A stretch of DNA of 64,000 nucleotides from assembly GCA_037200445.1 (NCBI GenBank), contig JBBCGH010000001.1, forward strand, positions 868,001 to 932,000. Direction: 5' to 3'. Below, one piece after another: positions 1-64,000 of the stretch (positions within the stretch are counted from its first letter, which is position 1; the number at the start of each line of letters is the position of its first letter). The DNA is from Alphaproteobacteria bacterium (GTDB taxonomy: Bacteria; Pseudomonadota; Alphaproteobacteria; Rhizobiales; Xanthobacteraceae). The translations under genes and the position numbers were made by a program. Under the pieces are notes generated by a model, which was not told where the DNA came from, ran no database searches, and worked only from the letters and a program-made list of their open reading frames with translations.

Positions 1-141
1 AAACTCGGCATCGGCGCGATGACCGACGAGCGCTGGAAGACCTTCTACGAGCAGATGACGGCCGCCGGCGTATTCGCGCCCGGCGTCGACTACAAAAAGG
101 CCTACAGCCTGGAATTCATCAACAAGGGCGTCGGCGCGTGA
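1..141 (+). CDS. ABC transporter substrate-binding protein, C-terminal fragment
   Basis: The first 46 codons are open in frame 1 and end in TGA at 139-141; the start lies outside the window. The fragment is charged, has no membrane segment and reads like the end of an SsuA/THI5-type periplasmic binding protein (tail FINKGVGA). Its stop overlaps the GTG start of the ATPase gene, and the ATPase then overlaps the permease, so the three form one translationally coupled importer operon. Position and co-transcription are the main evidence for the role; the fragment is too short to fix a substrate. Confidence 0.75.
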   Translation, partial: KLGIGAMTDERWKTFYEQMTAAGVFAPGVDYKKAYSLEFINKGVGA

Positions 142-929
142 CCACGGCCGTGGGCGTGAGCGCACGCCCGCTCGTCTCGATCCGCAACGTCTCGAAGCAG
201 TTCGCGAATGGCACGGTTGCCATTCGCGGCGTCGATCTCGACCTGCACGAGGCTGAGTTCGTCAGCCTGCTCGGGCCGTCGGGCTGCGGCAAGTCGACGC
301 TGTTGCGCATCATTGCGGGCCTCGGCGCGCCCAGCGCCGGCACGGTGGAATGGCCGACCGCCGCGCACGATGCGGGCGGCGAGGCCCACCCGGATCTCGG
401 CTTCGTGTTCCAGGACCCGACGCTGATGCCGTGGGCGAATGCGCTCAAGAACACAATGCTGCCGTTGACACTCGCGGGCGTCGGCAAGACCGAGGCCGAG
501 GCGCGCTCCGCCGAGATGCTGGCGCTGGTCGGGCTGAAGGGCTTCGAAACGTCCTATCCGCGCGAGCTCTCCGGCGGCATGAAGATGCGCGTCTCGATCG
601 CGCGCGCGCTGGTGACGCATCCCAAAATCCTGCTGATGGACGAGCCGTTCGCGGCGCTCGACGAGATCACCCGCCACAAGCTCAACGACGACCTGCTGGC
701 GCTCTGGTGGCAGAACCGTTTCACCGCGGTGTTCGTCACGCATTCGGTGTTCGAATCGGTCTATCTGTCGCAGCGCATCGTCGTGATGGCGGCGCGGCCT
801 GGCCGCGTCATGGCCGACCTGCGCAGCGAAGCGCCGTATCCGCGCGACGCGCTGTTCCGCACCTCGGCCGACTACGCGCACCTCTGCCGCGTCGCCTCCG
901 GCACGCTCCGGGAGGCGATTGCCGCATGA
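138..929 (+). CDS. ABC transporter ATP-binding protein (SsuB/TauB family)
   Basis: A 263-residue nucleotide-binding subunit of an importer for small nitrogen- or sulfur-containing organic compounds. Visible motifs are Walker A GPSGCGKST at residues 46-54, a Q-loop VFQDP near 95, the signature LSGGMKMR near 145 and Walker B ILLMDEP near 170. The length is normal for the nitrate/sulfonate/taurine subfamily. The GTG start at 138 overlaps the stop of the upstream binding-protein gene (GTGA), and its own TGA overlaps the permease start (ATGA). The substrate is not fixed by sequence. The adjacent atz/hpx-like genes suggest a urea-, uracil- or ureide-like nitrogen source, which is inference. Confidence 0.9.
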   Translation: MTTAVGVSARPLVSIRNVSKQFANGTVAIRGVDLDLHEAEFVSLLGPSGCGKSTLLRIIAGLGAPSAGTVEWPTAAHDAGGEAHPDLGFVFQDPTLMPWANALKNTMLPLTLAGVGKTEAEARSAEMLALVGLKGFETSYPRELSGGMKMRVSIARALVTHPKILLMDEPFAALDEITRHKLNDDLLALWWQNRFTAVFVTHSVFESVYLSQRIVVMAARPGRVMADLRSEAPYPRDALFRTSADYAHLCRVASGTLREAIAA

Positions 930-1807
930 GCGATCTGCCGCTCTCGCACGCGCTTCCCCACGACGGCACCGATGCCGAAGCGCGGCCGGTGTTTGCCGAG
1001 GAGCGGCGCATTCTCGGCGTGCGCGCGAGCTCCTGGCCCGGCATCATCGCGCCGCTGGTGATCGGGATCATCATGCTGGCCGCCTGGGAGGCGGTGGTTC
1101 GGATCAAGGGCATCCCGGTCTACATCTTGCCGGGTCCGATCGTGATCGCGCAGACGCTCTGGAACGACTGGGGCACGCTCTCGGCCTCGCTGCTCATCAC
1201 CCTGCGCATCACGTTTGCGGCGCTGATCGCCGCGATCGTCGTCGGCGTCGCGCTCGCGATCATCTTCACGCAGTCGAAGTGGCTGGAAAAATCGCTCTTC
1301 CCCTATGCGGTGATCCTGCAGGTCACGCCGGTGGTCTCGATCGCGCCGCTGATCATCATCTGGGTCGGCGACATCAACCTGTCGCTCCTGATTTGCGCCT
1401 GGATCGTGGCGTTCTTCCCGATCCTGTCGAACACGATCCTCGGGCTCAATTCCGCCGACCACAATCTGATCAACCTGTTCCAGCTCTACCGCGCGAACCG
1501 CTGGCAGACCCTGCGCTATCTGCGCCTGCCGGCGGCGCTGCCGTATTTCCTCGGCGGGCTGAAGATCTCCGGCGGCCTCGCGCTGATCGGCGCGGTGGTC
1601 GCCGAGTTCGTCGCCGGCACCGGCGGCAGCGCATCGGGGCTTGCCTACCGCATCCTCGAATCCGGCTACCGGCTGCAGATCCCGCGCATGTTCGCGGCGC
1701 TGATCATGATCTCGCTCACCGGCATCGCGATCTTTTTCCTGACCAGCTGGATCGCGCATCTCGCGCTGCGCCACTGGCACGAAAGCGCCATGCGGCGCGA
1801 GAACTAA
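926..1807 (+). CDS. ABC transporter permease (SsuC/ThiX-like)
   Basis: A 293-residue inner-membrane permease of the binding-protein-dependent family. A hydrophilic N-terminus of about 35 residues is followed by roughly six hydrophobic segments. The cytoplasmic EAA-type loop that docks on the ATPase is visible as RANRWQTLRYLRLPAALPYF around residues 190-210. ATG at 926 overlaps the ATPase stop by four bases. A palindromic repeat follows the stop at 1807, so the ABC operon may end here, although the amidase gene starts only 64 bases on in the same direction. Confidence 0.9.
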   Translation: MSDLPLSHALPHDGTDAEARPVFAEERRILGVRASSWPGIIAPLVIGIIMLAAWEAVVRIKGIPVYILPGPIVIAQTLWNDWGTLSASLLITLRITFAALIAAIVVGVALAIIFTQSKWLEKSLFPYAVILQVTPVVSIAPLIIIWVGDINLSLLICAWIVAFFPILSNTILGLNSADHNLINLFQLYRANRWQTLRYLRLPAALPYFLGGLKISGGLALIGAVVAEFVAGTGGSASGLAYRILESGYRLQIPRMFAALIMISLTGIAIFFLTSWIAHLALRHWHESAMRREN

Positions 1808-1809
1808 AA

Positions 1810-1853
1810 GCGATGCCAGGAAAAGTGGGGACCGGTTTTCCGTCCGGCATCGC
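1810..1853. repeat. Palindromic intergenic repeat with AAAAGTGGG core (copy A)
   Basis: An outer 8-bp stem, GCGATGCC (1810-1817) with GGCATCGC (1846-1853), encloses the core AAAAGTGGGGACCGGTTTT, itself partly self-complementary. A second copy with a different outer stem lies at 9241-9289. I know this core as a common intergenic repeat of Bradyrhizobium-type genomes. It lies between the permease and amidase genes and could act as an attenuator or mRNA stabiliser. Confidence 0.75.
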
Positions 1854-1871
1854 GTCATCAAAGATCGCTCC

Positions 1872-3224
1872 ATGAGCACGATCGCGGCGACGCTGGACGC
1901 GCACCGTGCCGGTGCGTCTCCCGAAGACACCATCGCGCAATGCTACGCGCGCATCCGCCAACATAACGATCCCGCGATCTTCATCACGCTGCGTGACGAG
2001 GCGGATGCGCGCGCCGAGGCAAAGGCGCTCGCCGCCAACGGCGACACTGCGCTGCCACTCTACGGCGTGCCGTTCGCCGTGAAGGACAACATGGACGTCG
2101 CGGGCCTGCCGACCACGGCGGCCTGCCCGGCCTTCGCCTACATGGCGAAAGCGGACGCCACGTGCGTCGCCCGCCTGCGGGCCGCGGGCGCGATCCCGGT
2201 CGGCAAGACCAATCTCGACCAGTTCGCCACCGGCCTTGTCGGCGTGCGCTCGCCCTACGGCATTCCGCGCAACGTGTTTGATGTGAAGCTCATCCCGGGC
2301 GGATCGAGCTCGGGCTCTGCCGTCGCAGTCGCGGCGGGGCTGGTACCTTTTTCGCTCGGCACCGACACGGCGGGCTCGGGCCGCGTGCCGGCCGCGCTGG
2401 GCAATATCGTCGGGCTGAAGCCGAGCCTCGGGGTCGTCTCGACCGCGGGCGTCGTCCCGGCCTGCCGCACGCTCGATTGCGTCTCGGTCTTTGCGCTGAC
2501 GGTCGACGACGCATGGGCGGCGTTCACCGCGATAGCCGGTCCGGATATTTCCGATCCCTTCATGCACAATCGCGCGCCCGGCGTCGTTGTCCCCTGTCCG
2601 CCAAACCTGCGCATCGGCGTGCCGCGCAAGGCGCAGCGCGAGTTCTTCGGCGACACGATGTCCGCGTCCGAGTTCGAGCTTGCGATTGCGCGCGCTGCTG
2701 CACTCGGCGGGACGGTCAGCGAGATCGACTTTGCGCCGTTCTCCGAAACCGCGCGGCTGCTCTACGAGGGCCCATGGGTTGCGGAGCGCTATCTCGCCGC
2801 CAAAGCCCTGATCGAATCCAGCCCGGACGCGCTGCATCCGGTTACGCGCGAGATCATCGCGGCCGGCGCGCGCATCGGCGCTGCCGAAGCCTTCGCGGCG
2901 TTCTATCGGCTGGAAGAGCTGCGTCGTGTCAGCGAGCATGTTTTCCGGCAAATCGACGTGCTGCTCGTACCGACGATCCCGACGGCCTACACCGTCGAGC
3001 AGGTGCTCGCCGATCCGGTTCAGCTCAATAGCCGGCTCGGCACCTACACGAACTTCGTCAACCTGCTCGATCTCTGTGGCCTCGCGCTGCCCGCCAGCAT
3101 GAAGGGCGACGGCACGCCATTCGGCGTCACGCTGCTCGCGCCCGGCGGGCAGGACGCGCTGCTCGCCTCGCTCGGCCGTGTGTTTCAGGCGGATACGAAG
3201 CTGTCTTCCGGCGCGCCTACGTAG
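1872..3224 (+). CDS. atzF: Allophanate hydrolase-like amidase (AtzF amidase domain)
   Basis: A 450-residue amidase-signature hydrolase. The Ser-cis-Ser-Lys triad is visible: Lys71 in VPFAVKDN, Ser145 in GGSSSGS and nucleophile Ser169 in TAGSGR. The runs [28 protein letters not shown] and [13 protein letters not shown] are typical of allophanate hydrolase, which splits allophanate to ammonia and CO2. AtzF and urea amidolyase hydrolase domains usually run to about 600 residues with a C-terminal allophanate-decarboxylating domain; that domain is absent, so the enzyme may act with a partner or on a related carboxamide. Convergent with the atzH-like gene, overlapping it by eight bases. Family call firm, substrate moderate. 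Confidence 0.8.
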
Positions 3225-3609
3225 ACTTGGTCTCGTCGATCAAGCTGACGTGCGCGGCCACCACATGCCAGCCGTCGGGAAAGCGTATCCAGGTCTGCAT
3301 TTGTCGTCCGACCTTTCCGGGCACGGTCTCGCGCCGGAACAGCGTCGAGGCAACTGCAAAGTCACGCCCGTAGGTCGTGATCACCGTTTGCGAGATCGAG
3401 CGCATCAGGCCGACCGGTGAGCGCGCGCCGCGAAACGCCTTGATCTGGTCGTAACCGTAGAGGTTTTCGCCGATGCCGTAGCGGATCGTCTGCGGCGCAT
3501 CGCGGAAGATCGTGTTGAGCACATCGAGATCGTTCGTGGTCAGCGCCTTCTCGTAGCGGTCGAACGCGGCTCGCACTTCGGCGACAACCTCCGGCAGGTC
3601 GATGTCCAT
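3217..3609 (-). CDS. hpxZ: AtzH/HpxZ-like SnoaL-fold protein
   Basis: A 130-residue protein of the AtzH/HpxZ (DUF3225) family, related to the SnoaL/NTF2 fold. Family-like stretches are [30 protein letters not shown] and FRGARSPVG. HpxZ is encoded with hpxXY in oxalurate/purine catabolism and AtzH with atzE and atzG in cyanuric acid catabolism; both are thought to assist small-amide hydrolysis. It lies 24 bp downstream of the atzE-like gene on the same strand, so the order atzG-atzE-atzH is kept. The function of this copy is inferred from family and context. Confidence 0.85.
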
Positions 3610-3633
3610 GAATTTCTCCCTGACCTTCCGCCT

Positions 3634-5076
3634 TTATAGCTTCGGCCTTGGCGCGACGCACACGCCGGCCTGCTCCAGCGCATATGCAATCCGCAGCGCG
3701 ATGTCCTCGCGCCAGGGCGCCGCGATCACCTGCACGGCAATCGGCAGCGGTTCGAGCGGGACCGGCACGGCCACGACCGGCAGGCCGATGAACGAGATCG
3801 GCTGCGTGTAGATGCCGATGTTCGGCCGCACCGGCAGCTCGACCCCGTCGAGCACGAAGGTCTTCTGCCCGATTCCAGGCGCCGTGCACGGCGTTGCCGG
3901 CGCGAGAATCGCGTCGACCTTGTCGAACAGCTTGAGCACCTCTGCCTGGTACCAGCGGCGGAATTTCTGCGCGCGATTGGTGAGCGCCGCCGGGATCATC
4001 GCGCCCGCGATCAGCCGGTCGCGCATCGCCGGATCGAAGTCGCCGGCGCGCGTGCGCAACCGTTCGAGATGCAGCGCCGCGCCCTCGCTCGCGGTGATCA
4101 CATAGGCCGCCGCACGGGCGCGCGCGGCTTGCGGAATCTCGACCTCGGTGTTGGCTTTCAGCGCGGCAGCGACGTCGTCCACCGCAGCGCAGGCTTCCGG
4201 GAGCGCACCCTTGGTGAAATATCCGCCCGCGACCGCGATGCGCAGGCCCTTGGTTCCGCGCGCGAGCTTTGCCAGCGTCGGCTCGACCGGGCGATCCGCG
4301 CACACCGGATCCTCCGGGTCGTGGCCCTGCATTGCGTCGTAGGCGAGCGCGAGATCGCGCGCCGAGCGCGCCAGCGGCCCCAGATGGTCGAGGCTTGCGA
4401 CGAAGGGAAACGAGCGCGCGCGCGTGAGCCGCCCGTAGGTCGGCTTCAACCCGAACAGGCCGCAGAACGACGCCGGCACGCGGATCGAGCCGTTGGTGTC
4501 GGAGCCGAGCGAGAGCGGCACCAGCCCGCCCGCGACCGCGCCGCCCGAGCCGCTCGACGAGCCGCCGGTCATGCGGTTCACGTCGTGCGGATTGTGCGCG
4601 TTGCCGTCATGCACGTTCTCGCCGGTGAAGTCGTAGGCGTATTCGCCCATGTTGAGGGCGCCGATCAGCACCGCGCCGGCCGCTTCCAGCCGCTCGATCA
4701 GCTTCTGGTCGTGCGCGGACGGCGGAAGCTCGCGGTTGATCTTCGAGCCGGCGCGGGTCGGCAGGCCCTTCACGTCGAACAGGTTCTTCACCGCGAACGG
4801 CACGCCCGCGAGCGGCCCGAGCTTCCGGCGCTTCGTCCGCGCCGCGTCGATGGCGCGGGCACGCTTCACCGCGCGCTCCGCCAGCACGTCGGTGAACGCG
4901 TTGAGCACCGGGTCGCGCGCTGTGATGCGGGCGAGCGCATCCTCGATGACGGTGACGGCGGAGACGCGGCCCTTGGCGACCGCCGCGGCAATCTCGCCGG
5001 CGCTCGCCCAGGCGCTGTCGAACGGCTCAGGCTTTGAAGCAGATCTAGGCCTTAAAGATTTGCGCGGGCTCGGCAT
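3634..5076 (-). CDS. atzE: AtzE/HpxY-family amidohydrolase
   Basis: A 480-residue amidase-signature enzyme of the AtzE (1-carboxybiuret hydrolase) / HpxY type. Catalytic residues visible are Lys97 in VPFAVKN, Ser173 in GGSSSGSGG and Ser197 in TNGSIRV. AtzE-type blocks include RAGSKINRELPPS and HLGPLARSARDLALAYDA. The frame is open upstream to 5391, but the sensible start is ATG 5076, which overlaps the end of the atzG-like gene by 32 bases; residues further upstream look like out-of-frame atzG sequence. AtzE and AtzG are known as a subunit pair, and this overlap fits co-translation. Confidence 0.88.
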   Translation of the reverse strand: MPSPRKSLRPRSASKPEPFDSAWASAGEIAAAVAKGRVSAVTVIEDALARITARDPVLNAFTDVLAERAVKRARAIDAARTKRRKLGPLAGVPFAVKNLFDVKGLPTRAGSKINRELPPSAHDQKLIERLEAAGAVLIGALNMGEYAYDFTGENVHDGNAHNPHDVNRMTGGSSSGSGGAVAGGLVPLSLGSDTNGSIRVPASFCGLFGLKPTYGRLTRARSFPFVASLDHLGPLARSARDLALAYDAMQGHDPEDPVCADRPVEPTLAKLARGTKGLRIAVAGGYFTKGALPEACAAVDDVAAALKANTEVEIPQAARARAAAYVITASEGAALHLERLRTRAGDFDPAMRDRLIAGAMIPAALTNRAQKFRRWYQAEVLKLFDKVDAILAPATPCTAPGIGQKTFVLDGVELPVRPNIGIYTQPISFIGLPVVAVPVPLEPLPIAVQVIAAPWREDIALRIAYALEQAGVCVAPRPKL

Positions 5077-5224
5077 CGTCCGGCAACTCCTTTTCGCCGA
5101 CCAGCGCGGCAAGGCGGAATGTGACCGCAAGGTTGGCGCGGATTTCGGATTTCCATTCCGGCTGGATGGGAATCGAAAGCGCTGCCGCCACGGCGTCGAT
5201 GTAACTGTCGAGGGAATCTGCCAT
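5045..5224 (-). CDS. atzG: AtzG/HpxX-like small subunit (DUF4089)
   Basis: A 59-residue gene read directly from the minus strand: ATG at 5224, TAG at 5045-5047. The protein begins MADSLDSYIDAVAAALSI and continues IPIQPEWKSEIRANLAV, matching the compact helical DUF4089 family. AtzG forms a complex with AtzE and stabilises it. Length (AtzG is about 68 residues), order and overlap with the atzE-like gene all fit. It is short enough to be missed by automatic ORF calling. A CTCTTC-type purine-rich stretch on the minus strand just upstream of the start can serve as ribosome-binding site. Confidence 0.85.
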   Translation of the reverse strand: MADSLDSYIDAVAAALSIPIQPEWKSEIRANLAVTFRLAALVGEKELPDDAEPAQIFKA

Positions 5225-5279
5225 CTCTTCGCCTCTTGTTCGCGCCCAGCATAGCCGTGGCGGCGGCGCAATGTGTTGG

Positions 5280-5406
5280 CAAATTTTAGGCAGGCGCGCG
5301 CCGCCCGGCCGAACCTATTGCAACTGATAATTGCCGGGTCCATCATTCCGGGGGCTACGACCCAAATCTTTTCGACCGACTGATTTTTCAAATTTTAGCG
5401 GGCAGG
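5280..5406. promoter_or_regulatory. Divergent intergenic region with direct repeat CAAATTTTAG
   Basis: The 190-bp gap between the atzG-like gene (minus) and the gene at 5415 (plus) must hold both promoters. CAAATTTTAG followed by a GGCAGG-type tail occurs at 5280-5294 and again at 5389-5406. This is an AT-rich motif in a G+C-rich background and could be a paired regulator site. The second copy ends at the purine-rich GGCAGGGGG that probably serves as ribosome-binding site for the 5415 gene. No sigma factor match is claimed. Confidence 0.35.
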
Positions 5407-5414
5407 GGGTGTCC

Positions 5415-6305
5415 ATGCGATCCCTTCGCATACCATTCCTGATCGACCTCAAGCGCATCGACGAGAAGCCGGACATCCGGGCCGTGTCGCTCGACCAGCG
5501 GCTTGACCGCGACTTCGTCTCGCGCGGGCCGCTGGTGAACCGGCTCCTCACCGGGCTCGTCCACGGAACGCTGCGTGTCGATGGCAAACCGCTTCCCTCG
5601 GTCGCGCCGCGTGGCGATGCGGAGCGCGCGCGCAGCCAGGCAGCGCTGCACCAGCGCCTCGATCCCGCCAAAGGGCCGCTGTGGGACGATGCGACACTTG
5701 GCCGCCTGGTCGCGGCGGTGCGCGCCACCGCCGGGCCCGAGACCATCGGGCCTGCCGCCCAGCAGGCGGTCGGCCGGCTGTTCGACAAGACATACGCCGG
5801 CGACGCGACAAGCTTTCAGGCTGCCAAGGATCTCGATGACGCGGTGCACAGCGTCAATCCGATCCGCCTGTTCACATTGCACCTGATGGGACAGCTACGC
5901 CGCTCGCGCCGGCTCTTGACCGAGCGCGTCGGCGGCGATCTCGCCGGCGTGCACGGCACCGGCGTCGCGGTGCACAACATCGTGCGCGGCCTCGAGCACA
6001 TGCGCGAGCTCTGGCGCAAAGCGCCGCGCCCCTCGACCGACGAAGCGGTGCAGGCCTGTTTATTCGCGCCCAAGACCGTGCTGCGCCAGGCGACCGCGGC
6101 AGGCGGCACGGCGCTCGGCGAGGTGCGGGCTGGAACGCTGGTGGTGGTCGAGCTCGAGAAGGCGCGCGAGGTCACGCCGGACGCCGAAACGGTGTTCATG
6201 GCGGGCACCTGGGCCGAGTGCCCGGCGGGCGCGTTCGTGGCGGCGCTGCTGCGTTCCACGTGGGAGGGGGCCGTCGCCGCGGAAGCTGCGGAGAAACGCC
6301 GATGA
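5415..6305 (+). CDS. Unrecognised protein, possible P450-like C-terminus
   Basis: A 296-residue soluble protein that I do not recognise. ATG 5415 is preferred because GGCAGGGGG lies just upstream; the frame is open to 5331. No signal peptide or membrane span is seen. The C-terminal stretch (residues about 255-290) has the spacing FMAGTWAECPAG, faintly like the P450 haem loop F-x-x-G-x-x-x-C-x-G but one or two residues longer, and follows a TVLRQATA segment resembling the region before that loop. No ExxR helix motif was found, so a true P450 is doubtful. Its stop overlaps the oxidoreductase start (ATGA), so it belongs to this redox operon. Confidence 0.7.
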   Translation: MRSLRIPFLIDLKRIDEKPDIRAVSLDQRLDRDFVSRGPLVNRLLTGLVHGTLRVDGKPLPSVAPRGDAERARSQAALHQRLDPAKGPLWDDATLGRLVAAVRATAGPETIGPAAQQAVGRLFDKTYAGDATSFQAAKDLDDAVHSVNPIRLFTLHLMGQLRRSRRLLTERVGGDLAGVHGTGVAVHNIVRGLEHMRELWRKAPRPSTDEAVQACLFAPKTVLRQATAAGGTALGEVRAGTLVVVELEKAREVTPDAETVFMAGTWAECPAGAFVAALLRSTWEGAVAAEAAEKRR

Positions 6306-7639
6306 GCGACCCGATCTTCTCGCCGCTCAAATTTCGCAATCTCACCGTCAAGAACCGCATCTTCCGTTCCAGCATCTCGGGACGCTGGGACAACGAGGAC
6401 GGCTCGCTCTCGCAAACGCGCGTCAACTGGGAGAGCAAGTTCGCCAAAGGCGGCGTCGGCGCCATCATCTCGTCCTTCGTGCCGGTGCTGCTCGAAGGGC
6501 GGATCGCGGCGAACTACGGCACGGTGCATCGCGACGACTTCATCCCGATGTGGGAGACGGTAGGCAAAGCCGTGCACCAGTGGGACTGCAAGTTCATCAT
6601 GCAATTGAGCCACTCCGGCCGGCAGATGGACGTGCCCGGCGTGTCCAACCAGAACCGACCGACGCTCTCCTCGACCAGCCGCAAGGAATCGCTGCACGGC
6701 TTTCTCTGCAAGGCTGCCACCAAAGGCGAGATCGACCACCTGGTCGAGTCGTTCGCGAACGCGGCGTGGCGCGCACGAGAAGCCGGCCTCGACGGCGTCG
6801 AGCTGCACGCCGCGAACGGCTACCTGTTCACGCAGTTCCTCTCGTCCGGCATCAACGATCGCAAGGACGACTACGGCGGCTCGCTGGAGAACCGCGCGCG
6901 ATTCCTGCTCGAAGTGATCCGCGCGATCCGCGACAAGGTGGGGCGTGAATTCCATTTGCAGGTCAAGCTCTCGGCGGTCGACCGCAACAATGTCATTCCC
7001 TGGGAGGGCAAGGGCAACACGCTGAACGACACCATAAAGGTCGCGCAGTGGTGCGAGGCGGAAACCGCCGACGCGATCCATGTGTCGAGCGGATCGCTGT
7101 TTCCCCATCCGCTCAATCCGCCGGGCGACTTCTCGTTCGAGACCATCGCGACCACCTACGACGCGATGATCGCCTCGGGCGCCGACACGTTCCGCAATTT
7201 CCTGCTGTTCCGCTACCGGGTGCTGCGCCCGGTCTTCTACTGGATCTGGTTCCGGATGAAGAAGGGCCTGCCGATCGAGGGGGTGAGCATCGAGGAAGCG
7301 CGCGCCATCAAGGCTGCCGTGACGGTCCCGGTGCTCAACACCGGCGGCTACCAGACGGCGTCCTACATCCGGGAGGGTATCGCTTCGGGCGCGTTCGACG
7401 GCGTCGCGATCGCGCGTTCGCTGATCGCCAACAACGATCTGGTCAAGCAGTGGGAGGCGGGCGCCGACCTGCCGAAAATCCCCTGCACCTATTGCAACAA
7501 GTGCCTGCTCAACGCGCCGAAGAATCCGCTCGGCTGCTACGAGCTGCCGCGTTTCAACAATGATTACGATGCGATGCTCAAGGAGCTGATGACGATCTAC
7601 GCGACGCACCCGACGCTCAACCTGCCGCCGGCACCGTAA
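6302..7639 (+). CDS. NADH:flavin oxidoreductase (old yellow enzyme / 2,4-dienoyl-CoA reductase type)
   Basis: A 445-residue FMN TIM-barrel enzyme. Family marks are the opening IFSPLKFRNLTVKNRIFRSS, the substrate/FMN segment MQLSHSGRQ, the HAANGYLFTQFLSS and DDYGGSLENRARF blocks and the late phosphate-binding segment GVAIARSLIANNDLV. A C-terminal cysteine group, CTYCNKCLLNAPKNPLGCYE, recalls the 4Fe-4S site of dienoyl-CoA reductases, but the second flavin/NAD half of those large enzymes is absent. Expected to reduce an activated C=C bond with NAD(P)H. Coupled to the upstream gene (ATGA) and 11 bp before the first cytochrome gene. Confidence 0.88.
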   Translation: MSDPIFSPLKFRNLTVKNRIFRSSISGRWDNEDGSLSQTRVNWESKFAKGGVGAIISSFVPVLLEGRIAANYGTVHRDDFIPMWETVGKAVHQWDCKFIMQLSHSGRQMDVPGVSNQNRPTLSSTSRKESLHGFLCKAATKGEIDHLVESFANAAWRAREAGLDGVELHAANGYLFTQFLSSGINDRKDDYGGSLENRARFLLEVIRAIRDKVGREFHLQVKLSAVDRNNVIPWEGKGNTLNDTIKVAQWCEAETADAIHVSSGSLFPHPLNPPGDFSFETIATTYDAMIASGADTFRNFLLFRYRVLRPVFYWIWFRMKKGLPIEGVSIEEARAIKAAVTVPVLNTGGYQTASYIREGIASGAFDGVAIARSLIANNDLVKQWEAGADLPKIPCTYCNKCLLNAPKNPLGCYELPRFNNDYDAMLKELMTIYATHPTLNLPPAP

Positions 7640-7650
7640 GGGAGCACGCC

Positions 7651-9234
7651 ATGACGCCCGAAGTGCCCTATCCGCTGCACAAGCCCGAGCCGCCGGCGAC
7701 TTACGTGGAGCAGCAATCGCGCACGCGCCGCCGCTGGGGTCTTGCGCTGCTGCTGCTGTTGCTGCTGCTGATGCTGGCGGGCCTCCTGCTCGCCGTCCTC
7801 GGCATCTATGGCGCGATCCGGTTCCAGACCAACAAGGCGGAGAAATTCGACCATCCGATCATGCATTTTGCGCACGGCTCGATCGGCGCCGACGAAGGAA
7901 GCGGGCTGCCCTACTGGGTGTGGCAGGCGCTGCCGCGGCTGTTTCCGGATCAATTCGGCGGGCGGCTCGACTACAGCGCGTTCGGCTTTCTCTACCACCG
8001 CGATGAGAACGGCAAACCGGAGGACCTGCCGATCGGCATTTCCAAACGCAATTACCGCGGAGTCGATCTCGTCTGGTTCAATTGCGCGGTCTGTCATACC
8101 GGGACATGGCGGACCGCCGCAGGCGCGGAGCCGACCATCGTCCCCGGCATGCCGGCGAACAATTTCGACATCTACCGCTTCATCCGCTTCATCCTCGATG
8201 CCGGCGTCGACGAGCGGCTCGCACCCGCCACCTTGATCCCGGCGGTGCAGCAGGCTGGGGCGAAACTCTCCTTCTTCGAGCGGCTGGTCTGGAAGTTCTA
8301 CGTGATCCCGCGCGTGCGCGAGGGCTTCATCCAGCGCCGCTCCCGGCTCGCCGCCTTCATGGCCGACCAGACCCCGTGGGGGCCGGGGCGGGTCGACACC
8401 TTCAATCCCTACAAGCTCGTGCAGATGCAGACCCGCTACAAGGCGCTGGGCGCGTCCGAGCTTCACGGCGCGAGCGATTTCCCGGCGATCTTCAATCAGG
8501 GTCCGCGCGAGGGCATGGAGCTGCACTGGGACGGCAACAACAAGTCGCTCGACGAACGCAATCTGTCGGCCGCGCTCGGCGCGGGCGTGACCGTGGAATC
8601 CGTCAGGCACGACGCGATCGAACGCGTGCGCGACTGGCTCAAGGATCTGAAACCGCCGGCGAGCCCGCACAAGGTCGACACGGCGGCGGCCGCGCGCGGG
8701 CAGGACCTCTTCAAGCGCGACTGCGTGGCGTGCCACGGCTGGCAGGGCAAGACCGACTACGTTTTCAAGGGTGAGAAGCTCGGCAAGGTGACGCCGAACA
8801 GCGAGGTGAAGGCCGATCCGGGCCGTCTCGACTCGTACACCGAAGCGTTCCGCGAGCGGCAGATCAACGAGCTGTTCGCCGGCACGCCCTACCAGTTCAA
8901 GTATTTCACCAAGACCGACGGTTACGCCAACATGCCGCTCGACGCGTTGTGGCTGCGCGGACCTTATCTGCATAACGGCTCGGTGCCGACCTTGCGGGCG
9001 CTGCTCGCCGCCCCTGCCGACCGGCCGAAGGCCTACCTGCGTGGCGGTGACGTGATCGACGGCAAGAACGGCGGCTTCGTCTCGCCCGAGTGCGATCCGA
9101 AGGCGCCCGCGCCGCCCAAGGGCCTTTGCTACGACGCGAGCATTCCCGGCAACCGCAACAGCGGTCATGAGTACGGCACCGCGCTGAGCGCGTCCGAAAA
9201 GGACGACCTCCTCGCCTACCTGCTGACGTTCTAG
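7651..9234 (+). CDS. RoxA-like di-haem cytochrome c, membrane-anchored
   Basis: A 527-residue periplasmic cytochrome. An N-terminal hydrophobic anchor rich in leucine (residues about 32-58) follows a basic stretch. Two CxxCH haem sites are visible: CAVCH at 145-149 and CVACH at 358-362. The C-terminal block GPYLHNGSVPTLRALL and the ending GHEYGTALSASEKDDLLAYL are features of the RoxA / bacterial cytochrome c peroxidase / MauG superfamily, where the second half holds a catalytic high-spin haem. The length suits RoxA-like oxygenases better than the 330-residue peroxidases. Substrate unknown; rubber oxygenase activity should not be assumed. Confidence 0.82.
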   Translation: MTPEVPYPLHKPEPPATYVEQQSRTRRRWGLALLLLLLLLMLAGLLLAVLGIYGAIRFQTNKAEKFDHPIMHFAHGSIGADEGSGLPYWVWQALPRLFPDQFGGRLDYSAFGFLYHRDENGKPEDLPIGISKRNYRGVDLVWFNCAVCHTGTWRTAAGAEPTIVPGMPANNFDIYRFIRFILDAGVDERLAPATLIPAVQQAGAKLSFFERLVWKFYVIPRVREGFIQRRSRLAAFMADQTPWGPGRVDTFNPYKLVQMQTRYKALGASELHGASDFPAIFNQGPREGMELHWDGNNKSLDERNLSAALGAGVTVESVRHDAIERVRDWLKDLKPPASPHKVDTAAAARGQDLFKRDCVACHGWQGKTDYVFKGEKLGKVTPNSEVKADPGRLDSYTEAFRERQINELFAGTPYQFKYFTKTDGYANMPLDALWLRGPYLHNGSVPTLRALLAAPADRPKAYLRGGDVIDGKNGGFVSPECDPKAPAPPKGLCYDASIPGNRNSGHEYGTALSASEKDDLLAYLLTF

Positions 9235-9240
9235 AAGGGG

Positions 9241-9289
9241 GCGCATGATCCCGAAAAGTGGGCACCGGCTTTCGGATCAGATCATGCGC
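9241..9289. repeat. Palindromic intergenic repeat with AAAAGTGGG core (copy B)
   Basis: The outer perfect 10-bp stem GCGCATGATC (9241-9250) / GATCATGCGC (9280-9289) encloses CCGAAAAGTGGGCACCGG and a complementary TTTCGG. It shares the core of the element at 1810-1853 while the outer stem is different in sequence but still paired. It lies between the two di-haem cytochrome genes. Confidence 0.8.
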
Positions 9290-9306
9290 AAACGAAGGTA
9301 GCCTGC

Positions 9307-11172
9307 ATGGCAAAAAGCGATTACGCGATGGAGACGGGAGCGGGCGCGAGGGCGCTGTTGTGGTTCCAGCGTTTCGTATGGCTCGGCATCGCTGCCAACA
9401 TCGTGCTCACGCTCACCGCGATGTTCTGCACCGAGTGGGTCATCAAGCTTGTCGGGCTCGAACCTGCGTTCCCGCTGGTGTGGCCGCGCTTCGGCGCATT
9501 CGGCATCCTGCTGCTGTCGGGCTTCTACGTCGTGGCTGCGATGGACCCATGCCGCAGCCGCTGGGCCACGCTGTTCACCGTGTTGTGCCGCTTCGGCGGA
9601 CTCTTCTTCTTCGCCATCGCCGGCGGGCGATACATCGTGTTCGGCCTGTTCGACCTGTTGTTCGGAGCGCCGCAGGCGATCTGTCTCTATCTCGCGTGGC
9701 GCAAGACGCGCGATGAGCGCCTCCATCGCGAGCCGGGCGGCCGGGGAGTCGTTGCGCTGATGATCCTCGCGACGCTCGCGATCTTCGCGGCGGGGCTTGC
9801 GCAGTTCTTCCTGACGCCGGTGCTCAAGTCGTACACGGCGGACGAGGACTTCTTCAAATATGGCTCGATCGGCAATGACGGCGCGGCGGGCGTGCCCTAT
9901 CCGCTGTGGGTCGCGATGCCGAAAGTGTGCGCCAACCACCTGCCGCCCGGCGCTACGGGCTACGAGGCGTTCGGCTTCCTGTGGGAGCGCGGCCGCGACC
10001 GCACGCTCGGCACTCCGGTCGGCTTCTCGCGTGCGAAGGTCGGCGTCGAGCGCATGTCGATCAACTGCGCGCTCTGCCACTCGGTGCAAGCGCGGCTTTC
10101 CGCCGACGCCGAGCCGGCGATCTATCCGGGCGGCGCCGGCAACACGATCGACATCCAGGGCTACCAGCGCTTCCTGTCGAGCTGCGCGGTCGACCAGGAA
10201 TTCAACGCCGACAATCTGATCCCGGTCATGGATCAGATGGTCGGTCTCAACGTCTTCGAGAAAGCGCTCTACCGCTTCGTGCTCATTCCGGTTGCGCGCA
10301 AGCAACTCAGGAAACAGGGTGAGGCCTACACGTGGAGCTACCAGCGTCCGCGCTGGGGTCCCGGACGCATCGACCCGTTCAATCCGGTCAAGTTCGGGAT
10401 GCTGCGCCTTTCAGACGACGGCACGATCGGCAACAGCGACATGCTGCCGTTGTGGAATCTGTCCGAGCGCGAGAAGCGCCCTGTCACGTTCCACTGGGAT
10501 GGGCTGAGCACGTCGCTGCGCGACGTCGTGTTGAGCTCGATGTTGGGCGACGGCATGGTGGCGAAAGAATACAAGCCGGAGTCGCTGGAGCGTCTCACCG
10601 CGTTCGTGCGCAACATTCCCCCGCCGCCGTCGCCGCACAAGCCGGATGCGGATGCGGTCAAGGCGGGCGCGAAACTATTCACGGACAACTGCGCCGAGTG
10701 CCATGCGCGTGACGGCGCCCGCGCCGCGACGATCATTCCGCCTGCCAAGATCGGTACCGATATCCAGCGCGGCATCATGTGGACCGAAGCGGCGGTGAAG
10801 GCCTACACGAACTACCGCAAGGGCTATAACTGGAATTTCACCGGCTTCCGCAAGGTGGACGGCTATCTCGCAAGCACGCTCGACGGGCTGTGGCTGAACG
10901 GACCCTATTTGCACAACGGCTCGGTGCCGAATCTGCGCGCGTTGCTCGATCCGCCCGAGAAGCGGCTGAAAGCGTTTGTGCGCGGCGGCAATGTGGTCGA
11001 CGGCCAGAACGGCGGCTTCGTCTCGCCGGAGTGCGTTCCGGAGAAACCGCCGAAGGAAGGCTTCTGCTACGACACGAGCCTGATCGGCAACAGCAATGCG
11101 GGTCACACCTGGGGCACGACGCTGCCCGACGCGGACAAACAGAACCTGCTGGCGTATCTGCTGACGCTGTGA
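9307..11172 (+). CDS. Fusion: multi-pass membrane domain plus RoxA-like di-haem cytochrome c
   Basis: A 621-residue protein. Residues 1 to about 185 contain around five hydrophobic segments (first at about 20-40, last at about 150-170); the remainder is a periplasmic di-haem domain with CALCH at 254-258 and CAECH at 462-466. The C-terminal half repeats the plan of the preceding gene, including LNGPYLHNGSVPNLRALL and GNSNAGHTWGTTL. The two cytochromes look like ancient paralogues, of which only this one carries the membrane domain. The membrane part may dock a quinone or terminal-oxidase partner, but no haem-b histidine pattern is obvious, so its role is open. Confidence 0.82.
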   Translation: MAKSDYAMETGAGARALLWFQRFVWLGIAANIVLTLTAMFCTEWVIKLVGLEPAFPLVWPRFGAFGILLLSGFYVVAAMDPCRSRWATLFTVLCRFGGLFFFAIAGGRYIVFGLFDLLFGAPQAICLYLAWRKTRDERLHREPGGRGVVALMILATLAIFAAGLAQFFLTPVLKSYTADEDFFKYGSIGNDGAAGVPYPLWVAMPKVCANHLPPGATGYEAFGFLWERGRDRTLGTPVGFSRAKVGVERMSINCALCHSVQARLSADAEPAIYPGGAGNTIDIQGYQRFLSSCAVDQEFNADNLIPVMDQMVGLNVFEKALYRFVLIPVARKQLRKQGEAYTWSYQRPRWGPGRIDPFNPVKFGMLRLSDDGTIGNSDMLPLWNLSEREKRPVTFHWDGLSTSLRDVVLSSMLGDGMVAKEYKPESLERLTAFVRNIPPPPSPHKPDADAVKAGAKLFTDNCAECHARDGARAATIIPPAKIGTDIQRGIMWTEAAVKAYTNYRKGYNWNFTGFRKVDGYLASTLDGLWLNGPYLHNGSVPNLRALLDPPEKRLKAFVRGGNVVDGQNGGFVSPECVPEKPPKEGFCYDTSLIGNSNAGHTWGTTLPDADKQNLLAYLLTL

Positions 11173-11210
11173 AATCTGGTCGATCCGCGAATCGTGGACC
11201 TCGTTGCAGC

Positions 11211-11340
11211 GCCCTCTCCCCTTGTGGGAGAGGGCCACTCAGACTTTCAATACGGAATTTAGGGTGAGGGGTAAGCGACCCCTCACCCAGCAGAGTATGT
11301 TGAGATGTCTGCGATGCCCTCTCCCACAAGGGGAGAGGGC
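11211..11340. repeat. Nested inverted repeat between convergent genes
   Basis: Outer arms 11211-11235 and 11316-11340 each contain GCCCTCTCCC and its partner GGGAGAGGGC and are inverted copies of one another. Inside, GGGTGAGGGG (11262-11271) pairs with CCCCTCACCC (11279-11288). The element fills the gap between the cytochrome fusion gene (ends 11172) and soxA (ends 11367). It matches in style a widespread proteobacterial intergenic repeat and could serve as a bidirectional terminator, though no U-tract is seen. Confidence 0.8.
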
Positions 11341-11366
11341 AAATACGGCCACCGCTTCTTTGGAGG

Positions 11367-12152
11367 CTACGGCCTGACCGCCGGCGTTTCGACCGTCATG
11401 CCGCGCGCGCGCCACATCAGATAGAGCTCGAGGTCGACATATTCGTCGGCGCCGTAGGCATAGGGCTCCGCGCGCATCCCGATCAGGCAGTTGCGCAGGC
11501 GCCGCTGCAGCGAGCCGAGGCTCTGCCATTCGAGCCGGTAGAGCGGATAGCCGTTGGGATGGCCCTGCACCAGCGGAACCCCGGCGAGCTTCTGGCCCCA
11601 ATTGTCGTCATGGCAATTCTGGCAGGAGAGATTGAGTTGCCCTGCGCGCGCCGCATAGAGCCTGGCGCCCGCATCGACGAAGGGTTTCGTCTTCTCGTCG
11701 TTCACGACCGCGATCGGAAGTCCGCGCGATTGCTTGCCCACATAGGCGGAGAGCGCCAGGAGCTCGCGGCTTTCATGCGCGAGCGGTTCTGCTTTCTGCT
11801 GCCCGGTGCGGCAGAGATTGATGCGCTGCTCGATGTCGATCGGACGGCCTTTCGCCGCGCTGAATGCCGGGTAGCGCGCCGACACGCCGCGCATCGATGC
11901 CGCAGCGTCGCCGTGGCAGTCCGCGCAGGCTTTTTCCGCGCTGCCCGCCTGTCGCTTCCACAGCGCCTCGCCGTCGAGCACAGAGAGCGTTGCGGGATTG
12001 GAGGTATCGTCATCCTGCATCGCGCGCGTCGCCGGGCTCATCATGTCGTAGCCCGAGCGGCGCTGGTCGAGCGGGATTTCGGCGTGGGCCTGGCAGAGGG
12101 CAGCCAGCAAGAGTGCCGTGCACGCGCCCCGGGATGACCTAAGCCACCGCAA
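11367..12152 (-). CDS. soxA: Sulfur oxidation di-haem cytochrome SoxA
   Basis: A 261-residue periplasmic cytochrome that, with SoxX, links thiosulfate or sulfide sulfur to the SoxY carrier. A signal peptide covers residues 1 to about 24. Two haem sites are CADCH (76-80) and CQNCH (177-181), and the active-site cysteine that becomes a persulfide is Cys222 in RNCLIGMRAEPY, all as expected for di-haem SoxA. The start is read as TTG at 12152, overlapping soxZ by 14 bases; no better start gives a full signal peptide. It is the last gene of the soxXYZA run. Confidence 0.92.
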   Translation of the reverse strand: MRWLRSSRGACTALLLAALCQAHAEIPLDQRRSGYDMMSPATRAMQDDDTSNPATLSVLDGEALWKRQAGSAEKACADCHGDAAASMRGVSARYPAFSAAKGRPIDIEQRINLCRTGQQKAEPLAHESRELLALSAYVGKQSRGLPIAVVNDEKTKPFVDAGARLYAARAGQLNLSCQNCHDDNWGQKLAGVPLVQGHPNGYPLYRLEWQSLGSLQRRLRNCLIGMRAEPYAYGADEYVDLELYLMWRARGMTVETPAVRP

Positions 12153-12462
12153 TCTTCGCCTCTTCGGTCACCGAGAAACCGTTGTCGCCCTCCCAGGTGA
12201 AGGTGAACGTGCCGCTCTTGTCGGCCACCACGTAGAAGGTGACGAAGGGATTTGCGGCAATCGCCGGAAAGAGCGTGGTCGAGAAAATCTCTTCACCCTC
12301 GTAACGGCAGGTGAACGTGGTGATGATGTCGCGCGGGATCACCCGCCCGTTGGTCCCGTGGCGGAAGCCGGTTTCCATCTGATGCGAGATCAGCGTCTTG
12401 ATCTCGATCACCTCGCCGCGTTTCGCCTGTTTCGGCACGTTGATCAGGGCGCGCGCACTCAT
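12139..12462 (-). CDS. soxZ: Thiosulfate carrier subunit SoxZ
   Basis: A 107-residue immunoglobulin-fold partner of SoxY in the SoxYZ sulfur carrier. The N-terminus ALINVPKQAKRGEVIEIKTL, the ETGFRHGTNGRVIPRDII block and FTWEGDNGFSVTEEAKIAV are SoxZ hallmarks. It has no signal peptide, as expected, because it is exported with SoxY through the Tat system. ATG overlaps the soxY stop by four bases. Confidence 0.93.
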   Translation of the reverse strand: MSARALINVPKQAKRGEVIEIKTLISHQMETGFRHGTNGRVIPRDIITTFTCRYEGEEIFSTTLFPAIAANPFVTFYVVADKSGTFTFTWEGDNGFSVTEEAKIAVA

Positions 12463-12926
12463 GGCTGCACGTCCTCGAGGCAGGCCGCGAGGGTCACCAC
12501 CACCTCCTGCGTGTCGGACCAGTAGGTGCCGTCCGACATCTCGGCGATCGCGGTGAGCTTCTGGGTATCGGCGAGCCGGATGCGCGTCGCGATTTCGGCC
12601 TTTCCGGCGCGCGGTCCCAGCTGCACGCTGATCACGTTCGCCTGCGGGTTCTTCTCGTTGAACACATGGATCGCCTTGACGCGATCCTCAGGCGTCATCG
12701 GGCTTGCGACGGTCACGGTCATCGGCACGCTGTTGCCGTTCTCGACCAGCGGCGGGAGATCGAGCGTCACCTTGCCTTTCTGCACCTTCGCATCGCCGAC
12801 CGCCTTGCGGATGGCGGTCTCCATCTGCCCGGGCACGGCGAGCGATGGCGTGGGCGATGCCGCACCCGCGGCGGCGATCCCGCCCAGGATCAGCGCATCG
12901 CGCCGTGTGATCGTCAATCGCCTCAT
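12459..12926 (-). CDS. soxY: Sulfur carrier SoxY with non-canonical C-terminus
   Basis: A 155-residue SoxY. A Tat signal (ITRRDALILGGIAAAGAASP) spans the first 30 residues, and the central PPLVENGNSVPMTVTV and FNEKNPQANV regions are typical. The swinging-arm end normally reads GGCGG; here it is VTLAACLEDVQP, so the carrier cysteine (Cys149) is kept but the flexible glycines are replaced and six residues follow it. This may be a subfamily variant or mark a different partner or reaction. ATG overlaps the soxX stop (ATGA). Confidence 0.88.
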   Translation of the reverse strand: MRRLTITRRDALILGGIAAAGAASPTPSLAVPGQMETAIRKAVGDAKVQKGKVTLDLPPLVENGNSVPMTVTVASPMTPEDRVKAIHVFNEKNPQANVISVQLGPRAGKAEIATRIRLADTQKLTAIAEMSDGTYWSDTQEVVVTLAACLEDVQP

Positions 12927-13348
12927 CTTAAAGTCACCAGATAAGCCACCACATCCTCGATCTGCTCCGCGGTCAGGATCGGCTTGCCGCGAAAGCTTGG
13001 GCCCACACGATTGAGACCGTCCACCCGGTAATAAGGCGGCATAATGGTCTCCGGATTGAGTCGTGCCGCATCAACGATCCGCAACCGTAGCTGCCCCTCA
13101 TTCCAACGCGCACCCGCACCCGTTAGGTCCGGCGCCATCGTGCCCTGGAACCGCTCTCCCGGATATGGTCCCGAGTGGCACAGAAGGCAAAGCCCGACCT
13201 GCCGGTTCGTGACGATCTTGAGGCCGCGCTCGGCGTCCCCCGGCGCACCGGTCAGCGACTGCGGAATCGCATCGCCGGTGACCGTATAGGGTCGCAGCTC
13301 CTGCGTCGCTGCCGCCGACGCGCCGACGAGGAGCGCGGCCGCTGCCAT
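12923..13348 (-). CDS. soxX: Sulfur oxidation cytochrome SoxX
   Basis: A 141-residue mono-haem cytochrome c, partner of SoxA. The haem site is CLLCH at 54-58 and the distal methionine lies in ETIMPPYYRVDGLN, as in SoxX. From ATG 13348 the signal peptide lacks basic residues (MAAAALLVGASAAATQ). Four codons further upstream a CTG at 13360 would add Arg-Arg and give a better signal peptide while overlapping the preceding stop, so the true start may be non-canonical. Haem and ligand assignments are direct; the start is uncertain. Confidence 0.88.
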   Translation of the reverse strand: MAAAALLVGASAAATQELRPYTVTGDAIPQSLTGAPGDAERGLKIVTNRQVGLCLLCHSGPYPGERFQGTMAPDLTGAGARWNEGQLRLRIVDAARLNPETIMPPYYRVDGLNRVGPSFRGKPILTAEQIEDVVAYLVTLR

Positions 13349-13356
13349 CGACCGCC

Positions 13357-14619
13357 TCAGCCGAACACCTCGCCGGTAATCGTCTTGAACCAGCCTTCGG
13401 CAAATTGGGCTTCGAGCGTGCGGTTCTCGCGCGGCGCGTCGATCGGGCTCACGCCGCCGGCGCCTTCGATGTCCGCGAGGAGGCCGTCCTTCGGCTTGTA
13501 GACGCCTGCGACCGTGATGCCATAGTCCGGCGCCACCAGGCTGTAGCAGGTATTGATCAGCCGCGGCTCGACCGGCGTCTGCCCGGCGAGCAGCGCATTG
13601 ACGGCGGCGGCGCAGACCTTTGCCTGCGCGTTGGCCGAGAACGCCGATTTCGGCATTCCGCCCATGATGCCGGCATCGCCGACGACGTGGATGTTCGGCA
13701 CCAGCTTCGACTCGAATGTCACTGGATTGATCGGACACCAGCCGGTGCGGTCGGCAACGCCCGCGGTCTGCGCGATCGCGGCGGCGCGCTGCGGGGGAAT
13801 GATGTTGGCGACGTCGGCCTTGTGCTCGCCGAAGTCGGTCTTGAGCGTCTTGGTCGCGGCGTCGACCGAATTCACCTTGCCGCCCTTCGACAGCGACACC
13901 CATTCGAGGTGGTCCGGGTAGAGCTGTGCCCAGGCATTCTGGAACAGGCGCTGCTTGGAGAACGCATCCTTGGCGTCGAGAATGATGACCTTCGATTTCG
14001 GCTTCCTGGTCTTGAGGTAATGCGCGATCAGGCTCGCGCGCTCATAGGGGCCGGGCGGGCAGCGGAACGGATTGGCCGGTGCCGAGATGATGACGGTCCC
14101 GCCGTCTTCCATCGATTCAAGCTGGCTGCGCAACAGCAGCGTCTGCTCGCCCGCTTTCCAGGCGTGCGGCATGGTGTCGGCGTCGTGCTCGGTGTATCCC
14201 GGCAAGCCATCCCACCGCAGATCGATGCCGGGCGCCATCACCAGCCGGTCGTAGGCGAGCTTCGTCCCGTTGCCGAGCGTGACGCTGCGGCCTTGCGCGT
14301 CGACCGCTGTGGCCGGCTGGAACGCGAGCGAGACGCCCGCATCCGCGATCTTCTCGTAGTTGAACTGCTGGGCGCGCAGCGGCCGCAGGCCCGCGATCAC
14401 GCCGTTCGAGAACGGGCAGGCCGTGAACGTCGGGTTCGTCTCGACCAGTGTGACATTGGTCTGCGGATTGCCCGTCTTGATGAAGCGCGCCGCGGATCCA
14501 CCTGCAAACCCGCCGCCGATCACCACGACCTTCGGGCCCGAGCCCTGAGCGATCGCGGGCGCCGGCAGCAATGCCGCGGCGCTCGCGACTTTAAGGAATT
14601 GCCGGCGGCTCGTGTTCAT
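13357..14619 (-). CDS. fccB: Sulfide dehydrogenase flavoprotein (FCSD / SoxF-like)
   Basis: A 420-residue FAD protein that oxidises sulfide and passes electrons to a cytochrome c subunit. It has a Tat signal TSRRQFLKVA, a dinucleotide fold VVVIGGGFAGG at 31-41, and the two cysteines of the redox-active disulfide near Cys187 (NPFRCPPG) and Cys295 (GWCPINP). The C-terminal FCSD domain contains NTCYSLVAPDYGITVAGVY. It lies 11 bp downstream of the cytochrome gene and 8 bp upstream of soxX. ATG 14619 was chosen because it gives the Tat signal; the open frame extends further upstream without one. Confidence 0.9.
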   Translation of the reverse strand: MNTSRRQFLKVASAAALLPAPAIAQGSGPKVVVIGGGFAGGSAARFIKTGNPQTNVTLVETNPTFTACPFSNGVIAGLRPLRAQQFNYEKIADAGVSLAFQPATAVDAQGRSVTLGNGTKLAYDRLVMAPGIDLRWDGLPGYTEHDADTMPHAWKAGEQTLLLRSQLESMEDGGTVIISAPANPFRCPPGPYERASLIAHYLKTRKPKSKVIILDAKDAFSKQRLFQNAWAQLYPDHLEWVSLSKGGKVNSVDAATKTLKTDFGEHKADVANIIPPQRAAAIAQTAGVADRTGWCPINPVTFESKLVPNIHVVGDAGIMGGMPKSAFSANAQAKVCAAAVNALLAGQTPVEPRLINTCYSLVAPDYGITVAGVYKPKDGLLADIEGAGGVSPIDAPRENRTLEAQFAEGWFKTITGEVFG

Positions 14620-14630
14620 CGCGCGCCTCT

Positions 14631-14921
14631 CTACTTTTGCTGCTCGTACCATGCGGCGATCGCACGGGTCTCCTCCTCGGAGAAGCCCTTGGCGATGCGG
14701 TCCATGATTGTGGCCTTGCGCGCGCCTGACTTGAAGGCAGCCATCTGGCTCACGATGTCGGCTGCCGGGCGGCCATTGAGCGGCGGCACCGGCGTTTGCA
14801 CGGTCGTGCTCGCCGCATGGCAGCCGGAACACGAAGCGGCTCCCGGCGGGGCATCCGCAGCGTACGCGGTGCCCGCTGCCAGGACGGCCGCAGCGGCGAC
14901 GATGATACGCGTCGCAATCAT
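14631..14921 (-). CDS. fccA: Small c-type cytochrome, FCSD cytochrome subunit
   Basis: A 96-residue class I cytochrome: signal peptide to about residue 21, haem site CSGCH at 31-35, and the PLNGRPAADIVSQMAAFKSG and ATIMDRIAKGFSEEE segments seen in FccA-type and SoxE-type subunits, the latter holding the axial methionine. It directly precedes the flavoprotein gene and is its likely electron acceptor. It could also take electrons from the upstream IorAB-like dehydrogenase, as three-subunit aldehyde dehydrogenases often use a cytochrome. Confidence 0.85.
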   Translation of the reverse strand: MIATRIIVAAAAVLAAGTAYAADAPPGAASCSGCHAASTTVQTPVPPLNGRPAADIVSQMAAFKSGARKATIMDRIAKGFSEEETRAIAAWYEQQK

Positions 14922-14941
14922 GTCGATTTCTCTTAGGTGAA

Positions 14942-14965
14942 GGCGGCGGCCGTCAGGCCGCCGCC
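14942..14965 (-). terminator. Perfect 10-bp GC stem-loop between iorB-like and cytochrome genes
   Basis: GGCGGCGGCC (14942-14951) pairs perfectly with GGCCGCCGCC (14956-14965) around a four-base loop, in the 54-bp gap after the iorB-like stop. No U-tract follows on the minus strand, so it may be an attenuator or a processing/stabilising hairpin that sets the ratio between the iorAB and fcc-sox halves rather than a full terminator. Confidence 0.5.
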
Positions 14966-14975
14966 GAGCTTAGGG

Positions 14976-17159
14976 CTACGCCATGAAGATGTCATGGTTC
15001 TTCAGCGGGAACGAGCGGACGCGCTTGCCCGTCGCCTTGAAGAACGCATTGAGCACCGCGGGCGCCGCCACGCAGATGGTCGGCTCGCCGACGCCGCCCC
15101 AGGTGGTGCCTCCGGCCGGCATGATGATCGATTCGACCTTCGGCATCTCGGCGATGCGCATCGAGTTGTAGGTATCGAAGTTCTCCTGCTCGACGCGGCC
15201 GTCCTTGATGGTGATCTCCTGATAGAACAATCCGGAGAGACCGTAGACGAACGAGCCCGAGACCTGACGCTCGATCTGCGCGGGATTGACGGCATAGCCA
15301 GGATCGGTCGCCGCCACGATGCGGTGCACCTTGATCTTGTTGCCGCCCGTGACGGAGACCTCGGCTGCCGCCGCCACGAAGCTGTTGAACGCCATCATCT
15401 GCGCGAGCCCGCGGAACACGCCATTGGGCGCTGGCTTGCCCCAGCCGATCTTTTCGGCGACGGCATTGAGCGCCGCAAGGTTGCGCGGATGCTTGCTCAT
15501 CAGCTTGCGCCGGAACTCGAGCTCGTCCTGCCCGGACGCCTGCGCCAGCTCGTCCATGAAGCATTCGATGAAGATGGCGTTCTGGTTGATGTTCACGCCG
15601 CGCCAGAAGCCCGGCGGGACGTGCGGATTGTGCATGGCATGATCGATCATCAGGTTCGGGATCGAATACCCGAACGCATGCTCGGTGCCCTGCGGCATCA
15701 GACCCTGGAACGTGAGCGGGTCCTTGCCCTTGTCGAGGTTCTGCGGGAACACGTAAGCGAGGATCGACTGGCCCGACAGGCGCATATGCAGGCCGGTCAG
15801 GTTGTTGTCCTTGTCGAACGCGCCGACGAGCTTCGATTGCATGATCGGATGATACGAGCCGTGCAGCATGTCCTCTTCGCGCGACCAGATGGTCTTCACC
15901 GGCACACCCGGCATCTGCTTCGCGATCAGCACGGCTTGCGTCACGTAATCGTTGCGGCCGCGCCGGCCGAAGCCGCCGCCGCACATCATCTTGTAGACCT
16001 CGCATTTGTTGGCCGGCAGCCCTGAGGCCTCCAGGGTGGCGGCGAACGCACCTTCGCCGTTCTGCGTGCCGGTCCACACCTCGCACCTGTCGGCGGTGTA
16101 GAGCGCGGTCGCGTTCATCGGCTCCATGCAGGCGTGGTTCTGGTAGGGATAGCTGTAGACGGCTTCCACCTTCTTGGCGGCCGAGCCGATCGCGGCTTTC
16201 GCATCGCCGTTCGCGTTACCGATGAAGGCCTCGGGTGCGTCGAGTCCCGCCTTGAGGATCTCGGCGATCGAGGCGCTCGACACCTTCTCGTTCGGGCCGT
16301 TGTCCCAGACGATCGGCAGCGCATCGAGGGCGCTTTTCGCCTGCCACCAGGTGTCCGCCACCACGGCGACCGTGGAATCGTTCACCTGCAGCACTTTCTT
16401 CACGCCCTTCATCGACGCGACCTTGGCGGCGTCGAAGCTCTTCACCTTGCCGCCGAATACGGGGCAGTCCTTCACGGCCGCGCACAGCATGCCGGGCAAC
16501 TGCACGTCCATGCCGTACTTCATTGCACCGGTGACTTTTTCGGGTGTGTCGAGCCGCTTCACCGGCTTGCCGATGATGGTCCAGTCCTTCGGGTCCTTCA
16601 GCGCGACGTCCTTCGGCGGCTCGAGCTTGGCGGCGGCTTCCGCCACCTTGCCGTAGGTCGTGCTGCGGCCGGAGCCCTTGTGGGTGATCACGCTGTTCGC
16701 CGCGCTGCATTCGGACGCCGGCACTTTCCACTCGTTGGCCGCCGCCTGGATCAGCATTTCGCGCGCAGCGGCGCCGCCCTTGCGCACATAGTCGTGCGAC
16801 ATGCGGATGCCGCGGCTGCCGCCGGTGCTGAAGTCGCCCCACGCGCGCTTGCGCGCGACGCTCTGGCCGGGCGTCGGGTATTCGGTCGTGACCTTGTTCC
16901 AGTCGCAGTTTAGTTCTTCGGCAACCATCTGGGCGAGGCCGGTGAGCGAGCCCTGTCCCATCTCGGTGCGGGCGATGCGGATCACCACCGTGTCGTCCGG
17001 GCGGATCACCACCCAGGCGTTGATTTCAGGCGAACCGTCCGCGGCGCGCACCACATCGGGTCCGCCGAAAGGCAGGTTCAGACCAAGCGCAAGACCGCCG
17101 CCAGTGGCCGCGGACGTTGCGATGAAGGAGCGGCGATTCATCTTCGGAACGAAATTCAT
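14976..17159 (-). CDS. IorB-like molybdopterin dehydrogenase large subunit
   Basis: A 727-residue Mo-cofactor subunit of the isoquinoline 1-oxidoreductase beta / membrane aldehyde dehydrogenase group. A Tat motif MNRRSFIATSAAT starts the mature region, so the protein goes to the periplasm. Family landmarks are RIARTEMGQGSLTGLAQM, MCGGGFGRRG, PPGFWRGVNINQNAIF and the C-terminal GGVGEPT with the catalytic glutamate. The length fits. It pairs with the 2Fe-2S subunit 14 bp upstream. Likely oxidises an aldehyde or N-heterocycle; substrate unknown. The start at 17159 follows a run of eight G that acts as ribosome-binding site; ATG six codons later is an alternative. Confidence 0.88.
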   Translation of the reverse strand: MNFVPKMNRRSFIATSAATGGGLALGLNLPFGGPDVVRAADGSPEINAWVVIRPDDTVVIRIARTEMGQGSLTGLAQMVAEELNCDWNKVTTEYPTPGQSVARKRAWGDFSTGGSRGIRMSHDYVRKGGAAAREMLIQAAANEWKVPASECSAANSVITHKGSGRSTTYGKVAEAAAKLEPPKDVALKDPKDWTIIGKPVKRLDTPEKVTGAMKYGMDVQLPGMLCAAVKDCPVFGGKVKSFDAAKVASMKGVKKVLQVNDSTVAVVADTWWQAKSALDALPIVWDNGPNEKVSSASIAEILKAGLDAPEAFIGNANGDAKAAIGSAAKKVEAVYSYPYQNHACMEPMNATALYTADRCEVWTGTQNGEGAFAATLEASGLPANKCEVYKMMCGGGFGRRGRNDYVTQAVLIAKQMPGVPVKTIWSREEDMLHGSYHPIMQSKLVGAFDKDNNLTGLHMRLSGQSILAYVFPQNLDKGKDPLTFQGLMPQGTEHAFGYSIPNLMIDHAMHNPHVPPGFWRGVNINQNAIFIECFMDELAQASGQDELEFRRKLMSKHPRNLAALNAVAEKIGWGKPAPNGVFRGLAQMMAFNSFVAAAAEVSVTGGNKIKVHRIVAATDPGYAVNPAQIERQVSGSFVYGLSGLFYQEITIKDGRVEQENFDTYNSMRIAEMPKVESIIMPAGGTTWGGVGEPTICVAAPAVLNAFFKATGKRVRSFPLKNHDIFMA

Positions 17160-17165
17160 GGATAG

Positions 17166-17173
17166 CCCCCCCC
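17166..17173 (-). promoter_or_regulatory. Eight-G homopolymer as ribosome-binding site
   Basis: Read on the minus strand, eight consecutive G lie 7-14 bases before the iorB-like start, between the iorA stop and iorB. It is the only purine-rich sequence available as Shine-Dalgarno. Such runs slip easily during replication, so length changes could tune iorB translation. Confidence 0.5.
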
Positions 17174-17623
17174 TTACGCGTTCGCTGCGGTGTGGATTGC
17201 GGCGCGCACTTCCTGGAAGGTGCCGCATCGACAGATATTGGTGATCGCGTCGTCGATGTCCTTGTCGGTCGGCTTCGGCTTCTCGGCGAGCAGCGCCGAC
17301 ACCGCCATGACCATTCCGCACTGACAGAAGCCGCATTGCGGCACGTCGTGCGCGATCCAGGCCTGCTGCACTTTCGTGAGCTTGCCGTCCTGGGCGAGGC
17401 CCTCGATGGTGGTGATCTTCTTGCCGGCGGCATCGCCGGCCGGTAGCGAGCATGAGCGTGTCGCAACGCCATCCAGATGAACCGTGCAGGCGCCGCACTG
17501 CGCGATGCCGCAACCGTATTTCGTGCCCGTCAATCCGACCTGCTCGCGGATGACCCAAAGCAGCGGCGTCGTTGGATCGACGTCGATGTTATGCGATTTG
17601 CCATTGATGGTAAGTGCAACCAT
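17174..17623 (-). CDS. IorA-like 2Fe-2S subunit
   Basis: A 149-residue protein with two [2Fe-2S] clusters that carries electrons from the Mo subunit. The plant-type cluster uses Cys38, Cys43, Cys46 ([10 protein letters not shown]) and Cys58; the second, helical cluster uses CGFCQCG and ICRCGT. The length is standard for xanthine oxidase-type small subunits. It has no signal peptide and is presumably exported with the Tat-bearing large subunit. First gene of the minus-strand run down to soxA; an 8-bp hairpin lies in its leader. Confidence 0.93.
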
Positions 17624-17638
17624 GAAGTCTACCTCCCC

Positions 17639-17658
17639 GGCTCACCCATCGGTGAGCC
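17639..17658 (-). promoter_or_regulatory. Hairpin in the iorA-like leader
   Basis: GGCTCACC / GGTGAGCC with loop CATC forms a perfect 8-bp stem 16-35 bases before the iorA-like ATG. It could be an operator or a leader structure close to the ribosome-binding site. The rest of the gap (17659-17865) shows no gene; the promoter is presumably there. Confidence 0.4.
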
Positions 17659-17865
17659 TTGATCGCCAACTGCGCGCGAGATGACGTATGTTGGCGCGAT
17701 TCTTTGCAGCGCGCGTCGCCGTAAGCCTAGCGGCTCCGACCAAAGTCGGACACTCGCAATTCCGTGAAGAGGAAAGTGTCGCAGCAGATTGTGGACCAGG
17801 TCGGTCCACAATTAGCGCTGACGCAACGGTAGCGCGCCGGGTCGCTTCCGTGACCGCTACGGCGT

Positions 17866-18480
17866 CTAGTTGAGGCCCTTGCGGCGCCGAACCGCCTCAT
17901 CGACCAGCGCGATGTTGTTGGCGATGGTGGGATTGCCGGGGTCGCGGGTTTGCGCCTCGGCGAACTTTTGCCGCGCACGGCGCAGGTCGCCGCGCAGGAG
18001 ATACGAGTAGCCGATGTTGTTGATGACTTCGGGCCGCGGCCCGAAGATCGCGAGCGCTTGGGCGTAGGCGCGGTCGGCGAGGTCGTAGCGCTTGAGGCGG
18101 TCGTAGGACGCCGCAAGGCCGAGCCAGGCTTCGCCGTCGCGCGGCGCCTTCTCGGTGGCGCTGCGGAAGTGCTGTTCGGCGAGCCCGTAGTTCTTCGCGC
18201 GGTAGTGCCGCTTGCCGAGCACGAGTTCGTCGCCCGGATCGCCGCCGAGCAACGCGTCGTTCACGGTCACAGGATCGGCCCCGGCGACCGGCGCAGGCGT
18301 GCTTCCGGTGATGTCGGCGCTCGCGGAGGCGGGACTGCTGACCATTTCGCCCGATCCGGGCGGAGGGGGCGGGGTGTCCTGGCCCCAGTTGATCCCGGCG
18401 AACTGGAACTGGCCGGAGGATCCGCAGCCGGCGAGCGCAGTCAGACACGCGAGCGCGGCCAAGACGCGAACGATACGCAT
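17866..18480 (-). CDS. tadD: TadD-like TPR lipoprotein
   Basis: A 204-residue lipoprotein: signal peptide MRIVRVLAALACLTALAG with lipobox cysteine Cys19, a proline-rich linker (about 40-75), then three or so tetratricopeptide repeats (YGLAEQHFRSATEKAP, YDLADRAYAQALAIFG, LRRARQKFAEAQTRDP). TadD helps assemble the Tad secretin/pilus machine. ATG 18480 was chosen for the lipobox; the frame is open 21 codons further. Separated from tadC by about 270 bp containing a repeat, so it may have its own promoter. Confidence 0.85.
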   Translation of the reverse strand: MRIVRVLAALACLTALAGCGSSGQFQFAGINWGQDTPPPPPGSGEMVSSPASASADITGSTPAPVAGADPVTVNDALLGGDPGDELVLGKRHYRAKNYGLAEQHFRSATEKAPRDGEAWLGLAASYDRLKRYDLADRAYAQALAIFGPRPEVINNIGYSYLLRGDLRRARQKFAEAQTRDPGNPTIANNIALVDEAVRRRKGLN

Positions 18481-18610
18481 AAACCCACCCGTCCGGCTCA
18501 ACGCGCCGGCGTTACGCAACACACACAATAGCTGGGAATCCAACGAACGCGGCTCCCCCGGAGTGGAGGATAGCCAGACAAGAGTTAAGGGATTGTTTGC
18601 AACTTACTTT

Positions 18611-18747
18611 CCTCATGGTGAGGAGCCGCGCCATAGCGCGTCAAAGACGCGCCTAAACGCGCTTGAGGCGCGGCGTCTCGAACCATGGCCCGCAGCGCTT
18701 GGCAATCCTTCGAGACGCGCCGCTTCACGGCGCTCATCAGGATGAGG
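18611..18747. repeat. Long imperfect inverted repeat within the tad locus
   Basis: The left end CCTCATGGTGAGGAG (18611 on) and right end CTCATCAGGATGAGG (to 18747) are complementary, and both halves contain the matching GCGTCTCGAA / TTCGAGACGC. The interior has further GC-rich stems (GCGCGTC/GACGCGC). It is one of the large palindromic intergenic repeats seen in this group of bacteria and lies between tadC and tadD. Confidence 0.7.
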
Positions 18748-18750
18748 ACT

Positions 18751-19722
18751 TCAATACGCCCCGACCTTCAGCCGCACGAAGACCGGCAGCAGGATCACGA
18801 TGATCACCACCGGAAAGACGCAGAGCGTCAGCGGCACCGATAGCTTGGCCGGAAGGCTGTAGGCCTTCTCCTCGGCGCGCGACATGCGCTTGTGGCGCAT
18901 GTCGTCGGAGTAGACGCGCAGCGCCTCGGTCAAGGATGAGCCGAGCTTCTCGGACTGCTGCAGCAGCGTCGCGAACGAGCGCGCCTCCTCGAGCCCGAGC
19001 CGGTCGGCCAGGTGGTCGAGCGTCTCCGAGAGCGTGCGGCCGGCGCGCATTTCCAGCGTCGCCATGTGGATGTTGGCGGAGAGCGAGCGATAGCTGTCGG
19101 CGAGTTCGCGGCCGACGCGGTCGAGCGCCGCTTCCATGCTCAGCCCTGCGTCGGCGCAGACGACGAGCAGATCCATGAAGTCCGGAAATCCGGTGCGATG
19201 CTCCGCGGTGCGCACCGCAATGATACGGCTCATGTAAAGGTTGGGCGCGAAATAGCCCAGGATGCCGCCGGCCAGCACCATCGGCCAGAACATGCCGCTG
19301 TCGTCGCGCAACACGTAGGGTGCCGCCAGAACGGCCAGCACCGCCATCACGACCGCCGCGACGGCGCGCGCGAGGAAGAACAGGGCCGGCGCGCGTGCAT
19401 CGAGATAGCCGGCCTGGATCAGCCGGCGGCGCAGCTCCTTCACGTCACCGGCATTTTCCCCCGAATAGTGCTTGCTGGTATATTCGAGCAGCCGCTGCGT
19501 TGCGACCTTGCTGGCGTGGCGCAGCGAGCGCGGGTCGTCGGTTTCGGCCTTGCCCTGCGTCGAACCGATGCCGGCGGCGCGGCGTTTCACCGCGATGCGC
19601 ACCTGAATGATCGCCATGGCGCCGAACGCAAGCGCGGCCGCGGACAGGAACACGAACAGGCTCACCACCAGCGTGCTGTCGCCGCCCGCAATGTCGTTCA
19701 AGAATTCGAAGGCGGCGTCCAT
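18751..19722 (-). CDS. tadC: Tad pilus inner-membrane platform protein TadC
   Basis: A 323-residue GspF-like membrane protein. A membrane segment near residues 18-40 is followed by a soluble region, two segments around 110-155 and a final pair ending VIIVILLPVFVRLKVGAY. The cytoplasmic stretch SLRHASKVATQRLLEYTSKH and the EARSFATLLQQSEKLGSSL motif are typical of TadC. It forms the platform with TadB over the TadA ATPase. It starts one base before the tadB stop, indicating coupling. Confidence 0.9.
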   Translation of the reverse strand: MDAAFEFLNDIAGGDSTLVVSLFVFLSAAALAFGAMAIIQVRIAVKRRAAGIGSTQGKAETDDPRSLRHASKVATQRLLEYTSKHYSGENAGDVKELRRRLIQAGYLDARAPALFFLARAVAAVVMAVLAVLAAPYVLRDDSGMFWPMVLAGGILGYFAPNLYMSRIIAVRTAEHRTGFPDFMDLLVVCADAGLSMEAALDRVGRELADSYRSLSANIHMATLEMRAGRTLSETLDHLADRLGLEEARSFATLLQQSEKLGSSLTEALRVYSDDMRHKRMSRAEEKAYSLPAKLSVPLTLCVFPVVIIVILLPVFVRLKVGAY

Positions 19723-19723
19723 G

Positions 19724-20692
19724 TCAGATCCGGAAGTTGCACATCTTGTACATGACGATGTTGCCGAGGATCATCCAGGTTGCCGCAAGCGTCAGGCCCA
19801 TCCTGGTAAGGCTCTGGTTCCAGATGACGGAGTAGAAGTCGGGCGCAACGACATTGAGCAGGATGAAGATCGCGACCGGCAGGCCGGAGAGAAACAGCGC
19901 GGAGAATTTGCCCTCGGCGGCGAGCGCCTTGATCTTGCGCCGCATCTTGAAGCGCTGGCGGATCACCGACGACAGATTCTCCAGGATTTCGGAGAGGTTG
20001 CCGCCGGTCGAGCCCTGGATCGAGACCGCGGTCACGAACAGCGGCAGGTCTTCCTGGCCGACCCGGAAGTAGAGGTTGCGCATCGCGGTCTCGACGTCCG
20101 CCCCATAGGTGATCTCGTCGGCCGCGATGCCGAATTCGGTGCCGATCGGATCGGGAAGCTCCTGCGACACAAGACCGACCGCGACCGGCACCGGATGACC
20201 GGCGCGCAGCGAGCGCACGATGATGTCCATCGCGTCGGGGAATTGTGCCGCGAACTTGTTGTGGCGCCGCTTGCGCTTGAACAGCAGCACCGCGAAGGGC
20301 AGCGCAATTGCGACGACGAATGCCGCGATGCTCGCTTCGGTCAGATCCTCCCGGAATCGCATGACGCCGGCGAAGGCGCCGCCGCCCGCGACCAGCGCGA
20401 TCAGCGCCAGCGTGAATCCCCCGCGCGTCATACCGGATTCGAGCATCAGCCGGTTGAACCAGGAGATGCCGAAGCGGAAGAAGCCTTCCTTGGTCAGCCC
20501 GCGCTCGCGGCGCAACTGTATGAGGATTGCCTCGCGGTCCGGCTGATTGGACGAGAGCTTGAGCCTCCGGTTCACGTTGCTGCGGTAGGACGCGGTCGAG
20601 AAGCCGAGCAGATAGACGGCCTCGGCGAACAGCACGACCGAGATCGCCGCGCAGATCGCGATCAGTGTCGGTGTGTCGAGTTCGAAGGGCAT
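19724..20692 (-). CDS. tadB: Tad pilus inner-membrane platform protein TadB
   Basis: A 322-residue GspF-domain protein. An N-terminal membrane segment (about 5-30) precedes the conserved FPDAMDIIVRSLRAGHPV and STGGNLSEILENLS motifs of the type II secretion F domain, with C-terminal membrane segments after residue 260. Partner of TadC. It sits 12 bp downstream of the TadA ATPase gene on the same strand. Confidence 0.92.
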   Translation of the reverse strand: MPFELDTPTLIAICAAISVVLFAEAVYLLGFSTASYRSNVNRRLKLSSNQPDREAILIQLRRERGLTKEGFFRFGISWFNRLMLESGMTRGGFTLALIALVAGGGAFAGVMRFREDLTEASIAAFVVAIALPFAVLLFKRKRRHNKFAAQFPDAMDIIVRSLRAGHPVPVAVGLVSQELPDPIGTEFGIAADEITYGADVETAMRNLYFRVGQEDLPLFVTAVSIQGSTGGNLSEILENLSSVIRQRFKMRRKIKALAAEGKFSALFLSGLPVAIFILLNVVAPDFYSVIWNQSLTRMGLTLAATWMILGNIVMYKMCNFRI

Positions 20693-20704
20693 GGCCGCAC
20701 GACC

Positions 20705-22156
20705 CTAGAGCGGTTTCGACGGATCGAAATGTGCGCCCGGGATGTTGATCCCGCGGGCGACAAGCTCGGAGAGGAAGCGCGGGCGCACGCCGGTCGCCTG
20801 GAAATGGCCCTCGACGGTGCCGTCGGCCGCGGTGCCGGTGCGCACATATTTGTAGATGTCCTGCATCTGCAGGATGTCGCCTTCGAGGCCGGTGATCTCG
20901 GAGATCGCCGTGACCTTGCGCTTGCCGTCGGAGAGACGTTGCAGCTGCACGATGACGCGGATCGCGGCCGCGATCTGGCCGCGCGTGGATGCGATCGTCA
21001 TCGGCATGCCGGCCATGCCGATCATCTGTTCGAGGCGCGAGATCGCGTCGCGCGGGGTGTTGGCGTGGATGGTCGCCATCGAGCCTTCGTGACCGGTGTT
21101 CATGGCCTGCAACATGTCGAAGGCTTCTTCGCCGCGGCACTCGCCGAGGATGATGCGGTCGGGGCGCATGCGTAGCGCGTTCTTGACGAGCTCACGCTGG
21201 CGGATTTCGCCCTTGCCCTCGACGTTCGGCGGGCGGGTCTCCATGCGGCCGACGTGCGGCTGCTGCAGTTGCAGTTCGGCCGCGTCCTCGATGGTGACCA
21301 GGCGCTCCTTGTCGGAGATGAAGGCCGACAGCGCGTTGAGCATCGTGGTCTTGCCCGAGCCTGTGCCGCCCGAGATGATCGTGGTGATCCGCGCATTGAC
21401 GGCGGCGGCCAGCACCTCGCCCATCTGCGGCTTGATCGCGCCGACCTCGATCAGCTTTTTCAGGTTGTACGGCTTCTTGGAGAATTTGCGGATCGACACC
21501 AGCGGGCCGTCCACCGCGATCGGCCGCACCGCGATGTTGATGCGCGAGCCGTCGAGCAGGCGCGCGTCGCACAGCGGCTGCGTCTCGTCGACGCGCCGCC
21601 CGACCGCCGAGACGATCTTGTTGACGATACGCAAGAGATGCGGCTCGTCCTTGAAGCGCACCGGGGTCGGCTCGAGCATGCCGTGTCGCTCGATGTAGAC
21701 GCATTCGTGGCCGTTGATCAGGATGTCGTTGACGGTCGGGTCCTTGAGCAGCGGCTCGATCGGACCGAGACCGGTCATCTCGTCGATGATCTCGTCGACG
21801 AAGGCGTCGAGTTCCTGCGCGTTGAGCGCGATGCGCTCGGCGAGCACATATTGCGCGACCAGCCCGGCGATCTGCCGGCGCACTTCGCCTTCGGAGACTT
21901 TTTCGATCGCCGAGAGGTTGATCTCCTCGATCAGGCGCCGGTGCAGGCGCACCTTGGCGTCGAGCAGCTTGTCGCGCAGCGGCGAGATGGAGGGGGCGGG
22001 CTCGGGTGCCGGGGCGTCGAGCTTCGGCAACTCCGCCACCATCTGCAGGCTCGGCGCCTCGACCGCCGGCAGCTCCGATGCGGCAGGTGCCGGCGCGCTT
22101 GCAGCTGCGGCCTGCGCTTCGGCGATGCGACGCGTTGCGGTGAAGCGCCCGAACAT
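20705..22156 (-). CDS. tadA: Tad pilus ATPase TadA/CpaF
   Basis: A 483-residue hexameric secretion ATPase that powers Flp pilus extension and retraction. Motifs are Walker A GGTGSGKTT around 260-268, the Asp box/Walker B IILGECRGEEAFDMLQA and the His box GHEGSMATIHAN. The N-terminal 60 residues are alanine/proline-rich and variable. It follows CpaE with a two-base gap. The full set of ATPase motifs is intact. Confidence 0.95.
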   Translation of the reverse strand: MFGRFTATRRIAEAQAAAASAPAPAASELPAVEAPSLQMVAELPKLDAPAPEPAPSISPLRDKLLDAKVRLHRRLIEEINLSAIEKVSEGEVRRQIAGLVAQYVLAERIALNAQELDAFVDEIIDEMTGLGPIEPLLKDPTVNDILINGHECVYIERHGMLEPTPVRFKDEPHLLRIVNKIVSAVGRRVDETQPLCDARLLDGSRINIAVRPIAVDGPLVSIRKFSKKPYNLKKLIEVGAIKPQMGEVLAAAVNARITTIISGGTGSGKTTMLNALSAFISDKERLVTIEDAAELQLQQPHVGRMETRPPNVEGKGEIRQRELVKNALRMRPDRIILGECRGEEAFDMLQAMNTGHEGSMATIHANTPRDAISRLEQMIGMAGMPMTIASTRGQIAAAIRVIVQLQRLSDGKRKVTAISEITGLEGDILQMQDIYKYVRTGTAADGTVEGHFQATGVRPRFLSELVARGINIPGAHFDPSKPL

Positions 22157-22158
22157 CG

Positions 22159-23379
22159 CTAACCTCGCACCAGTGCGAGCTTGCGCTCGCCTTTGGCCTC
22201 AACGGGCTTTGCGGCGGCTTTCTGCTTCGGCGGAAAGACCACCTTGGCAAGCGCCTGCTGGATATTGTTTCCGGGCTTCACTTCCTCGAGCGGGACGCCG
22301 CGGTCGATCGCCTCGCTGGTGAGGCGGAAATTGTTCGGGATCGTGCAGGCGAGCGACTGGCCCAAGGCCTGCTCGATGTCGGCGCGGCGCAGGCCGGGCC
22401 CGAACAGGCGCTGCTCGAAGCGGTTGACGATCACTTCCAGCGGCGGACCGTCAGGCAGCCGCTCGCGAATGACATTCACCAGGTGCCGCGCATGCTTGAG
22501 CCCCGGCACCGTCATCTCGGTGACGAGGAACAGCCGGTTCGACCCGATCAGCACCGAGTCGGTCCAGGAAAACCAGGTGCGCGGCACGTCGATCACGACG
22601 TTGTCGAAATGCGAGGCGACGAGATCGAGCAGCCGCGTCACGACTTCAAAGTCGAACGAGCGCATTTCGGCAGGCCGGCTCGGCGCCGCGATCACCTTCA
22701 GTCCGGAGGGATGCTCGGAGATCATCACTTCCAGCAGTTGCCGGTCGAGGCGGTCCGGGCGCGGTTCGATCTCGTCGAGGTCGAGCCGCGGCTCGAGATC
22801 GAGATAGTCGCAGCACGAGCCGTGCTGGAAATCGAGGTCGACGAGGCAGGTGGATGACTTCTGGCCGCTCTCGCCCTTGAGCAACAGCATCGCGGTTTCG
22901 ATCGCGAGCGTGGTCAGCCCGACGCCACCGGCGGCGGGGAGAAACGTGTAGATCTTCGCCTCGATGGCGCTGCCGTTTTGCGCGCCCTGGGCGGCGCGCG
23001 CGCAGGCGCGCACCAGGTCGAGCGGCTGCATCGGCTTCACGATGAAGTCGGCAACCCGCATCTGCAGCAGCTGCCGCGCGAGGTTTACGTCGAACGACGG
23101 GATTGCGACGATGATCGGCGGCGCACCGGCGGTCCGCTGAGCGAAGCTATTGAGTGCGGAGAAATCCGCCTCGCTGGCCGGATCGATGTCGACGATGACG
23201 ACAGTCGCGTCGGTCGTATCGAGCTTGCGCACTTCGTTGGCGAAAATCCCGCTGGTGACGGAAAGGTCCACCTTGCCGTCGAGGCCGAACGTCGCCCGCA
23301 CGAGGCGTTCGAAGTCGGCGTCGCGGCACTGCGCGACGACGCGCGTCTTGGCCGGTTCGGGATTTGCGCGCGTGAACAT
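22159..23379 (-). CDS. cpaE: Pilus localisation protein CpaE/TadZ
   Basis: A 406-residue two-domain protein: an N-terminal receiver-like domain (1 to about 130) and a C-terminal ParA/MinD-like ATPase domain. The P-loop is atypical, PAAGGVGLTTLA near 147-158, without the ParA lysines, which is common in TadZ/CpaE and suggests weak or no ATP hydrolysis. It places the Tad machine at the cell pole in Caulobacter. Transcribed just before tadA. Confidence 0.9.
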   Translation of the reverse strand: MFTRANPEPAKTRVVAQCRDADFERLVRATFGLDGKVDLSVTSGIFANEVRKLDTTDATVVIVDIDPASEADFSALNSFAQRTAGAPPIIVAIPSFDVNLARQLLQMRVADFIVKPMQPLDLVRACARAAQGAQNGSAIEAKIYTFLPAAGGVGLTTLAIETAMLLLKGESGQKSSTCLVDLDFQHGSCCDYLDLEPRLDLDEIEPRPDRLDRQLLEVMISEHPSGLKVIAAPSRPAEMRSFDFEVVTRLLDLVASHFDNVVIDVPRTWFSWTDSVLIGSNRLFLVTEMTVPGLKHARHLVNVIRERLPDGPPLEVIVNRFEQRLFGPGLRRADIEQALGQSLACTIPNNFRLTSEAIDRGVPLEEVKPGNNIQQALAKVVFPPKQKAAAKPVEAKGERKLALVRG

Positions 23380-23394
23380 CGATGGTCCGGATGC

Positions 23395-23706
23395 TTACTT
23401 CGACGGCGCGGGCTGCATCATCACCGGCTCGTATTTGACCGAGGACGTGCTGGTGCCGGAAATGCCCTTCACCTTGTCGGTGCGGTAGCGTTCGGCCGCC
23501 ATCTGCATGCGCTCGCCGTCGAAGGCGATGTTGCGATTGCCGGCGTACGGCGGCCAGGGATCCACCATCTGGGTGACCTTGTTGGCGGCGACCGCATCGC
23601 CGGCCGCGAAGCTCACAGTGTCGCGATGGTCGAGATACATGCAGCCGCCGAGGAGGGGCGCTGCGGCCAGCGCCAGGATCGCGCCAAGAAAGTTACTTCG
23701 TGACAT
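23395..23706 (-). CDS. Small Tad-locus lipoprotein (CpaD position)
   Basis: A 103-residue protein with signal peptide and lipobox cysteine Cys22 (LLGGCMYLDH). The body holds DPWPPYAGNRNIAFDGERM. It sits exactly where cpaD/rcpB is found, between the secretin and cpaE genes, but is less than half the usual CpaD length. It may be a minimal CpaD or a pilotin for the secretin; no catalytic motif is seen. Its start overlaps the end of the secretin gene by 14 bases. Confidence 0.7.
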   Translation of the reverse strand: MSRSNFLGAILALAAAPLLGGCMYLDHRDTVSFAAGDAVAANKVTQMVDPWPPYAGNRNIAFDGERMQMAAERYRTDKVKGISGTSTSSVKYEPVMMQPAPSK

Positions 23707-25162
23707 AGCCGGTCTCTCCCTTGGCGACGTCGAGGATGTGGCCGAGCGGGGCAGGGCGCCCGTCCGAGCGGCCGCTCAGCCGGCGCTCCATCGGCACGGT
23801 GATTTCAGGCTGGCCGAGCAGGAAGAACTCGGGATCGTTCGCCGGCTTTGCGCTGTCGAGCGGCGTGCGCAGCACGTCGCCGGGCCGCGCAGGGCGCACC
23901 AGGCGCGGCGTCACGATGATGACGAGGTCGGTTTCCTTTTTCTGGTAGGCAGCGCTGCGCGCCAGCGCGCCGATCACCGGCAGGTCGGCAAGCCACGGCA
24001 GCTGCTTCTGGTCCGTGGTGCTGATCGCCTGAAGCAGACCCGCGATCGCGAAACTCTGGCCGTCGCGCAGCTCGACCGTGGTGTTGGCGCGTCGCACGAT
24101 CAGTGCCGGAACGGTGATCGCCCCGACTTGCACCGTGGTGGTCGGATCGAGCTGGCTCACCTCCGGCTCGATCTTCAGGTTGATCACGCCGTCGCCGAGC
24201 ACCGTCGGCGTGAAGGAAAGGCCGACGCCATATTTCTTCCACTCGATCGTGGTGGTGCCGAGGGTAGAGGAAACCGGGATCGGGAATTCGCCGCCCGCAA
24301 GGAAGCTTGCGGTGTCGCCCGACAGCGCGGTGAGGTTCGGCTCGGCGAGACGGCGGATTACGCCGCGCTCTTCCAGCGCCTGCAGGAGGCCGTCCGCCTG
24401 CACGCCGCTGCCGAGCAGGCGGCCGACGATGGTGCCGAACGGTGTAGATCCCGAGATCAGGTTGCTCGCGCCGACCGCAGCGCCGACGCCCGTGCCGCCG
24501 GCCGCAAACGTCGTGCCGAGCACCTGCCAGTTGACGCCGAGCTCGCGGCTCGCCGAGCGCGAAGCCTCGACGAAGCGCACTTCCAGCATCACCTGCTGCG
24601 GAGAGGAAACCTTTACGGCGTTGATGACGTCGGCGCCGAACTGCTTGGCGACCGTCATCGCCTGGTCGACCATCATGGCGTTCGGCGCAGTGCCGGACAG
24701 CATGATGCGGCCGTTCACCGAGGACACACGGAAGCGTGCGTGCGGGAAACGCTGCGCGAGCTCGCTGCCGAGCCGCGAGGTATCGTAGGACACCTCGATA
24801 TCGAATACGCCGACGAGCTTCTTGCCGTCGCCGTAGACCGAGACGCGCGCGGTGCCGATCTTCTTGCCGAGCACCGAGAGCGAACGATCGGTGAGGGGGA
24901 TCGCATCCGCGACGTCGGGATCGCTGACGATCACTTCGGAGAAGCTCTCGCCGGTGCGAACGCCTTCCGACTTGCCGATCGAGACCTTCACCGTCGCGGC
25001 CTGGCGGCCCGCGGCGAGCTCGACGTCGCGTGCATGCGCGGGTGCAAGCACGGCACCGGTCGCGAGCGCGGCGGCGGTCAGCATCAGCGCCGCCCGCAAG
25101 GCGGTCTTCAGCGAGCCGCCGATCCTGTCAGGGCGCACTCCGCCCCGCGATACGTTCCCCAT
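23693..25162 (-). CDS. cpaC: Tad secretin RcpA/CpaC
   Basis: A 489-residue outer-membrane secretin. A long signal region ends near ALAPAHARD (about 44). A BON/pilus-formation domain with KSEGVRTGESFSEVIVSDP comes first, then the secretin domain with QVMLEVRFVEASRSASRELGV in the middle and the conserved VPWLADLP-type segment KQLPWLADLPVIGALARS near the end. ATG 25162 was preferred over the longer frame because it gives a more normal signal peptide. Upstream neighbour is cpaB, 17 bp away. Confidence 0.92.
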   Translation of the reverse strand: MGNVSRGGVRPDRIGGSLKTALRAALMLTAAALATGAVLAPAHARDVELAAGRQAATVKVSIGKSEGVRTGESFSEVIVSDPDVADAIPLTDRSLSVLGKKIGTARVSVYGDGKKLVGVFDIEVSYDTSRLGSELAQRFPHARFRVSSVNGRIMLSGTAPNAMMVDQAMTVAKQFGADVINAVKVSSPQQVMLEVRFVEASRSASRELGVNWQVLGTTFAAGGTGVGAAVGASNLISGSTPFGTIVGRLLGSGVQADGLLQALEERGVIRRLAEPNLTALSGDTASFLAGGEFPIPVSSTLGTTTIEWKKYGVGLSFTPTVLGDGVINLKIEPEVSQLDPTTTVQVGAITVPALIVRRANTTVELRDGQSFAIAGLLQAISTTDQKQLPWLADLPVIGALARSAAYQKKETDLVIIVTPRLVRPARPGDVLRTPLDSAKPANDPEFFLLGQPEITVPMERRLSGRSDGRPAPLGHILDVAKGETGYVTK

Positions 25163-25179
25163 GACCCCATCCCCATGTT

Positions 25180-26049
25180 TCAGCGGCGTGCCGCCATTTC
25201 GTCGCTGCCTTCGCGCCATTCGGCTTCTTCAGAGGCAACGTTGTATTCCTGCCTGGTCGTTCCGCGCGTGACGGACACCTTGGCGAAGCGCTTCGCTTCC
25301 GGCGCGCGCTGGATCGCTTCGGTCTGACTCAGATCGCTGGTGGTGATGCGTCGCGTCGCGTCGAGCACCTGCTCGCCGGCGCGGCGCAGCATCAGCGACA
25401 GATTGCCGAGCGAGGCCGCGAGCGCGATCTTCTGCGCCGCCACGGTATCGACTTCGAGTGTGACTGCCTTCACGACGGTCGGCCGGTCGGCCGCATCGTC
25501 GGCGAGCTGATCGACCGCGAGCACACGCGCGTTCTGGATCACCACATCGTTGGTGCCGTTGGTGCGCTCTTGCTGCCGCGTCAGCAGCACGTCGACATGG
25601 TCGCCCGGGAGCACGAAGCCGCCGACGCCTTCGACGTCGTTGACGCGCACCGTCACGGCGCGCATTCCGTCCTGGATCACCGCCGAGAGCGTCGCCTTCT
25701 GTCCGGCGCCCGTGATCTTGGTGCGCAGCAGCGGTTCGTTCTTCTCGATCGAGGCGAGCACGATGCGCTTGCCGCCCGACATCACCTCGGCGACCGAGCC
25801 GAACGTGCCGGCGGGCAGCGCCGCGTCGGGCCACTCCACCTCGCGCAAATTGTCCGCCGAGACATGCGCGCCGAAACGCATGGGTCCTGCCGCGATGACG
25901 ATCGTGCGCGTCGCAACCGGCTTTGCTTTCGGTTGGCCGACCTTGCGGGAAAGTTCGGCCTGATAGTTCAGCCAGCCCTGGGCAACGAACACCGCAAGGA
26001 GTCCGAACACGACCGCTATCCCGACCATCACGATGGTGTTTTTGCGCAC
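25180..26049 (-). CDS. cpaB: Tad pilus assembly protein RcpC/CpaB
   Basis: A 289-residue protein with one N-terminal membrane segment (TIVMVGIAVVFGLLAVFVAQ) and a periplasmic SAF domain containing GMRAVTVRVNDVEGVGGFVL and PGDHVDVLLTRQ. GTG at 26049 is taken as start because CpaB proteins begin a few residues before the membrane segment; the frame is open a further 40 codons with no family resemblance. First gene of the minus-strand tad run. RcpC is thought to interact with the secretin. Confidence 0.88.
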   Translation of the reverse strand: MRKNTIVMVGIAVVFGLLAVFVAQGWLNYQAELSRKVGQPKAKPVATRTIVIAAGPMRFGAHVSADNLREVEWPDAALPAGTFGSVAEVMSGGKRIVLASIEKNEPLLRTKITGAGQKATLSAVIQDGMRAVTVRVNDVEGVGGFVLPGDHVDVLLTRQQERTNGTNDVVIQNARVLAVDQLADDAADRPTVVKAVTLEVDTVAAQKIALAASLGNLSLMLRRAGEQVLDATRRITTSDLSQTEAIQRAPEAKRFAKVSVTRGTTRQEYNVASEEAEWREGSDEMAARR

Positions 26050-26409
26050 CGCCAGCCCCGTCGTTCTTATTCGCGTTCTTGTGCGGGACAAACTGCGCGC
26101 CGAAACTGAATCCTTCCTGAAGTTCGGTATTCGAATGCTGCCTATGTTGAACGCGTCATGAAGTTCCATCCTTACCGGCGGCTTAAGTGATCGTGCACAA
26201 TCCGAGCAATGCGGCGTTTACCAACACGGCGACGCGCGCGAATGAGCGCGCTTTACAACGGCGCAACCGCTCAACGCGCATTGGCCGCGCTTTCGTGCGC
26301 GGCGGCGAAAGTCTTATCGAACTTTAAGAGAAGTTCTCGGTGCGTCGTGACCGAACGGTAAAACCTGCGCGGCACTCTGCCACCACCGACACGCCAGGGG
26401 CTGAGAGCC
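26050..26409. promoter_or_regulatory. Divergent tad control region
   Basis: A 360-bp gap between cpaB (minus) and the tadG-like gene (plus). I see no gene here. It contains GC-rich hairpins such as GCGCGCGAATGAGCGCGC near 26233 and ends in AT-richer sequence (GAACTTTAAGAGAAGTTC around 26316) just before the plus-strand start. Both tad promoters should lie here; no specific sigma or operator match can be claimed. Confidence 0.4.
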
Positions 26410-27624
26410 ATGAAATCACGATTTTTCGCCGACCAGAGCGGCGGCGTTGCGCCGATATTCGCGCTTGCCATCGTTCCGATCATCGGGCTTGCGGGCGCGG
26501 CGATCGATTACAGCCGCGCGGGCGCGGCGCGATCGGCGATGTACGCGGCGCTCGATGCGACCGGCCTGATGCTGTCGAAAGACGCCGCAACCATGACGGC
26601 GGACCAGATCAGCGCGAAGGCGACGCAAATCTTCAACGCGGAATTCAATCGCCCCGACGTGCCCGGCGTACAGGTCACCGCGGTTCTCAACAGCCCGCAG
26701 GCGGGCAGCTTCACGCTGAGTGTCACGGCGAGCGGCAACATGCCGACGACGTTTACCCGCGTCCTGGGCACGAGCCAGATCGCGCTCAACGCCAGCACGG
26801 ACGTCAACTGGGGCATCAAGAAGCTCGAACTGGCGCTCGCGCTCGACAATACCGGCTCGATGGCACAGAACGGCAAGCTGACGCAGCTCAAGAGCGCGGC
26901 AAAGAACCTGCTCACCACGCTGCAGGCCGCCGCGAAGCAGCCGGGCGACGTGAAGGTGTCGATCATTCCCTTCGACACGACGGTGAATGTCGGCACCACC
27001 TACAAGGACCAATTCTGGATCGACTACACCGTCAACGGCATCCAGAAGAACAACTGGACCGGCTGCGTGATGGATCGCAGTCAGCCGAACGACACCAATG
27101 ATGCGACCCCGGTCGCGGGCAGTGGGAGCACGTTGTTCCCCGCCAAGCAGTGCGGGTCGCAGCTTGTCTCGATGGTTCCGCTGACCGACGTTCTGGACAC
27201 GACGGGCTTTACCAGCCTCAATAGCAAGATCGACTCGATGGCGGCGTCGGGCAACACGAACGTGACGATCGGCCTCGAATGGGGCTGGCATTCGCTGACC
27301 CCGAACCTGCCGCTCTCGCAGGCTTCCGATCCGTCGCCCGACCGCGACAAGGTCATCGTGCTGCTGACCGACGGCACCAACACGCAGAACCGTTGGTCGA
27401 CGAGCGAATCTGCGATCGATGCGCGCACGTCGGCGGCCTGCACCAATGCCAAGAACACGAATATCAAGATCTACACGGTGCGGGTGATCGACGGGAATGC
27501 GTCGTTGCTGAAAGCCTGCGCCACCAATGCGAACATGTACTACGAGGTGAGCCAGGCGAGCCAGCTCAACACGGTGTTCTCCTCGATCGCGCAGAATCTG
27601 GCACGGCTGCGGATTTCGAAATAA
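26410..27624 (+). CDS. tadG: TadG-like pilus assembly protein with vWA domain
   Basis: A 404-residue protein. The TadE/TadG N-terminal motif (QSGGVAPIFALAIVPIIGLA, residues 9-28) includes the single membrane segment. A von Willebrand A-type domain begins near residue 140 with the metal site DNTGSM and contains a later KVIVLLTDGTN strand. Such proteins occur in most tad loci and are thought to act as minor pilins or periplasmic adhesion parts. It is transcribed away from the rest of the locus. No flp pilin or tadV peptidase gene is in the window. Confidence 0.88.
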   Translation: MKSRFFADQSGGVAPIFALAIVPIIGLAGAAIDYSRAGAARSAMYAALDATGLMLSKDAATMTADQISAKATQIFNAEFNRPDVPGVQVTAVLNSPQAGSFTLSVTASGNMPTTFTRVLGTSQIALNASTDVNWGIKKLELALALDNTGSMAQNGKLTQLKSAAKNLLTTLQAAAKQPGDVKVSIIPFDTTVNVGTTYKDQFWIDYTVNGIQKNNWTGCVMDRSQPNDTNDATPVAGSGSTLFPAKQCGSQLVSMVPLTDVLDTTGFTSLNSKIDSMAASGNTNVTIGLEWGWHSLTPNLPLSQASDPSPDRDKVIVLLTDGTNTQNRWSTSESAIDARTSAACTNAKNTNIKIYTVRVIDGNASLLKACATNANMYYEVSQASQLNTVFSSIAQNLARLRISK

Positions 27625-27643
27625 CTGGGGCGCTCGCCCCTGC

Positions 27644-28046
27644 CGTCATCGCCCGCGAAGGCGGGCGATCCAGTAAACAGCGGGCCATGCCGTGACTCAC
27701 GGGCTGGCGATCGCGGGATAGAGATGGTCCCAGTTGGGATTCGACTGTTCGATCAGCCTTATCTTCCATTCGCGATTCCATTTCTTCAATCGCTTCTCGC
27801 GCCGGATCGCGTTTTCGATATCGAAGAATTGCTCATAATAGACGAGACGATGAACGGCATATTTGTTTGTGAAGCCGGGAACAACGTCGCTTCGGTGTTC
27901 ATAGACACGGCGGACAAGATTGTTGGTCACGCCGATGTAGAGCGTTCCGCCGATGCCGCCGGCGAGGATGTAGACCCAGAAATAGCGTTCGGCGCTCATC
28001 GCATCGCTGGTGATTACTGGATTGCCCGCCTTCGCGGGCAATGACG
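27644..28046. mobile_element. Hairpin-bracketed GIY-YIG element, copy 1 (intact)
   Basis: The left end (27644-27676) is CGTC, stem ATCGCCCGC, loop GAAG, stem GCGGGCGAT, then CCAGTAA. The right end (28014-28046) is the inverted form: TTACTGG, stem ATTGCCCGC, loop CTTC, stem GCGGGCAAT, GACG. Between them lies only a GIY-YIG nuclease gene. The unit is 403 bp and fills the gap between tadG and the ABC ATPase gene. Calling it mobile is inference from the repeated architecture at 29921-30325 and 42613-42713. Confidence 0.65.
27697..27999 (-). CDS. GIY-YIG single-domain nuclease
   Basis: A 100-residue protein: YFWVYILAGG gives the GIY strand, LYIGVTNNL the YIG strand, then RRVYEHR with the conserved arginine and EKRLKKWNREWKIRLIE with the metal-binding glutamate region. 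It is a UvrC-N/Slx1-like domain with no other domain. ATG 27999 is preferred; the 14 extra N-terminal codons of the longer frame fall inside the flanking hairpin. Small GIY-YIG proteins of this type are often annotated as excinuclease-like. The bracketing by inverted hairpins suggests a role in moving the element, which is untested. Confidence 0.85.
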   Translation of the reverse strand: MSAERYFWVYILAGGIGGTLYIGVTNNLVRRVYEHRSDVVPGFTNKYAVHRLVYYEQFFDIENAIRREKRLKKWNREWKIRLIEQSNPNWDHLYPAIASP

Positions 28047-28095
28047 GAGCTTGGGGCGCTCTCCGACATTACCCTATCGCAAATGTTGCCAGCCG

Positions 28096-28863
28096 CTACC
28101 CCGGCAGGAACGCCTGTTCGCCGGTCGCCGGGTCGATGAGCCGCTTCACCGGCGCGCGATAAAGCGCGCTGAGAGTTTCCAAGGTCAGCACATCGTTGAT
28201 CGCGCCCTCGGCGACGCAGGCGCCGTCGCGCAACAGATAGGCGCGGTCGGCGGCGCGCAGCGCGTGGTTCGGGTCGTGCGTGGTGAACAGCACGCCGTGG
28301 CCCGAGGCGGCGAGCGACCTGATCTGGTTCATCACCTTGCCCTGGTTGCCGAAGTCGAGGCTCGCGGTCGGCTCGTCGAGCACGACGAACTGCGGCTCCT
28401 GCGCGAGGGCGCGGGCGAGCAGCACGAGCTGGCGCTCGCCGCCGGAGATCATCGTGTAGGGCCGGTCGGCAAGATGCGCGATGCCGAAACGCTCCAGCAT
28501 CGCGGTCGCGACGGTGCGATCATGCGCGCTCGGGCGGCTGAACAGCGTGCCGTGCGCGGTGCGCCCCATCAGCACCACGGCCTCGACCGTGAAGGCGAAC
28601 GTCGCGACATGCGATTGCGGCACATAAGCGAGGATGCGCGCGCGTTCGCGCACCGTGTAGCCGGCAAGGTCGCGTCCGCCGCACTCCACGGCGCCGGCCT
28701 TCGGCGAGATCAGCCCGAGCAGCGTCTTGAGCAGCGTGGTCTTGCCGCCACCGTTTGGGCCGAGCAGCGCCAGAACCTCGCCCCGGTTGAGCGCCACGTC
28801 GAGGTTCGTGCCGACGAGGCGGTCCGGATAACCGATCGAGAGTTTGTGCCCGGCGAGAATCAT
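28096..28863 (-). CDS. ABC transporter ATP-binding protein (FecE/MolC type)
   Basis: A 255-residue ATPase of the iron-chelate/B12/molybdate importer family: Walker A GPNGGGKTT (about 35-43), signature SGGERQLVLLARAL, Walker B FVVLDEPTASLD and switch histidine TTHDPNHAL. It lies 12 bp downstream of the FecCD-type permease gene. Substrate is inferred from neighbours: a ModA-like binding protein two genes upstream points to molybdate or tungstate, as in the MolBCA system of Haemophilus; an iron chelate or cobalamin remains possible. Confidence 0.88.
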   Translation of the reverse strand: MILAGHKLSIGYPDRLVGTNLDVALNRGEVLALLGPNGGGKTTLLKTLLGLISPKAGAVECGGRDLAGYTVRERARILAYVPQSHVATFAFTVEAVVLMGRTAHGTLFSRPSAHDRTVATAMLERFGIAHLADRPYTMISGGERQLVLLARALAQEPQFVVLDEPTASLDFGNQGKVMNQIRSLAASGHGVLFTTHDPNHALRAADRAYLLRDGACVAEGAINDVLTLETLSALYRAPVKRLIDPATGEQAFLPG

Positions 28864-28875
28864 GACCGGATTCTT

Positions 28876-29907
28876 CTACGACCAGGTCTTGGAAACGCTG
28901 GCGAGCAGCCAGATGAAGAACGGCGTGCCGATCACGGCGGTGAGGATGCCGAGCGGGATCTCGATCTGCGCGGCCGAGCGCGCGAGCGTGTCGATCAGCA
29001 GCAGATAGCCGCCGCCGAGGATCGCGGCGGCGGGCAAGAGGCGCGCGAAGTCGGGACCGACCAGCGAGCGCGCGAGATGCGGCACCACCAGCCCGACCCA
29101 GCCGATGATCCCGGCGGTCGCCACGCTTGCCGAGGTCACCAGCGTTGCGGCCGCCACCACGGCGATACGCAGCGGCCCGGTTGCAAGCCCGAGCGAGCGC
29201 GCCTCCTCTTCGGGAAGCGACATCACATTCATGCGCCAGCGCAAAGCAATCAGCACGAGAGACCCGAGCGCCACGGGCCCGAACAGCGGAATGAGATCGG
29301 CCGGCGCCGTGGCGGAAAGGCTGCCGAGCAGCCAGAAGGTCATGGCGGGAAGCTGGTTGTAGGGGTCGGCGAGATACTTCACGAGGCCGACCCCCGCGCC
29401 GAGCAGCGCGCCGACCACGACGCCGGTCAGCACCAGAACGAGGATCGGGTCGCGCGACTGCACCGCCGAGCCGATAACGTATACGGCGGCGACCGCCGCA
29501 AGCCCGCCGATGAACGCGAGCCCCTGAATGCCGACGATGCCGAGCGAGAAATAGATGCCGACCACCGCGCCGAGCGCGGCGCCGGAGGATGCGCCGAGGA
29601 TGTCAGGCGACACCAGCGGATTGCGGAACAGGCCCTGGAACGCCGTGCCCGCAACCGCGAGCGCAGCCCCGACCAGCACGGCGGCGATCACGCGCGGTCC
29701 GCGGATGTAGAGGATCACGTTCTCGATTGCGGGCGGCAGGGATGAAGATCGCCCGCTCACGCGCGAAGCGACAAATTCGGCGACGTCGGCGAGAGAAACC
29801 GGATAACGCCCGACCGTGAAGGCAAACAGCAGTCCGGCAACCAGTACGGCGAGCGCAATCGCAAAGCCCGGAGCCGCGGAACGGGTCATTGCGAGACGCT
29901 GGCGCAT
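28876..29907 (-). CDS. ABC transporter permease (FecCD/BtuC/MolB type)
   Basis: About 343 residues with some ten hydrophobic segments. Family motifs are RGPRVIAAVLVGAALAVAGT, FRNPLVSPDILGASSGAALG and IGWVGLVVPHLARSLVGPD. Start candidates are GTG 29916, ATG 29907 and ATG 29889; none has a good ribosome-binding site, and the hairpin-bracketed element ends only 5-14 bases upstream. The original leader may therefore have been displaced by that insertion. Partner of the ATPase downstream and the binding protein upstream. Confidence 0.85.
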   Translation of the reverse strand: MRQRLAMTRSAAPGFAIALAVLVAGLLFAFTVGRYPVSLADVAEFVASRVSGRSSSLPPAIENVILYIRGPRVIAAVLVGAALAVAGTAFQGLFRNPLVSPDILGASSGAALGAVVGIYFSLGIVGIQGLAFIGGLAAVAAVYVIGSAVQSRDPILVLVLTGVVVGALLGAGVGLVKYLADPYNQLPAMTFWLLGSLSATAPADLIPLFGPVALGSLVLIALRWRMNVMSLPEEEARSLGLATGPLRIAVVAAATLVTSASVATAGIIGWVGLVVPHLARSLVGPDFARLLPAAAILGGGYLLLIDTLARSAAQIEIPLGILTAVIGTPFFIWLLASVSKTWS

Positions 29908-29920
29908 GCCGCACACTCGG

Positions 29921-30325
29921 CGTCATCATCCGCGAAGGCGGATGATCCAGTAACCACAGGACCGTCAGTTTGAGCAGAGGTCGCAGTTACTGGGTCTATA
30001 TCCTCGCCAGCAAGATCGGCGGGACGCAGTACATTGGCGTCACCAACAATCTTGTCAGGCGAGTCTATGAGCATCGTGAGCATCTAGCTGAGGGGTTCAC
30101 CGAAAAGTACGCCGTCCATCGGCTGGTTTATTCGAGCAGTACGACAACATAGAGAGCGCGATAGGAAGAAAGAAGCGGCTGAAAAAGTGGAATCGCGCGT
30201 GGAAGATTCGCCTGATTGAAGAGAAAAACCCGAACTGGGATGATCTCTACCCATCAATCGCCCAGCCCTGATGATACCACCGCCTGCCGTGTCTACTGGA
30301 TGCCCCGCCTTCGCGGGGCATGACG
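29921..30325. mobile_element. Hairpin-bracketed GIY-YIG element, copy 2 (decayed)
   Basis: The left end (29921-29953) is CGTC, stem ATCATCCGC, loop GAAG, stem GCGGATGAT, CCAGTAA. The right end (30294-30325) is TACTGG, stem ATGCCCCGC, loop CTTC, stem GCGGGGCAT, GACG. The interior holds a frameshifted GIY-YIG gene on the plus strand, opposite in orientation to copy 1. The 405-bp unit accounts for nearly all of the gap between the binding-protein and permease genes of the importer, i.e. it sits inside an operon. Confidence 0.65.
29970..30271 (+). pseudogene. GIY-YIG nuclease gene inactivated by a one-base deletion
   Basis: The reading frame from 29970 gives SYWVYILASKIGGTQYIG and continues in step with the intact copy as far as KYAVHRLVY, then shifts and stops at about 30150. 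If one A is restored between 30132 and 30133 (TATTCGAG to TATTACGAG), the frame continues as YEQYDNIESAIGRKKRLKKW and runs to a TGA at 30269-30271, matching the intact copy to its end. The truncated product lacks the glutamate-bearing helix and should be inactive. Confidence 0.85.
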
Positions 30326-30341
30326 ATCAAGTTCCAGCGCC

Positions 30342-31361
30342 TCATCCTCGCCCATCCAGCACCTTGTCGATCTGCGCAGGCGTCGGCGTCACGTGATAGA
30401 AGCGCTGGTAGAAGTCGGCGGTGAGCGCGCGGATGTCTTCCGGGAACAGCTCCGGATAGAGGATCTTTGCGAGCCACCAGAGTCCGATCAGCCGGTTCAC
30501 CGAGGGCGGGAAATCGACCCAGCCGAAGGGCAGCTTGGGCGAGAGATGCACGCGCCCTGCGCGCACGGCGGACACCGGCGCCCACACCGGATCGCTGCGT
30601 ACTGTGCCGGCGAATTCCATATCGATCGTGACGATCACGTCCGGATTCCACAGCAGCACCTGCTCGATGGAGACTCGCGCCATGCCGCCTTTGTTGCCGC
30701 CCGCCACGTTGCGCGCGAGCATCTCGATGGTCTCGACATTGATCGAGCCGCCGAGCCCGGTTTCAAGCCCGCGCGGGCCGCGCGCGTAATACACGGCGGG
30801 CCGTTTGTCGGGTGCGATGCTGGCGATGCGGCCGGTGATGGTCGCGATCGTGCGCTCGGTATAGTCGGCGAGCGCGTTACCTTGTTGCTGCTTGCCGGTC
30901 AGTTGCCCGAGCGTGCGGTAGGTCGCCGCGATGCCGCCGAAACGGCCGTCGAGCAACGCATAGGGAATGCCGGTCTGCTCCTGCACGCGGTCGGCGAGCG
31001 AAATGTACGTGGCATCGGTCGAGCCGATGTCGACGATGAGGTCGGGCTTGAGCGCGATCACGGCCTCGAGGTTCGCGGTGTTGCCGCGTCCGGTGATGCG
31101 GCCGACCTCGGGCCGCGCGCCGACATCAGGCAGCAGAAATTCGCGCTCCTCCGGCCGGTTCGCGCGCGGCCAGCCGAGCAACAGGTCCGGCGCCACAGTG
31201 TAGAGGGTGATCGCTGCCGGCGGGCCTGCGGGAAACACACGCGACACCTGATCGGGGATTTTGACAATCCGGCCGGCCGAGTCCGTCACGGCGCCGGCAG
31301 CGCGCGCAGGTGTGGCCAGCGCGGCGAGCAATCCGGCCGTGACGGTGCGGCGGTCGATCAT
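30342..31361 (-). CDS. ABC transporter substrate-binding protein (BtuF/FecB/MolA family)
   Basis: A 339-residue periplasmic binding protein of the helical-backbone class. The signal region MIDRRTVTAGLLAALATPARAAG looks Tat-like but has only one RR. Typical stretches are VTDSAGRIVKIPDQVSRVF, NLEAVIALKPDLIVDIG and NPDVIVTID. ATG 31361 was chosen for the signal sequence. It lies 19 bp downstream of the ModA-like gene, and the permease follows after the copy 2 element. This class takes up iron chelates, B12 or, in MolA, molybdate. Confidence 0.85.
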   Translation of the reverse strand: MIDRRTVTAGLLAALATPARAAGAVTDSAGRIVKIPDQVSRVFPAGPPAAITLYTVAPDLLLGWPRANRPEEREFLLPDVGARPEVGRITGRGNTANLEAVIALKPDLIVDIGSTDATYISLADRVQEQTGIPYALLDGRFGGIAATYRTLGQLTGKQQQGNALADYTERTIATITGRIASIAPDKRPAVYYARGPRGLETGLGGSINVETIEMLARNVAGGNKGGMARVSIEQVLLWNPDVIVTIDMEFAGTVRSDPVWAPVSAVRAGRVHLSPKLPFGWVDFPPSVNRLIGLWWLAKILYPELFPEDIRALTADFYQRFYHVTPTPAQIDKVLDGRG

Positions 31362-31380
31362 TCTGCCCTCGCATTGCGCC

Positions 31381-32184
31381 CTATTGCGTGAGCAATGGCG
31401 CGGAAAACCCGTGCCGCGCCAGAATACGCTGACCCGCGTCGGAGAGTATAAACAAAGCAAAGTGATGGGCTGTCGCAGGCGCGCCGTTCATGACAGTGAG
31501 CCCATAGTCTGCGCCTATCGCGAGCGCGTCGGGCAGCGCCACGATCTGCTGGGCAGGGTTCTCGCGCTGCGCCGCGGATGCGGCCGTGCAGTAGCAGAGA
31601 TAGATGTCGGCCCGCCCCTCGGCGACGTGCCATCCGTAGAGATTGCGCCCCTCGGGCGGGCGCGCGCTGTCCGGTGCGCCGGAGAGTGTGAGTGCCTTTG
31701 CCTCCAGCGCGGCCTTGGCGCCGGGCTTCAGTGCCTCGGCCTTGGCGAACACCTCGAACGCGTAGTCGCCTGATGGATCGGCTTTTGGCGTGGAGGTGGC
31801 GAGTTTCACGCCCGAACTCAACAGGTGCTCGAGCAAGGTTTCAGGCGTGACGCCGAGGCCGGGCCGCAGCAGCGCGCACAGCCGGTTGCGCGCGAACATC
31901 ACGACCGGACCGCTCATGCCCGCCGCCGCGAGCGATTGCGGGTGCGCCATGTTGGCGGAGGCGAACACTTCCGCGCGTTCTCCGGCGGCGATGCGGTCGC
32001 GCAAGGTGCCGGACGCGCCATAAGTGCCGCGCACCGTGTTGCCGCTCGCCTTCTCGTAGGCTGCAGCGACGTCGGTGAGCGCGTCGCGCAACGAGCCGGC
32101 CGCGTGGAGGAGAACGTCGGTGGCGCGGGCGGGGGATGACATGAGAAGAGTCAATGCGACGGCGCCGATGCGCGCAAGGCTCAC
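31381..32184 (-). CDS. ModA-like molybdate/tungstate-binding protein
   Basis: A 267-residue secreted protein. A signal peptide (MSLARIGAVALTLLMSSPARA) is followed by LLHAAGSLRDALTDVAAAYE, the ModA opening in which the serine after Gly binds the oxyanion, and by TYGASGTLRDRIAAGERAEVF. The closing region carries LFILSDAGQRILARHGF. GTG 32184 overlaps the stop of the dehydratase gene. No modB or modC follows; instead the next genes form a FecCD-type importer, so this is an unusual pairing. Confidence 0.85.
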   Translation of the reverse strand: MSLARIGAVALTLLMSSPARATDVLLHAAGSLRDALTDVAAAYEKASGNTVRGTYGASGTLRDRIAAGERAEVFASANMAHPQSLAAAGMSGPVVMFARNRLCALLRPGLGVTPETLLEHLLSSGVKLATSTPKADPSGDYAFEVFAKAEALKPGAKAALEAKALTLSGAPDSARPPEGRNLYGWHVAEGRADIYLCYCTAASAAQRENPAQQIVALPDALAIGADYGLTVMNGAPATAHHFALFILSDAGQRILARHGFSAPLLTQ

Positions 32185-33884
32185 GCCTTGAACCCCGCCT
32201 TGCAGAAATCGAAATCGCAGCCTTCGTCGGCCTGCGTCACGTGGCTCTGGAACAGCCAGGAATAGCCGCGGTCGCTTCCCTCGTGTGGTGGCGGGCCATT
32301 GTAGGCGGCGCGCCGTTTCTTCAGTTCATCATCGCTGACCAGCAGCTCGATGCTCCGCTTCGGCACGTCCAGGCGGATGCGGTCGCCGGTCTTGACCAGG
32401 CCGAGCGGCCCGCCGTCCGCCGACTCCGGCGTGATGTGCAGTACGATAGTGCCGAACGCGGTGCCGCTCATGCGCGCGTCGGAGATGCGCACCATGTCCT
32501 TGACGCCCGCCGCCGCGAGCTTCTTCGGGATCGGCAGGTAGCCCGCCTCCGGCATGCCGGGCGCGCCCTTCGGCCCGGCGTTGCGCAGGACCAGCACGTC
32601 GTCGGCGGAAACGTCCAGCGCGGGATCGTCCATGCGCAGCGTCATGTCTTCGATGTTATCGAAGACCACCGCGCGGCCCTCGTGCGTCATCAGCTTGGGC
32701 GTCGCGGCCGACTGCTTGATCACGGCTCCGCGCGGCGCGAGGTTGCCGCGCAACACACACATTGCGCCCTGCGCGTTGATCGGATTTTGCCGCGAGCGGA
32801 TCACGGTCTGTCCGGGCACCTGCTCGGCCACCTTCACGTGGTCGTGCAGCGTGCCGAAAACACTCGGCGCATCGAGATCGAGGACGTCGGACAATTCCTG
32901 CATCAGCCGCGGCACGCCGCCGGCGTGATGGAAGTGCTCCATGTAGTGATCGCCCGAGGGCTTCAGGTCGATCAGCACCGGCACCTGTTTCGACAGCGCA
33001 TCGAACGCGTCGAGGTCGAGTTTGATGCCGGCGCGCCCCGCCATCGCGGCGAGGTGCACGATGCCATTCGTGGAGCCGCCGATCGCCTGCAGCACGATCA
33101 GCGCGTTGCGCAAGCTCCGCTCGGTGAACAGCTCGGTCGGGCGCGGCGAACCCTTCAGGGCCATCTCCACCGCGCGCTTGCCGCTCGCCTCCGCGATGCG
33201 CACGCGCTCCGCATGCACGGCCGGCACCGCAGCCGCATAGGGCAACGAGAACCCGAGCGCCTCGATCACGCAGGCCATCGTGCTTGCCGTGCCCATCACC
33301 ATGCAGGTGCCGACCGAGGGCGCGAGCCGCCCGCTCACCGTCTCGATCTCGGCCTCGTCCATCGTCCCGGCGCGATGCTGCGCCCACAGCCGCCGGCAAT
33401 CCGTGCAGGCGCCGAGCACCTCGCCCTTGTAGTGGCCGACCACCATCGGGCCGGTCGGCACCACGATGGCGGGCTTGTCGGCCGAGACCGCGCCCATGAT
33501 CTGCGCGGGCAGCGTCTTGTCGCAGCCCGCGATCAGCACCACGGCGTCCATCGGCTGCGCCCGCACCATCTCCTCGGTGTCGATCGACATCAGGTTGCGC
33601 ATGTACATCGAAGTCGGCGCCGAGAAGCTCTCGTGGATCGAGATGGTGGGGAATTCCATCGGCAGCCCGCCGGCCAGCATCACGCCGCGCTTCACCGCCT
33701 CGATCAGCTGGGGCACGTTGCCGTGGCAGGGGTTGAAGTCCGAGTACGTGTCGGTGATGCCGATGATCGGCCGGTCGAGCGCGTCGTCGGAAAAGCCCTT
33801 GGCCTTGATGAAGGCCTTGCGCAGGAACAGCGAAAAGCCGGGATCGCCGTAGGAGGTGAGACCTTTGCGGAGGCCGGAGGGCAT
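32181..33884 (-). CDS. IlvD/Edd-family dehydratase, probably a sugar-acid dehydratase
   Basis: A 567-residue Fe-S dehydratase. Likely cluster ligands are in FNPCHGNV, IAGCDKTLPA and SVGTCMVMGTAST. The C-terminal block RGYSWLFQSHVTQADEGCDF is typical of the aldonic-acid (arabonate/xylonate-type) branch rather than of branched-chain amino-acid IlvD. Expected reaction: dehydration of a sugar acid to a 2-keto-3-deoxy acid. ATG 33884 gives the family N-terminus PSGLRKGLTSYGDPGFSLF; the longer frame is not supported. The gene overlaps the downstream ModA-like gene, but a functional link is not obvious. Confidence 0.87.
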   Translation of the reverse strand: MPSGLRKGLTSYGDPGFSLFLRKAFIKAKGFSDDALDRPIIGITDTYSDFNPCHGNVPQLIEAVKRGVMLAGGLPMEFPTISIHESFSAPTSMYMRNLMSIDTEEMVRAQPMDAVVLIAGCDKTLPAQIMGAVSADKPAIVVPTGPMVVGHYKGEVLGACTDCRRLWAQHRAGTMDEAEIETVSGRLAPSVGTCMVMGTASTMACVIEALGFSLPYAAAVPAVHAERVRIAEASGKRAVEMALKGSPRPTELFTERSLRNALIVLQAIGGSTNGIVHLAAMAGRAGIKLDLDAFDALSKQVPVLIDLKPSGDHYMEHFHHAGGVPRLMQELSDVLDLDAPSVFGTLHDHVKVAEQVPGQTVIRSRQNPINAQGAMCVLRGNLAPRGAVIKQSAATPKLMTHEGRAVVFDNIEDMTLRMDDPALDVSADDVLVLRNAGPKGAPGMPEAGYLPIPKKLAAAGVKDMVRISDARMSGTAFGTIVLHITPESADGGPLGLVKTGDRIRLDVPKRSIELLVSDDELKKRRAAYNGPPPHEGSDRGYSWLFQSHVTQADEGCDFDFCKAGFKA

Positions 33885-34130
33885 GACGTGTCTCGGAAAA
33901 TGCGGAAAAGAGGGTGCCGCAAGAGTTAGACGATCGTTAGCGCCGAATCCACCACGTCCGGCTGTTTCGGCGAAATCGCTGGCAATTTGCGCCGGTCTGG
34001 CCCATATCAGGCGAATACAGGCACGAATGTGCCAACCCCACCCAACAACGGCCAAGAGCCCGGATGAGCTTGGCGCTCATCCCCCCGCGCGACGACGCGG
34101 ATCGATCAGTTCAGCACAGGAGCGATTTGA

Positions 34131-34427
34131 ATGGCATTGCGCGCAGCGACGAAGACTCTGAAATCATCCGAACCGATCGAGCAGGCTCCGCTTGCCGTCG
34201 ATCAGCGCAAGCCGTCGGACCAGCGCTACCGCCTGCAGGTGGATCGGCAGACCAAGAAATCATTCGCGACGATCGAGCCCGCCATCGAGGCCGGGGCGGC
34301 AATCAAGAAAGCCCATCCGATCGTGCAGGTTTCGATCTACGACGCCGTCGACTGCGTCAACCAGCTGATCGGGCTCGACGGCCTGGTCGCGGCCGCGGCC
34401 GACAAGCCGGCCGGAGCGGCAGCTTAG
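34131..34427 (+). CDS. Small hypothetical protein
   Basis: A 98-residue protein that I do not recognise. A clear ribosome-binding site (CACAGGAGCG) precedes ATG 34131. The N-terminus is basic and low in complexity; the middle (RYRLQVDRQTKKSFATIEPA) is strand-like and the end is alanine-rich. No membrane segment or known motif. It is transcribed divergently from the dehydratase gene across a 246-bp gap with no other gene. Likely soluble. Confidence 0.65.
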   Translation: MALRAATKTLKSSEPIEQAPLAVDQRKPSDQRYRLQVDRQTKKSFATIEPAIEAGAAIKKAHPIVQVSIYDAVDCVNQLIGLDGLVAAAADKPAGAAA

Positions 34428-34469
34428 CGCCGCAGCCCCGGCGATTGCCGTTTCGGCATCTCCGTGCTA

Positions 34470-34483
34470 GGTTACATGTAACC
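34470..34483. promoter_or_regulatory. Perfect palindrome upstream of the toxin-antitoxin genes
   Basis: GGTTACATGTAACC is a perfect 14-bp palindrome ending 13 bases before the antitoxin GTG start and just before its ribosome-binding site CGGAG. MazE/DUF3018-type antitoxins commonly repress their own operon by binding such sites, so this is the likely operator. Confidence 0.65.
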
Positions 34484-34496
34484 AACGGAGAACGAC

Positions 34497-34745
34497 GTGG
34501 CCACGGCTTCGAAGCGCACCGCCGCCACCAAGCGTAAGGCGAACCGGGCGAAGGTTTCCGCGCATCGGGCGCGGATGCGCGCACAAGGGATGCGGCTGCT
34601 GCAAATCTGGGTGCCCGATACGCGCTCGCCCGAGTTTGCGAAGGAAGCCCGGCGGCAATCCCGCATGGCCGCGCGCAGCCGGTATGCAAAGGACGACCAG
34701 GCATTCGTCGATTCGCTTTCTTCCTGGTTTTGGGAGGGCGAGTGA
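34497..34745 (+). CDS. MazE-like antitoxin (DUF3018)
   Basis: An 82-residue basic protein. RMRAQGMRLLQIWVPDTRSP followed by EFAKEARRQSRMAA is the DUF3018 signature of antitoxins paired with PemK/MazF toxins. The N-terminal 25 residues are Lys/Arg/Ala-rich and could bind DNA. GTG start with CGGAG eight bases upstream. The stop overlaps the toxin start (GTGA). It should neutralise the toxin and repress the operon. Confidence 0.85.
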   Translation: MATASKRTAATKRKANRAKVSAHRARMRAQGMRLLQIWVPDTRSPEFAKEARRQSRMAARSRYAKDDQAFVDSLSSWFWEGE

Positions 34746-35068
34746 AGCGCGGCGAGGTGTGGACTGCCGCGGCGAGTGGCTACGTCGGGAAGCCGCGACC
34801 GGTCATCATCGTGCAAGATGACGGTTTCAGTGAAACGGACTCGATTACCGTTTGTCCGGCCACCAGTGATCCGGGTCCCATGCCTCTGTTCCGCGTCGAG
34901 GTTGAACCGAACGCTCAGAATGGGCTTGTGCAAGTGTCCCGATTGATGGCTGACAAGCTTTTGACAGTGCCAAGAGGCAGGTTGGGCCGGCGCATCGGGC
35001 GCCTTGACGATGCAACGATGCTCCGTCTCGACCGCGCGATTACGGTCTTCCTCGGCCTGGCCTCATAG
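34742..35068 (+). CDS. PemK/MazF-family mRNA interferase toxin
   Basis: A 108-residue protein with the MazF fold pattern: VKRGEVWTAA at the N-terminus, KPRPVIIVQDD, then TVCPATSDP and GLVQVSRLMADKLLTVPR, which carry the basic and Asp/Ser residues of the RNase site. GTG start within the antitoxin stop. Convergent with the ABC-F gene with a six-base gap. Intact toxin and antitoxin suggest an active module. Confidence 0.88.
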   Translation: MKRGEVWTAAASGYVGKPRPVIIVQDDGFSETDSITVCPATSDPGPMPLFRVEVEPNAQNGLVQVSRLMADKLLTVPRGRLGRRIGRLDDATMLRLDRAITVFLGLAS

Positions 35069-35074
35069 CGACCT

Positions 35075-36697
35075 TTAGCTCCTTAGCCCCGGCGCCTCGT
35101 GGCCGGTGCGCGCCACGTACTCCGTGTAGCCGCCGCCGTATTGGTGAATTCCCTCCGGGGTGAGCTCCAGCACGCGGTTGGACAGCGCGGCGAGAAAATG
35201 CCGGTCGTGCGAGACGAACAGCATGGTGCCCTCGTAGTCCGACAGCGCCGCGATCAGCATCTCCTTGGTGGCCATGTCGAGATGGTTCGTCGGCTCGTCC
35301 AGCACGAGGAAGTTCGGCGGATCGTAGAGCATCTTCGCCATCACGAGGCGTGCCTTCTCGCCGCCCGAGAGCACGCGGCATTTCTTCTCGATATCGTCAC
35401 CCGAGAACCCGAAGCAGCCGGCGAGCGTGCGCAGCGAGCCTTGCCCGGCTTGCGGAAACGTATCCTCCAGTTCCTCGAAAACGGTGCGCTCGCCATCGAG
35501 CAGGTCCATGGCGTGCTGCGCGAAGTAGCCCATCTTCACGCTGCCGCCGACCGCCACCGTTCCGCCGTCCGGCTCGGTTGAGCCCGCGACCAGCTTGAGC
35601 AGCGTGGACTTGCCCGCGCCGTTGACGCCCATCACGCACCAGCGCTCCTTGCGGCGCACCATGAAGTCGAGCCCGTCATAGATGGTGCGGCTGCCGTAGC
35701 CCTTGTGCACGTTCTTGAGATTCACGACGTCCTCGCCGGAACGCGGTGCCGGCGGAAAGTCGAACGATACGCTCTGGCGGCGCTTCGGCGGCTCGACGCG
35801 CTCGATCTTGTCGAGTTTCTTCACCCGGCTCTGCACCTGCGCGGCGTGCGATGCGCGCGCCTTGAAGGTCTCGATGAACTTGATTTCCTTGGCGAGCATC
35901 GCCTGCTGGCGTTCGAACTGGGCCTGCTGTTGCTTCTCGGCGAGCGCGCGCTGCTGCTCGTAGAATTCATAATCGCCCGAGTAGGCGGTGAGCGCGCCGC
36001 CGTCGATCTCCACCACCTTGGTGACGATGCGGTTCATGAACTCGCGGTCGTGCGAGGTCATCATCAGCGCGCCCTCGTAGCCTTTGAGGAACTGTTCCAG
36101 CCAGATCAGGCTCTCGAGATCGAGATGGTTGCTCGGCTCGTCGAGCAGCATCACGTCGGGGCGCATCAGCAGGATGCGCGCGAGCGCGACGCGCATCTTC
36201 CAGCCGCCCGACAGCGCGCCGACATCGCCGTCCATCATCTCCTGGCTGAACGAGAGCCCGGCGAGCACCTCGCGCGCGCGCCCTTCGAGCGCGTAGCCGT
36301 CGAGCTCCTCGAAGCGATGCTGCACCTCGCCGTACTGCGCGATGATCGCGTCCATCTCGCCGGCGCGATCCGGGTCCGCCATCGCGGCTTCGAGCGCGTG
36401 CAGCTCGGCCGCGACTGTGGCCACGGCACCCGCGCCTGCGATCACCTCGGCGACTGCGCTGCGGCCCGCCATCTCGCCGACGTCCTGGCTGAAGTAGCCG
36501 ATGGTCACGCCGCGATCGACCGCCACCTGGCCTTCGTCGGGCGCCTCTTCGCCGATGATCAGCCGGAACAGCGTCGTCTTGCCCGAGCCGTTGGGGCCGA
36601 CGAGGCCGACCTTCTCTCCCCTCTGCAGCGCCGCGGACGCCTCGATGAAGACAATCTGGGGGCCGTTTTGCTTGCTGATGTTGTCGAGACGAATCAT
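35075..36697 (-). CDS. ABC-F family ATPase (YbiT/Uup-like)
   Basis: A 540-residue soluble protein with two ABC domains joined by a linker. First domain: GPNGSGKTT and the signature LSGGWKMRVALARILL; second: GVNGAGKST and LSGGEKARLVMAKMLY. No membrane domain, as in ABC-F translation factors that act at the ribosomal E site. The charged linker around residues 240-300 carries EKQQQAQFERQQAMLAKEI. ATG 36697 gives the usual MIRLDNISK opening. Specific function (EttA, YbiT or resistance-type) cannot be told from sequence alone. Confidence 0.9.
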   Translation of the reverse strand: MIRLDNISKQNGPQIVFIEASAALQRGEKVGLVGPNGSGKTTLFRLIIGEEAPDEGQVAVDRGVTIGYFSQDVGEMAGRSAVAEVIAGAGAVATVAAELHALEAAMADPDRAGEMDAIIAQYGEVQHRFEELDGYALEGRAREVLAGLSFSQEMMDGDVGALSGGWKMRVALARILLMRPDVMLLDEPSNHLDLESLIWLEQFLKGYEGALMMTSHDREFMNRIVTKVVEIDGGALTAYSGDYEFYEQQRALAEKQQQAQFERQQAMLAKEIKFIETFKARASHAAQVQSRVKKLDKIERVEPPKRRQSVSFDFPPAPRSGEDVVNLKNVHKGYGSRTIYDGLDFMVRRKERWCVMGVNGAGKSTLLKLVAGSTEPDGGTVAVGGSVKMGYFAQHAMDLLDGERTVFEELEDTFPQAGQGSLRTLAGCFGFSGDDIEKKCRVLSGGEKARLVMAKMLYDPPNFLVLDEPTNHLDMATKEMLIAALSDYEGTMLFVSHDRHFLAALSNRVLELTPEGIHQYGGGYTEYVARTGHEAPGLRS

Positions 36698-36882
36698 GCC
36701 CGGAGGGAGGGTGCCTGTGTAACGATAGGCAGCGCCCTTATGACATGCCGCCCGCCGAGGGAAGGGGCAATTGCTTCCGCACAATCCTGGCGGTTTGCGC
36801 CGGCACGCCGCAGTGCGGCCGATCGCAACTGCAGACAAGCCGCAATTGCCTCTCAGTCAACATCCTGAACGAATGGTCGATG

Positions 36883-37953
36883 TCAGTGTTGTGGTCCGTC
36901 GAGGATTGTCCGAATTCCTCTGGCGCAAAGGTCTTCGGTGGTCCACTCGTTGGTCCTGCAAAGCTTGATCAGCTCGATCTCGGCATCGGTCAGAGCCTCT
37001 GAGGGCGGCGGCGTTCCACTCAGGACGCTGAACGTGCCATTTCTTATCATGTGGAAAAGATACTCTGGAGGTCGACGACCGAACACGCCTTTCAGGTGCC
37101 CAAGAATTTGCTTCTCAACATCGTAAGTCTCCGGGTCCCGGTGGATCAGGTATTCGACTAGTTTTTTTTGCTCGCTCAACTTTCTCTCGTCACCGCTGAA
37201 GTTGTGCTTGGTGGCGGGTACGAGTACCGCCCGCGCGGCGATCGGCTCATCAAAATTCATCGATATTAGAGGGCCGGTGAGGATATCGGGCCACTCCTCA
37301 GAGGGGCGCAGCGCAAAAAATCTGAGACCAAGGCTATCGCCGGGAGGCGTGGCCCGTCGTGCATGACCGTACAAGTAAAGGGTCTCTTTGACGTACACTC
37401 CGAAACCATCCACCTTCCAACGCACGCGGCGAAAGTATTCATTCACAAAGCCAACCATCTTGTTGTTAGGCTGGCGGATGATCTCAAGATAGAAACGGAT
37501 GACACCGCCTTCCGTCGAACTTCGTCGATAGCCGAAGTATTCTTTGTAAAAGGACGCTGGAACGTCTTCGGCAACCGCGCTTGCCTCCAATGTGCTCTCG
37601 ATGTGCATTGCGATGTTCTCGCTTTTGCGCGCAATCTCCTGGCGCATCGCGATGAGATCGTCTATCAGGCGTCCTACCCGCGCCTGCGATGGAAATGCAT
37701 GGCGCAGTCCCTGCTGAAGGTCGTTCACGGTGAAGTCGTAGACAAGAACGGTGAGCCGGTATCGTACGACCGAAGGCTTCTGCAGCGCGCGCCTCCGATC
37801 CTGACGTTCGAGCTTGGTGCCTATCTTGATCAGGAACGCCTTAAATATCGTGTTCGTGAATTCGCGCAGTTCTGGAGTCTTGCCGATCTCGTCGTGGACC
37901 GAGTCGAGTTTCTCCACTTCTTCGGCCGTCAGCGTATAAGGTCTGAGTTGCAT
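36883..37953 (-). CDS. Hypothetical protein, 356 residues, atypical composition
   Basis: A protein I do not recognise. Codon third positions are clearly less G/C-biased than in neighbours, and the flanks are AT-richer, pointing to recent acquisition. No signal peptide or membrane segment. The sequence is charged and probably mixed alpha/beta; central stretches are YRRSSTEGGVIRFYLEIIRQ and VYVKETLYLYGHARR. The C-terminus TDAEIELIKLCRTNEWTTED could be a short helix-turn-helix. No nearby partner gene on the same strand. A cargo or defence gene is possible but unproven. Confidence 0.6.
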   Translation of the reverse strand: MQLRPYTLTAEEVEKLDSVHDEIGKTPELREFTNTIFKAFLIKIGTKLERQDRRRALQKPSVVRYRLTVLVYDFTVNDLQQGLRHAFPSQARVGRLIDDLIAMRQEIARKSENIAMHIESTLEASAVAEDVPASFYKEYFGYRRSSTEGGVIRFYLEIIRQPNNKMVGFVNEYFRRVRWKVDGFGVYVKETLYLYGHARRATPPGDSLGLRFFALRPSEEWPDILTGPLISMNFDEPIAARAVLVPATKHNFSGDERKLSEQKKLVEYLIHRDPETYDVEKQILGHLKGVFGRRPPEYLFHMIRNGTFSVLSGTPPPSEALTDAEIELIKLCRTNEWTTEDLCARGIRTILDGPQH

Positions 37954-38144
37954 GTCGGAGCCATATCGCCTAGATTGAAGTAGGACTATTGGTATAGTTA
38001 TTTATATTGTGCTAGTATAGATTGCCGTGACAGCTGTGTCACGCTCGCGACAGAGATGATGGCCCTGTAACGGCTGCATCCGTGTTCAGCGCAGCCCGGC
38101 ATGCCTACTGTAATCCTCAGATTCCCGCACGCTGGGAGGAGAGG

Positions 38145-38576
38145 ATGTTTCACTTCAGCCGCGACTGGTTCAAAAAAAATGCCGGCTCACCATCGGTCGC
38201 AGCCGAAAGTTCGCCGGTCGACACATCGAACGGCGGGCAGAAGGCGCTCGGGACGAGCGAGGATGCGATTGAGGAATGGCGTCGCGGAAAATTCCGTGAC
38301 CCTGATTACGTCGGATCCTTTGGGGATGTCCCCAAGGGATCGCGTGCGCCGGGCAAGAGGAAGAAGCCTCAGAAGCCGGTCGAAGAGAGCACGGTGCTGA
38401 TCGCAATCCACTTCCCGGTCAATTTGTGGGTGCTCTGGCATTATCTGGCTCAATTCGATTCGTTCCAGATGTTCCTCGCGCGGTCGACGCATGTTGAGGT
38501 CGCGGGTATGTCGGCTCTGCTCGTGACGGCGATCTGGTCGGCTCGCTATCTGATCCACACCGCCCGCAATCAGTAA
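38145..38576 (+). CDS. Hypothetical small membrane protein
   Basis: About 143 residues from ATG 38145, which follows an excellent ribosome-binding site (GGGAGGAGAGG); the frame is open from 38082. A hydrophilic basic N-terminal half (FSRDWFKKN, APGKRKKPQKP) is followed by two hydrophobic segments near 85-105 and 118-138. No family recognised. The gene ends just before a strong intrinsic terminator, supporting a monocistronic unit. The upstream region 37954-38144 is AT-rich (TTATTTATATTGTGC) and may hold its promoter. Confidence 0.65.
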   Translation: MFHFSRDWFKKNAGSPSVAAESSPVDTSNGGQKALGTSEDAIEEWRRGKFRDPDYVGSFGDVPKGSRAPGKRKKPQKPVEESTVLIAIHFPVNLWVLWHYLAQFDSFQMFLARSTHVEVAGMSALLVTAIWSARYLIHTARNQ

Positions 38577-38605
38577 GCGGGGCTTTTGACAAAAGCTGAT
38601 CACGA

Positions 38606-38640
38606 GAACGGGTTGGTACAGAGACTGTACCAACCCGTTC
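38606..38640. terminator. Strong intrinsic terminator
   Basis: GAACGGGTTGGTAC (38606-38619) pairs perfectly over 14 bp with GTACCAACCCGTTC (38627-38640) around a seven-base loop, followed on the plus strand by TTCATTTC. It lies 30 bp after the stop of the small membrane protein gene. Confidence 0.85.
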
Positions 38641-39226
38641 TTCATTTCATAGCAACTGCGAAAGCCGCTTGCCGTGATCCTATCTAGTCCTTATATTCCT
38701 TTCACCCTGCTCACCGAGGGGCGCCATCATGAGGCGTCTTGGTGGCGGAGCAGGCCGGAGGTGGGCGTGGAGATGCGCGTCCAAATCCGGCGGCCAAAGC
38801 GGAAAACCGCTTAGGCTGGCGCGGCGCCCGCGCGCGTGGTTCGCAGCCACGCACCCGGGCGGCTTCGGGACCCGCCCTGGGGACAATACGGTCCCTGTGC
38901 GAGGTGCTCGCTGACGGCCCCGGTTCATCGCGGGGACACGCAAGCGCGGCCCGGAGCTGGGCGAATGCCGAAAGGCGTTCGCCAGAGCCGCTGTGGAGCG
39001 CCGCAAGGCGTGGGTGGCCGATCGCAAGGCCGCCGGCCCCGCAAGGGGCAACCTGATGTGGCGCCAAGCGGCGCTCCATCCCCTCACATCGTGAGGCGCG
39101 AGGCAAAGACGGCGAAGGCCCGGCGCCGAACGTCAAAACCGGGCGGGCGGAGCGTTGGCTTAAGGTTGCCCAAAGGGCGTATAGCTGGAGCCTGCGCGGG
39201 CGCATCGCCGAGCAAGGAGAACAACA
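38641..39226. other. Gene-poor stretch with no supported gene
   Basis: About 585 bp of very G+C-rich sequence. Open frames occur in several phases on both strands, including a long minus-strand one, but none has a ribosome-binding site with a recognisable product, and all have a composition typical of chance ORFs. It may be decayed coding sequence or an unrecognised structured RNA; the conserved core motifs of RNase P RNA and tmRNA were looked for and not found. A small palindrome CCTCACATCGTGAGG lies at 39082-39096. Confidence 0.4.
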
Positions 39227-39385
39227 ATGGTCTTCAGACCGAACTACCGGCAGCAGCGCACGGAACGCGATCGCTCGGCGAAATCGCGTCAGGAGGAAAA
39301 GCTGCAGAAGCTGCAGGAACGAGCCGCCAAGCGCAAAGCCGAACGCGAGGGCACCGAGCCGCCGGCAGAGCGCGAGCAGAGCTAG
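39227..39385 (+). CDS. Small basic coiled protein, 52 residues
   Basis: Read directly: ATG 39227, TAG 39383-39385, preceded by AGCAAGGAGAACAAC, a good ribosome-binding site. The protein begins MVFRPNYRQQRTERDRSAKS and continues with RQEEKLQKLQERAAKRKAER, a highly charged single helix or coiled coil. Similar short Arg/Lys/Glu-rich proteins are common hypothetical genes in related bacteria. No function known; a nucleic-acid- or ribosome-associated role would be a guess. Confidence 0.65.
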   Translation: MVFRPNYRQQRTERDRSAKSRQEEKLQKLQERAAKRKAEREGTEPPAEREQS

Positions 39386-39470
39386 GCGCAGAACCACAAC
39401 TGCAGTGGCGTTGACGCGCACCCTCCGAGGCGCGAGCGTCAGCACATAAAGAACCCTCACGGAGGAATCC

Positions 39471-40718
39471 ATGCGCGCGGTGAATCGGCGTTCGGCGCTG
39501 GTCGGTGGCGCAACGCTCGCGTTTGCGGGCCGCGCGCTCGCACAGCAAGGGCTCTCGCAGGCGGGCGCGAACGCCGTCGCGGCGCAGCGCGCCGAGCATG
39601 CGAAACTCGCAGCAGCGTGCGACACGCAATTCGTCGGCCTGCCGTCGCCGACCGCGCCGCGCTCGGAGGTCGGCGGCCATCCCTGCCAGGGCATCTACTG
39701 GACGCCGAAGGGGCAGCGACCGCGCGTCGCGCTGATTGCCACGCACTACAACGTGGACTTCGCCGAGCATTATCTCGCGCCCTATATCGCGTCGCGCGGT
39801 TACGGCTTCCTCGGCTGGAACACGCGCTACCGCGGCGCCGAGGACCTGTTCACGCTGGAGCATGCGTTGGTCGACATCGGCGCCGGCGTGAAGTGGCTGC
39901 GCGATGAGGGCGTCGAGCGCGTCGTGATCCTCGGGAATTCCGGCGGCGGCTCGCTGATGGGCGCTTACCAGGCCGAGGCCACGGCGCCGACGCTGCACGC
40001 CGCGATGAAGGGCGCGGCGCACGACGCGCTCGCCGACCTGCCGAAATCGGACCTCTACATTTCGCTCAACGCGCATTCCGGCCGGCCGGAGGTGCTGACC
40101 AACTGGCTGGATCCTTCGGTCACCGACGAACGTGATCCGGTCGCGACCGACCAGTCGCTCAATCCCTACAACAAGGAGAACGGCCCGCCCTATTCGGACG
40201 CGTTCATCACGCGCTATCGCGCGGCGCAGAAGGCGCGCAACCAGCGCATTACCGACTGGTGCAAGGCGGAGCTGAAGCGTCTCAACGCGGCGGGCATTCC
40301 GGATTTTCTCTTTCCGCTGTTCCGCGCCTGGGCGGACCTGCGCTTCATGGATGCGCGGCTCGATCCCTCGGATCGCGTCGTGCCGGGCTGCTATCGCGGC
40401 GATCCGGCGCTCGCGAACCGCGGCTTCGGGCTCGGGCGCGCCTGCACGCTGAAGAGCTGGCTCTCGATGTGGAGCCTCGAAACCTCGAAGTGTCAGGGGC
40501 CGGAGCAACTCGCCAAGTTCGCGATCCCGGCGCTGGTGATCCAGAGCCGCGCGGATCAGGGCGTATTCTTGAGCGATGCGAAAAAGATGTTCGAGGCGGT
40601 CGGCTCCAAGGACAAGACCCAGGAGCTGATCCCGGGCAATCATTATCTGGAGGACGGCCCCGACTATCGCCACCGCGCGGCAGGCATCATCGCGGAGTGG
40701 GTGAAGGCGAGAGTGTGA
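39471..40718 (+). CDS. Exported alpha/beta-hydrolase
   Basis: A 415-residue protein with a Tat-like leader (AVNRRSALVGGATLAFAGRA) and an alpha/beta-hydrolase core. The nucleophile elbow is GNSGGGS around residues 160-166, the oxyanion-side strand is VALIATHYNVDF, and late elements VIQSRADQGVF and IPGNHYLEDG supply the acid and histidine. GGAGG lies six bases before ATG 39471. Probably a periplasmic esterase or lactonase; substrate unknown. The following genes are on the other strand. Confidence 0.82.
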   Translation: MRAVNRRSALVGGATLAFAGRALAQQGLSQAGANAVAAQRAEHAKLAAACDTQFVGLPSPTAPRSEVGGHPCQGIYWTPKGQRPRVALIATHYNVDFAEHYLAPYIASRGYGFLGWNTRYRGAEDLFTLEHALVDIGAGVKWLRDEGVERVVILGNSGGGSLMGAYQAEATAPTLHAAMKGAAHDALADLPKSDLYISLNAHSGRPEVLTNWLDPSVTDERDPVATDQSLNPYNKENGPPYSDAFITRYRAAQKARNQRITDWCKAELKRLNAAGIPDFLFPLFRAWADLRFMDARLDPSDRVVPGCYRGDPALANRGFGLGRACTLKSWLSMWSLETSKCQGPEQLAKFAIPALVIQSRADQGVFLSDAKKMFEAVGSKDKTQELIPGNHYLEDGPDYRHRAAGIIAEWVKARV

Positions 40719-40724
40719 GTGCAT

Positions 40725-40803
40725 GTAGCCCGGATGGAGCGAAGCGAAATCCGGGAATCATGTTGAGTCAGCCCCGCATTGCGCTGCGCTCCATGCGGGC
40801 TAC
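40725..40803. repeat. Inverted repeat GTAGCCCGGATGGAGC type
   Basis: The left arm 40725-40755 (GTAGCCCGGATGGAGCGAAG and on to ATCCGGG) and the right arm 40773-40803 are 31-base inverted copies differing at a few paired positions. I know this as a widespread proteobacterial intergenic repeat. The CTA within its right end (40800-40802) supplies the TAG stop codon of the minus-strand deacetylase gene. Confidence 0.8.
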
Positions 40804-41699
40804 GAACCTTTCACATACCAATCCGCGATCTGGCTCCCGGTCCAGAACAGCACGTCCTCGCGCGCTGAAATCAGTTCGATCACCTGACGGAAATATTTCA
40901 GCCGGTGCGGCGCGCCCATGATGTAAGGATGCTGCACCAGCGCCATCACGCGCGCGCCGTTCGCCGCCTCCTCGTAGATCTGCTCGAACTGATCGCGCGC
41001 GCGCGAAAAATATTCGGCCGCCGGATGATGCTGGATCAGCATCATGGCGACATCGTTGCATTCCTGCGTGTAGGGCACGTTGAGGATGCGCCCCGTGCGC
41101 GTCTTCAGCCACACCGGCTGGTCGTCGAGCACCCAGTCGCAGACGTAGTCGTAGCCTTCCTCGACCAGCAGGTCCGGCGTCTCCCACGTCTCGGTGAGGC
41201 CGGGGCCGAGCCAGCCGCGCGGCGGCTTGCCCGCGGCCTCCGTGATCACCTCGCGCGTGCGGCGGATGTCGGCGCGCTCGTCTTCCACCTTCTGCATGTT
41301 GCGCTGGGTGAAGCCGTGGCCGATGTACTCCCATTGGCGGGCGTTCGCCGCCTGAACGATCTGCGGGTAGGCGGCGATCGCCGAGCCGTTGATCGCGAGC
41401 GTCGCCGGCACGCGGAAATCGTCGAACACCTTGAGCATGCGCCAGAAGCCGACGCGATTGCCGTACTCGTGCCAGGCCCAGTTCGGGATGTCGGGCGAGG
41501 GCGCACCACCCGCGGGCGGGGTGAGCACCGTGCGCGGCATCGGAGCCAGGATGTCCCATTCCTCCACGTTGACGATGCACCACACCACCATGCGGGCGCC
41601 GCCGGGAAGCTTCGGCACCGCGCGGCCGGCGATCGGCGAGTAGGAAATGCGCTCGGTCGGCAGCAGGCCAACCGGTGGGCGTTTGGGGGTGTCGTTCAT
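40800..41699 (-). CDS. Polysaccharide deacetylase-family protein, paralogue 1
   Basis: A 299-residue NodB/PuuE-type carbohydrate esterase fold. Recognisable segments are VPATLAINGSAIAAYPQ (strand 2), YIGHGFTQRNM (metal-site histidine region) and GWLGPGLTETWETPDLLVEEG. The classic TFDDG motif is not present, as in the PuuE-like allantoinase subgroup, so a deformylase or amidohydrolase role is as likely as sugar deacetylation. No signal peptide. Start ATG 41699 overlaps the stop of the paralogue upstream; the two are one operon. Confidence 0.82.
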   Translation of the reverse strand: MNDTPKRPPVGLLPTERISYSPIAGRAVPKLPGGARMVVWCIVNVEEWDILAPMPRTVLTPPAGGAPSPDIPNWAWHEYGNRVGFWRMLKVFDDFRVPATLAINGSAIAAYPQIVQAANARQWEYIGHGFTQRNMQKVEDERADIRRTREVITEAAGKPPRGWLGPGLTETWETPDLLVEEGYDYVCDWVLDDQPVWLKTRTGRILNVPYTQECNDVAMMLIQHHPAAEYFSRARDQFEQIYEEAANGARVMALVQHPYIMGAPHRLKYFRQVIELISAREDVLFWTGSQIADWYVKGS

Positions 41700-42598
41700 T
41701 CGGCGGCTCGCTTCGCGGCGCCGGTCTGCGCCAGATACCAGTCCAGGATCTGCTCGCCGTTCCAGTGCAGCACGCCCTCGTGCTTCGCCACGTGGTCGTA
41801 AATCTGCTCCAGGTACTTGATGCGGTGCGGCTGGCCCGAAATGTAGGGATGGACCGCGAGCGCGCAGATCTTCGCGCGGTTCGCACCCTCGGCGTAGAGC
41901 CGGTCGAACTGGTCGATCGTGCGCTTCAACAGATAATCGCTCTCGTGGTGCTGGACGATCATCATCGGGATGTCGTTGAGCTCGACCGAATAGGGGAGCG
42001 TCACCAGCGGCCCTTTCTCGGTGCGGATCACGGTCGGCTCGTCGTCATAGACCCAGTCGCCGATGTATTTCACGCCGGCGGCCGCGAGCAACTCCGGCGT
42101 CTCGTAGGTCTGCGTCAGGCCGGGGCCGAGCCAGCCAACCGGGCGCTTGCCGGTGAATTTCTCCAGGATCCCCATCGAGCGCGCAATCATCGCGGCCTGG
42201 TCCGGCTCCTTGTGGATCGGGCCCTGTTCGTACGAGTGGCCCATGAACTCCCAGCCGTCGTCCTTGGCCTGCTGCGCCACGCGCCGATAGTCCTCGCAGA
42301 CGCGCGCGTTGATCGAGAGTGTGGGGCGGATGTTCAGGCGCCGGAACAGGTCGAAGAAGCGCCACACGCCGACGCGCATGCCGTACTCGTGCCAGCTCCA
42401 GTTCGGCACGTCGGGCAGCATCGGCTGCCCGGTCGGAGCCGGCAGCACCTGCCGCGCCATCGGCTTGCCGATGTCCCACACCTCGAGGTTCACGATGGTC
42501 CAGAACACGAGCCGCGCCCCGCCCGGCAGCTTCAGCGGCGGACGGTCCACGATCGCGGAGTAATCGGCACGCTCGCGGGGGAGAGTAGGTTGGGACAT
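41696..42598 (-). CDS. Polysaccharide deacetylase-family protein, paralogue 2
   Basis: A 300-residue paralogue of the next gene, collinear with it: LPGGARLVFWTIVNLEVWDI, HEYGMRVGVWRFFDLFRRL, FMGHSYEQGPIHKE and GWLGPGLTQTYETPELLAAA. TFDDG is again missing. The two may act on related substrates or form a heteromer. Its start lies 14 bp from the hairpin element at 42613-42713, which occupies the divergent gap to the monooxygenase gene, so its promoter must be in or next to that element. Confidence 0.82.
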   Translation of the reverse strand: MSQPTLPRERADYSAIVDRPPLKLPGGARLVFWTIVNLEVWDIGKPMARQVLPAPTGQPMLPDVPNWSWHEYGMRVGVWRFFDLFRRLNIRPTLSINARVCEDYRRVAQQAKDDGWEFMGHSYEQGPIHKEPDQAAMIARSMGILEKFTGKRPVGWLGPGLTQTYETPELLAAAGVKYIGDWVYDDEPTVIRTEKGPLVTLPYSVELNDIPMMIVQHHESDYLLKRTIDQFDRLYAEGANRAKICALAVHPYISGQPHRIKYLEQIYDHVAKHEGVLHWNGEQILDWYLAQTGAAKRAAE

Positions 42599-42612
42599 TC
42601 GACCTCACCGTT

Positions 42613-42713
42613 CGTCATACCCCGCGAAAGCGGGGTATCCAGTAAACTCCGGCCGCGTGGCAAATCGCAAGCGTCTGTGTTTACTGGGTCGCCCGCCTTC
42701 GCGGGCGATGACG
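42613..42713. mobile_element. Hairpin-bracketed mini-element without gene (copy 3)
   Basis: The left end (42613-42645) is CGTC, stem ATACCCCGC, loop GAAA, stem GCGGGGTAT, CCAGTAA. The right end (42681-42713) is TTACTGG, stem GTCGCCCGC, loop CTTC, stem GCGGGCGAT, GACG. About 35 bases separate them and no GIY-YIG sequence is present. It has the form of a non-autonomous derivative of copies 1 and 2 and makes up most of the 126-bp divergent gap between two genes. Confidence 0.65.
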
Positions 42714-42724
42714 CCGGAGATTGA

Positions 42725-43906
42725 ATGCGCATCCTGATCGTCGGCGCGGGCATCGGCGGGCTCACGGCCGCGCTCGCGCTATTGCGCGAGGGGCATGATG
42801 TCGAGGTCTACGAGCAGGCGCCACAACTCGCGGAGCTTGGCGCGGGCGTGCAGATTTCAGCCAACGGCTCGCGCGTGTTGTTCGCGCTTGGGCTCGAGGC
42901 CGCGCTGCGCCGCGTCTGGTCCGAGCCCGTCGGCAAGGAAATCCGGCTCTGGAGCACGGGCGAGACGTGGAAGCTGTTCGACCTCGGCGCAGAATCGGTC
43001 GCGCGTTACGGCGCGCCGTATTTCATGATCCACCGCGCCGATCTGCACGGCGTGCTGATCGATGCGGTGCGTGCATTCGAGCCCGATGCGATCCGGCTCG
43101 ATGCGCGCTGCACCGCTTTCGAGGACGATGGACGCAGCGTCACGGTTCATCTCGCGAACGGCGAGCGCATCACCGGTGATGCGCTGATCGCCGCCGACGG
43201 CGTGCATTCGGTCATCCGCCGTCAACTGTTCGGGGGCGATACGGCGCAGTTTACGGGCTGCGTGGCGTGGCGTGGCCTGATCCCGGTGGCGAAGCTGCCG
43301 CCGCGCTTCTCGCGCAACGTCGGCGTCAATTGGGTCGGGCCGGGCGGCCACGTCATCAACTATCTCTTGCGGCGCGGCGAGCTGTTCAACTTCGTCGGCA
43401 TCGTGGAGCGCGGCGACTGGCGCGTCGAATCCTGGACCGAGAAGGGCACGCGCGCGGAATGCGCGGCGGATCTTCGCGGCTGGCACGACGATGTCCACGA
43501 GCTGATCCGCAACATCGAGCAGCCCTACAAGTGGGCGCTGCTCGGGCGCGAGCCGCGCGAGACGATCGCACGGAGACGCGTCGCGCTCACCGGTGACGCC
43601 GCGCATCCCACGTTGCCGATGCTGGCACAGGGCGCCAACATGGCGATCGAGGACGGGATGGTGCTGGCGCGCTGCCTTGCAGATGGTGATGCAGAGACAG
43701 GACTTGCCCGCTATCAGGCGGCGCGCGTGGAGCGGACCGCGAAGCTGGTGCGCGGCGCAAACGAGATGGCCAAGCGCTTCCACAATCCGGCGCTGGCCGA
43801 CGCGGCGGGCGCGCGCGCCTACGTCGATGCGCAATGGAACGAAGCGACGGTGAAGCAGCGCTACGACTGGATTTTCCGATACGACGCGACCACGGTGGCG
43901 ATCTGA
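42725..43906 (+). CDS. FAD-dependent monooxygenase (salicylate hydroxylase-like)
   Basis: A 393-residue class A flavoprotein hydroxylase: ILIVGAGIGGLTAALAL for the FAD fold, the central ALIAADGVHSVIRRQLFG (DG motif) and GDAAHPTLPMLAQGANMAIE (GD motif). Uses NAD(P)H and O2 to hydroxylate an aromatic or related ring. The start at 42725 is two bases after the mini-element's flank. It ends directly before the next gene (TGA then ATG), so the two are co-transcribed although a common pathway is not clear. Confidence 0.87.
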   Translation: MRILIVGAGIGGLTAALALLREGHDVEVYEQAPQLAELGAGVQISANGSRVLFALGLEAALRRVWSEPVGKEIRLWSTGETWKLFDLGAESVARYGAPYFMIHRADLHGVLIDAVRAFEPDAIRLDARCTAFEDDGRSVTVHLANGERITGDALIAADGVHSVIRRQLFGGDTAQFTGCVAWRGLIPVAKLPPRFSRNVGVNWVGPGGHVINYLLRRGELFNFVGIVERGDWRVESWTEKGTRAECAADLRGWHDDVHELIRNIEQPYKWALLGREPRETIARRRVALTGDAAHPTLPMLAQGANMAIEDGMVLARCLADGDAETGLARYQAARVERTAKLVRGANEMAKRFHNPALADAAGARAYVDAQWNEATVKQRYDWIFRYDATTVAI

Positions 43907-46219
43907 ATGACACGCCAGCCGCCGCTCGCCCTCGTGATCGCGATCTTTGCGCTCGCCTTCCTGGTGCCGGCGTGGCCGTGGCTCTCAGGAAGCGTGACGA
44001 TCCCCTACGACGCGAAGTCGACCTTCCTGCCGCCGGTCGAGTTCATGGCGCGCGCGTTCCACGCGGGCGAGTCGCCCTTCTGGACGCCGAACGTCTTCGC
44101 CGGCTGGCCGAACATTGCCGACCCGCAATCGATGCTCACCTCGCCGCTGCACGTGCTGCTCGCGGCGGCGAGCGCGGCGCCGGGGATGTGGGCGAACGAC
44201 GCCGTGACGTTCGCCTACCTGTTCGCCGGCGGGCTCGGCGTCATCCTCTATTTCCGCGACCGCGGCTGGCACGCGGCGGGCGCGCTCGTCGCGGCGCTCG
44301 CCTTCGCGTTCGGCGGCGCGGCCAGCGCGCGGCTGCAGCACACCGGGCAGGTGATCAGCCTCTGCTATCTGCCATGGGTGCTGTTCCTTCTTTCACGCGC
44401 ACTGGATCGCTCATCGATCCGCTACGGCGTGCTCGCCGGCATTGCGGGCGCGCTGATCGTACTTGGGCGCGATCAGGTCGCGCTGCTGCAGGTCTATGTG
44501 CTTGCAGGATTCGTATTCTGGCATTGGTGCGGCACTGGCTGGCGCGAACGCCTGCGCGCGAGCATCAAGCCGCTGATCGCAGGCGGCATCGCCGGCGCGC
44601 TGATCATCGCGCTGCCGGTCTTGCTCACCGAACTGCTCGCGACCGATTCCAACCGCCCGGAATTCTCCTTCATGGAAGCCGGGCGCGGCTCACTGCACTG
44701 GACGCACCTGCTGTCGCTCGTGTTCCCGGATCTGTTCGGGGCTATGGACCCCAAGGTCGATTTCTGGGGCGCGGGCGGCTGGGCCTGGAACGAGCGCTTC
44801 GGGATGCAGGACCTTTTCCTCGCGCAGAATATGGGGCTTCTTTATTCCGGCGCGCTCGCCGCCGTGATGCTGGTGATCGGCGCAAGCCGCGGCGCGCTCT
44901 GGTCGCGCGAAATCCGCTTCTTCACGGTCGCCGGCCTGCTCACCGCGTTTTTCATGTTCGGCTGGTACACGCCGGTATTCCGCCTGATGTACGAGCTGAT
45001 GCCCGGCGTGAAGCTGTTCCGCCGTCCGGCTGACGCGACATTCGTGCTTGGCGCCCTCATCGCCATCATGACCGGCTACATGGTGCATCGCTGGCTCAGC
45101 GATCTGCCGCGCGCGACACCGATCCAGCGGGGCATCGAGTTCGCCGTCGCGGCGTTCATCCTCGCCTTCACTATATGGCTGGCGAACACCACGGTTGGGC
45201 TTGCGCCCGCGCAGAAGCCGATCGCCACTGGCGTTCTCTGCGTCGCGCTCGCAATCCTTGTGCTGATTTTCGCGCGACGCCTCGCCGCCGGTGCGCCGGT
45301 CACCGCGACGCTGCTGCTCGTCGTCTTCACCACCGCTGATCTTGCCTGGAACAACGCGCCGCATGAGTCGACCGGCTTGCCCCTCGCAAGGTACGAGGTG
45401 CTCCGTTCCGACACGCAGAACGAAACGGTCGCGCTGATCAAGCAGCGTCTCGCGCAGCAGGAGCCGAACCATCGCGACCGCATCGAGTCGGTCGGCATCG
45501 AATATCATTGGCCGAACATGTGCCTGATCCAAGGCTGCGAGCAGGTGTTCGGGCACAATCCGCTGCGGCTCAAATGGTTTTACGAGGCGACACGGGTCGG
45601 CGACACGGTCGCGGCAGTCGGCCAGCGGCCGTTCTCGCCGCTTTATCCGTCCTGGCGCTCGACCTTCGCGGACCTCTTCGGCATGCGGCTGATCGCGACC
45701 GGCGTGCCGGCCGAGCAGATTGACAAGGCGCTGAAGTCCGGCGATCTCAATTTCATCGCGCGCACCAAGGACGCTTATGTCTACGAAAATCCGCGCGCGC
45801 TGCCGCGTGTGATGATAGTCGGGGACTGGAAAGTCGCCGATTTCCAGAAGCTGGTCTCTGAGGGTTGGCCCTCCGATGTCGATCCGCAGAAGACCGTGCT
45901 GCTGGACAAAGCGCCGCGTGCCTCGCAGCTCACAATGTTCGAGTCCGCGGGCTCCGCGCGCCTGGTGCGCTACGCCAACACCGAGATCATCGTCGAGGTA
46001 AACTCGCCATCGGGCGGCATCCTGGTGCTCAACGATGTCTGGCACCCGTGGTGGCGCGCGACGGTCGACGGCGCGGATGCCGAGATCATGCGCGCCAACG
46101 CGATCTTCCGCGCGGGTCGCGGTACCGCCCGGCAAATACACGGTGCGTTTTGCGTTCGAGCCGCTGCGCGGCGCGTGGCGGGAGTTGCGCGCAAAGTTGC
46201 GCGGCAACTAGTGCCCTGA
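43907..46219 (+). CDS. YfhO-like multi-pass membrane protein, 3' end frameshifted
   Basis: A 770-residue inner-membrane protein with about twelve hydrophobic segments in the first 500 residues and a periplasmic C-terminal domain, like GT-C/YfhO-family proteins. The acidic loop PYDAKSTFLPPVEFMARA and FAGWPNIADPQS fit the lipid-sugar site. Near the end, LVLNDVWHPWWRATVDG is conserved, but after NAIFRA the frame turns Arg/Ala-rich. Skipping one G in the run at 46114-46116 restores VAVPPGKYTVRFAFEPLRG and a TAG at 46209-46211. The present frame instead reads on to 46219, so the last ~35 residues are probably wrong or mutated. Confidence 0.82.
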   Translation: MTRQPPLALVIAIFALAFLVPAWPWLSGSVTIPYDAKSTFLPPVEFMARAFHAGESPFWTPNVFAGWPNIADPQSMLTSPLHVLLAAASAAPGMWANDAVTFAYLFAGGLGVILYFRDRGWHAAGALVAALAFAFGGAASARLQHTGQVISLCYLPWVLFLLSRALDRSSIRYGVLAGIAGALIVLGRDQVALLQVYVLAGFVFWHWCGTGWRERLRASIKPLIAGGIAGALIIALPVLLTELLATDSNRPEFSFMEAGRGSLHWTHLLSLVFPDLFGAMDPKVDFWGAGGWAWNERFGMQDLFLAQNMGLLYSGALAAVMLVIGASRGALWSREIRFFTVAGLLTAFFMFGWYTPVFRLMYELMPGVKLFRRPADATFVLGALIAIMTGYMVHRWLSDLPRATPIQRGIEFAVAAFILAFTIWLANTTVGLAPAQKPIATGVLCVALAILVLIFARRLAAGAPVTATLLLVVFTTADLAWNNAPHESTGLPLARYEVLRSDTQNETVALIKQRLAQQEPNHRDRIESVGIEYHWPNMCLIQGCEQVFGHNPLRLKWFYEATRVGDTVAAVGQRPFSPLYPSWRSTFADLFGMRLIATGVPAEQIDKALKSGDLNFIARTKDAYVYENPRALPRVMIVGDWKVADFQKLVSEGWPSDVDPQKTVLLDKAPRASQLTMFESAGSARLVRYANTEIIVEVNSPSGGILVLNDVWHPWWRATVDGADAEIMRANAIFRAGRGTARQIHGAFCVRAAARRVAGVARKVARQLVP

Positions 46220-46284
46220 ACCTGAAGTTCGCACTCACCAAACCGCAAACACGATTGCGAACTTCAGGTTCAAAAGGGCACTAG
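46208..46284. repeat. CTAG-ended inverted repeat, copy 1
   Basis: CTAGTGCCCTGAACCTGAAG with its continuation TTCGCA (46208-46233) is complementary to TGCGAACTTCAGGTTC ... GGGCACTAG (46256-46284), with three unpaired A in the right arm. The loop is about 22 bases. The TAG at 46209-46211 is the stop of the ancestral frame of the YfhO-like gene. Confidence 0.8.
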
Positions 46285-46297
46285 ATTCATAAGGTTT

Positions 46298-46372
46298 CTA
46301 GTGTCCTTCGATTCCGAAGTTCGCTTCAGAGCGTGCTGCAAGGTAGGGCGAACTTCGGAATCGGGACACTAG
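46298..46372. repeat. CTAG-ended inverted repeat, copy 2
   Basis: CTAGTGTCC, a two-base insert, then CGATTCCGAAGTTCGC (to 46324) is complementary to GCGAACTTCGGAATCGGGAC (46348 on) ending in ACTAG at 46372. It shares with copy 1 the CTAGTG ends and the inner GAAGTTCGC while the stem bases in between differ. The CTA at 46369-46371 gives the stop codon of the minus-strand gene. Confidence 0.8.
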
Positions 46373-47295
46373 CGCCCAAACTCCCGGAACACCATGTCGG
46401 GCGCGCTGGTGTTGTGGCGCGAGGGGACGAGCCGTCCGGCCCATACCTCGGTCGCGTTCGCACGCTTGAAATCCATGATGCCGGTGCGCTCCCAGCTCGC
46501 AGCGCCTTTCGCGCGCCAGCCGAGCTGCGCGACGTCGTTGTTGATCTCGGTGACGAACATCGAACGCAGCGCCGCGAAGGGTTTGTCGGCCGCAACCGGC
46601 GGATCGAGCGTGACGTCGAGCACCTGCCGGTCGCTGTCGAGCTTGTCGAGCCGCAGCGTCGCGCTGCCGCCACGTGCGAAGGCGAGGCGGAATGATTTGG
46701 TGTTCGGATCGAAGACGATTTCGCGGATGTCGACCAGCGGGCGCTGATCGAACTCGATCGGCCCTATCATGAACGACGAACCGTAAGCGCTCCATTTGAG
46801 GTTCTGCGGCGGCAGCGGGCGCGCCCGCCAGTAGCCGTCCTGCGGATAGAGCACCAGCACTTCCTCGGCGCGGTCGTTCGCCCGCACCCAGAGCTGCAGC
46901 AGTTGCGCGCGCGTCTCGACCTTGTCGCCGACGCGCACTGGCACGACGGTCTTGCGCCAGAAATTCGGTATCGTGAGGCCGACAAGCTGGAGGTCCGGCG
47001 TCTCGAAGATCGTATAGCGCTGCGGCTTCTCGGTGATGATCGGCGCCGCCGCGAGATCCGGGCAGTTGTTCAGGTCGAAGGCCGAGCGGTCGGCCACGAT
47101 GGTGCCGATGTAGTTCGGATGCACCGCCTCTATGGTGAAGCGGCGCACCTCGGGCGACGTCAGTTTGACGTAGACATTGTCCTTCTCGGCGCAGAGGATC
47201 GGCTCGCTCGCGTTCTGTACCTCGACCGCAAGGTCGTCGGCGGCGTGTGCTGCCGTCGCGAGCAGGAGCGCGGCGATCAGGCTAGCGAACCGCAT
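46369..47295 (-). CDS. Secreted protein of unknown function
   Basis: About 308 residues with a clear signal peptide (MRFASLIAALLLATAAHA). The mature part is strand-rich (IIVADRSAFDLNNCPDL, ERTGIMDFKRANATEVWAGR) without known motifs. ATG 47295 overlaps the end of the FkbM methyltransferase gene by 14 bases; ATG 47301 is an alternative. Because it is coupled to an FkbM methyltransferase and an OpgH-type glucosyltransferase, a role in periplasmic or surface glycan handling is a reasonable guess. Not recognised. Confidence 0.75.
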   Translation of the reverse strand: MRFASLIAALLLATAAHAADDLAVEVQNASEPILCAEKDNVYVKLTSPEVRRFTIEAVHPNYIGTIVADRSAFDLNNCPDLAAAPIITEKPQRYTIFETPDLQLVGLTIPNFWRKTVVPVRVGDKVETRAQLLQLWVRANDRAEEVLVLYPQDGYWRARPLPPQNLKWSAYGSSFMIGPIEFDQRPLVDIREIVFDPNTKSFRLAFARGGSATLRLDKLDSDRQVLDVTLDPPVAADKPFAALRSMFVTEINNDVAQLGWRAKGAASWERTGIMDFKRANATEVWAGRLVPSRHNTSAPDMVFREFGR

Positions 47296-48025
47296 ACACA
47301 TCCCCGGAATTCGCCTCCATCGGCAGCGCGCCGAGCCACCGCACGATCGCGTCCGCGTTTTGCCAATCCTCGTGCGCCAGCGTCTGGCTCTCGCCCAACG
47401 CCGCATTGTAGCGGAGGTAGCCCAGCGTCTGACAGCGCGCCACGCAGCCGCGCGCCAGGTCACGCTGGATCGTGGTAAATTCGAACGAGAGCGCGGCGAC
47501 CGGCTGCGTCAGGCCGGCCAGCGCCTCGGCCTCGAAGCCCTCCACGTCGATCTTGATGAAGGCCGGTACGCCGTGACGGGCGATCAGCGCGTTGAGCGTG
47601 GTCACCGGCACCCTGCTGCGCTTGTCCCAGCTCTGCCCCTCCCAGCCGGGCGCGCCCAACGAGGCATGCACGAAATCCGTGGAAACGGTCGACACCGTCG
47701 GATTGTCGGTGTTGATCCGCATCTCGATCTCGCCGGCTTTTGCACCGACCGCGACCGGTTCCAGCGTTACCATGCCGTCGTGGCCGTAGAGCCGGCGCAG
47801 CGTCGGCACCAGCGATGGATTGGGCTCGCAGGCGATGACGCGCGCGCCAAGTCGTCGAAATGCCGCGATGCGGTCGCCGACATGCGAGCCGATATCGAAG
47901 ACAAGAGCGCCGGCCGTCACGAAACGCGCATAAAGCGCGTCCATCGCGGCGGTGTCGCGCCGATCGTCATAGTAGATGCGCAGCGACCGTTCGATGCCGC
48001 GTCGCGTGCGTTCGTCGTCGGACAT
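47282..48025 (-). CDS. FkbM-family methyltransferase
   Basis: A 247-residue SAM-dependent methyltransferase. AdoMet motif I is LVFDIGSHVGDRIAAF (about 40-55), the acidic loop is VIACEPNPSL, and the later PAFIKIDVEGFEAEALAGL is diagnostic for FkbM. Typically O-methylates sugars or polyketides; here probably a glycan given the glucosyltransferase gene that precedes it with an ATGA overlap. Start ATG 48025. Confidence 0.87.
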   Translation of the reverse strand: MSDDERTRRGIERSLRIYYDDRRDTAAMDALYARFVTAGALVFDIGSHVGDRIAAFRRLGARVIACEPNPSLVPTLRRLYGHDGMVTLEPVAVGAKAGEIEMRINTDNPTVSTVSTDFVHASLGAPGWEGQSWDKRSRVPVTTLNALIARHGVPAFIKIDVEGFEAEALAGLTQPVAALSFEFTTIQRDLARGCVARCQTLGYLRYNAALGESQTLAHEDWQNADAIVRWLGALPMEANSGDVYAVR

Positions 48026-49797
48026 CAGCGTGCCCGCAGCGCTGCCGCCTCGATCGCCGGGAGACCGAGCTTGAGCAGGGCTGAGGGGGGCGCATTCTCT
48101 TCCGGCAGCGCGCCGATGCCTGCACGCAGCAGCGCGCGTCCGAAGCTCGGCCACGAGGTGATGACCGCGAGCGGGATCGAGAGCGCCGGCCCGCCCGCGA
48201 TGAACAACGCATAGGGGATCGCGGCCGGCACCGTGAATGCCAGCACCAGAATGCAGGTCCAGCCCAGCAGCGTGTGCGGCCAAAGTTGCCGCGCCGCATC
48301 GCTCCACGGCACGGAGTGGTCGTCGCGCGCCTGTCCGCCCCAGCCTAGGCGGCGGCCGAGCACCAGCCCGGCAAGGAACATGGTGTGGCCGACCCACATG
48401 ATCGGCGACAGCATCAGGAAGAAGATCGTTTCCGTGATGGTGCTGGCGATGAAGCGTCCGGCGCCGCCGAAGGCGTTGCGCAACTGCGGCCGCGACACGA
48501 CATCGATCACGGTCGCGATCTTGGGCGCGAACCACATGATCAGCGTGATGATGAACAGCGCCATCCCGGCATCGGGCCGGATGAAATTGACCGGACCCTG
48601 GATCGCGACCGCGAGCGTGCCGAGCACGAGGAGGCCCATCCAGGCGGGCGATCCCAGAAACATCAGCATTGCGAAGGCGATCTGGTAGCGGCTCACCGGC
48701 CGCAGGCCCGGCATGACCAGATAGGGCCAGTACTGCATGTTGCCTTGCGCCCAGCGCAGGTCGCGGCGGATGAATTCGAGCAATGTCGGCGGGTTCTCCT
48801 CCCAGCTCGCGCCCTCTTCGGGGAGCACGCGCACTTCAAATCCGGCGCGCCGCATCAGCACCGCCTCGATCTGATCGTGCGAGAGAATGTGCGTGCCGTC
48901 AGGCCGCGGCGGAATGTGGCAATGCGCGATGAACGGCGCCAGCCGGATGACCGCGTTATGTCCCCAGTAAGGCCCGCAGTCACCCTGCCACCAGGCGCTG
49001 CCCAGCGTGTAGGAGCGCATCCCGAGCCGCATGCCGAACTGGAAGATGCGCGCAAACGCGCTGGTCGACGGCATGCCGACGACGAGGCTTTGCAGGATCC
49101 CGAGCTTCGGATCGATCTGCATAATCTGCACCATGCGCAGGATCGAGTTGGCGGTCTGGAAGCTATCCGCGTCGAGCGTGACGGCGAGCTCATAGTCGCC
49201 GCCCCAGCGGGTGCAGAAATCGAAGATGTTGCCGGCCTTGAAGCCGGTGTTGTCGGTGCGGCGCCGATAGGTGAGTTCGAGGCGGCCCTGCCATTTTGCC
49301 TCGAGCGCGGCAAAGCGCGGCTCCTCGATCGCCGCAACCTCGGGATAGTTGGTGTCGCTCAGGATGAAGACATGGAATTTGTCGGCCGCGCCGGACGCTG
49401 CGATCCCCTCCATCATCGGCTCGATGTTGCGGATGACGCGCTCGGTGTCCTCGTTGCGTACGCACCACAGGATCGCGGTCTTGGCGGTGGTCGGCTCGTC
49501 GCCCTTGACGCGCGCCGAGACGGGCGTGACGGCCGCCACCGGATTGGCCGAACGCATGATGAAAAGCCCGATGGTCGCGTTCCAGAAGCCGATGACCGAC
49601 CAGGGCAGCGTGATGGCGAACAGCACCACCAGGATGAAGTCGAGTGCGCTAAAGCCGCCGGCGGTCAACGCGTAGGCGAGGAGCCAGATCAGCCCCACCA
49701 TCGAGGCGAGCACGATGATGGTGAAAAAGATGCGGCGGCGCGTCAGCGGGTCGGCCTGCGCAGGGACTGCGTAGTTACGAAGCGTGCTTTCGGTCAT
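48025..49797 (-). CDS. opgH: Periplasmic glucan glucosyltransferase (OpgH/MdoH-like)
   Basis: A 590-residue membrane glycosyltransferase (GT2). Two N-terminal hydrophobic segments precede the catalytic domain with TAILWCVRNED, ELAVTLDADSFQ (DxD) and the RRDLRWAQGNMQY processivity motif (Q/RxxRW type); four or so hydrophobic segments follow. Similar to OpgH/MdoH, which makes the beta-1,2-glucan backbone, although the usual opgG partner is not in the window. It starts at ATG 49797; the 20 codons upstream in frame are not OpgH-like. First gene of a three-gene run with the FkbM and secreted proteins. Confidence 0.85.
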   Translation of the reverse strand: MTESTLRNYAVPAQADPLTRRRIFFTIIVLASMVGLIWLLAYALTAGGFSALDFILVVLFAITLPWSVIGFWNATIGLFIMRSANPVAAVTPVSARVKGDEPTTAKTAILWCVRNEDTERVIRNIEPMMEGIAASGAADKFHVFILSDTNYPEVAAIEEPRFAALEAKWQGRLELTYRRRTDNTGFKAGNIFDFCTRWGGDYELAVTLDADSFQTANSILRMVQIMQIDPKLGILQSLVVGMPSTSAFARIFQFGMRLGMRSYTLGSAWWQGDCGPYWGHNAVIRLAPFIAHCHIPPRPDGTHILSHDQIEAVLMRRAGFEVRVLPEEGASWEENPPTLLEFIRRDLRWAQGNMQYWPYLVMPGLRPVSRYQIAFAMLMFLGSPAWMGLLVLGTLAVAIQGPVNFIRPDAGMALFIITLIMWFAPKIATVIDVVSRPQLRNAFGGAGRFIASTITETIFFLMLSPIMWVGHTMFLAGLVLGRRLGWGGQARDDHSVPWSDAARQLWPHTLLGWTCILVLAFTVPAAIPYALFIAGGPALSIPLAVITSWPSFGRALLRAGIGALPEENAPPSALLKLGLPAIEAAALRAR

Positions 49798-49870
49798 CAG
49801 GGTCGGGGTGCTTTTCCGGGCCGCAGCGGGTATAGCGGGCGCGGTTTGGAAGTCCAATCGGGGCTAACGG

Positions 49871-50851
49871 GTGGGCGGAAGTTCAGAACGGGCGCAGGCG
49901 CTCTGGTATGTCGGGCCGGGCAAGGCCGAAATCCGCGCCGAGACAGTCCCGCCGCCGGGACCCGGCGAGGTGGGTGTGCGCGCGGTCGCCAGCGCTTTGA
50001 GCCGGGGGACCGAGCGGCTGGTATTTTCCGGGATGGTGCCTGAGAGCGAATTCGACCGCATGCGCGCGCCATTCATGGGCGGAGCGTTTCCTTTTCCGGT
50101 GAAATATGGCTACGCGATGGTGGGGCGCGTCGAGGACGGCCCGGAGGAGCTTAAAAACCGCCTCTGCTTTGCACTTTATCCGCACCAGAGCGTGTTTAAC
50201 CTTCCCGCCGACAATATCGTGCCGCTGCCGGAAGGCTTGCCGCCGGAACGCGCCGTGCTCGCCGCCAACATGGAGACGGCACTCAACGCCACCTGGGACG
50301 GGGAGGCCGAGCGCGCCCGCCGCATCGCGGTCGTTGGCGCGGGGGTGCTGGGGCTTTTGGTGGCGCGGCTGTGCGTCAAGCTCGGCGCTGCCGTAACGGT
50401 GGTCGACATCGAGCCGGCGCGCGAAGAGATCGTGCGTCGGCTCGGCGCCGCCTTCGCGACACCGGATGCTGCGCCTCCCGGCTGCGACCTCGTGATCCAC
50501 ACCAGCGCATCCGAGGCGGGACTTGCGACCGCGTTGCGGCTTGCGGCCTTCGAGGCGACCGTGCTGGAGCTCTCCTGGTATGGCGCAAAGGAGATCAAGG
50601 TGCCGCTCGGCGGCGCGTTTCATTCGCAGCGGCTGAAGCTGGTTTCGAGCCAGGTCGGTCATGTCGCGGCTTCGCGGCGCGCCACCTGGACGCATCGCCG
50701 GCGACTCGAAGAGGCGCTGCGCCTGCTTGACGATCCGGCACTCGATGCGTTGCTTGCGCCGCCGATTGCGTTTGCGGACCTGCCTGCAAAGTTGCCCGAC
50801 GTCCTCAACCCCACGAGCGGCGTTCTCTGCCAGCTCATTCGCTACACTTAG
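49871..50851 (+). CDS. Alcohol dehydrogenase-like MDR protein
   Basis: A 326-residue medium-chain dehydrogenase/reductase. N-terminal ALWYVGPGKAEIRAETVPPP and a nucleotide-binding fold RIAVVGAGVLGLLVARLC are clear. The zinc-ligand cysteine usual after the first strands is replaced by LSRGTERLVFSGMVPESEF, so catalytic zinc is doubtful. GTG start at 49871. I associate this subfamily with PTPS-like, glycosyltransferase and RibA-like genes, which here resume at 52719 after a hipBA module. Reaction unknown, probably NAD(P)-dependent oxidation or reduction of a pathway intermediate. Confidence 0.82.
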   Translation: MGGSSERAQALWYVGPGKAEIRAETVPPPGPGEVGVRAVASALSRGTERLVFSGMVPESEFDRMRAPFMGGAFPFPVKYGYAMVGRVEDGPEELKNRLCFALYPHQSVFNLPADNIVPLPEGLPPERAVLAANMETALNATWDGEAERARRIAVVGAGVLGLLVARLCVKLGAAVTVVDIEPAREEIVRRLGAAFATPDAAPPGCDLVIHTSASEAGLATALRLAAFEATVLELSWYGAKEIKVPLGGAFHSQRLKLVSSQVGHVAASRRATWTHRRRLEEALRLLDDPALDALLAPPIAFADLPAKLPDVLNPTSGVLCQLIRYT

Positions 50852-50886
50852 CATGTCGCTTCGCGGTGCCTCGCGACGGGATGCAC

Positions 50887-52173
50887 CTACCGCGCGGCGG
50901 CCAATAACCGCTTGCATTCCTTTGCTCGGCTAATGAGGCCAGCCGCAAGTCGATCGATGATGGCATTCTTCAGGCCGTCCTTGCGTGCCCGCTCGGTTGC
51001 TTGAGTGACGGCGTCGGGAAGCTCCTCGGTCGTTGCGTTAAGCCCATCGATCACTGCGTCGACGTCCGCGCGTATTTCTTGCGCGAGCTTCTGCCACTGG
51101 CGCAAGCCGATCTTGAGTAGTTCGTATTCGCCCCCGATCTTCATGGCAAGCTTGGCCTTGTGGAGGTCGAACTCCTCGTACGGTAGAATACTGGCAAGGT
51201 CGTAAAGCGGGGCGAGACGAACGCGCGGGCCGCCGGTGATGAGCAGCGAGTAATTCTTTGCGTGCGCGTCCGTTCCCGCGATCAGCCAGTTAAATCCAAT
51301 CGCGCCGAGGAACGTGCTAATATCTTCTTGGCGCTCGCTGGATTGAGCATTCAAGAGTTCATTTACGTCGCGAACACCCGGACCGCCTTCGTTTTGGTAT
51401 TTCTTCGTCGGCATGACGGCGAGCGCCTGACATACATCTTCCTGGTGAACGCGCAGGATGTCATTGCCAAGCCGCTGGCGGTCGTAACGTTCCACTATGA
51501 TGGCGATCTCCTTCTCGAACCTCATCACCTGCGAAGACGCGGCGGGCAGGCCGAGCGCGCGGGCGACCATGAGGCAAATGTGCTCGTTCTCTGCGTGGCT
51601 ATCGAAATGCCCCGTCGGCGGTTTGAGGATATGTGTCGTCGGGATCCGGCCGGACGGTACGCCCCAGCGGTGCTGCTCGAGGAGCAAGGCCGTTTTGGGT
51701 TGAGCGCCTGCCAAGCTGAATTGACCAGTATCGCGAGGTAATCGCCACGCAGCGTGATCCTCTCGCAGCAAGCGGAGGCGTTCAGCGATGTCACGCTCAT
51801 CAAGCCATTCGACCTTGTCATCGCTTCCGCTACGTACAGAGTCCAGTCGTTCAACCGCGATGAATTGGACCGCCCCAGCGCAATCCTCACCCACACGGGA
51901 AAGCAAGGCAAAAGCATTGCGGGCGGAGACCTGGTACTTCTTCGCCCATCGCTGAAGAACGAATTCGTTGTCAGGAAGGAGGCCCCAAAGGAAGGCTTCG
52001 ATCGCCGCAGAGCCATGCTCCTTTGCAGCCAACGGCATAGAAAGCGATACCGGATAAGCGTCCGATGCGTCACGCCAGGCTTGATCGTAGACGAACGTAA
52101 GCTGGCCGCGTTTGTCCCGCCGGACCCGACCGACTTCGATACCTTCCAAAAGGGCTACGAGTTCGCTGGTCAT
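50887..52173 (-). CDS. hipA: HipA-type serine/threonine kinase toxin
   Basis: A 428-residue HipA-like kinase. The N-terminal HipA_N region LLEGIEVGRVRRDKRGQLTF, the ATP-loop GQFSLAGAQPKTALL, the catalytic/metal region NWLIAGTDAHAKNYSLL and RLAPLYDLASILPY are typical. HipA phosphorylates a translation factor or tRNA synthetase and causes dormancy when unopposed. Its start overlaps the hipB stop by four bases. Codon usage is less G/C-biased than in the flanking metabolic genes, consistent with insertion. Confidence 0.9.
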   Translation of the reverse strand: MTSELVALLEGIEVGRVRRDKRGQLTFVYDQAWRDASDAYPVSLSMPLAAKEHGSAAIEAFLWGLLPDNEFVLQRWAKKYQVSARNAFALLSRVGEDCAGAVQFIAVERLDSVRSGSDDKVEWLDERDIAERLRLLREDHAAWRLPRDTGQFSLAGAQPKTALLLEQHRWGVPSGRIPTTHILKPPTGHFDSHAENEHICLMVARALGLPAASSQVMRFEKEIAIIVERYDRQRLGNDILRVHQEDVCQALAVMPTKKYQNEGGPGVRDVNELLNAQSSERQEDISTFLGAIGFNWLIAGTDAHAKNYSLLITGGPRVRLAPLYDLASILPYEEFDLHKAKLAMKIGGEYELLKIGLRQWQKLAQEIRADVDAVIDGLNATTEELPDAVTQATERARKDGLKNAIIDRLAAGLISRAKECKRLLAAAR

Positions 52174-52451
52174 GGCTTGCGCGTTCTCGCCGTGTTGACG
52201 ATGGAGTCGATATCGACAATGGGCTTCGCGCGGGGTTTGCTTTCGCCGCTGCCGGTCGTGAAGGGAATGCCTAGGGCGTCTAACGCGCGCAATACCAAGC
52301 CCAATTCAGCTCGGCTGCGCCCCTGTTCGATGGCGACGACCCACTGTCGGCTCACGCCAATACGTTGCGCGAGAGTGGCTTGGTCCAAGCCGAGTTGGCG
52401 ACGCCGGTCACGTATTGCGGCTCCGAGGTCGGCTGGAGTGCGTATGAGCAT
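52170..52451 (-). CDS. hipB: HipB-type antitoxin (XRE helix-turn-helix)
   Basis: About 93 residues from ATG 52451 (the frame is open to 52508). The helix-turn-helix IRDRRRQLGLDQATLAQRIGVSRQWVVAIE lies at residues about 13-42, and the tail is flexible and proline/lysine-rich, as in HipB. It binds the palindromes upstream and keeps HipA inactive. Coupled to hipA by ATGA. Confidence 0.88.
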   Translation of the reverse strand: MLIRTPADLGAAIRDRRRQLGLDQATLAQRIGVSRQWVVAIEQGRSRAELGLVLRALDALGIPFTTGSGESKPRAKPIVDIDSIVNTARTRKP

Positions 52452-52476
52452 GAAACCTCCAACTGTCTGCGCTCGA

Positions 52477-52507
52477 TGACATTCTACAATGTCAACGACT
52501 GTTGACA
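52477..52507. promoter_or_regulatory. Overlapping palindromic operators upstream of hipB
   Basis: TGACATT CTAC AATGTCA (52477-52494) and TGTCAA CGACTG TTGACA (52490-52507) are two overlapping perfect inverted repeats starting 26 bases before the hipB ATG. A further half-site AATGTCAT lies at 52514-52521. Multiple spaced palindromes are usual for HipB autoregulation. TTGACA in the second could also be a -35 element for plus-strand transcription. Confidence 0.65.
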
Positions 52508-52664
52508 AGAAGAAAATGTCATCGATCGATTACACACGTGCCGTTCAAAAGTTTCTTCAACTCGCCGCCCAAGCGTACGGCCTCTGCCCAGCCCCGATGA
52601 GAGGCTCCCGGCGGCAACCCAGTCGCGATCTGCATGATATACGAGGCCGAACTACCGACCTCGT

Positions 52665-52698
52665 TTACTGGATCACTCCGCATTCGCAGGTGATGACG
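52665..52698 (+). repeat. Decayed solo end of the hairpin element family
   Basis: TTACTGG, then ATCACTCCGC, ATTC, GCAGGTGAT, GACG follows the right-end pattern of the bracketed elements, but the stem has mismatches. No partner left end was recognised nearby. It lies 21 bp before the PTPS-like start codon, next to the hipBA insertion. Confidence 0.5.
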
Positions 52699-52718
52699 AG
52701 AAGAGATAAGGAGCACCC

Positions 52719-53120
52719 GTGTACGCCGTCGAAGTGTCCGACCACATCATGATCGCCCATTCGTTCAAGGGCGAAGTCTTCGGCCCCGCCCAGGCGCTGC
52801 ACGGTGCGACGTTCACGGTCGCGGTCGCGTTCATGGCGGAGAAGCTCGACGCGAACGGCATCGTAGTCGACATCGGCTGCGCGATCGACGTGCTCAAGGC
52901 GACGCTACAACAGGTGAACTACAAGAACCTCGACGACATCGCCGAATTCAAGGGCGTCAACACCACCACCGAATGGCTGACGCGCTGGGTGTTCGATCAG
53001 TTCGCCGCCGCCGTGAAGGCGAACAAGCTCGGCCGCGCGCCGCGCGAGATCGCGGCGTTACGCGTGACCGTCGGCGAGTCGCCGAACGCGCGCGCCTGGT
53101 ATGAGGCGCCGCTTTGGTGA
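52719..53120 (+). CDS. 6-pyruvoyl-tetrahydropterin synthase-like protein with altered active site
   Basis: A 133-residue T-fold protein of the PTPS/QueD family. The start is GTG 52719 with AAGGAG seven bases upstream. His14 (IAHSF) matches the first zinc ligand and His28 (LHGAT) the second, but the third, normally the last residue of HGH, is Ala30. The catalytic Cys expected a few residues before HGH is also absent (GPAQALHG). The ESPNARAWY end keeps the substrate-binding glutamate. It therefore probably does something other than standard PTPS or QueD chemistry. Its stop overlaps the glycosyltransferase start (GTGA). Confidence 0.82.
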   Translation: MYAVEVSDHIMIAHSFKGEVFGPAQALHGATFTVAVAFMAEKLDANGIVVDIGCAIDVLKATLQQVNYKNLDDIAEFKGVNTTTEWLTRWVFDQFAAAVKANKLGRAPREIAALRVTVGESPNARAWYEAPLW

Positions 53121-54163
53121 AAGGCGATTTCGTCTTCGCGGTGCCGGGCGATCTCGATACCCCGACCGGCGGCTATGCCTACGACAAGCGCATGATCGCG
53201 GAATTGCGCGAGCTTGGCTGGCGGCCGCAGGTTTTGAATCTCGGCGAAGGCTTCCCGCATCCAGCCGCACTCACGCGCGCGACCGCGACGGCGCAATTGA
53301 ACGACGTGCCGAAAGGCCGCGCCATCGTGATCGACGGACTTGCACTCGGCGTGATGCCGGACGAGGCAGAAGTGCTGAGCCATACACACCCGCTGATGGC
53401 GATGGTGCATCATCCGCTCGCGCTGGAGAGCGGGGTAACGCCGAAGGATGCCGCGGCCTTGCTTGAGAGCGAGCGCCGCGCGCTGTCGTTCACGCATGCG
53501 GTAATCGTCAACAGCCGGACGACCGCAGATGCGTTAGCGGACTACGGGGTGCCGGCCGAGCGCATCACGATCGCGCGGCCGGGCACCGACCGCGTGACCG
53601 TCGTTCCCCGCCGCCATCAGGGTCCCGTGGCGTTGCTCACCGTCGGCTCGCTGGTGCCTCGCAAGGGCTATGACGTCCTGATCGAGGCTCTGGCCACTCT
53701 CATCGACCTCCCTTGGCACCTGACCATCGTCGGTGACGCGCGCGATGCGGCGACCGCCGGGCAGTTGCGCGCCGCAATCGAGCAACACAAGCTCAGGTCC
53801 CGTACGTCGCTGCTCGGTGCTGTCTCGGCCTCACGTCTCGCCGAGCTTTACGCCTTGTCCGGGCTGTTCGTGCTGCCGTCGCGCTACGAAGGCTTCGGTA
53901 TGGCCTATGCGGAAGCGATCGCGCACGGCCTTCCGGTCATCGGCACCACGGCCGGCGCCATCCCGGAAACCGTCCCCGAAACGGCCGGCGTGCTGGTGCC
54001 GCCCGGGAACGTAGCCGCGCTGGCCGCGGCACTTCGCCGCTTGATCGAAAGTCCAAGAGAGCGCGCGCAACTGGCGGAGGGCGCGCGCCTTGCGGCGAAG
54101 CACCTGCCAACCTGGGCCGAATCGGCAAAGCTGTTCTCTGCTGCGATCGAGAGGGTCGTATGA
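53117..54163 (+). CDS. Glycosyltransferase family 4 protein
   Basis: A 348-residue GT-B enzyme. The donor site EX7E-type region is LPSRYEGFGMAYAEAIAHGL, followed by PVIGTTAGAIPETVPETAG; GPVALLTVGSLVPRKGYDVL marks the start of the second domain. It likely transfers a sugar from a nucleotide sugar to a small acceptor made by the neighbouring pterin/flavin-like enzymes. GTG 53117 overlaps the PTPS-like stop, and its own stop overlaps the methyltransferase start, so the three are translated together. Confidence 0.88.
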   Translation: MKGDFVFAVPGDLDTPTGGYAYDKRMIAELRELGWRPQVLNLGEGFPHPAALTRATATAQLNDVPKGRAIVIDGLALGVMPDEAEVLSHTHPLMAMVHHPLALESGVTPKDAAALLESERRALSFTHAVIVNSRTTADALADYGVPAERITIARPGTDRVTVVPRRHQGPVALLTVGSLVPRKGYDVLIEALATLIDLPWHLTIVGDARDAATAGQLRAAIEQHKLRSRTSLLGAVSASRLAELYALSGLFVLPSRYEGFGMAYAEAIAHGLPVIGTTAGAIPETVPETAGVLVPPGNVAALAAALRRLIESPRERAQLAEGARLAAKHLPTWAESAKLFSAAIERVV

Positions 54164-54966
54164 GCTTTTCGGCCGGATGGCTCAAACTGCGCGAGCCCTA
54201 TGACAGGCGTGCGCGCAACGCCACAGTGCTGGGCACGGTCGCCGCATGGGCGGCGGAGCGCCATTCGGTCGCTGCCGTCGATCTCGCCTGTGGCCTGGGA
54301 TCGACCCTGCGTGCCGTCACCGAGCGGCTTCCCAGACGGCAAAGCTGGCGTCTGGTCGACAACGACCTGAGTCTTCTGGCGCGCGCCGGCGATCTCGCGC
54401 GACCGCCCGATCTCACGGTCACGCCGGTGCCGGTCGACCTCGCCCGCGACCTCGAGGCCGCGCTGGACGGCCCCGTCGAGCTCGTCACCACCTCGGCGCT
54501 GCTCGATCTGGTCTCGCACGACTGGCTGGAGCGGCTCGTCACCGAGGCGGCGGCGCGCCGGCTGCCGGTCTATGCGGCGCTGAGCTATGACGGTCTCGCG
54601 ACGCTCCACCCGGTCGATGACTTGGATTCCGCCGTCATCGATGCGGTCAATCAGCACCAGCGCGGTGACAAGGGCTTTGGACCAGCGCTCGGCCCCGAGG
54701 CGGCCGCGACCGCACCCAGTCGCTTCGAGGCCGTCGGTTACACTGTAACGCAGGGCGCCTCCGACTGGGTGTTCGGCCAAAAGGATGCCGAGATCCAGAC
54801 CGAAGTGCTCACCGGATGGGCAGTGGCGGCACGGGAGATCGGCGCCCCCTCGATCAGCGAGATCATCGGTTGGCTCGCCCGCCGGCGCGATCATATCGCG
54901 GCCGGACGCTCATCGATGCGTGTCGGTCATGTCGACTTTTTCGCGCAGCCGATGACGACTCGCTGA
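54160..54966 (+). CDS. Class I SAM-dependent methyltransferase
   Basis: A 268-residue protein with AdoMet motif I AVDLACGLGSTLRAV (about 39-53), the acidic residue in SWRLVDNDLSLL, and post-motif ELVTTSALLDLVSHDWLE. No targeting sequence. Part of the PTPS-like/GT4 operon by ATGA overlap. Its 3' end overlaps the end of the RibD-like gene on the other strand by 40 bp. Substrate unknown. Confidence 0.85.
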   Translation: MSFSAGWLKLREPYDRRARNATVLGTVAAWAAERHSVAAVDLACGLGSTLRAVTERLPRRQSWRLVDNDLSLLARAGDLARPPDLTVTPVPVDLARDLEAALDGPVELVTTSALLDLVSHDWLERLVTEAAARRLPVYAALSYDGLATLHPVDDLDSAVIDAVNQHQRGDKGFGPALGPEAAATAPSRFEAVGYTVTQGASDWVFGQKDAEIQTEVLTGWAVAAREIGAPSISEIIGWLARRRDHIAAGRSSMRVGHVDFFAQPMTTR

Positions 54967-55737
54967 GCCGAGAGGTCGCAGTCGAGCAGCACTTCATCCC
55001 CGATCAGGTGCGCGCGCATGGGGGAGCGCAACGCCTGATCGGCCGTCGCGATCGGGGCAAGGGTCACGCCGGTCTGGCCGGAGCCGAACATGATCGGCGC
55101 GACCATCACGTGCAGGCGATCCAGGCAACCTGCTGCAATAAATCTTGATACGGTGTGCGCGCCGCCCTCGATGAGGATGCGGCGCAATCCGCGCTCGGCG
55201 AGCGCGCCGAGAATGGCGGCCGGCGCGATTCTCTCCGCCCCGCGCGGGAATCTCAGCAATTTCAACACCCTCCGGCAGCGATGGCCGAATGCCTTCCGCC
55301 GTGATGACGATGCGCCGGATGCCGTCCGCCGTCAGCACCCGCGCATCGGGTGGCAGCCGCCCTCGCGGGTCGAGCAGGATGCGCGCCGGACTTGGGCCCG
55401 CGACGCGCCGGACGGTGAGCTGCGGATCATCGGCCACCGCCGTGCCGATGCCGACCAGCACCGCATCCACCAGTGCGCGCAGCCGGTGGAGATGTGCCAA
55501 CCCGGCGGGGCCATTGATGTATTTGGAATGTCCGGTCACCGTCGCGATCCGGCCATCGATCGATTGGCCGATCTGTCCGACGACAACGAGGTCGTCGATG
55601 GCGCCTTGGCGCAGGGGCCCGAAGCGGCCCTCCCAGGGCTCCGGCAGCGGACCGGGTCCGGTTCGAAAATTGCTTGGAACCTGGAACCAGTGAAGCGCGT
55701 TACCGCCGGGGTTATCCGGCTCGACTTGGTCGGTCAT
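54927..55737 (-). pseudogene. RibD C-terminal-domain reductase (DHFR-like), frameshifted
   Basis: The first frame (ATG 55737) reads VVVGQIGQSIDGRIATVTGH, RLRALVDAVLVGIGTAVADD and RILLDPRGRLPPDAR, the RibD_C pattern. After EGVEIAEIPA it loses sense, while the second frame gives AERIAPAAILGALAERGLRR, ILIEGGAHTVSRF and MVAPIMFGSGQTG, completing the fold. Removing one base from the C-run 55238-55241 joins them. There is no deaminase domain. Either a sequencing error or a recent mutation. Expected role: NADPH reduction of a ribosylaminopyrimidine-like intermediate. Divergent from the RibA gene. Confidence 0.8.
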
Positions 55738-55940
55738 GTCTTCACGGCCGACTTTACCAGCAACGGAAAGATGCGAGGGCGCAATACCATGTTCTTCGGT
55801 GATTAACGGCCGTTCATGGAGCGGGGACTTCATCCTGCCACACTAATCTGATACGCAGAACCTTGAAGGCCGAAGAACAGCAATGGAAAGAACACTGTAG
55901 TTCGCGGTTTTCACCCTGTCATATGGAATCCTCAACTCAC

Positions 55941-57131
55941 ATGAGTAAATCAAGAAACGGGAACGGACACGCGGGAAGCGGAGTGTTCGGGTCCCCGGAT
56001 CGTGTGTTGGTCAAGCGTGGCCTCGCAGAGTTCCGCAGCGGCCGCCCCGTCATCTTCTCCTCACAAGGTCCGACGTTTCTTCTGACGCTCCCGGTCGATG
56101 GACTCGACGAGGCGCGCCTCCATGCCTTCGCGCAACTCTGCGCACCCGCGGAGCCACGGCTTGTGGTGACGGCGCGGCGCGCGCGCGCGCTCGGCATTGA
56201 GTCGGAAGGTCCCGTTGCCCTCAAACTCGCGAAGGGCACAAACGTGGACGCGATCGACTCGCTCGTTGCCGATGCCGACCCCGATGAGGTTGCCGAGCTC
56301 AGCGGCCCTGCAAGCGAAGCGGCCGGTGCCGCAATCGAGCTTGCGAAGCTCGCTCAACGCCTGCCGGCGCTGCTGGTTGCGGATATCGAGTCACCTGCGA
56401 GTGCATTGATCGAACCTCCACTGGTCGTGGTTGCGGCCGATGCCGTGCAGCGCTTTCGCCGCGACGATGCAAACTCGCTCGAGATCGCGAGCGAAGCCAA
56501 GGTCCCGCTCCAGGGTGGGCTCTCCACGCGCTTTGTCGTCTTCCGCGATGCGGTCGGCGGCGGTTCGGTCGCGGTCGTCGTCGGCAATCCGGACTTCTCC
56601 AAGCCCGTGCCGGTGCGGCTGCATTCGGCATGCCTCACCGGCGACGTGTTCGGATCGAGCCGGTGCGATTGCGGCGATCAGCTGCGTCTCGCGACGAAGC
56701 GGCTGAACGAAGAGGGCGGCGGCGTCATCCTTTATCTCGAGCAGGAAGGCCGCGGTCTCGGCCTTGCCAACAAGATGCGCGCCTACGCGCTGCAGGACGA
56801 GGGCCTCGATACGGTCGATGCCAACACGACGCTCGGCTTCGACGACGACGAGCGCCAGTACGGTGTTGCGGCGCGCATGCTGCAGCAGCTGGGCTGCACA
56901 TCGATCTATCTGATGACCAACAATCCCGCGAAACTCGATGGCTTGAGCGGGCTCGGGATCGAGGTTGTCGGGCGCAAGCCGCTGCATGCGCCGATCAACG
57001 CGCACAATCGCCGCTACATGACCGCGAAGGCGATGCGCGCAGGCCACAAGCTCGACCACCTGATGGCGGCACTCGCCGCCGAGGCGGGCGACGTGCAGAC
57101 GGTGGTGCGGGCGGCCGAAGAAGTCCGCTAA
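55941..57131 (+). CDS. ribA: GTP cyclohydrolase II (RibA) with degenerate RibB-like N-terminus
   Basis: About 396 residues. The C-terminal half is RibA: zinc cysteines in SACLTGDVFGSSRCDCG, the YLEQEGRGLGLANKMRAYAL loop and TTLGFDDDERQYGVAARML. The N-terminal half (VLVKRGLAEFRSGRPVIFSS and following) has DHBP-synthase shape but without clear catalytic acidic residues. It opens GTP to a diaminopyrimidine, the first step to flavins and some pterins. ATG 55941 is preferred; in-frame ATGs at 55863 and 55923 are alternatives. Its position in this cluster suggests a secondary-metabolite role besides or instead of riboflavin synthesis. Confidence 0.88.
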   Translation: MSKSRNGNGHAGSGVFGSPDRVLVKRGLAEFRSGRPVIFSSQGPTFLLTLPVDGLDEARLHAFAQLCAPAEPRLVVTARRARALGIESEGPVALKLAKGTNVDAIDSLVADADPDEVAELSGPASEAAGAAIELAKLAQRLPALLVADIESPASALIEPPLVVVAADAVQRFRRDDANSLEIASEAKVPLQGGLSTRFVVFRDAVGGGSVAVVVGNPDFSKPVPVRLHSACLTGDVFGSSRCDCGDQLRLATKRLNEEGGGVILYLEQEGRGLGLANKMRAYALQDEGLDTVDANTTLGFDDDERQYGVAARMLQQLGCTSIYLMTNNPAKLDGLSGLGIEVVGRKPLHAPINAHNRRYMTAKAMRAGHKLDHLMAALAAEAGDVQTVVRAAEEVR

Positions 57132-57152
57132 ACCGGGCTGAAGGTTTTTAGG

Positions 57153-57189
57153 AAATCGGCGCGACGGCGAGAGCCTCGCGCCGATTTTT
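57153..57189 (+). terminator. Intrinsic terminator after ribA
   Basis: AAATCGGCGCGA (57153-57164) pairs with TCGCGCCGATTT (57176-57187), a perfect 12-bp stem, ending in a TTTTT run at 57185-57189. It lies 21 bp after the ribA stop. Confidence 0.88.
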
Positions 57190-57373
57190 CATTTGGGATG
57201 GCACGATTCGCCCGCCGAGGTCGTGCGCCGTCCGGCGTTCGCGCCCCGTAAACGTTGCGGTAACCATAATTTTTTCAGCCTGCAACCGGCGCCTGAACTT
57301 CACCGTTTGTAGAGCCTGCGGCGCTAAGCCAGGAGCGGGGTGTTGCCTGTTCGAAGCCCGTGGGCCAGCCTGG

Positions 57374-58579
57374 ATGTCGTTCGAAGTCAACACGCTGTTC
57401 CTGCTCACGATCGACGTCGAGGCGATCCTCGGCCTTCTTCTGCTGCTTGTCTGGGTGCAGAACACGCGTGTGACGGCAGTCGCGTGGTGGGCGAGCGCGC
57501 ATCTTCTGCGCGCCATCTCGGTGATGCTGTACGGGCTCTATGGCTCTGTACCCGACCTTCTGTCGATCGATCTGCCCAATGTCCTTCTGTTCTCATCCTT
57601 CGGAGTGACCTGGAATGGCGCGCGCGTCTTCAATGGCCGCGAGGCGCTGCCCGGTTCGCTGATCGCGGGCGCCGGCCTCTGGCTGCTCGCGGCACAATGG
57701 TCCTTCGGAGCAGGCCCGGAGCTGCGCGGCCAACTCTCCGCGCTGATCATCGCGACCTACACGTGGCTCACGGCGCATGAGTTCTGGCGCGGGCGCAACG
57801 AGCCGTTGGTCTCGCGCTGGCCCGCCATCACGCTCTTCTTCGTCTATGGAGCCATGTATCTGTTGCGCACTCCGATCAATGCGCTCGTCCATGACCGGGA
57901 GTCCGAGACATTTCTGGCCAGCGCCTGGTTGAGCGTTCTCAGTCTCGAATCGTTCCTGATGACGATCGCGACCGCGTTCATCCTGCTCGCAATGTCGAAG
58001 GAGCGCACCGAGCTGCGCCACAAGACCGCCGCCATGACCGATCCGCTCACCGGATTGCTCAACCGCCGCGCCTTCCTGGCCGATGCCGAGGTGCTGCTGC
58101 AGCAACAGGTCGCGCGCGACCGGCCGATCGCCGTACTGCTGATCGATCTCGATCACTTCAAGTCGATCAACGACCGCTTCGGGCACGCCGTCGGCGACAA
58201 GGTGCTGCAGATTTTTGCCCGCACCATGCGGGCCGGACTGCGCCAGTCCGATCTTGTCGGGCGGCTCGGCGGCGAAGAGTTTACCGTGGTGCTCGCCGAC
58301 GCCAGCATTGACAACGCCTACCTGGTGGCCGACCGCCTGCGCCGGACATTCGCCTCCAACGCCGCGGTCATCGACGGCGAGGCCATCCAGGCCACCGCGA
58401 GCGTCGGCGTTTCAGTGATCGTCGATCCGCGCCAGGATCTCGCCAAGCTGATCACGCTCGCCGATCAGGCGCTGTATCTCGCAAAGGCGCGCGGGCGAAA
58501 CCGTGTCGAGGTCGCGCCGATCGAGGTGGCCGACGAAGCTGCGGCAGGTGCGCACGCCGCAAAGCCGACCGCGGCCTGA
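57374..58579 (+). CDS. Membrane diguanylate cyclase (GGDEF)
   Basis: A 401-residue protein: about six hydrophobic segments in residues 1-210 form a membrane sensor region, followed by a GGDEF domain from about 220 (MTDPLTGLLNRRAF, LLIDLDHFKSINDRFGH). The active-site motif is GGEEF, and RQSD five residues before it is an intact RxxD inhibitory site, so the enzyme should make c-di-GMP with product feedback. No EAL domain. ATG 57374 lacks a strong ribosome-binding site. Convergent with the molybdenum hydroxylase gene. Confidence 0.92.
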   Translation: MSFEVNTLFLLTIDVEAILGLLLLLVWVQNTRVTAVAWWASAHLLRAISVMLYGLYGSVPDLLSIDLPNVLLFSSFGVTWNGARVFNGREALPGSLIAGAGLWLLAAQWSFGAGPELRGQLSALIIATYTWLTAHEFWRGRNEPLVSRWPAITLFFVYGAMYLLRTPINALVHDRESETFLASAWLSVLSLESFLMTIATAFILLAMSKERTELRHKTAAMTDPLTGLLNRRAFLADAEVLLQQQVARDRPIAVLLIDLDHFKSINDRFGHAVGDKVLQIFARTMRAGLRQSDLVGRLGGEEFTVVLADASIDNAYLVADRLRRTFASNAAVIDGEAIQATASVGVSVIVDPRQDLAKLITLADQALYLAKARGRNRVEVAPIEVADEAAAGAHAAKPTAA

Positions 58580-58583
58580 GCCT

Positions 58584-60902
58584 TCACGCTGGGGCGCGGC
58601 AGGCGGCCCAGATCCTGGCCGGCGTTGCCGGCATATCGATGTTCACCCCGCGCCCGTCCGGAATGGCGCTGGCGATCGCATTCATGATCGCCGCGATCGA
58701 ACCCGTGGTGCCGGCTTCGCCCACGCCCTTCACGCCGAGCGGGTTGGTGGTTGCCGGCACATTGTGACCCGCATCCACGATCGGCGGCATATCCACGGCG
58801 CGCGGCATGGCGTAGTCCATGAAGGTCCCAGCGACGAGCTGGCCGCCGTCGTCGTAGACCGCATTCTCCATCAATGCCTGTCCGATGCCTTGCGCGAGCG
58901 CGCCGACCAGCTGCCCCTCGACCAGCGTGTGGTCAAGCACGACGCCGGCATCGTCCACGGCCGCGTAGCCGACAATGTCGACGAAGCCGGTCTCGGGGTC
59001 GATCTCGACCTCCGCGATATGACAGCCATTCGGAAAGGTTTGCGGCGTGTCCACCGTCGCCTTGGTGTCGAGGCTGTCGCCGCTCGCCCGGGCACGCGCC
59101 GCGACCTCGAACAGCGACACACGGCGATCGGTGCCGACCACTTCGAAATGTCCATTGCTATACGCGAGGTCTGTTTCCGCGGCCTCCAGCATTCCTGACG
59201 CGATGGGCTTGGCCTTCTCCAGCATCAGATCGACCGCGCGATAGAGCGCGCTGCCGACCGTCATGGTCGAGCGCGACCCGACCGAAGGATTGCCCTTGAG
59301 GTCGAGGTCGGTGTCGCCGTGCCGGTGCGCGATCTTTGCAGCCGGAATGCCGAGCTTCGCCGCCACGAGCCGCGGGTAGATCGTGGCGTGGCCCTGCCCG
59401 GTATTCTGCACGCCGATGCCGAGCACCAGCGCATCGCCGCCGGGAAACAGCAGTGACGCGCTCTCGGTCGGAACGCCGCCGGCATGTTCAAGGAAACACG
59501 ACACGCCGATGCCGCGCAGCCTTTTCCGCCTGAACGACTCGCGGCGGCGCATCTTGAACTCGGCGTAATGGGAGAGCGCCAGCGCCTTTTCGAGGATCGG
59601 TGCGAAATCGCCCGAGTCATAGGTCGTGCCGACCGGAGTCTTGTAGGGCATCGACTTGCCGGGGATGAGATTGCGCCGCCGCAGTCGGATCGGATCGATG
59701 CCGGTGACTCGCGCGGCCTCATCGACCAGGCGCTCCAGCGAATAATTCGCTTCCGGCCTGCCGGCGCCGCGATAGGGACCGGTCGGTACGGTGTTGGTGA
59801 ACACGCACAGCGTGCCGATCTGGATGCGCGGGATTGCATACATGCCGGGGAAGCAACGCGCGAAGTTGTTGGTCTGGATGTGAGCGCCGACTGAGCCCAG
59901 GAAGGCGCCCAGATTGGCGGTGTGCTTCACGCGCAGCGCCAGGAACTTGCCTTTCTCGTCGATGGCGAGTTCGGCTTCGGTGACGGTGTCACGCGCCTGT
60001 TGGTCGGACAGGAACGATTCCGAGCGCGTGGCCATCCAGGCGACCGGCCGCCCCGTGAGCTTCGCGGCCACCAGCAGGCCCGGATATTCGGGATATACCG
60101 AGGTCTTCACGCCGAATGCGCCGCCGACATCTTCCGAGATCACGCGCAGCTTTTCCTTCGGCCAACCCATCACGGCGATCACCAGATCGCGCAGCGGCCC
60201 GGCGCCCTGCGAGCAGGAGCGCAGCGTGTAATGGTCGGCCTTCGCGTCATACCAGGCCGTCGCGCCGCGCGGCTCCATCGTGGCGACGACCAGCCGCTGG
60301 TTCACCGCGGTAAAGCGCGCGACATGCGCCGCGCCGGAGAAGATCGCTTCGATTTCGCGCGCGTTCGCACAGTCGTCCGAAGGATTGATCCAGTCGATCG
60401 CCACATTGCCCGGCGCCTCCGGCCAAAGTTGCGGCGCGCTTGTATCGAGCGCGGCACGCACTTCGCTGACCGAGCCGATTTCTTCGTACTCGACGGCAAC
60501 CTGTTCGGCCGCATCTTGCGCGAGCGCGACGCTTTCGGCGACGATCAGCGCGACCGGCTGTCCGACATGCATCACCCGGTCCACTGCAAGAGCCGGACGG
60601 AACGGCACGATCAGCTTGGTGCCGTTGCGGCCGACGAGTGGCGGATGCAGCGAGGTCGAGCCGACGCCCGCGGCTTCGATGTCCTTGTGGGTCAGCACCG
60701 CCACGACGCCGGTCGCAGCGCGCGCGGCCGCAACGTCGATCGTGCGGATGCGCGCGTGGGCATGCGGCGAGCGCACGAACACGGCGTAGGCCTGGTTTGG
60801 CTGCGGCGCATCCTCGACGAAGCGTCCGCGCCCGCGAAGGAGCGCATCGTCCTCGACGCGCGGCTCAAAATGATGATCGTGCTTGTCCGCCAGTTGATCC
60901 AC
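58584..60902 (-). CDS. Xanthine dehydrogenase-family Mo-binding subunit (CoxL-like, form II)
   Basis: A 772-residue molybdopterin subunit. Landmarks: N-terminal RGRGRFVEDAPQPNQAYAVF, the loop GPYRGAGRPEANYSLERLV, which is the AYRGAGR-type of form II rather than the AYXCSFR of CO dehydrogenase, VGSRSTMTVGSALYRAVD, and the catalytic glutamate in GVGEAGTTGSIAAI. No signal peptide. Its FAD and 2Fe-2S partner genes (coxM, coxS types) are not adjacent here and may be elsewhere. Likely oxidises an aldehyde or N-heteroaromatic compound; the neighbouring ligase and RidA genes hint at aromatic amine catabolism. Confidence 0.88.
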   Translation of the reverse strand: MDQLADKHDHHFEPRVEDDALLRGRGRFVEDAPQPNQAYAVFVRSPHAHARIRTIDVAAARAATGVVAVLTHKDIEAAGVGSTSLHPPLVGRNGTKLIVPFRPALAVDRVMHVGQPVALIVAESVALAQDAAEQVAVEYEEIGSVSEVRAALDTSAPQLWPEAPGNVAIDWINPSDDCANAREIEAIFSGAAHVARFTAVNQRLVVATMEPRGATAWYDAKADHYTLRSCSQGAGPLRDLVIAVMGWPKEKLRVISEDVGGAFGVKTSVYPEYPGLLVAAKLTGRPVAWMATRSESFLSDQQARDTVTEAELAIDEKGKFLALRVKHTANLGAFLGSVGAHIQTNNFARCFPGMYAIPRIQIGTLCVFTNTVPTGPYRGAGRPEANYSLERLVDEAARVTGIDPIRLRRRNLIPGKSMPYKTPVGTTYDSGDFAPILEKALALSHYAEFKMRRRESFRRKRLRGIGVSCFLEHAGGVPTESASLLFPGGDALVLGIGVQNTGQGHATIYPRLVAAKLGIPAAKIAHRHGDTDLDLKGNPSVGSRSTMTVGSALYRAVDLMLEKAKPIASGMLEAAETDLAYSNGHFEVVGTDRRVSLFEVAARARASGDSLDTKATVDTPQTFPNGCHIAEVEIDPETGFVDIVGYAAVDDAGVVLDHTLVEGQLVGALAQGIGQALMENAVYDDGGQLVAGTFMDYAMPRAVDMPPIVDAGHNVPATTNPLGVKGVGEAGTTGSIAAIMNAIASAIPDGRGVNIDMPATPARIWAACRAPA

Positions 60903-60966
60903 GCCGGGTCGCTCCGTTTCTTCAGGAGCCTTCAGTCATACAGAGCGAGCGTTGGACCGCAACGGG

Positions 60967-61407
60967 TTATTCGGGCACGACCGCAGTCGCCTCGACCTCG
61001 ATCTTGGCGGCCTTTTCCAAAAGCCCCATGACCTGCACCACAGCCATCGTGGGATAATTGGTGCCGATCGTCTCGCGGTAGGCGCGGCCCAGCTCCTTCA
61101 GGCTCGCGCGATACTCGTCGAGATCGGTCACATACCAGGTGAGGCGCACGAGGTGTTCCGGGCCGGCGCCGCCCTCGGCGAGAATTTTCAGGATGTTGGA
61201 AAAGGTCTGGCGCGCCTGCGCGGTAAACGTGTCGGGGAAATTGCCCATCACGTCCCAGCCGACCACACCGCCGGTGACGACAATACGGCCCTTTGCGGTC
61301 ATGCCATTGGCGTAGCCGAGCGGGCGCGGCCATCCCATCGGCTGCAATGTCCGCGGAAGTTCATCGTCTTCCGGCGGCTTGACGAACAGCTTCGGCTTCT
61401 GGGTCAT
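60967..61407 (-). CDS. RidA/YjgF-family protein
   Basis: A 146-residue RidA-like protein. Typical parts are YANGMTAKGRIVVTGGVVGW, FTAQARQTFSNILKILAEGG and LVRLTWYVTDLDEYRASLKE. RidA proteins hydrolyse reactive enamines/imines or act as deaminases in aromatic amine breakdown. ATG 61407 starts the family-like sequence; the frame is open to 61521. It lies 22 bp downstream of the aryl-CoA ligase gene, and RidA homologues are known in 2-aminobenzoyl-CoA clusters. Confidence 0.88.
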   Translation of the reverse strand: MTQKPKLFVKPPEDDELPRTLQPMGWPRPLGYANGMTAKGRIVVTGGVVGWDVMGNFPDTFTAQARQTFSNILKILAEGGAGPEHLVRLTWYVTDLDEYRASLKELGRAYRETIGTNYPTMAVVQVMGLLEKAAKIEVEATAVVPE

Positions 61408-61429
61408 GGTTTCGGTCCTGGCATTGTCC

Positions 61430-63079
61430 TCAAGACGCAAGCTTTCGGGCCGTCTGCTCGGCGGCGATCCTGCGCAGTTCAGCGCGCTGCAGCTTGCCGG
61501 TGGGCGTCTTCGGCAGTTCACCGACGAATTCGACGGCGCGGGGATACTTGTAGGGCGCGACCGTTTCCTTCACATGGTCCTGTAGCGCGCGTGCCAACGC
61601 GGCATCGCCGGTCTGGCCGGCACGCAGCACCACATAGGCCTTGACGATCTGGCCACGCTCCTCGTCGGCGGCCCCGACCACGCCGCACTCTGCGACGGCC
61701 GGATGGGTCAGCAGCGCCGACTCCACTTCCGGCCCCGCGATGTTGTAGCCCGCCGAAATGATCATGTCGTCGGAGCGCGCCTGGGTACCAGAAGTAGCCA
61801 TCGGCATCCCGCACATACGTGTCGCCGGTGACGTTCCAGCCGTCCTGCACGTACTTCGTCTGCCGCGCGTCCCCGAGATAGCGGCACCCGGTCGGGCCGC
61901 GCACCGCAAGCCGCCCGACGATGCCCGGCGGGCATTCGCGGCCTTCGTCGTCGATCACCTTGGCCTCGTAGCCCGGCACGACCTTGCCGGTCGCGCCCGG
62001 GCGAATGTCATTCTCGGGCGAGCCGATGAAGATGTGCATCATCTCGGTCGCACCGATGCCGTCGAGGATCTTCAGCCCCGTCGCCTTGTGCCACGCGTCG
62101 TAGGTGACCTTGAGCAGCGCCTCGCCGGCGGAAACGCACCTGCGCAGCGAGGAGATATCGTGGTCGCCAAGTTTCGGCAGCATCGCGCGGTAGGCAGTCG
62201 GCGCCGTGAAGCAGATCGTGGCTTTGTATTTGGCGATCGCCGGCAGCAGCACGTCCGGGGGCGCCGCCTCGAGCTGGATCGACGTCGCGCCGATGCGGAA
62301 CGGGAACAGCACGTGGCCGCCGAGCCCGAACGTGAAGGCGAGGGGAGGCGAGCCGACGAAGCGGTCGTCGCGGTTTGGCTGCAGCACGTATTTCGAGTAG
62401 CTGTCCGCGCTCGCCAGCATGTCGCGCTGGAAATGCATCGTGCCCTTCGGCTGGCCGGTGGTGCCGGAGGTGAACGCGATCAGGCAGACATCGTCGCTCG
62501 CGGTGTCGCAGGCGGTGAAATTCCCATAGCCCCGTCGCGCCATCAGGTCTTCGAGTTGGCCCTCACCCCAATAGACGATGCGCTCGAGGTCACGCGCGAG
62601 CGGCTTTGTTTTCTCCATCTCGTCGAACAATCGCGTGTCGCACAGCGCGAGCTTGATTCTGGCCTTCGTCACCGCGTACGACAGCTCCTTGGCGCGCAGC
62701 AGCGGCATGGTGGCGACGGCGACGCCGCCAGCCTTGATGATCGCCAGATGGCAGGCGATCGCCATCGGCGAGTTCGGCGCGCGCAACAGCACGCGGTTGC
62801 CCGGCACCAGCCCGAGGTCGCGCGTCAGCACATTGGCGATGCGGTTGATGCGTTCGGCAAGCTGCGCGTAGGTCCAGGTCTCGTAGGGCGACACGATCGC
62901 GATACGGTCGCCGTCGCCGGCTTTGACCCACTTGTCGACAAATTCGGTCACGCAATTGAGCCGCTCCGGATATTGCAGCTCCGGCAGCGTGAACTTGAAC
63001 TGCGGCCACTGATCGCGCGGCGGCAGGTTGTCACGCGCGAAAGTATCGACATGTCCCGATCGGATCATGGCGGTCTCCA

Positions 63080-63083
<4 letters not shown>
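61430..63083 (-). pseudogene. Aryl-CoA ligase (2-aminobenzoate-CoA ligase-like), frameshifted
   Basis: An AMP-forming ligase of about 550 residues when corrected. The first frame contains ARDNLPPRDQWPQFKF, FTSGTTGQPKGTMHF (P-loop) and TGLKILDGIGATEMMHIF, matching the benzoate/2-aminobenzoate ligase branch. At GYFWY it shifts; the other frame continues QARSDDMIISAGYNIAGPEV and ends with TPTGKLQRAELRR, including the catalytic lysine. One extra base in the G-run 61783-61785 explains it. Could be an assembly error; if real the enzyme lacks its C-terminal lid and is dead. It overlaps the acyl-CoA dehydrogenase stop (ATGA). Confidence 0.82.

Positions 63084-64000
<917 letters not shown>

Follow-up and report, generated by a model that had tools for sequence, protein, structure and literature searches.

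The locus described here raises the question of whether two small units, each consisting of a GIY-YIG nuclease gene between inverted hairpins, are mobile elements whose gene and ends belong together. Both lie in the window, the 64,000-nucleotide stretch of an alphaproteobacterial genome (Xanthobacteraceae; assembly GCA_037200445.1, contig JBBCGH010000001.1, positions 868,001 to 932,000). Copy 1, measured from hairpin to hairpin, occupies positions 27644 to 28046 (403 bp; no strand assigned). Its left end (27644 to 27676, plus strand) consists of a CGTC tag, a 9-bp stem, a GAAG loop, and a CCAGTAA tail, its right end (28014 to 28046, minus strand) is inverted, and an intact GIY-YIG nuclease open reading frame of 100 amino acids from its ATG lies between them (27697 to 27999, minus strand). 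A longer TTG frame runs on to position 28041, inside the hairpin, and matched Pfam family PF01541 with an E value of 1.5e-13. Copy 2 occupies positions 29921 to 30325 (405 bp; no strand assigned), with its left end at 29921 to 29953 on the plus strand and its right end at 30293 to 30325 on the minus strand, and sits where two genes meet, identified by eye as ABC permease-like and substrate-binding protein-like. Its GIY-YIG gene is frameshifted: the first part (29970 to 30152, plus strand; 60 amino acids) matched PF01541 with an E value of 2.9e-9, and the second part, in another frame and terminated by a stop codon, lies at 30119 to 30271 on the plus strand. The inverted arms span 27643 to 27679 and 28011 to 28047 in copy 1 and 29921 to 29957 and 30289 to 30325 in copy 2. 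All four ends folded into a stem of 9 bp closed by a GAAG loop (z scores of -4.6 to -5.1), and the ends of the family may reach about 8 to 12 bp beyond CGTC, with a CTCTC motif. A short, gene-less head-to-head CGTC pair of the same family lies at 42613 to 42713 (no strand assigned). The first-pass annotation had described two hairpin-bracketed GIY-YIG elements in opposite orientations at unrelated host sites, and this description was borne out: both elements are present at these positions, their genes face opposite ways, and the two sites had no reported similarity outside the units. The plan that it had given for both, CGTC-hairpin-CCAGTAA with a GIY-YIG gene in each, fits copy 1 and needs amending for copy 2, in which the right tail reads CCAGTAG and the gene is split by the frameshift.

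The end pattern, with up to three mismatches allowed, had 115 matches in the 5.84-Mb host genome, versus none for a reversed control pattern. Among the 100 listed hairpins of these 115, 74 form 37 pairs, all of them head-to-head (convergent), and neither divergent nor tandem pairs were present within 450 bp. The inner spacing is 11 to 53 bp in 34 pairs and 339 to 353 bp in the other 3, and all 3 of these long-spaced pairs contain GIY-YIG matches. The earlier statement that no characterized system of this kind was known has to be qualified for the hairpins, which already form a named superfamily, the CGTC REPs of Di Nocera, De Gregorio, and Rocco (2013; PMC3733652). According to that paper, CGTC REPs have a CGTC tag, a 9-bp stem starting with AT, a 4-nt loop, and a CCA tail, occur mainly as head-to-head pairs in mostly intergenic positions, and are abundant, indeed predominant, in alphaproteobacteria and present in several other phyla. 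It reports no associated transposase gene, treats a dedicated transposase as seemingly absent, and suggests that CGTC REPs are perhaps heading for extinction; the analysis of intragenic REPs excluded hypothetical proteins of <120 amino acids (PMC3733652). With membership defined by a CGTC (or TGTC) tag, an 8- to 9-bp stem starting with AT, a 4- to 5-nt loop, and a CCA tail, the structural features are present in all four ends of copies 1 and 2, and the multicopy, head-to-head habit is shared as well. Unlike the CGTC REPs of the 2013 account, the long copies here contain a GIY-YIG gene of about 100 codons between their hairpins, with a putative transposase role. Rfam and PADLOC searches returned no matches, and a phage search also gave none.

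The association of ends and genes was followed through a final set of 187 GIY-YIG loci, ranging from Proteobacteria to candidate phyla, with an inverted-end score of ≥30 as the threshold. Matching inverted ends were found at 141 of these loci, versus 4 of 194 neighbor genes, and hairpins and GIY-YIG genes are thus not independent of each other in other genomes; 46 of the 187 had no inverted ends above the threshold. Many of the loci are orthologs of each other, and when one locus was counted per site, inverted ends were present at 101 of 144 independent sites. Three loci were represented twice (L039/L068, L040/L070, and L046/L150). Without them, inverted ends occurred at 106 of 139 GIY-YIG loci in the first set, versus 1 of 266 displaced windows (L098, with too little DNA beside its gene, was left unscored in this count), and in the comparison within the same loci at 59 of 78 GIY-YIG genes, versus the same 4 of 194 neighbor genes; with the duplicates, the counts were 109/142 in the first set, 144/190 in the final set, and 61/80 in the same-locus comparison. 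The ends agree within each locus, while the hairpins vary widely from locus to locus. In 60 of 78 nonorthologous flanked loci, no end matched the left end better than the right end of its own locus did, a proportion that is not an unbiased rate, these 78 having been picked for having ends. Owing to the consensus common to the ends, 55 of 400 pairings of left and right ends from different loci also reached the threshold. A long-loop end of one family folded no better than shuffled sequences. At the genome level, all 8 genomes with at least 10 window-type hairpins also contain a GIY-YIG gene of the family, a co-occurrence that says little because 36 of 53 other genomes have the gene too; one relative has 46 window-type hairpins, yet its GIY-YIG homologs are only about 54% identical. 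At L134, one of the four neighbor genes above the threshold, the matched end contains a CGTC hairpin, which perhaps belongs to the nearby GIY-YIG gene.

Twenty distant GIY-YIG loci failed as a negative control, most of them having inverted ends, and displaced windows and neighbor genes were therefore used instead. The ends of these distant loci are of another class, found in 13 of the 20 (14 of 20 with other windows): their clade bears an unrelated palindrome, the TCGAAGG class. In one supported clade of the tree, 13 of 18 rows carried this label, versus 0 of 162 rows elsewhere, with L074 and L106 entered as CGTC against the pattern's TCGAAGG call and L288, whose ends resemble the TCGAAGG class, also keeping a CGTC label. 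Comparative sequence evidence shows that, across many phyla, the gene and its ends are parts of a single unit. Copies 1 and 2 are probably gene-bearing (autonomous-type) REPtron-like elements and the short CGTC pairs their nonautonomous forms, a reading to which we assign a probability of roughly 0.6. The chances are about even that GIY-YIG nucleases are the missing transposases of CGTC REPs, with another clade serving the TCGAAGG palindromes.

Copy 2 was absent from the orthologous junction in 15 of 17 relatives. At a second site, among 30 Bradyrhizobium loci, 15 had bare junctions of 30 to 33 nt and 5 had the unit. In the empty alleles of both sites the hairpins are missing along with the gene, and this hairpin-less state is the commonest one at each. 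Empty orthologous sites and presence/absence between relatives were thus found, and the REP-like unit with a GIY-YIG gene proposed in the first-pass annotation gained support; neither of the contrary outcomes that it had named, independence of hairpins and genes or a lack of empty sites and movement, was encountered. For copy 1, no relative with adjoining flanks occurred among 20 loci and the matches listed. Sphingobium and Azospirillum plasmid sites showed clear presence/absence, with spacers too variable for exact junctions. Several dispersed copies per genome were seen, with 87 to 91% identity in one genome and 75 to 88% in another, and with an inverted terminal repeat of about 70 bp. Terminal inverted repeats and presence/absence at orthologous sites are features that the units share with insertion sequences and MITEs; no target-site duplication was recognized when filled and empty alleles were compared by eye. 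A palindrome center as the target, hinted at by paralogs, was rejected as a general rule, the outer flanks of 23 own-genome pairs showing no excess of symmetry over shuffled pairs (9.57 versus 9.62).

Some alleles would suit a homing-type parasite, in which the GIY-YIG gene cuts gene-less CGTC pairs and enters by break repair and the pairs spread otherwise. At another Bradyrhizobium site, pair-only alleles occurred in 8 of 30 loci alongside gene-bearing alleles. Two complete hairpin pairs, instead of the two ends of a single pair, bracket the gene at one Bradyrhizobium site and in Azospirillum lipoferum, which counts against the REPtron-like reading, since a simple transposon would not predict it; a position between or beside pairs is consistent with homing. 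GIY-YIG is the classic homing-endonuclease domain (PMC1564403), and a weak PHROG match in a relative was to a GIY-YIG homing endonuclease. We nevertheless regard homing as unlikely: the empty sites in the 15 copy 2 relatives and the 15 Bradyrhizobium loci lack the hairpins too, palindrome class tracks protein clade, and no other enzyme was found at CGTC pairs, Y1 transposases having been tested. The nuclease domain is shared with homing endonucleases of the I-TevI type, unlike which the element protein, at about 100 amino acids, leaves space for little more than that domain and its gene has hairpin ends of its own, with no intron seen.

The model of the copy 1 protein had a pLDDT of 89.8, and its closest solved folds were UPF0213 and Slx1, a nuclease of branched DNA (TM-scores of about 0.5 to 0.56). 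The Y, R, and N positions of the GIY-YIG core are invariant and the Glu is conserved in at least 90%, which places the protein in the GIY-YIG nuclease superfamily. Its fold is common to UPF0213, Slx1, and the UvrC N-terminal nuclease; we know of none of these in hairpin-ended elements and of no established function for UPF0213. The dN/dS ratios were 0.01 to 0.07 among four orthologs, 0.05 to 0.16 among paralogs, and 0.24 between the own-genome paralogs copy 1 and the gene at 2.236 Mb. The values of 0.01 to 0.16 within sites or genomes point to a working gene under purifying selection, and ratios down to 0.01 are no less compatible with domestication by the host than with a selfish gene. A domesticated gene, which many Bradyrhizobium species have kept at one site, might encode a host-side processor for trimming or resolving CGTC hairpins or cruciforms, with RAYT-like or other transposases moving them, and the ortholog ratios and the resemblance to UPF0213 and Slx1 would agree with that role. 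This arrangement appears quite improbable, however, given that a Y1-transposase match is absent from 3 of the 8 hairpin-rich genomes, that none of the 6 Y1 loci of the remaining genomes has a CGTC pair whereas 5 of the 6 have other inverted ends, and that the broken and dispersed copies resemble a mobile and not a fixed host gene. Mere coincidence, with common intergenic CGTC hairpins happening to flank small intergenic genes, has almost no probability left: CGTC REPs are frequent (115 here) and mostly intergenic (PMC3733652), but sequence comparisons with displaced windows and with neighbor genes of the same loci (4/194 versus 59/78, duplicates dropped), together with the matching of left and right ends, already contradict it, and the palindromes are clade-specific.

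The REPtron-like reading of copies 1 and 2 has its closest known counterparts in REPtrons (TnpA-REP/RAYT with GTAG REPs; PMC8266576 and PMC2817692) and REPINs (PMC3116915). As in REPtrons, a single nuclease gene lies between inverted tagged hairpins and there are one or a few gene copies per genome; as with REPtrons and REPINs, many short inverted pairs lack the gene. Unlike REPtrons, the window elements have a GIY-YIG enzyme instead of an HUH tyrosine transposase and a CGTC instead of a GTAG tag. The host genome holds both kinds, each with separate ends, the single Y1-transposase locus having GTAG-containing inverted ends and the window GIY-YIG genes CGTC ends, so that the comparison with RAYT systems drawn at first pass was apt. 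Short gene-less forms with inverted ends are also shared with bacterial MITEs, unlike which the CGTC pairs had no transposase-bearing parent of a known insertion sequence family that could be found. With a clade-matched nuclease gene in the long copies, the spread of CGTC REPs, hitherto enzyme-less, becomes directly testable. If the reading is true, it would provide a second, chemically different answer to the REP/RAYT arrangement, in which a hydrolytic, structure-specific nuclease of about 100 amino acids, forming no covalent intermediate, would spread hairpin-ended DNA in bacterial genomes of many phyla, and at least some small proteins now listed as "GIY-YIG nuclease family" or "excinuclease ABC subunit C" would be explained as products of mobile-element genes.

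In the mechanism envisaged, the CGTC-tagged hairpins would be the element ends and the nuclease gene the sole gene, and we infer that the GIY-YIG protein is itself the mover, acting in both cleavage and transposition. The hairpins would extrude from single-stranded or supercoiled DNA, and the nuclease would nick at the hairpin foot, directed by the CGTC/CCAG context. GIY-YIG enzymes hydrolyze DNA and form no covalent intermediate, so that host replication and repair would have to do the rejoining or the copying into the target. At a few sites, lone symmetrical palindromes resemble the marks that deletion or excision between the hairpin arms would leave.

The two elements that the first-pass annotation had described in the window, each with inverted CGTC hairpin ends around only a GIY-YIG nuclease gene, were borne out at positions 27644-28046 (copy 1) and 29921-30325 (copy 2). 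All four ends read CGTC, a 9-bp stem, GAAG, the returning stem, and CCAGTA(A/G), and the folding of each beat all 200 shuffles used for comparison. Copy 1 contained an intact GIY-YIG ORF of 100 aa on the minus strand; in copy 2, this gene lay on the plus strand and was disrupted by a frameshift. Matches to the end pattern (≤3 mismatches) numbered 115 in the 5.84-Mb genome, versus 0 for the reversed control. Among the 100 listed copies, 74 formed 37 close pairs, all head-to-head; no neighbors in divergent or tandem orientation lay within 450 bp, and chance would give about 0.2 such pairs. The spacing of these pairs was bimodal: 34 were 11 to 53 bp apart and 3 were 339 to 353 bp apart, and all three long pairs enclosed a GIY-YIG gene, two being the window elements and the third, at 4.214 Mb, carrying a gene with an internal stop. 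Across the 23 pairs whose full sequence was read, the inner end was similar in short pairs and in gene-bearing units (CCAGTA, then A or G, and often CAC or CGC), and both had a weak CTCTC motif on the outer side. The sole other window site among the 100 listed matches was a gene-less head-to-head CGTC pair at 42613-42713. Two further GIY-YIG homologs were present in the genome: L005, which has long-loop ends, and L006, which has no recognizable ends.

GIY-YIG matches were found in 44 of the 61 genomes in a search of relatives (own genome counted) and, across the phylum, in 169 of 299 genomes, the weaker matches in both being members of a second, distant clade. Scanning the species-genome collection yielded at least 589 confirmed stretches, the best 80 of which belonged, by title, to Proteobacteria, Chloroflexi, Planctomycetota, Bacteroidetes, Omnitrophota, and Patescibacteria, among others. 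Inverted ends were assessed without reference to any motif, by comparing the DNA left of the gene with the reverse complement of the DNA to its right, at a threshold score of ≥30. This score was reached at 109 of 142 GIY-YIG loci, compared with 1 of 266 windows shifted by 900 bp. Because of their common consensus, a left and a right end taken from different loci also passed the threshold in 55 of 400 pairings. In the final set, from which three loci held twice were dropped, inverted ends flanked 141 of 187 GIY-YIG loci (101 of 144 with one locus per site) versus 4 of 194 neighboring genes. In the main clade, the matched ends were mostly CGTC hairpins of highly varied sequence, some of them long-looped. 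Among 78 flanked non-orthologous loci, selected for having ends, the mean end score was 62.8 with the own partner versus 21.4 with other loci, and the own right end was the best match of the left end in 60. Hairpin likeness climbed weakly with protein likeness (Spearman 0.14; equaled in 2 of 500 permutations).

Inverted ends were also present at 13 of 20 distant GIY-YIG genes picked as negative controls (14 of 20 upon rescoring in the final set), and here they were a different palindrome, CCTGAGC-TTGTC-GAAGG and its variants. These second-clade genes (L286 to L305, e.g., L289, L291, and L295) were flanked by CCTGAGC..GTCGAAGG palindromes. The palindrome was multicopy in five of the seven genomes of the control set (22 to 42 matches), with 0 matches in the other two; two relatives and the window's genome each had 0 to 1. 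In a tree of 180 rows, built on few columns, with many forks left unresolved and a bootstrap that had not settled, the TCGAAGG label occurred only in one 18-row clade (support, 100/94), comprising 13 TCGAAGG-labeled rows, 4 without ends, and 1 labeled CGTC by pattern, which we judged to be a variant of the TCGAAGG class. The remaining 162 rows comprised 0 TCGAAGG, 113 CGTC, 40 without ends, and 9 other. Two genomes, G007 (L042 and L300) and G027 (L046 and L303), contained both kinds of gene, each with its own palindrome; therefore, shared host ancestry does not explain the pairing of gene and palindrome.

The GIY-YIG gene is under constraint. The dN/dS ratio was 0.01 to 0.07 among four orthologs at one site, 0.05 to 0.16 for paralogs compared inside two genomes, and 0.24 for a divergent pair of paralogs in the window's genome, and 21 positions were invariant across 28 members. 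The predicted structure (pLDDT, 89.8; pTM, 0.83) was closest among PDB folds to UPF0213 (1zg2; E, 9e-4) and Slx1 (E, 3e-3 and up), with TM-scores of about 0.55, followed by UvrC; sequence comparison likewise ranked UPF0213 first.

Together, a pair of hairpin ends and a single conserved nuclease gene form a mobile unit, and numerous short pairs carry these same ends. The copy 2 site is a junction of two genes, and of the best 19 matching loci of relatives, from 119 genomes searched, 17 had both flanks: 15 lacked the unit, one (L272) held a gene-less CGTC-like pair with its second tag altered, and one (L268) held a GIY-YIG unit. The junction was merely 8 to 37 bp in seven of the 15 and held other repeats in two. 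At a second Bradyrhizobium site (best 30 loci from 195 genomes), a unit of about 440 bp was present in 5 loci, in one of which (L328) the gene yielded just a 49-aa open piece, a single hairpin in 1, a bare 30- to 33-nt junction in 15, and an unrelated repeat in 9. That intergenic repeat, CCCTCTCCCTAACCCTCCCC..., was about 270 to 320 bp long (L327, L330 to L335, L353, and L355). In Azospirillum lipoferum, a unit lay between sufB and sufC and was absent in the four relatives read. Two genomes of one genus had 3 and 4 sampled copies, 87 to 91% and 75 to 88% identical, with sharp ends (CTTCGTCATTCTAGGG...) and flanks that differed, except where some had a different repeat next to the unit.

The main rival explanation is that a homing-type GIY-YIG gene invades preexisting CGTC pairs, and another Bradyrhizobium site (best 30 loci from 146 genomes) provided alleles compatible with it. 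The gene was present in 16 loci (3 in pieces) and absent in 14. Of the latter, 8 carried pair-only alleles, their gene-less pairs coming from two hairpin families, 2 had a lone hairpin, and in 4, including L217 and L201, the finder saw none. Depending on the species, the gene lay between CTTGA hairpins or between two whole GAAGG pairs, and such two-pair composites may likewise reflect invasion. At this site, L092 and L093 had the gene inverted relative to flanks that were orthologous to those of other Bradyrhizobium loci. Empty sites without hairpins exist too, however, and argue against it as the whole story. Two complete head-to-head pairs bracketed the gene in a composite-like arrangement in L197, L205, L213, and L186. 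L201 had a hybrid hairpin with a CTTGA-type left half and a GAAGG-type right half, and its partner's loop held another inserted palindrome. Two Sphingobium plasmids had single palindromes where relatives carry the unit. The single palindromes of L190, L191, and L217 were symmetrical and bore a CGTC-like tag on each side; they stood at sites filled in relatives and are possibly excision or deletion scars.

Most probably, the nuclease of the mobile unit would treat its own hairpins as folded or branched structures and nick them, excision or copying would be completed by host replication and repair, and the short gene-less pairs may be moved in trans by the nuclease. The alternative that a tyrosine (Y1, RAYT-type) transposase moves the CGTC hairpins is not obviously the case: in eight genomes rich in window-type hairpins, Y1 matches were absent from three, none of the six Y1 loci in the other five had a CGTC pair, and five of the six had other inverted ends, GTAG-containing in four, including that of the window's genome. 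This agrees with the established pairing of RAYT with GTAG and leaves a different enzyme to account for CGTC. The Y1 locus of the window's genome also held one single CTTGT-type CGTC hairpin. The four loci with GTAG-containing ends (L379 at G000:C1:259604-259891, L377, L378, and L380) stood apart from the CGTC system of the same genomes.

The CGTC superfamily was defined by Di Nocera et al. in 2013 (PMC3733652), who described a dedicated transposase as seemingly absent from these elements and excluded REPs inside hypothetical proteins of <120 aa from the intragenic pool. No paper among the matches listed, which lie outside subscription journals, preprints, and supplements, linked GIY-YIG to REP/REPIN/RAYT, palindromes, MITEs, dRS3, or inverted repeats; GIY was unmentioned in passages of PMC12306157 and PMC5896051, two papers that contain the title of the 2013 work, and passages of PMC10969869, PMC1564403, and PMC8266576 had no such link. 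On Rhizobium plasmids (L180 and L181), a gene of the family lay near htpG without recognizable hairpin ends; it was common to eight related plasmids and is possibly a stranded or domesticated copy. In a Neisseria gonorrhoeae record labeled plasmid (L182; 2.17 Mb), a GIY-YIG homolog lay amid CGTC hairpins of a type equated with dRS3 repeats in PMC3733652.
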